From contig MNUP01000086.1 in the NCBI GenBank assembly GCA_001871075.1, positions 1 to 13,905 on the forward strand: 13,905 nucleotides of DNA. Reading direction: 5' to 3'. This DNA is from Candidatus Desantisbacteria bacterium CG1_02_49_89 (GTDB taxonomy: Bacteria; Desantisbacteria; UBA1551). The notes beneath the pieces are model-generated. The model did no database searches and was not told the origin of the DNA. It saw only the letters and a program-made list of their open reading frames with translations. Shown piece after piece: positions 1 through 13,905 of the stretch (within the stretch, counting starts at the first letter, position 1; each line of letters begins with the position of its first letter). Position numbers and translations under genes: made by a program.

Positions 1-106
1 GATCTAATAATTCTTTTATATAGCTTTTCTTTTGAGAATCTTTAACGGCTTTGCCAATTGTTTCTAAAAGCAGCAATATAGCTGATTCCGATGCAGCTCC
101 CAGCAT
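1..106 (-). pseudogene. Fragment of an unrecognised gene, cut by left edge and abutting a MITE
   Basis: The minus strand reads open for 35 codons from an ATG at 106-104 off the left edge. The peptide starts MLGAASESAILLLLETIGKA and continues with a lysine-rich, amphipathic stretch. It looks like real protein rather than a shadow, but I cannot name it. The LGAASE-type motif recalls the middle of some HEPN-like helical proteins, which is only a weak memory-based hint. Upstream in the same frame a TGA occurs inside the adjoining inverted-repeat element (about 125-123), so the normal N-terminus may have been removed by the insertion and the ATG may be an internal Met. The fragment is clearly more AT-rich than the genes to its right. 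Alternatives are a genuine start at this ATG, or chance. Confidence 0.35.
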
Positions 107-110
107 GACA

Positions 111-276
111 CTAGTGTGGTGTCACATAAATCCCTTGACATTTGATTCTGCTTTGAGTTGTCATTGCGAGCGACCAAAGGGAGCGTGGCAATCTCGATTT
201 TTAGGTCGAGATTGCTTCGTCGTTAACACTCCTCGCAAAGCCCAAATGTAAAGATCTGTTAGAGACACCACACTAG
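111..276. mobile_element. MITE-like palindromic element with 13-bp terminal inverted repeats
   Basis: The sequence CTAGTGTGGTGTC at 111-123 is matched perfectly by its reverse complement at 264-276. Inside these ends the two halves still resemble each other in inverted order (acatttg and ctttg-gag blocks on the left; caaatgt and ctcgcaaag on the right). At the centre is a perfect 10-bp stem, 188-197 with 206-215, closed by an 8-nt loop, and an outer pair tgcgag (165-170) with ctcgca (232-237). The core resembles the widespread bacterial dispersed repeat that begins GTCATTGCGAGCG and contains GCAATCTC/GAGATTGC. No transposase is encoded, so it would be moved in trans. Each end carries CTAG, which may include a TA or CTAG target duplication (the types made by IS630/mariner and IS5-like transposases); the palindromic site does not allow a decision. 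Confidence 0.75.
135..164 (+). promoter_or_regulatory. Possible outward promoter inside the MITE-like element
   Basis: TTGACA at 135-140 is a perfect -35 match. With an 18-nt spacer it is followed by TGTCAT at 159-164, which agrees with TATAAT at four of six positions. It points towards the metallophosphoesterase gene. The -10 match is weak and the region is a repeat, so this is only a candidate. Confidence 0.22.
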
Positions 277-292
277 CATCAAGATCTTTAAA

Positions 293-320
293 CGATAAGC
301 GATTAGCGATAAGCGAGATT
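293..320. repeat. Heptamer tandem repeat array upstream of the metallophosphoesterase gene
   Basis: Three 7-nt units, cgataag, cgattag, cgataag, occupy 293-313 and are followed by a decayed fourth unit (cgagatt). The array ends 2 nt before the ATG at 323 and covers the place where a ribosome binding site should lie. The only purine-rich stretch there, aagcgag, is part of the repeat. Confidence 0.65.
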
Positions 321-322
321 AT

Positions 323-1129
323 ATGAGGATATTATTCATCGGGGATATATTCGGGGAACCGGGAAGAAGTGCTGTTAGGGAACTGCTGCCCGGGATACGC
401 AAGGAGCACAGAATCGATTTCGTGATCGCGAACGGCGAGAATGCAGCCGGCGGCATGGGGATCACGCCTGTGATAGCCCAGGAGCTTTTTTCGGCGGGCA
501 TCGGTGTTATCACTTCGGGAAATCATATCTGGAAATACAAAGAAATAATCGAATTCCTGAAAATCGAGCCGAAATTGCTGCGCCCGCTGAACTACCCTCC
601 CGATGTTCCCGGCAGCGGGAGCGTGATCGTCGATACGCCGAAGGGGAAGATAGGCGTTGTAAATGTCATGGGCAGAACATTCCTCAGCGGGATAGAATGC
701 CCGTTCAGGTGCGGACTTGATGAAGTAAATAGAGTAAAAGAAAAAACCAATATTATCCTGATGGACATACATGCCGAAGCCACGTCCGAGAAAGTAGCGA
801 TGGGCTGGTTCCTGGACGGCATGGTGAGCGCGGTTGTGGGAACCCATACGCACGTGCAGACCGCCGATGAAAGGGTTCTGCCGGGAGGCACCGCTTATAT
901 CACCGACGCCGGCATGACGGGGCCGCGTGATTCGGTTATCGGGGTCAAAAAGGAGATCATAATCAAGAAATTCCTGACGCAGGTTCCTGTCAGCTTCGAA
1001 GTGGCAAAAGGTGACCAGATTTTTTGTGCCGTCATCATAGAAGTTGATGAGTCCTCGGGAAAATCCAGGGGGATCCAGAGGCTGCAGATCGAGGTAAAAA
1101 TGACCGGGGAGGAAAATCATGGAAGTTAA
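323..1129 (+). CDS. ymdB: YmdB-family metallophosphoesterase (TIGR00282 type)
   Basis: This 268-residue protein has the family's usual length. Family members are calcineurin-like, binuclear-metal phosphodiesterases; Bacillus subtilis YmdB hydrolyses cyclic nucleotides and affects biofilm and motility gene expression. Likely metal ligands are visible in order: Asp8 in GDIFGEPGR, Glu39-Asn40 in IANGENAAGG, Asn67-His68 in TSGNHIW, His150 in MDIHAEATSEK, and His175/His177 in VGTHTHVQTADE. The C-terminal part contains the characteristic TDAGMTGP. No signal peptide or membrane segment is seen, so it is probably cytoplasmic. In many bacteria this gene follows rny (RNase Y); here the upstream side is a repeat element, so any such link has been lost or lies elsewhere. 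The 3' end overlaps proA by 11 nt, implying coupled translation. No strong ribosome binding site precedes the ATG. Family assignment is firm; the substrate in this organism is unknown. Confidence 0.93.
   Translation: MRILFIGDIFGEPGRSAVRELLPGIRKEHRIDFVIANGENAAGGMGITPVIAQELFSAGIGVITSGNHIWKYKEIIEFLKIEPKLLRPLNYPPDVPGSGSVIVDTPKGKIGVVNVMGRTFLSGIECPFRCGLDEVNRVKEKTNIILMDIHAEATSEKVAMGWFLDGMVSAVVGTHTHVQTADERVLPGGTAYITDAGMTGPRDSVIGVKKEIIIKKFLTQVPVSFEVAKGDQIFCAVIIEVDESSGKSRGIQRLQIEVKMTGEENHGS
1106..1112 (+). promoter_or_regulatory. Ribosome binding site of proA within the preceding gene
   Basis: A purine-rich GGGGAGG lies 6 nt before the ATG at 1119, inside the last codons of the metallophosphoesterase gene. 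It supports this start and translational coupling. Confidence 0.6.
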
Positions 1130-2375
1130 AGCGCGGGTCGTCAAAATGGCACGTGAAGCAAAAGAGGCGTCCAGAGGCCTGTCAGGCCTGTCTGCGAAAA
1201 TAAAAGATGAAGCGCTTTTCCGGATGGCGGAGTTGCTCGAAAAGAAAGGCGAAGAAATAATAAAAGAGAACCGCAAGGATATAAAGTATGCCGAGGATAA
1301 AGACATGCCGGCGCATATGATAGAAAGGCTTGTCCTGAACCCCGTAAGGATAACGGAAATGGCCGAAGGCCTGAGGAAAGTGGCGGGCCTTAAGGATCCC
1401 GTAGGGGAGATAGTTTCTGGGTGCAGAAGGCCAAACGGCCTGGAAATAATGAAAATAAGGGTTCCGTTCGGCCTGGTGGCCATGATCTACGAATCAAGGC
1501 CCAATGTCACGGCAGATGCGGTAGGCCTGTGCCTTAAGTCCGGGAACAGCGTGCTGTTGAGGGGAGGAAGCGAGGCCATCAATTCGAATGTCGCGATAGC
1601 CAGGGTTCTTTCCGCGGCCGCCTACGAAAGGCACATCCCGAGGGGATGCATCCAGATAGTGGATGACGTAAGCAGGGATGCAGTTGAAATAATGATGCTT
1701 GCGGATGAGTACATAGACGTTATAATACCCAGGGGAGGCGCGGATCTTATCAGGTCCGTGAAGGATAAATCAAAGATCCCCGTGATCGAGACCGGCGCCG
1801 GGAACTGCCATTTATACGTGGACAAAGAGGCTGACCTAAAAATGGGCGTGACGGTATGCGTGAATGCCAAAACCCAGCGCCCCGGTGTCTGCAACGCCAT
1901 AGAGACTCTGCTGGTCCACAAGGATATTGCGAATAAATTCCTTCCCATGGCATACCAGGGCCTGAAAGACCACAGGGTTGAAATAAGGGGTTGCCCGGAT
2001 ACCCGCAGAGTGCTGAAGGGCATTAAGAGAGCGACGGAAGAAGACTGGTACGCGGAATACCTGGACCTTATTCTTGCGGTGAAGGTTGTGGATACGGCGG
2101 TCGAAGCGATAGAGCATATTAACAAATACGGTTCGAGGCATTCTGATTCCATAATTACGCAAAACTATAACACAGCGAGGCAGTTCCTGCGCGAGGTAGA
2201 CTCGGCATGCGTTTATGTTAACGCGTCAACGCGGTTCACGGACGGCGGAGAGTTCGGCCTGGGCGCCGAGATCGGAATTTCCACCCAGAAGCTTCACGCC
2301 AGGGGACCGATGGGGCTCAGCGAGCTTACAACTACAAAATACGTGATACTGGGCGAAGGCCAAATAAGACAGTGA
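1119..2375 (+). CDS. proA: Gamma-glutamyl phosphate reductase (glutamate-5-semialdehyde dehydrogenase)
   Basis: ProA carries out the second step of proline synthesis in the cytoplasm, the NADPH-dependent reduction of L-glutamyl-5-phosphate to glutamate-5-semialdehyde. The 418-residue length is normal for the family, which belongs to the aldehyde dehydrogenase superfamily. Signature segments are PFGLVAMIYESRPNV (116-130), a nucleotide-binding stretch around LKSGNSVLLRGGSEA (139-153), VIETGAGNCHLYVD (222-235) and the catalytic cysteine Cys258 in RPGVCNAIET. The C-terminal block with FTDGGEFGLGAEIGIS-TQK is also typical. The start overlaps the previous gene by 11 nt and has a good ribosome binding site. 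proB, the kinase for step one, is not in the window. A proA-nadD order is common in bacteria and is seen here across 44 nt of repeat-filled spacer. Confidence 0.97.
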   Translation: MEVKARVVKMAREAKEASRGLSGLSAKIKDEALFRMAELLEKKGEEIIKENRKDIKYAEDKDMPAHMIERLVLNPVRITEMAEGLRKVAGLKDPVGEIVSGCRRPNGLEIMKIRVPFGLVAMIYESRPNVTADAVGLCLKSGNSVLLRGGSEAINSNVAIARVLSAAAYERHIPRGCIQIVDDVSRDAVEIMMLADEYIDVIIPRGGADLIRSVKDKSKIPVIETGAGNCHLYVDKEADLKMGVTVCVNAKTQRPGVCNAIETLLVHKDIANKFLPMAYQGLKDHRVEIRGCPDTRRVLKGIKRATEEDWYAEYLDLILAVKVVDTAVEAIEHINKYGSRHSDSIITQNYNTARQFLREVDSACVYVNASTRFTDGGEFGLGAEIGISTQKLHARGPMGLSELTTTKYVILGEGQIRQ

Positions 2376-2378
2376 ACT

Positions 2379-2413
2379 GTTAAAAGTTGAACGTTGAAAG
2401 TTAAAAGTTAGAA
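2379..2413. repeat. Heptamer tandem repeat array between proA and nadD
   Basis: Five consecutive 7-nt units fill the gap: gttaaaa, gttgaac, gttgaaa, gttaaaa, gttagaa. All begin GTT and differ at one to three positions. The array starts 4 nt after the proA stop and ends 6 nt before the nadD ATG, so it supplies essentially the whole spacer. No clear ribosome binding site is left. Confidence 0.8.
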
Positions 2414-2419
2414 AAATAA

Positions 2420-3079
2420 ATGCACAATAAAGTAAAGGCGAACAAAGAAAGAAAAATCGGGATACTGGGCGGGACATTTAACCCCGTTCATAACGGCCAC
2501 ATTAAGATCGCGGAAGCCGCGCAGAAAAAACTGGGGCTTGAAAAAGTGATTTTTGTCCCGTGCGCACGCCCGCCGCATAAAACAGGGGAAAGACTGCCGC
2601 CTCCGGCGGACAGGTATGAAATGACAAGAATTGCAGTAAAGGGGAGCGCGGCTTTCAGCATATCGGATTCAGAAATAAGAAGAAAAGGCAAGTCATACAC
2701 CATTGACACCGTACGGGCTTTCAGGAAAGCTGACCCGGGGTCTAAATACTGCTTTGTAATAGGCGCGGACACGCTGCGCGAGATTCCAGCGTGGAGGGAA
2801 TACAGGAAACTGCTGAAGATGTGCCGTTTTGTTGTTGTCAACAGGCCGGGCTATTCAATTAAGGATTACTCGCCCCGAAGTACGTCGGGGCGAAATCTCG
2901 TCCCGACAAAGAGTCGGGCGGACAGATCGCAGATCGCAGATTTAATAAAGATAAAGATACCGGGAATAGATATTTCTTCCACTGAAATACGAGAGAAAAT
3001 AAAGGCGGGCAGGTCTATAAAAACGCTTGTTCCGTCCTGCGTTGAAAAATATATTACAAAGAAAGGATTATACAAATGA
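2420..3079 (+). CDS. nadD: Nicotinate-nucleotide adenylyltransferase with a repeat-derived internal insertion
   Basis: NadD adenylates nicotinate mononucleotide to deamido-NAD in NAD synthesis, in the cytoplasm. The nucleotidyltransferase signature [12 protein letters not shown] is at residues 17-28, with the HxGH-type His24 and His27. Other typical blocks are VPCARPPHK (46-54), SYTIDTVR (92-99), FVIGADTL (112-119), VVVNRPGY (138-145) and the C-terminal ISSTEIR (185-191). Between RPGYSIKDY and IKIPGID, where family members normally have a short variable link, about 25 extra residues (roughly 151-175) are encoded by two small palindromes and a heptamer repeat. The insertion keeps the frame and lies outside the catalytic motifs, so the enzyme is probably still active. 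Without it the protein would be near the usual 190-200 residues. The stop codon overlaps the ntpA start (ATGA). Methionines further downstream would cut the signature, so a start at or near 2420 is sensible. Confidence 0.94.
2871..2944. repeat. Double palindrome plus heptamer repeat inserted in nadD
   Basis: A perfect 8-bp inverted repeat, cgccccga (2871-2878) with tcggggcg (2885-2892), is followed by a second stem, cccgac (2902-2907) with gtcggg (2913-2918). Next come 7-nt units agatcgc (2924-2930), agatcgc (2931-2937) and agattta (2938-2944). On the minus strand the second stem region reads tccgcccg, then tcttt, cggg and cgaga. This matches the order of blocks in the palindrome at 6367-6407, so both probably belong to one dispersed repeat family. 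Confidence 0.7.
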
Positions 3080-4866
3080 AACAAGGAAGGATTATAAAGG
3101 TTTCAGGTCCGCTGATACTCGCCGATAAAATGGAAGATGCGAGGATGTATGACATTGTCAGGGTGGGTGCGCCAAGGCTTATAGGGGAGATAATAGAGCT
3201 TAAAGGCGACCGCGCTTCTATACAGGTTTATGAGGAAACTGCCGGCATAGGGCCGGAGGAGCCTGTTTTCCTGACGGGTGAACCTCTCTGCGTGGAACTG
3301 GCGCCGGGCTTGATCGGTTCCATATATGACGGGATACAGCGCCCGCTCGACGTGATAATGGAAAGAGCGGGTGAGTATATAGTCAGGGGAGTCGAAGCGG
3401 AAGCGCTGGACCGCAGGAAAAAATGGGAGTTCAGGGCGACGGCGAAAAAAGGTGACAGTGTTTCTCCGGGTGTTGTCCTGGGAGAGGTCCGGGAAACGCC
3501 TTCGGTTGTGCACAGGATCCTTGTTCCCTGGGATACCTCGGGGGTCATCGAAGAGATAAAAGACGGGGAATTCACGGTCAGCCAGGTCATCGCGAAATTA
3601 AAACTCCCCGGCGGCAAGGCCAAAGATCTGACGATGATGCAGAAATGGCCTGTCAGGAAACCGCGTCCTTATAAAAACAAGATGCCATCCCAGGCGCCCC
3701 TTGTCACAGGCCAGAGAATAGTGGATACATTTTTCCCGGTGACAAAAGGCGGGGTTGCCTGTATCCCCGGGCCTTTCGGGGCGGGCAAAACCGTAATGCT
3801 GCACGAGATCGCAAAATGGGCGGATGCCGATATAATTGTTTACATAGGATGCGGGGAGCGCGGAAACGAGATGACCGATGTTTTAATGGAATTCCCCAAG
3901 CTGAAGGATCCAAGGACCGGAGAATCGCTCATGAAAAGAAGCATTCTCATAGCAAATACCTCGAATATGCCGGTTGCGGCAAGAGAGGCATCGGTTTATA
4001 CCGGCATAACTCTTGCGGAATATTACAGGGATATGGGTTACGACGTTGCCGTAATGGCGGATTCCACGTCCAGGTGGGCGGAGGCCCTGCGGGAAATGTC
4101 CGGAAGGCTTGAGGAGATGCCCGGTGAAGAAGGTTATCCCGCATATCTCGGGATGAGGATCGCGCAGTTTTACGAGAGAGCGGGGCGGGTGGTAACCCTG
4201 GGGAATTTAGAGTGTCAACGTGTCAACGTGTCAACGTGTCAGAAAAGGGACCAGGAAACTGACCAATCGTCTGATCATCCAGTTATCCAATCGTCCAATG
4301 GCGGGAGGGAGGGATCGCTGTCAGTGATCGGGGCGGTTTCACCTCCGGGGGGTGATTTTTCAGACCCGGTCGTTCAGTCAACCCTGAGGGTAGTGAAGGT
4401 GTTCTGGGGGCTGGAAGACAAGCTCGCATACAAAAGGCATTTCCCTGCCATAAACTGGCTGTCAAGCTACTCCCTGTATCTGGATAATATCAGGGATTAT
4501 ATGGGCAAGAATATCGCTGGGGATTTCCTTCAGCTGCGAGGTGAAGCAATGGGCATCCTGCAGAAGGAAGACGAGCTTCTTGAAATAGCAAGGCTTGTGG
4601 GTGTGGAGGCGCTTTCCGTCGCGGACAGGCTGACACTTGAGGTCGCGCGTTCCCTGAGGGAGGATTTTCTCCACCAGAACGCCTTCGACCCGGTTGACGT
4701 GCACTCTTCTCTTAAGAAACAATACAGGATGCTGAAGCTGATCATGGAGTTCTACCGCGATTCGTCCGAAAAAATAAAAGGCGGAGCCACGGTTGAGGAA
4801 GTTGTCGCTTCACCGGTCCGGGAAAAAATGAGAAAAGCAAAATTCATGCCCGAGCAGGAAATCTAA
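3076..4866 (+). CDS. ntpA: V/A-type ATPase catalytic subunit A with a 31-residue repeat-encoded insertion
   Basis: Subunit A carries the catalytic nucleotide sites of the V/A-type ATPase head, which couples ATP turnover to H+ or Na+ transport across the inner membrane. The 596-residue protein shows the N-terminal beta-barrel ([14 protein letters not shown]), the A-subunit non-homologous region (about 110-190), the P-loop GPFGAGKT (232-239), the catalytic-Glu motif GERGNE (Glu261), the Walker B region [15 protein letters not shown] (Asp329) and [10 protein letters not shown]. Residues 378-408 (4207-4299) are an extra block inside the normally short [12 protein letters not shown] to GREGSL link, encoded by 8-nt repeats. 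Removing it gives 565 residues and a continuous family motif. It leaves all visible catalytic motifs intact. The start overlaps the nadD stop in ATGA, with GAAAGGA upstream. Subunits B and D follow; no other subunits are adjacent. Confidence 0.96.
4207..4299. repeat. Octamer-repeat insertion within the subunit A gene
   Basis: Two octamer arrays fill this 93-nt block. The first is gtgtcaac three times (4212-4235) plus gtgtcaga (4236-4243). The second is caatcgtc, tgatcatc, cagttatc, caatcgtc (4264-4295) and a partial caat. The block is flanked by AAT on both sides (4204-4206 and 4297-4299), which could be a 3-nt duplication. The length is a multiple of three and no stop codon occurs, so the gene stays open. 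Confidence 0.85.
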
Positions 4867-4869
4867 AAA

Positions 4870-4940
4870 AACGTCGAACGTCGTAAGTCATACGTCTTAC
4901 GAAATACAATTTTTAAACGTACGACGCCCGACGCACGACG
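4870..4940. repeat. Heptamer repeats in opposite orientations between ntpA and ntpB
   Basis: After the ntpA stop come aacgtcg, aacgtcg, taagtca, tacgtct, tacgaaa (4870-4904). After a T/A-rich gap there follow tacgacg, cccgacg, cacgacg (4920-4940), whose complement repeats the CGTCG core of the first arm. Segment 4872-4885 can pair with 4920-4933 at 12 of 14 positions. A competing hairpin, tcgtaag (4881-4887) with cttacga (4895-4901), uses part of the same arm. The structure could modulate expression between the A and B subunits, but that is speculation. Confidence 0.65.
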
Positions 4941-4951
4941 GTAATTTAGTG

Positions 4952-4967
4952 AAGGGAGGGGCAGTTG
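4952..4967 (+). promoter_or_regulatory. Ribosome binding site and TTG start of ntpB
   Basis: A strong purine tract, AAGGGAGGGG (4952-4961), lies 3 nt before TTG at 4965. An in-frame TGA at 4950-4952 rules out any earlier start. The next residues match the usual N-terminus of the family, so TTG is the best initiation codon. Confidence 0.75.
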
Positions 4968-6350
4968 TTAAAGGAATATCTTACGATTTCATCGATAGCA
5001 GGACCTTTGATACTTGTCAGCGGGGTCGAGGGAGTTAAATACGGTGAACTGGCAGAGATAGAACTGCCTGACGGCAGCCTAAAGAGGGGAAGGGTCCTTG
5101 AGGTTTCAAGAGAATCGGCGCTCGTCCAGCTGTTCGAGGAATCACAGGGCCTGGATGTTTTTAAGAGCCGGGTCAGGTTCCTCGGCAAGGGCATCGAACT
5201 CGGGGTTTCTGAAGATCTCCTGGGAAGGATCTTTAACGGACTGGGTTCGCCCATAGACGGAGGGCCGGAACTTATCCCGGACAAATACATGGACGTAAAC
5301 GGGAATCCCATAAACCCGTTCGCCCGTGACTACCCCCAGGAGTTTATCCAGACAGGCATTTCTTCCATAGACGGCCTGAACCCGCTTGTCAGGGGACAGA
5401 AACTTCCGATATTTTCGGGAAGCGGTCTGCCGCACAACCAGGTCACCGCACAGATAGCAAGGCAGGCACGCGTGCTGACCGCAGGCGGCGGCAGTTCAGG
5501 CGGGTCTGAAAAATTCGGCGTGGTCTTTGCCGCCATGGGCATTACTTTCGAGGAAGCTTCGTTTTTCATAGAGCAGTTCCGCATTACCGGGGCCATAGAA
5601 CGTTCGGCGCTTTTCATTAACCTTGCAGACGACCCCGCGATCGAAAGGATAGCTACGCCGAGGCTTGCGCTTACATGCGCCGAATATTTTGCTTTCGAAA
5701 AAGACATGCATATTCTCGTGATCATGACGGACATGACCAATTACGCGGAGGCATTAAGGCAGGTTTCAAACGCCAGGAAGGAAATTCCGGGAAGGCGCGG
5801 TTACCCGGGCTATCTTTACACGGACCTTGCCACCATGTATGAAAGAGCGGGCAGGATAAAGGGCAAGAAAGGCTCGATAACCCAGATCCCCGTGCTCACA
5901 ATGCCCGAGGATGATAAAACTCACCCGATACCCGACCTGACCGGTTACATAACCGAGGGTCAGATAATCCTTAGCAGGGAACTGCACAGAAAAGGCATAT
6001 ACCCTCCCATAGACGTGCTTCCTTCTCTTTCAAGGCTGAAAGACAAGGGGATCGGCAGGGAAAAAACCAGGGCGGACCATGCCGACGTTCTCAACCAGCT
6101 TTTTGCCTGCTATGCGCGCGGAAGGGAGGTCAAGGAGCTGGCGGTTATCCTCGGGGAAGAAGCCCTTTCGGAGGCCGACAGGATCTACCTGAAATTTGCC
6201 ACGGAATTTGAGGAAAGTTTTATAGGGCAGGGTGAATACGACGAGAGAAGCATAGACAAAACACTCGATATCGGGTGGGAGATGCTGAAGATTTTCCCGC
6301 CTACAGAGCTTACGCGCATCCACGACGAATATAAACAGAAATATCTATAA
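4965..6350 (+). CDS. ntpB: V/A-type ATPase regulatory subunit B
   Basis: Subunit B alternates with A in the ATPase head and is the non-catalytic nucleotide-site partner. The 461-residue length is normal. The N-terminal barrel begins [20 protein letters not shown] (9-28). Where a catalytic subunit would have a P-loop, this one has the B-type [12 protein letters not shown] (148-159). Further family blocks are [13 protein letters not shown] (256-268), [20 protein letters not shown] (275-294), [20 protein letters not shown] and the C-terminal [12 protein letters not shown]. Translation starts at TTG. It follows ntpA after a 98-nt repeat-filled gap and precedes ntpD by 84 nt. A cytoplasmic, peripheral membrane-complex location is expected. 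Confidence 0.97.
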
Positions 6351-6366
6351 CTATTTACCAATAAGT

Positions 6367-6407
6367 CAAAAGTCTCCGCCCGTCTTTCCAGCGGGCGAGA
6401 CATTTTG
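6367..6407. repeat. Palindromic REP-like element between ntpB and ntpD
   Basis: A long imperfect hairpin is formed by caaaa-gtct-c-cgcccg (6367-6382) and cgggcg-agac-a-ttttg (6392-6407), with one bulged base on each side and a 9-nt loop. It shares the blocks tccgcccg, tcttt, cggg and cgaga with the minus strand of the palindrome inside nadD. No T-run follows directly, so it is not a typical intrinsic terminator, and it lies inside an apparent operon. A role in mRNA stability or unequal expression of B and D is possible. Confidence 0.6.
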
Positions 6408-6434
6408 AAATTTAACTTATTTTTATGAGGGAAT

Positions 6435-7055
6435 ATGATACTTGCGGTTAACCCGACAAGGATGGAGCTTCTCAGGCTCAGGAAACGGATCTTGCTGGCA
6501 AGGCGGGGCCACAAGCTTTTAAAAGACAAGCAGGATGAGCTGGTCCGCCATTTCCTGGTTGCTATAAAAGACTGGAAGGCGCTGCGTTCCAGAGTGGAAG
6601 AAGGGCTTGCCCGGGCTTCCGGGCACTTTCTAAAAGCGTATTTTTTTATGCGGAGGGAAGTGCTCGTGGAATCGCTTTATTCAAGCAGCGCATCGCTGGG
6701 GCTCAGGGTTGCATTCAAGCGCGTAACAAATCTCAGGCTGCCCGTGGTCTCCACTGAAAAAAGCGGCGACCCTTTCAATTACAGTTTTGTCGGCACGACG
6801 GGTGACCTGGATGCCGCGCTGGCGGTTTACTGCGGAGCAATAAAGGATATCATTGAGCTCGCCGGAACCGAAAAATCTATAATGCTCCTGGCTGATGAGA
6901 TCAAGAGGACCAGGCGCAGGGTGAATGCGCTTGAATACGTTCTTATCCCCAATCTCGAGGAGACAATAAGGTATATTTCCATGAAAATGGAGGAATTCGA
7001 AAGGAGTAACCTTACCCAGCTGATGAGGGTAAAGGAAATAGTGAGAGCCCACTGA
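6435..7055 (+). CDS. ntpD: V/A-type ATPase central-stalk subunit D
   Basis: Subunit D forms the rotating central shaft that links the A3B3 head to the membrane rotor. The 206-residue protein shows the hallmark N-terminus [30 protein letters not shown] (from residue 6) and the C-terminal [20 protein letters not shown] helix (about 164-190). Both are long amphipathic helices that pair as an antiparallel coiled coil; the middle part (70-140) is the more variable globular portion. A GAGGG ribosome binding site at 6427-6431 lies close to the ATG. It is the last V-ATPase gene here: the next gene is a TPR lipoprotein, not the I or K subunit that follows D in the Chlamydia and Borrelia order. Confidence 0.96.
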   Translation: [206 protein letters not shown]

Positions 7056-7070
7056 CTTTAGATGCAGTGG

Positions 7071-7105
7071 CAAGTAACAAGTAACAAGTTTAAAGCATGT
7101 TAAAA
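7071..7105. repeat. Heptamer tandem repeat array upstream of the TPR lipoprotein gene
   Basis: Units caagtaa (7071-7077), caagtaa (7078-7084) and caagttt (7085-7091) are followed by two decayed units, aaagcat and gttaaaa (7092-7105). The array runs almost to the ATG at 7110, and no recognisable ribosome binding site remains. Confidence 0.65.
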
Positions 7106-7109
7106 TAAA

Positions 7110-8516
7110 ATGAAAATAAATAAGATAAAACTACTCACTCTTAACTTTTCACTCTTCACTGTATTGCTCGGCGGGTGCGCGACAACAAGGACCGCGCAGG
7201 AACCGGCTGGTTACGATCCGCGCGCGTATTTTCATTATTCTGCAGGCGCCCTGAAGGAGCATGGCGGTCTGGTCGATGATGCGATCAGGGAATATGAAAC
7301 CGCTCTTGTTTACACGCCCCGGGAGCCGGTAATACACAGGCATCTCGCGGTTCTCTACCAGAAAAAGGGCATGAGAAAAGAAGCGCTTAATGAATTCACA
7401 AAGCTTATCAAGCTTGAACCGGAAAACCCCGAGCTTCATTTTCTTTTAGGCGGTTTCTACGAGGATGGAAAAGACCTGCGGAAAGCGCTGTCGGAATACA
7501 AAAGAGCTACCGAGTTTAATCCCGCCTACACGGAGGCTTTTTTTGCAGCAGGGGTAATCCATAGCAATCTGGGAATGTGGAAGGAAGCAGTAAAAGATTA
7601 TGAAAATGTGATCAGGCTTGAACCTGACAGCCCCTATTCCTACTACAACACTGCATACTGTTATTCAAGACTGAAGAATATCGGGCAGGCCATCCTGTTT
7701 TACGAGAAAGCAGCAGAGGCAGAGCCGCATTGGCCTTCTCCTTATTTCAACCTTGCCTTGCTGCATGATTCGATGGGGGACACGCAAAACACGATCAGTT
7801 CCTGGGAAAAATTCATTGCAATAGTGCCCTCGGAACCTGATCCCTACCTGGAGCTCGGGTACCTTTATTTCAGGATGGGTGAATATGGAAAAGCAATACC
7901 GAATTTAACCAAAACAGTTGAGCTGGGAAAGGACGGCGGCAATAAGTTACTGGCAACAGCTCACCTGCTGCTTGGTATCGCGTACACAAATACAGACAAT
8001 TCTTCAGAAGCCGAAAGATCGTATGCAAAACTGCTTGAGATCGACCCCAAAAACGAGATTGCCAGATATAATCTGGCTGCGCTGTATGATAAAGCGAGCA
8101 GGTTTGAAGACGCCGAAAGAGAATTCAAGGTCCTGATAAACGCTAACCCGAAGTACGCAGATGCCTATAATTATCTGGGTTACCTTTACGCGGAAAAGAG
8201 CATTAACCTGGATGAAGCTGTCAGGCTCATAAAAAAAGCGCTGAGTATTGAACCCAACAACGGCTATTTCATTGACAGCCTTGGATGGGCTTATTTTAAA
8301 AAAGGTTTTTATAAAGAGGCCCTTAAGGAGCTTGAAAGGGCGGCAAGACTCACGGCAACCGATCCGGTCATATACGAACATCTCGGCGATGCTTACAGCG
8401 TAACCGGGAATCAGGGAGGGGCGATCTCCTCCTGGCAAAGGTCTCTTGAGCTGAATCCGTCAAATGAGAACGTAAAGAAGAAGATAGATGAAGCAAGGAA
8501 AAATTTGACAAATTAA
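7110..8516 (+). CDS. TPR-repeat lipoprotein (about 11-12 TPRs)
   Basis: The 468-residue protein starts with a lipoprotein signal peptide: Lys-containing n-region, hydrophobic residues 8-20, and the lipobox LGGC with Cys23 as the lipid-bearing residue. The mature part (about 33-465) is a nearly continuous run of 34-residue tetratricopeptide repeats with the usual pattern, for example AYFKKGFYKEALKELERAA. The segment NYLGYLYAEKS to DSLGWAYFKKG is a recurrent C-terminal pattern in outer-membrane TPR lipoproteins such as Pseudomonas LbcA; this is a resemblance of architecture, not proof of function. It is expected to be anchored on the periplasmic side and to act as a protein scaffold. The signal peptide core (7131-7158) coincides with four heptamer repeat units. 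The position before a pilus/secretion ATPase cluster would suit a pilotin-like or assembly scaffold role, but a separate promoter lies between them. Confidence 0.88.
   Translation: MKINKIKLLTLNFSLFTVLLGGCATTRTAQEPAGYDPRAYFHYSAGALKEHGGLVDDAIREYETALVYTPREPVIHRHLAVLYQKKGMRKEALNEFTKLIKLEPENPELHFLLGGFYEDGKDLRKALSEYKRATEFNPAYTEAFFAAGVIHSNLGMWKEAVKDYENVIRLEPDSPYSYYNTAYCYSRLKNIGQAILFYEKAAEAEPHWPSPYFNLALLHDSMGDTQNTISSWEKFIAIVPSEPDPYLELGYLYFRMGEYGKAIPNLTKTVELGKDGGNKLLATAHLLLGIAYTNTDNSSEAERSYAKLLEIDPKNEIARYNLAALYDKASRFEDAEREFKVLINANPKYADAYNYLGYLYAEKSINLDEAVRLIKKALSIEPNNGYFIDSLGWAYFKKGFYKEALKELERAARLTATDPVIYEHLGDAYSVTGNQGGAISSWQRSLELNPSNENVKKKIDEARKNLTN
7131..7158. repeat. Heptamer repeats encoding the signal peptide core
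   Basis: Four 7-nt units, ctactca, ctcttaa, cttttca, ctcttca, lie in the coding sequence and encode residues 8-16 and the start of 17 (LLTLNFSLF), the hydrophobic core of the lipoprotein signal. On the opposite strand they resemble the gttaaaa/gttgaac family seen between proA and nadD. Confidence 0.6.
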
Positions 8517-8533
8517 TCAAAGTATGGTATATT
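8505..8533 (+). promoter_or_regulatory. Consensus sigma70-type promoter upstream of the CHC2-TPR gene
   Basis: TTGACA at 8505-8510 (perfect -35) is followed by a 17-nt spacer and TATATT at 8528-8533 (five of six -10 positions). The -35 hexamer lies in the last codons of the TPR lipoprotein gene. The expected start of transcription is near 8540, giving an AT-rich leader of about 65 nt before the ATG at 8607, with AAGGGGAT as ribosome binding site. Confidence 0.7.
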
Positions 8534-8606
8534 ATTATAGTCTTTTAGAATATATATAATCGAGAATACTGAAATACTATGAAATATATCAAAAAGGGGA
8601 TATAAA

Positions 8607-9425
8607 ATGGCTGAACAGAAATCAGGCAAGGAATTTTCCAATGATTCGTTGACTAGGTTGAACATCTCCATTGATGCAAAGAGTTTAATGGAAAAATTAA
8701 GCTACAGGCCGGAGGCCATAGAGATCGTTGAAGACAAGCTCAGAGCCTTCTGCCCCATACATCAGGATAAGAATTTCAGGACTTTCACGGTTGACCTTAA
8801 AAACAACCATTTCAAATGCCACTATACCCAGTGCGACGGTTATAAAGGCGGGAACCTGCTCTATCTATACAGCATTGTCCAGAAAGTAAGCCTTGGCGAA
8901 GCCGCGATGTACTGGAGCAAGACACTGAACATACCGCTTGAGGAAGTCAAAAAGGAAGGAGCAGCGCTCGCGGAAGAAGAGGAAACATCCGCTGCAGCTC
9001 CCGCGGCTGAAAAAACAGTGAAGGAAAACCATTTTAACAAGGGTGTTTCTTTTTACACCAGGAATCTGCTGGATGAAGCGGTAAAGGAGTTTGAGATCGC
9101 GAAGACCGATGACCCCGACAAAGAGCTGCAGATACACAACATGCTCGGGCTTTGTTTTATGAAGCAGGGCAGTTACGATAAAGCGATAGACGAATTCAAA
9201 AAAGGGCTGCAGTGCAAGGGATACGAGGAAAAAGAATACAACGGGCTGCAGTATAATCTGGGCCGTGTTTATGAAGCTTCCGGAAAGATGAAGGAGGCCC
9301 TTGAGATATTCCAGGTGCTTTTCAAGAAAGATCCGAAATACCAGGATGTTGAACAGCGTGTCAAGAAGCTTGAGGCCGCAGAAGGCGCGCCGGCACCGCG
9401 CAAGATCAAGATCTCGTATGTTTAG
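8607..9425 (+). CDS. CHC2-type zinc-finger protein with C-terminal TPR repeats
   Basis: This 272-residue protein joins two modules. Residues 45-105 resemble the CHC2 zinc-binding domain of DnaG-type primases: Cys49-Pro-x-His52, then Cys71-x4-Cys76, followed by GYKGGNLLYLYSI and a helix with SLGEAAMYW that parallels the primase pattern of GGD-x-I-x-F and EA-x-x-W/L. Primases usually have Cys-x2-Cys at the third and fourth ligands, so the longer spacing is unusual. No TOPRIM catalytic domain follows. Instead there is an Ala/Glu linker (118-138) and about three TPR units (139-255), ending in a basic tail PRKIKISYV. No signal peptide is seen, so it is probably cytoplasmic. It has its own good promoter and precedes an ExeA-like ATPase and PilB genes, suggesting a role as a nucleic-acid- or protein-binding scaffold for that locus. 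The function is unknown. Confidence 0.8.
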   Translation: MAEQKSGKEFSNDSLTRLNISIDAKSLMEKLSYRPEAIEIVEDKLRAFCPIHQDKNFRTFTVDLKNNHFKCHYTQCDGYKGGNLLYLYSIVQKVSLGEAAMYWSKTLNIPLEEVKKEGAALAEEEETSAAAPAAEKTVKENHFNKGVSFYTRNLLDEAVKEFEIAKTDDPDKELQIHNMLGLCFMKQGSYDKAIDEFKKGLQCKGYEEKEYNGLQYNLGRVYEASGKMKEALEIFQVLFKKDPKYQDVEQRVKKLEAAEGAPAPRKIKISYV

Positions 9426-9428
9426 AAT

Positions 9429-9463
9429 GATTACAGTGATTTTAAACTGACGATTACAGTGAT
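9429..9463. repeat. Direct repeat of 12 bp upstream of the AAA ATPase gene
   Basis: GATTACAGTGAT occurs at 9429-9440 and again at 9452-9463, starts 23 nt apart. A shorter ATTACAG recurs at 9504-9510 within a promoter-like spacer. These could be operator half-sites or another form of the local repeat family. Confidence 0.5.
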
Positions 9464-9490
9464 ATATAAGAAATCAAATTAAAAATAATG

Positions 9491-9521
9491 TTGACATCAG
9501 GTCATTACAGCCTGAAATTAT
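9491..9521 (+). promoter_or_regulatory. Possible promoter with palindrome upstream of the AAA ATPase gene
   Basis: TTGACA at 9491-9496 is a perfect -35 hexamer. The -10 is unclear: the best option is TG plus one base then AATTAT (9516-9521), an extended -10 with a 19-nt spacer. A small inverted repeat, tcagg (9497-9501) with cctga (9511-9515), occupies the spacer and could be an operator. Confidence 0.35.
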
Positions 9522-9551
9522 TTTTAAATCGTTGCGGTCAAAGGGAAAAAA

Positions 9552-10601
9552 ATGAGTTACTTAGAGTATTACAATTTTAAAGAAATCCCGTTCGCGAACG
9601 CGCCCGACCTTCGTTTCTATTACGACGGATACCAGTATGGTTACACAGAAGAGAGGCTGATACACATTGTCAATAATATGTCAGGCCTGGCCGTTGTCAT
9701 AGGAGGCATGGGAATGGGCAAGAGCATATTATCACGCCACCTCCTGGACAGGCTCAGCGCTGTAGATACCGAGTACCAGTCCGGGCTGATGGTCATAGTG
9801 CATACAGCGATAACCGCCAGCTGGCTTCTTAAAAAAATAGCGCTTCAGCTGGAAGTCCCTGAACCGGCTGAAGAAAAAACGCAGATAATTTCCCAGCTTT
9901 ACAACCGCCTTACGGAAATCCATGAGGAAGGCAGGAAAGCGGTTATTCTGGTGGATGAGGCCAACATGCTTCAGACCCGGGAGATAATGGAGGAATTCAG
10001 GGGATTGCTTAACCTGGAAGTCCCGGGAAAGAAGCTTATAACGTTCCTATTTTTCGGGATGCCGGAGCTTGATGAATACCTTAGGCTGGACGAACCGCTG
10101 CGCCAGAGGATCGCCCTGAGGATAATGCTCAGGCCCCTTTCGCTGGACGCCGTTCATGAATACATCAAATACCGGATGGACAAGGTCGAATCGTCAAAGC
10201 AGATTTTTAACGATGAAAGCATCAAGTTGATACACACGTATTCGCGCGGCATCCCCAGGCTCGTGAACACGATCTGCGACAACGCTCTGCTTGAAGGTTT
10301 CCTGCTGAAAAGGAAGAGCATAGACCCAGAAGTAATAGAAAGAATAAGCGGCGAACTGATGCTTGCCGAGGAAGCTCCCCCAGCCCTTAAATCCAGGTTT
10401 GCTGATCCTGCAGAGACACCCATGTATGCCCCGGACGCACCAAAACAGCCGGCAGCAGTATCACCTTCGGCAGTTCCCGCCCAATCCGCCCTGCCGCCCG
10501 CACCCGCGCAGAAAGAAGAAAGACCGGCAGCAAAAGAGGAAAAACGCCAGGTTAAAGAAGAAAAACCCCGTGAGCCCAGGATATTCAAGATAGGGGAATA
10601 A
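9552..10601 (+). CDS. GspA/ExeA-like AAA+ ATPase with a disordered C-terminal tail
   Basis: The 349-residue protein begins with the N-terminal signature of the ExeA family (MSYLEYYNFKEIPFANAPD, then FYYDG). The P-loop GGMGMGKS is at 51-58 and Walker B AVILVDEAN at 130-138. A sensor-like strand FLFFGMPELDEYL (166-178), RQRIALR (184-190), the PLSLDAVHEYIKYRM helix and the GIPRLVNTICDNALL lid block (233-247) all match the AAA_22/ExeA pattern. ExeA-type proteins use ATP to help place or enlarge secretin or pilus complexes in the envelope, usually with a peptidoglycan-binding partner. Here no transmembrane or peptidoglycan-binding domain follows: residues 275-349 are a Pro/Ala/Lys/Glu-rich, probably disordered tail ending EPRIFKIGE. 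Only 3 nt separate it from the first PilB gene, so the two are surely co-transcribed and probably translationally coupled. Confidence 0.9.
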   Translation: MSYLEYYNFKEIPFANAPDLRFYYDGYQYGYTEERLIHIVNNMSGLAVVIGGMGMGKSILSRHLLDRLSAVDTEYQSGLMVIVHTAITASWLLKKIALQLEVPEPAEEKTQIISQLYNRLTEIHEEGRKAVILVDEANMLQTREIMEEFRGLLNLEVPGKKLITFLFFGMPELDEYLRLDEPLRQRIALRIMLRPLSLDAVHEYIKYRMDKVESSKQIFNDESIKLIHTYSRGIPRLVNTICDNALLEGFLLKRKSIDPEVIERISGELMLAEEAPPALKSRFADPAETPMYAPDAPKQPAAVSPSAVPAQSALPPAPAQKEERPAAKEEKRQVKEEKPREPRIFKIGE

Positions 10602-10604
10602 AGC

Positions 10605-12314
10605 ATGCCCAAGAAATTATTCGGCGAAACCCTTATTGAAAAAAAAGTGATAACACAGGAGCAGCTCAATGCTGCTCTCGAGTCGTCGAAAAAACAGGGG
10701 GGGACCCTTGGCCAGGCGCTTGTAAAACTCGATTTTGTCAAAGAAGAAGTGATGAGCAGGGAGCTGAGCGAGTTTTACGGGATACCATACCTTAAACTGA
10801 GCGACTACGAAGTTGATTCCGTAGTGCTTTCCATAATACCCGAGGAACTTGTCCGTAAATACCAGGTCCTTCCGCTTGACAGGGTCGGCAAAACCATAAC
10901 GGTCGCAATCGCAGATTTCAATAACGTCAACGCACTGGACGAACTAAGGGCTGTTACCGGGTGCCAGATCATACCGCTTGCAGCCAGCGGGACCGAGATA
11001 ATCGCTGCCATAGAAAAATATTACAAAAAGGTGTCGCTTGAGGATGCGCTCAAGGACATGACCGCTGAAGAGCAGACACTTGAGATCAGCAAGACCGAGG
11101 AAGACCATGTCCAGGTAACAGAGCTTCAGGCAGCAGCGGAGGACGCGCCCGCGGTCCAGCTCGTAAACTATATCATAATGCAGGCTATCGAGGACGGCGC
11201 AAGCGATCTGCATATTGAGCCTTATGAGGATGAATTAAGGATAAGGGTTCGCATTGACGGCACGCTGTATGAGGTCCAGCCCCAGGCGCCCAAGAGGATG
11301 CACAGGGGCATGGTCTCCTTGATAAAGATCAATTCAAACCTTGATATTGCCGAAAGCAGGCTTGCCCAGGACGGCAGAATGAGGGTTCACCATAAGGGGA
11401 AAAACAGGTTCATAGACCTGCGCGTTTCAACGCTCCCCACGATATTCGGCGAAAAAGTCGTTATGCGGGTGCTGGACAAGACTATACTCGGTTATGATTT
11501 CCGCCAGCTCGGGGTTGAGGCTGAAGACCTGGATAAATTCGAGCAGGGTATGGACATACCGTACGGCATGATACTCCTAACCGGCCCGACAAGCTCAGGC
11601 AAAACCACAACAATGTATACAATGCTGAATCAGCTCAATTCAATAAAAGAAAATCTGATAACCGTGGAGGACCCGGTCGAATACCAGATATACGGGATAA
11701 ACCAGATGCAGATCAATCCTGATATCGGGCTCACATGGGACGTAGGGCTTCGGGCAATTCTGCGGCAGGACCCGGATACAATAATGATAGGAGAGATCCG
11801 CGATTTTGATTCCATTGAAATGGCCATAAAATCAGCGCTGACAGGCCACCTGGTGCTTTCCACGATCCATACCAATTCAGCATGCGCGACGATCAGCCGC
11901 CTGATAAACATGGGAGCAGAGCCGTTCTTGATCACGGCGTCGCTGACCATGGTTGTTTCCCAAAGGCTTATAAGGTCGGTCTGCCCCCAGTGCAAGGAAG
12001 AATTCAAACCCACGCAGGAAATTCTTGAAAAAGCGGGCATAAAGGCGGCAGAGGCAAAGAATATTACTTTCTTCAGGGGAACAGGATGCGATTTCTGCAG
12101 GAAATCCGGCTATAAGGGCAGGTCAGCGCTTTATGAGGTGCTTCTTCTTTCGAGGAAACTTAAGGAGCTTATACTTGAGGGAGCTACCCCGACAGTTCTT
12201 GAGGAAGCCGCGCAGAAAGAGGGATTCCGCACACTGCATGAAGTTGCTCTATTAAAGGCAAAAAGGGGCGTAACCACTCTTGAAGAAGCGATGAGCCTGA
12301 CGATGGGAGACTGA
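10605..12314 (+). CDS. pilB: PilB/GspE-type assembly ATPase, first copy (divergent)
   Basis: This 569-residue protein has the normal length for a PilB/GspE extension ATPase, which works as a cytoplasmic hexamer to drive pilin polymerisation or type II secretion. Residues 1-145 form the N-terminal GspE/MshEN-like domain (LFGETLIEKKVITQEQL, then TLGQALV). The ATPase core shows the Walker A GPTSSGKT (327-334), Asp box VEDPVEY (354-360), Walker B IMIGEIRD (393-400) and His box STIHTN (419-424). A zinc site is formed by Cys460/Cys463 and Cys495/Cys498. Compared with the next gene it departs from consensus: Ser replaces Gly in the P-loop, TWDVGLRA and GEIRDFDSIE replace the usual TFAxGLRA and GEIRDxETAE, and SAC follows HTN. 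All core catalytic residues are still present. The start is set by AGGGGAATAAAGC before the ATG. Confidence 0.95.
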   Translation: MPKKLFGETLIEKKVITQEQLNAALESSKKQGGTLGQALVKLDFVKEEVMSRELSEFYGIPYLKLSDYEVDSVVLSIIPEELVRKYQVLPLDRVGKTITVAIADFNNVNALDELRAVTGCQIIPLAASGTEIIAAIEKYYKKVSLEDALKDMTAEEQTLEISKTEEDHVQVTELQAAAEDAPAVQLVNYIIMQAIEDGASDLHIEPYEDELRIRVRIDGTLYEVQPQAPKRMHRGMVSLIKINSNLDIAESRLAQDGRMRVHHKGKNRFIDLRVSTLPTIFGEKVVMRVLDKTILGYDFRQLGVEAEDLDKFEQGMDIPYGMILLTGPTSSGKTTTMYTMLNQLNSIKENLITVEDPVEYQIYGINQMQINPDIGLTWDVGLRAILRQDPDTIMIGEIRDFDSIEMAIKSALTGHLVLSTIHTNSACATISRLINMGAEPFLITASLTMVVSQRLIRSVCPQCKEEFKPTQEILEKAGIKAAEAKNITFFRGTGCDFCRKSGYKGRSALYEVLLLSRKLKELILEGATPTVLEEAAQKEGFRTLHEVALLKAKRGVTTLEEAMSLTMGD

Positions 12315-12316
12315 GA

Positions 12317-12337
12317 TTAGCTGAAAGCTGAAAGTCC
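12317..12337. repeat. Heptamer tandem repeat between the two pilB genes
   Basis: Units ttagctg (12317-12323), aaagctg (12324-12330) and aaagtcc (12331-12337) fill the short gap between the stop of the first pilB and the ribosome binding site (GAGGA, 12339-12343 region) of the second. Confidence 0.55.
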
Positions 12338-12345
12338 GAGGAAAA

Positions 12346-13905
12346 ATGAAGAAGAAGATGTTCGGCGAGATCCTTATTGAGAAAAAGATAGTTACTGAAG
12401 AACAGCTCAAGCAGGGCCTTGAAAATTCAAAAAAAGAAGGCGGGACGCTGGGGCAGGCCCTTGTAAGGATGGGGCTGGTCACTGATGACGACATGAAAAA
12501 GCATCTCAGTGATTACTACGGCGTTCCCTATGTTAATATCAAGGACTATGAAATAGACAAGGCCGCGCTGGCGTCGATACCCGAGAACCTTATAAGGAAA
12601 TACAGGGTTTTCCCGCTTGATAAGATCGGGAATAACCTTACCATTGCCACAACCGAGGTCACCAACGTCGTTATTTTTGATGAGCTGAGGATGGCAACCG
12701 GGTGCAACATCACCCCGATGCTCACCAGCGAACAGGACATAAACAGCGCGCTGGAAAAATATTTCGGTAAAAAAACAAGCATGGAAGACGCGCTCAAACA
12801 GATAACGGACCAGGAGCATGACATTGAGCTTCACAGGGATTCAGGGATAGAGCTTGATGTCGGCCAGATACAGGTGGCCGCTGACGAAACGCCTGTGGTA
12901 AAGCTGGTTACTTTCATAATCGGCCGGGCGGTTGATGACGGAGCAAGCGATATCCACCTTGAACCTTATGAAAAGGAATTCAGGCTGCGTTACAGGATTG
13001 ACGGCATCCTTTATGAAATAAAACCTCCTCCGCCGAAACAACTGCAGAACCCGATCATAGCCCGTATAAAGATCATGTCCAATATGGATATCGCGGAAAC
13101 AAGGGTTCCGCAGGACGGCAGGATCAGGTTGACAACCAAGGGAAAGATAGTGGATTTCCGCGTTTCCACTTTTCCCACTGTGTTCGGGGAAAAAATAGTC
13201 TTGAGGCTTCTGGACAAAGCAAACCTCCAGCCTGACCTTACCAAGCTGGGTTTTGAAAAAGAAGAGCTTGGCAAGTTCGAAAAAGCGATCGCCCAGCCTT
13301 ACGGCATGATACTTGTCACAGGTCCCACAGGCAGCGGCAAGAGCACCACGCTGTATTCAGTGCTTTCAACTTTAAACACATCCAGGGCAAACATTGTCAC
13401 TGTTGAAGAGCCTGTGGAATACCAGGTTAAGGGGATAAACCAGGTGCAGGTGAATGCCGGGATCGGCCTAACGTTCGCTATGGGCCTGCGCGCGATCCTG
13501 CGCCAGGACCCCAATATTGTAATGGTGGGTGAGATACGCGACCAGGAAACCGCGGAAATAGCCGTTAAAGCCGCACTTACAGGGCATCTCGTGCTCTCGA
13601 CCCTCCATACAAATGATTCGGTGGGGGCGATCTCCCGTCTCATCGACATGGGTATTGAACCTTTTCTTGTATCGAGCGCGGTTACGCTGATAGCGGCACA
13701 AAGGCTTCTGCGGCGCATATGCAACCAGTGCAGGGAAGCTTATACGCCCACCCCGAAAATGCTGGAGGATATAGGCATAAAGCCAAAACCCGGGGAGCAG
13801 ATACTATTCTACAAGGGAATGGGGTGCGACTACTGCAAGAATACCGGTTATAAGGGAAGGCTTGCGGTTTACGAAATACTTACCCTCAACAAACACCTCA
13901 GGGAA
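12346..13905 (+). CDS. pilB: PilB/GspE-type assembly ATPase, second copy (3' end beyond the window)
   Basis: From the ATG at 12346, preceded by GAGGAAAA, the frame stays open for 520 codons to the right edge; about 50 more are expected. The protein aligns with the preceding gene from end to end with almost no length shift, so the two are tandem paralogues. It shows the N-terminal GspE-type domain, a canonical Walker A GPTGSGKS (326-333), Asp box VEEPVEY (353-359), Walker B VMVGEIRD (392-399), His box STLHTN (418-423), and zinc cysteines 459/462 and 494/497. These are the consensus forms for PilB, so this copy is likely the main extension ATPase, acting in the cytoplasm against the PilC/GspF platform. 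pilT, pilC and pilins are not seen and may lie downstream. Confidence 0.95.
   Translation, partial: MKKKMFGEILIEKKIVTEEQLKQGLENSKKEGGTLGQALVRMGLVTDDDMKKHLSDYYGVPYVNIKDYEIDKAALASIPENLIRKYRVFPLDKIGNNLTIATTEVTNVVIFDELRMATGCNITPMLTSEQDINSALEKYFGKKTSMEDALKQITDQEHDIELHRDSGIELDVGQIQVAADETPVVKLVTFIIGRAVDDGASDIHLEPYEKEFRLRYRIDGILYEIKPPPPKQLQNPIIARIKIMSNMDIAETRVPQDGRIRLTTKGKIVDFRVSTFPTVFGEKIVLRLLDKANLQPDLTKLGFEKEELGKFEKAIAQPYGMILVTGPTGSGKSTTLYSVLSTLNTSRANIVTVEEPVEYQVKGINQVQVNAGIGLTFAMGLRAILRQDPNIVMVGEIRDQETAEIAVKAALTGHLVLSTLHTNDSVGAISRLIDMGIEPFLVSSAVTLIAAQRLLRRICNQCREAYTPTPKMLEDIGIKPKPGEQILFYKGMGCDYCKNTGYKGRLAVYEILTLNKHLRE

Follow-up and report, generated by a model that had tools for sequence, protein, structure and literature searches.

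Rickettsia palindromic elements, in the review account (PMC2229807) of the work of Ogata et al. 2000, are palindromes of 105 to 146 bp with stable hairpins, and these dispersed short repeats lie in frame within conserved protein genes, where they are read as extra residues. The TAACTGA heptamers of Beggiatoaceae, Cyanobacteria, and Bacteroidetes (MacGregor 2015, PMC4679880) are short direct repeats located at many intergenic sites and in a few open reading frames (ORFs), with one orientation barred by stop codons and with most in-ORF copies placed at the ends of proteins or in hypothetical ones. The short tandemly repeated repetitive sequences (STRR) of cyanobacteria and the long simple sequence repeats (LSSR), as summarized there from Mrazek 2007, are genome-specific accumulations of the heptamer class and are mostly noncoding. 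In Borgs, tandem repeats within ORFs have units divisible by three and give disordered segments, and a related replicon has nearly none (PMC9879509).

The window studied here (the whole stretch of 13,905 nt that was analyzed, from Candidatus Desantisbacteria bacterium CG1_02_49_89) carries short tandem arrays inside the gene for the catalytic subunit of a V/A-type ATPase (Table 1). As in the reviewed account of the Rickettsia elements, dispersed short repeats lie in frame within conserved protein genes and would be read as extra residues, but the insert consists of two tandem octamer arrays instead of a palindrome or hairpin of 100 to 150 bp, and RNA folding of its 93-nt block is at the shuffled level (z = -0.02), with no excess structure; an RNA hairpin or bypass element was rejected on this ground. 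The likeness to the TAACTGA heptamers lies in short direct repeats at many intergenic sites, with a few in ORFs and with one orientation barred by stop codons, and the differences lie in the number of units (one there, about 44 unit clusters among the arrays of this genome) and in the location of the copies inside core enzymes; identity with the TAACTGA family was rejected (0 dimers in 384 kb). As in the STRR and LSSR of the summary cited above, the genome has accumulated short units of its own, the same unit being repeated in tandem at numerous dispersed sites that are mostly noncoding; set against that summary, the arrays differ in having about four copies for periods 7 to 9, variation at fixed positions, and several percent of genes as carriers. 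The near absence from a related replicon and the disordered segments recall Borgs, whereas the units in ORFs are not divisible by three, being 8 nt in subunit A and 7 to 8 nt in most other carriers; such units are read in all three frames, and therefore the peptide is not a perfect unit repeat. Overall, the closest counterparts of the class are the short tandem repeats known from cyanobacteria and other bacteria, together with the Beggiatoaceae TAACTGA heptamers. We found no description in the open-access papers searched of arrays in quartets, or of such arrays in V-ATPase or tRNA synthetase, and both the quartets and this placement may perhaps be new to the literature.

Table 1. Features of the V/A-type ATPase locus, in window coordinates
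Feature	Position	Strand	Evidence or remark
nadD in-frame insert	2870..2947	+	GC-rich palindromes 2871-2892 and 2901-2918; CAGATCG array 2923-2941
V/A-type ATPase catalytic subunit A, 596 aa	3076..4866	+	carrier gene, uninterrupted ORF
Array 1, four octamers: GTGTCAAC GTGTCAAC GTGTCAAC GTGTCAGA	4212..4243	+	Tandem Repeats Finder (TRF) score 60, 100% match
Net added codons relative to the nearest relative (residues 380-404, 75 nt)	about 4213..4287	+	alignment; predicted disordered
Linker AAAGGGACCAGGAAACT, 17 nt, joining arrays 1 and 2	4244..4260	+	sequence
Array 2, diverged CCAATCGT type: GACCAATC GTCTGATC ATCCAGTT ATCCAATC GTCCAATG	4261..4300	+	TRF
Inverted heptamer array pair, ACGTCGN type	4871..4940	.	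intergenic, between the A and B subunit genes
V/A-type ATPase subunit B	4965..6350	+	PRK04196, 765 bits; single full-length match, without insert
V/A-type ATPase subunit D	6435..7055	+	profile search

The carrier gene was identified as subunit A by TIGR01043 (884 bits) and PRK04192 (870 bits), with both profile matches split at the insert, and by a Pfam ATP-synt_ab match; the P-loop GPFGAGKT and the catalytic motif are present, as expected of a full-length V/A-type subunit A. Pfam and PDB searches added nothing beyond the subunit identity. The gene lies downstream of ymdB, proA, and nadD and upstream of the genes for subunits B and D; elsewhere in the genome are genes for V-type subunits I and C. 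Apart from a distant ATPase, a genome-wide search for the F-type beta subunit (atpD) hit nothing but the V-type A and B genes, and all of these matches fell under the cut-off. Because no F-type beta exceeded the cut-off and subunits I and C are present, this is the only rotary ATPase found in the genome (93.5% complete), and the insert-bearing protein is its sole catalytic subunit. Intergenic spacers, such as the one between the A and B genes, are the usual home of such arrays. Upstream of ymdB, at window positions 128-240, an inverted repeat TCATTGCGAGCGACC...AGCGTGGCAATCTCG...CGAGATTGCTTCG is apparently another dispersed palindromic repeat, with similar sequence in two further loci (L250 and L255).

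The two arrays occupy, in frame, the LG-GS turn of subunit A, between the conserved blocks RVVTLGN and GREGSLSV. A sequence-only reading of this DNA had placed two octamer arrays inside the catalytic subunit, and TRF together with the uninterrupted ORF confirms this. In array 1, all three sense frames are open and TGA occurs in each antisense frame, and sense-strand GTGTCAAC arrays cycle through VSTCQRVN.

In a protein alignment with 73 homologues, the turn has 2 to 5 residues where measurable (34 rows were judged from printed segments only, as similarly short, and the rest were counted), versus 36 in the window. Two sequences depart from this range, one from a planctomycete with 10 residues and that of the nearest relative with 11 (G001, of the same order but a different family; within the phylum two genomes were compared, a single one of them from the species itself). 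Alignments of subunit A with PDB relatives and homologues split at the insert site. The G001 subunit A has 571 aa and is 25 residues shorter, in a locus with the same ProA-NadD-AtpA order. Its loop, TLGKLQNPSNDGKTGS, is ~6 residues longer than usual, so the lineage had gained about six residues before. The earlier count of 31 added residues thus stands against most homologues (excess of 31 to 34) but drops to 25 against G001; a slight earlier expansion of the loop in the lineage was out of reach of the sequence-only reading. As the other homologues have 2 to 11 residues in the turn, the site is length variable. The insert residues themselves were in none of the homologues examined, including the syntenic G001 locus, as the sequence-only reading had anticipated. 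The AAT triplets noted earlier on both sides of the block are no insertion footprint: the right AAT aligns with an AAT codon in G001 (Asn in an ancestral SND/SNG motif) and the left one with AAG, and because the right AAT is already present in G001, the flanks are not a target-site duplication.

An AlphaFold2 model of subunit A (52-sequence alignment) had a mean pLDDT of 86.5 and a pTM of 0.89 and matched subunit A of Enterococcus hirae V1 over 563 residues (Z = 45.8, rmsd 1.6). The pLDDT drops below 50 only over residues 380-401, which lie between strands 370-373 and 412-421, and in this prediction the V-ATPase core is intact and the insert is disordered. In F1/V1 heads generally, the strand that follows the insert site leads from the periphery toward the catch-loop region beside the central shaft, and by this analogy the insert loop should sit on the outer surface. 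The earlier suggestion that the insert lies on the outside of the head is therefore plausible, given the general structure of F1/V1 and the predicted disordered turn.

Both arrays belong to families dispersed through the genome. The GTGTCAAC dimer (GTGTCAACGTGTCAAC, at most two mismatches) has 120 forward and 125 reverse matches in the genome, versus none in the reversed control, and these 245 matches dispose of a chance repeat. The GTGTCAAC triplet (24 nt) was found 86 times in this genome and 0 times in 385 other genomes, including G001; a spread of the octamer to other phyla was rejected for this lack of triplets. The family of array 2, [C/T]CARTYRT, is smaller and more diverged, with 12 pattern matches genome-wide, two of which are array 2 itself. 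The heptamer AAATTGC was found in 1 other genome of 191. Similar heptamer and octamer arrays stand beside V-ATPase genes in the MAGs CSMAG_2684 and HyVt-354, a Parcubacteria genome, and a Saganbacteria genome (L031, L032, L043, and L059), and the array class may be wider in uncultivated lineages.

To describe the arrays as a class, we used a 384-kb sample (L171-L190 plus the window, ~15% of the genome) with genes called by a simple codon-usage caller. TRF reported 216 arrays of period 5 to 12, with 106 of period 7, 49 of period 8, and 25 of period 9; a second-order Markov control gave 4 arrays of period 5 to 12 and none of period 7 to 9. The 180 arrays of period 7 to 9 include 139 that are intergenic and 26 that are internal to 18 of the 291 genes; array density is 25-fold higher between genes than within them, and extrapolation gives a genome total of ~1,160. 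The insert is thus one of many, with ~6% of the genes in this 15% sample carrying arrays, which goes beyond what the window alone could reveal. The same analysis of 160 kb of G001 yielded 3 arrays of period 7 to 9, versus about 75 expected; the class is nearly absent from the nearest relative, and its arrival in this genome is therefore not datable by comparison. Inverted pairs of arrays of the AATTATG family (L177:12572-12675, L178:15834-15937, and L189:8081-8181), with arms of 29 to 31 nt and a spacing of 41 to 44 nt, resemble small hairpin or MITE-type elements, and none was found within genes. A GC-rich palindrome of the CCCGCCCAGCAAG..TTGGCGGGCAGG type lies inside octamer arrays (L173:12539-12600, L121, and L133), so that two small-repeat classes are nested.

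Carriers of internal arrays that exceeded NCBIfam curated cut-offs include ValRS (three arrays), AspRS, GlyRS-beta (two), HypF (two), TsaB (two), RibD, NadC, an NrdG2-type activase, and a TIGR03960 radical SAM protein with four arrays along an 854-aa fusion; a ParB-family protein is a further carrier. ValRS (L175:6078-8963) has at least one more insert, at residues about 210-233, HDAQLARQSCWAGRTTHD, which is not in G001 and has a second copy in its own genome (G000:C149:25228-25290). Next to subunit A, the nadD insert adds 18 aa that are missing from the syntenic G001 NadD, so adjacent genes hold two independent inserts. All 8 ORF-associated GTGTCAAC arrays in the sample have the stop-free strand as the sense strand; all sense frames are open in 20 of the 26 internal arrays, and 84 of the 139 intergenic arrays have no fully open strand. 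Internal arrays were detected via open frames, and the in-frame result is partly built into the method; the open-strand bias, partly circular as it is, would be what the survival of random arrivals leaves.

Copy number peaks at 4.0 to 4.5 for periods 7, 8, and 9 in a scan admitting hits from 1.5 copies. A TRF threshold artifact was rejected as the source of the four-copy peak, which persists when arrays of 1.5 to 2 copies are admitted. Exactly 4.0 copies were seen for 22 of 32 GTGTCAAC arrays, and 4.0 to 4.5 copies for 22 of 29 AATTATG arrays and 14 of 19 arrays of the nonamer CTNTRTAAA; the spread is broader in a few AT-rich or diverged families, and the quartets are mostly distinct strings. 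Variation is concentrated at certain positions of the unit. Among 69 intergenic GTGTCAAC units, position 3 is G in 45 and A in 24, position 7 is A in 48 and G in 21, and the other six positions have 5 changes together; in the nonamer, position 3 is fully degenerate. Positions 3 and 7 are unchanged in the in-gene GTGTCAAC units (in-gene versus intergenic, Fisher P values of 0.002 and 0.009 in one count and 0.0009 for position 3 in another, which are indicative, as the units of an array are interdependent). Quartets together with fixed variable positions are not what slippage and neutral decay would predict. We tentatively raise the possibility of an undescribed element class, with quartets of 7-, 8-, or 9-nt units in which all but one or two positions form a fixed framework, made or maintained by a dedicated mechanism; in-gene copies, the one in subunit A among them, would be escapes into coding DNA, frozen unvaried. 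A tandem-repeat-synthesizing reverse transcriptase (telomerase-like DRT10, PMC12632851) was considered as the generator and set aside as a weak lead with no link to the arrays. The only RVT_1 match in the genome (L259:2-622, at the end of contig G000:C119) is an incomplete reverse transcriptase with the motifs GIPIGNLTSQ and YMDDF, and its 207-aa open frame at the contig end scored under every curated cut-off.

We consider it probable (about 0.78), judging from the sequence comparisons and the predicted structure, that dispersed repeat DNA came to lie in a turn of variable length without breaking the frame, and that it is translated into a disordered loop that the protein tolerates. The block (75 to 93 nt) would be a composite of two short interspersed tandem-array elements of four to five octamers each, whose source families are dispersed mainly in intergenic DNA and which lodged in the naturally length-variable turn of subunit A. 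It would have survived because it has no stop in the frame used and a frame-keeping length, and translation would yield a disordered loop of ~25 extra residues that the ATPase tolerates. The view of the sequence-only reading that noncoding-type repeat DNA was turned into protein is supported by the mainly intergenic families, the absence of the insert from homologues, and the open sense strand. Arrival as a preformed element is what we infer, as are translation without removal and near-neutrality. This explanation has to accommodate the invariant in-gene GTGTCAAC units, which are unlike a random sample of the dispersed copies, and the near absence of the class from G001. Nor do the signs of a MITE, terminal inverted repeats and a target-site duplication, appear: no duplication was seen at 4212 or 4300, and the subunit A insert lacks the inverted array pairs that are present in intergenic copies. 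No mobilizing enzyme was found.

The main rival on origin is replication slippage, by which a chance duplication within the loop would have grown into the arrays on the spot, a process proposed for the heptamer-rich long simple sequence repeats of scattered bacteria (Mrazek 2007, in the summary of PMC4679880). That origin is unlikely here, as the same octamers occur at well over a hundred places, two distinct dispersed families adjoin in one loop, the copy numbers of all three periods peak without tailing off, and variation is limited to fixed positions of the unit. On function, the main rival is an adaptive insert, an external loop under selection for partner binding or for tuning of the motor; its location within the one catalytic subunit of the single rotary ATPase found, its stop-free maintenance, and the already longer G001 loop would suit selection, yet the residues are exactly those that a noncoding array encodes, they are predicted to be disordered, and comparable arrays occur in unrelated enzymes, all of which makes such a role rather improbable.

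Insertions in highly conserved cores would be easier to accept if the element were not in the product, that is, if RNA-level excision or ribosomal bypassing removed or skipped the block and no extra residues were made, and the mobile bypassing elements of yeast mitochondria provide a precedent for bypassing. However, every case seen has kept its frame and an open sense strand, neither of which removal would call for, each class I synthetase gene seen is a single open frame, and the insert lacks excess RNA structure, so we regard removal as very improbable. An assembly or binning artifact must also be weighed for a draft assembly of 150 contigs, since short repeats are prone to misassembly, but the arrays of 32 to 40 nt are shorter than a read, the flanks are unique, the gene order is shared with G001, the frame is kept, and there are many independent in-frame cases with different arrays; we find an artifact hardly credible.

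Judged by their sequences, the arrays look translated and tolerated, not engineered for a purpose. Neither slippage nor neutral decay accounts for the quartet rule and the fixed variable positions, and these features point to some mechanism of copying or recognition. Noncoding repeats with units that are not multiples of three have entered the sole catalytic ATPase subunit and several tRNA synthetases, and none of these was destroyed; a genome of this kind amounts to a natural insertion scan of its essential proteins.
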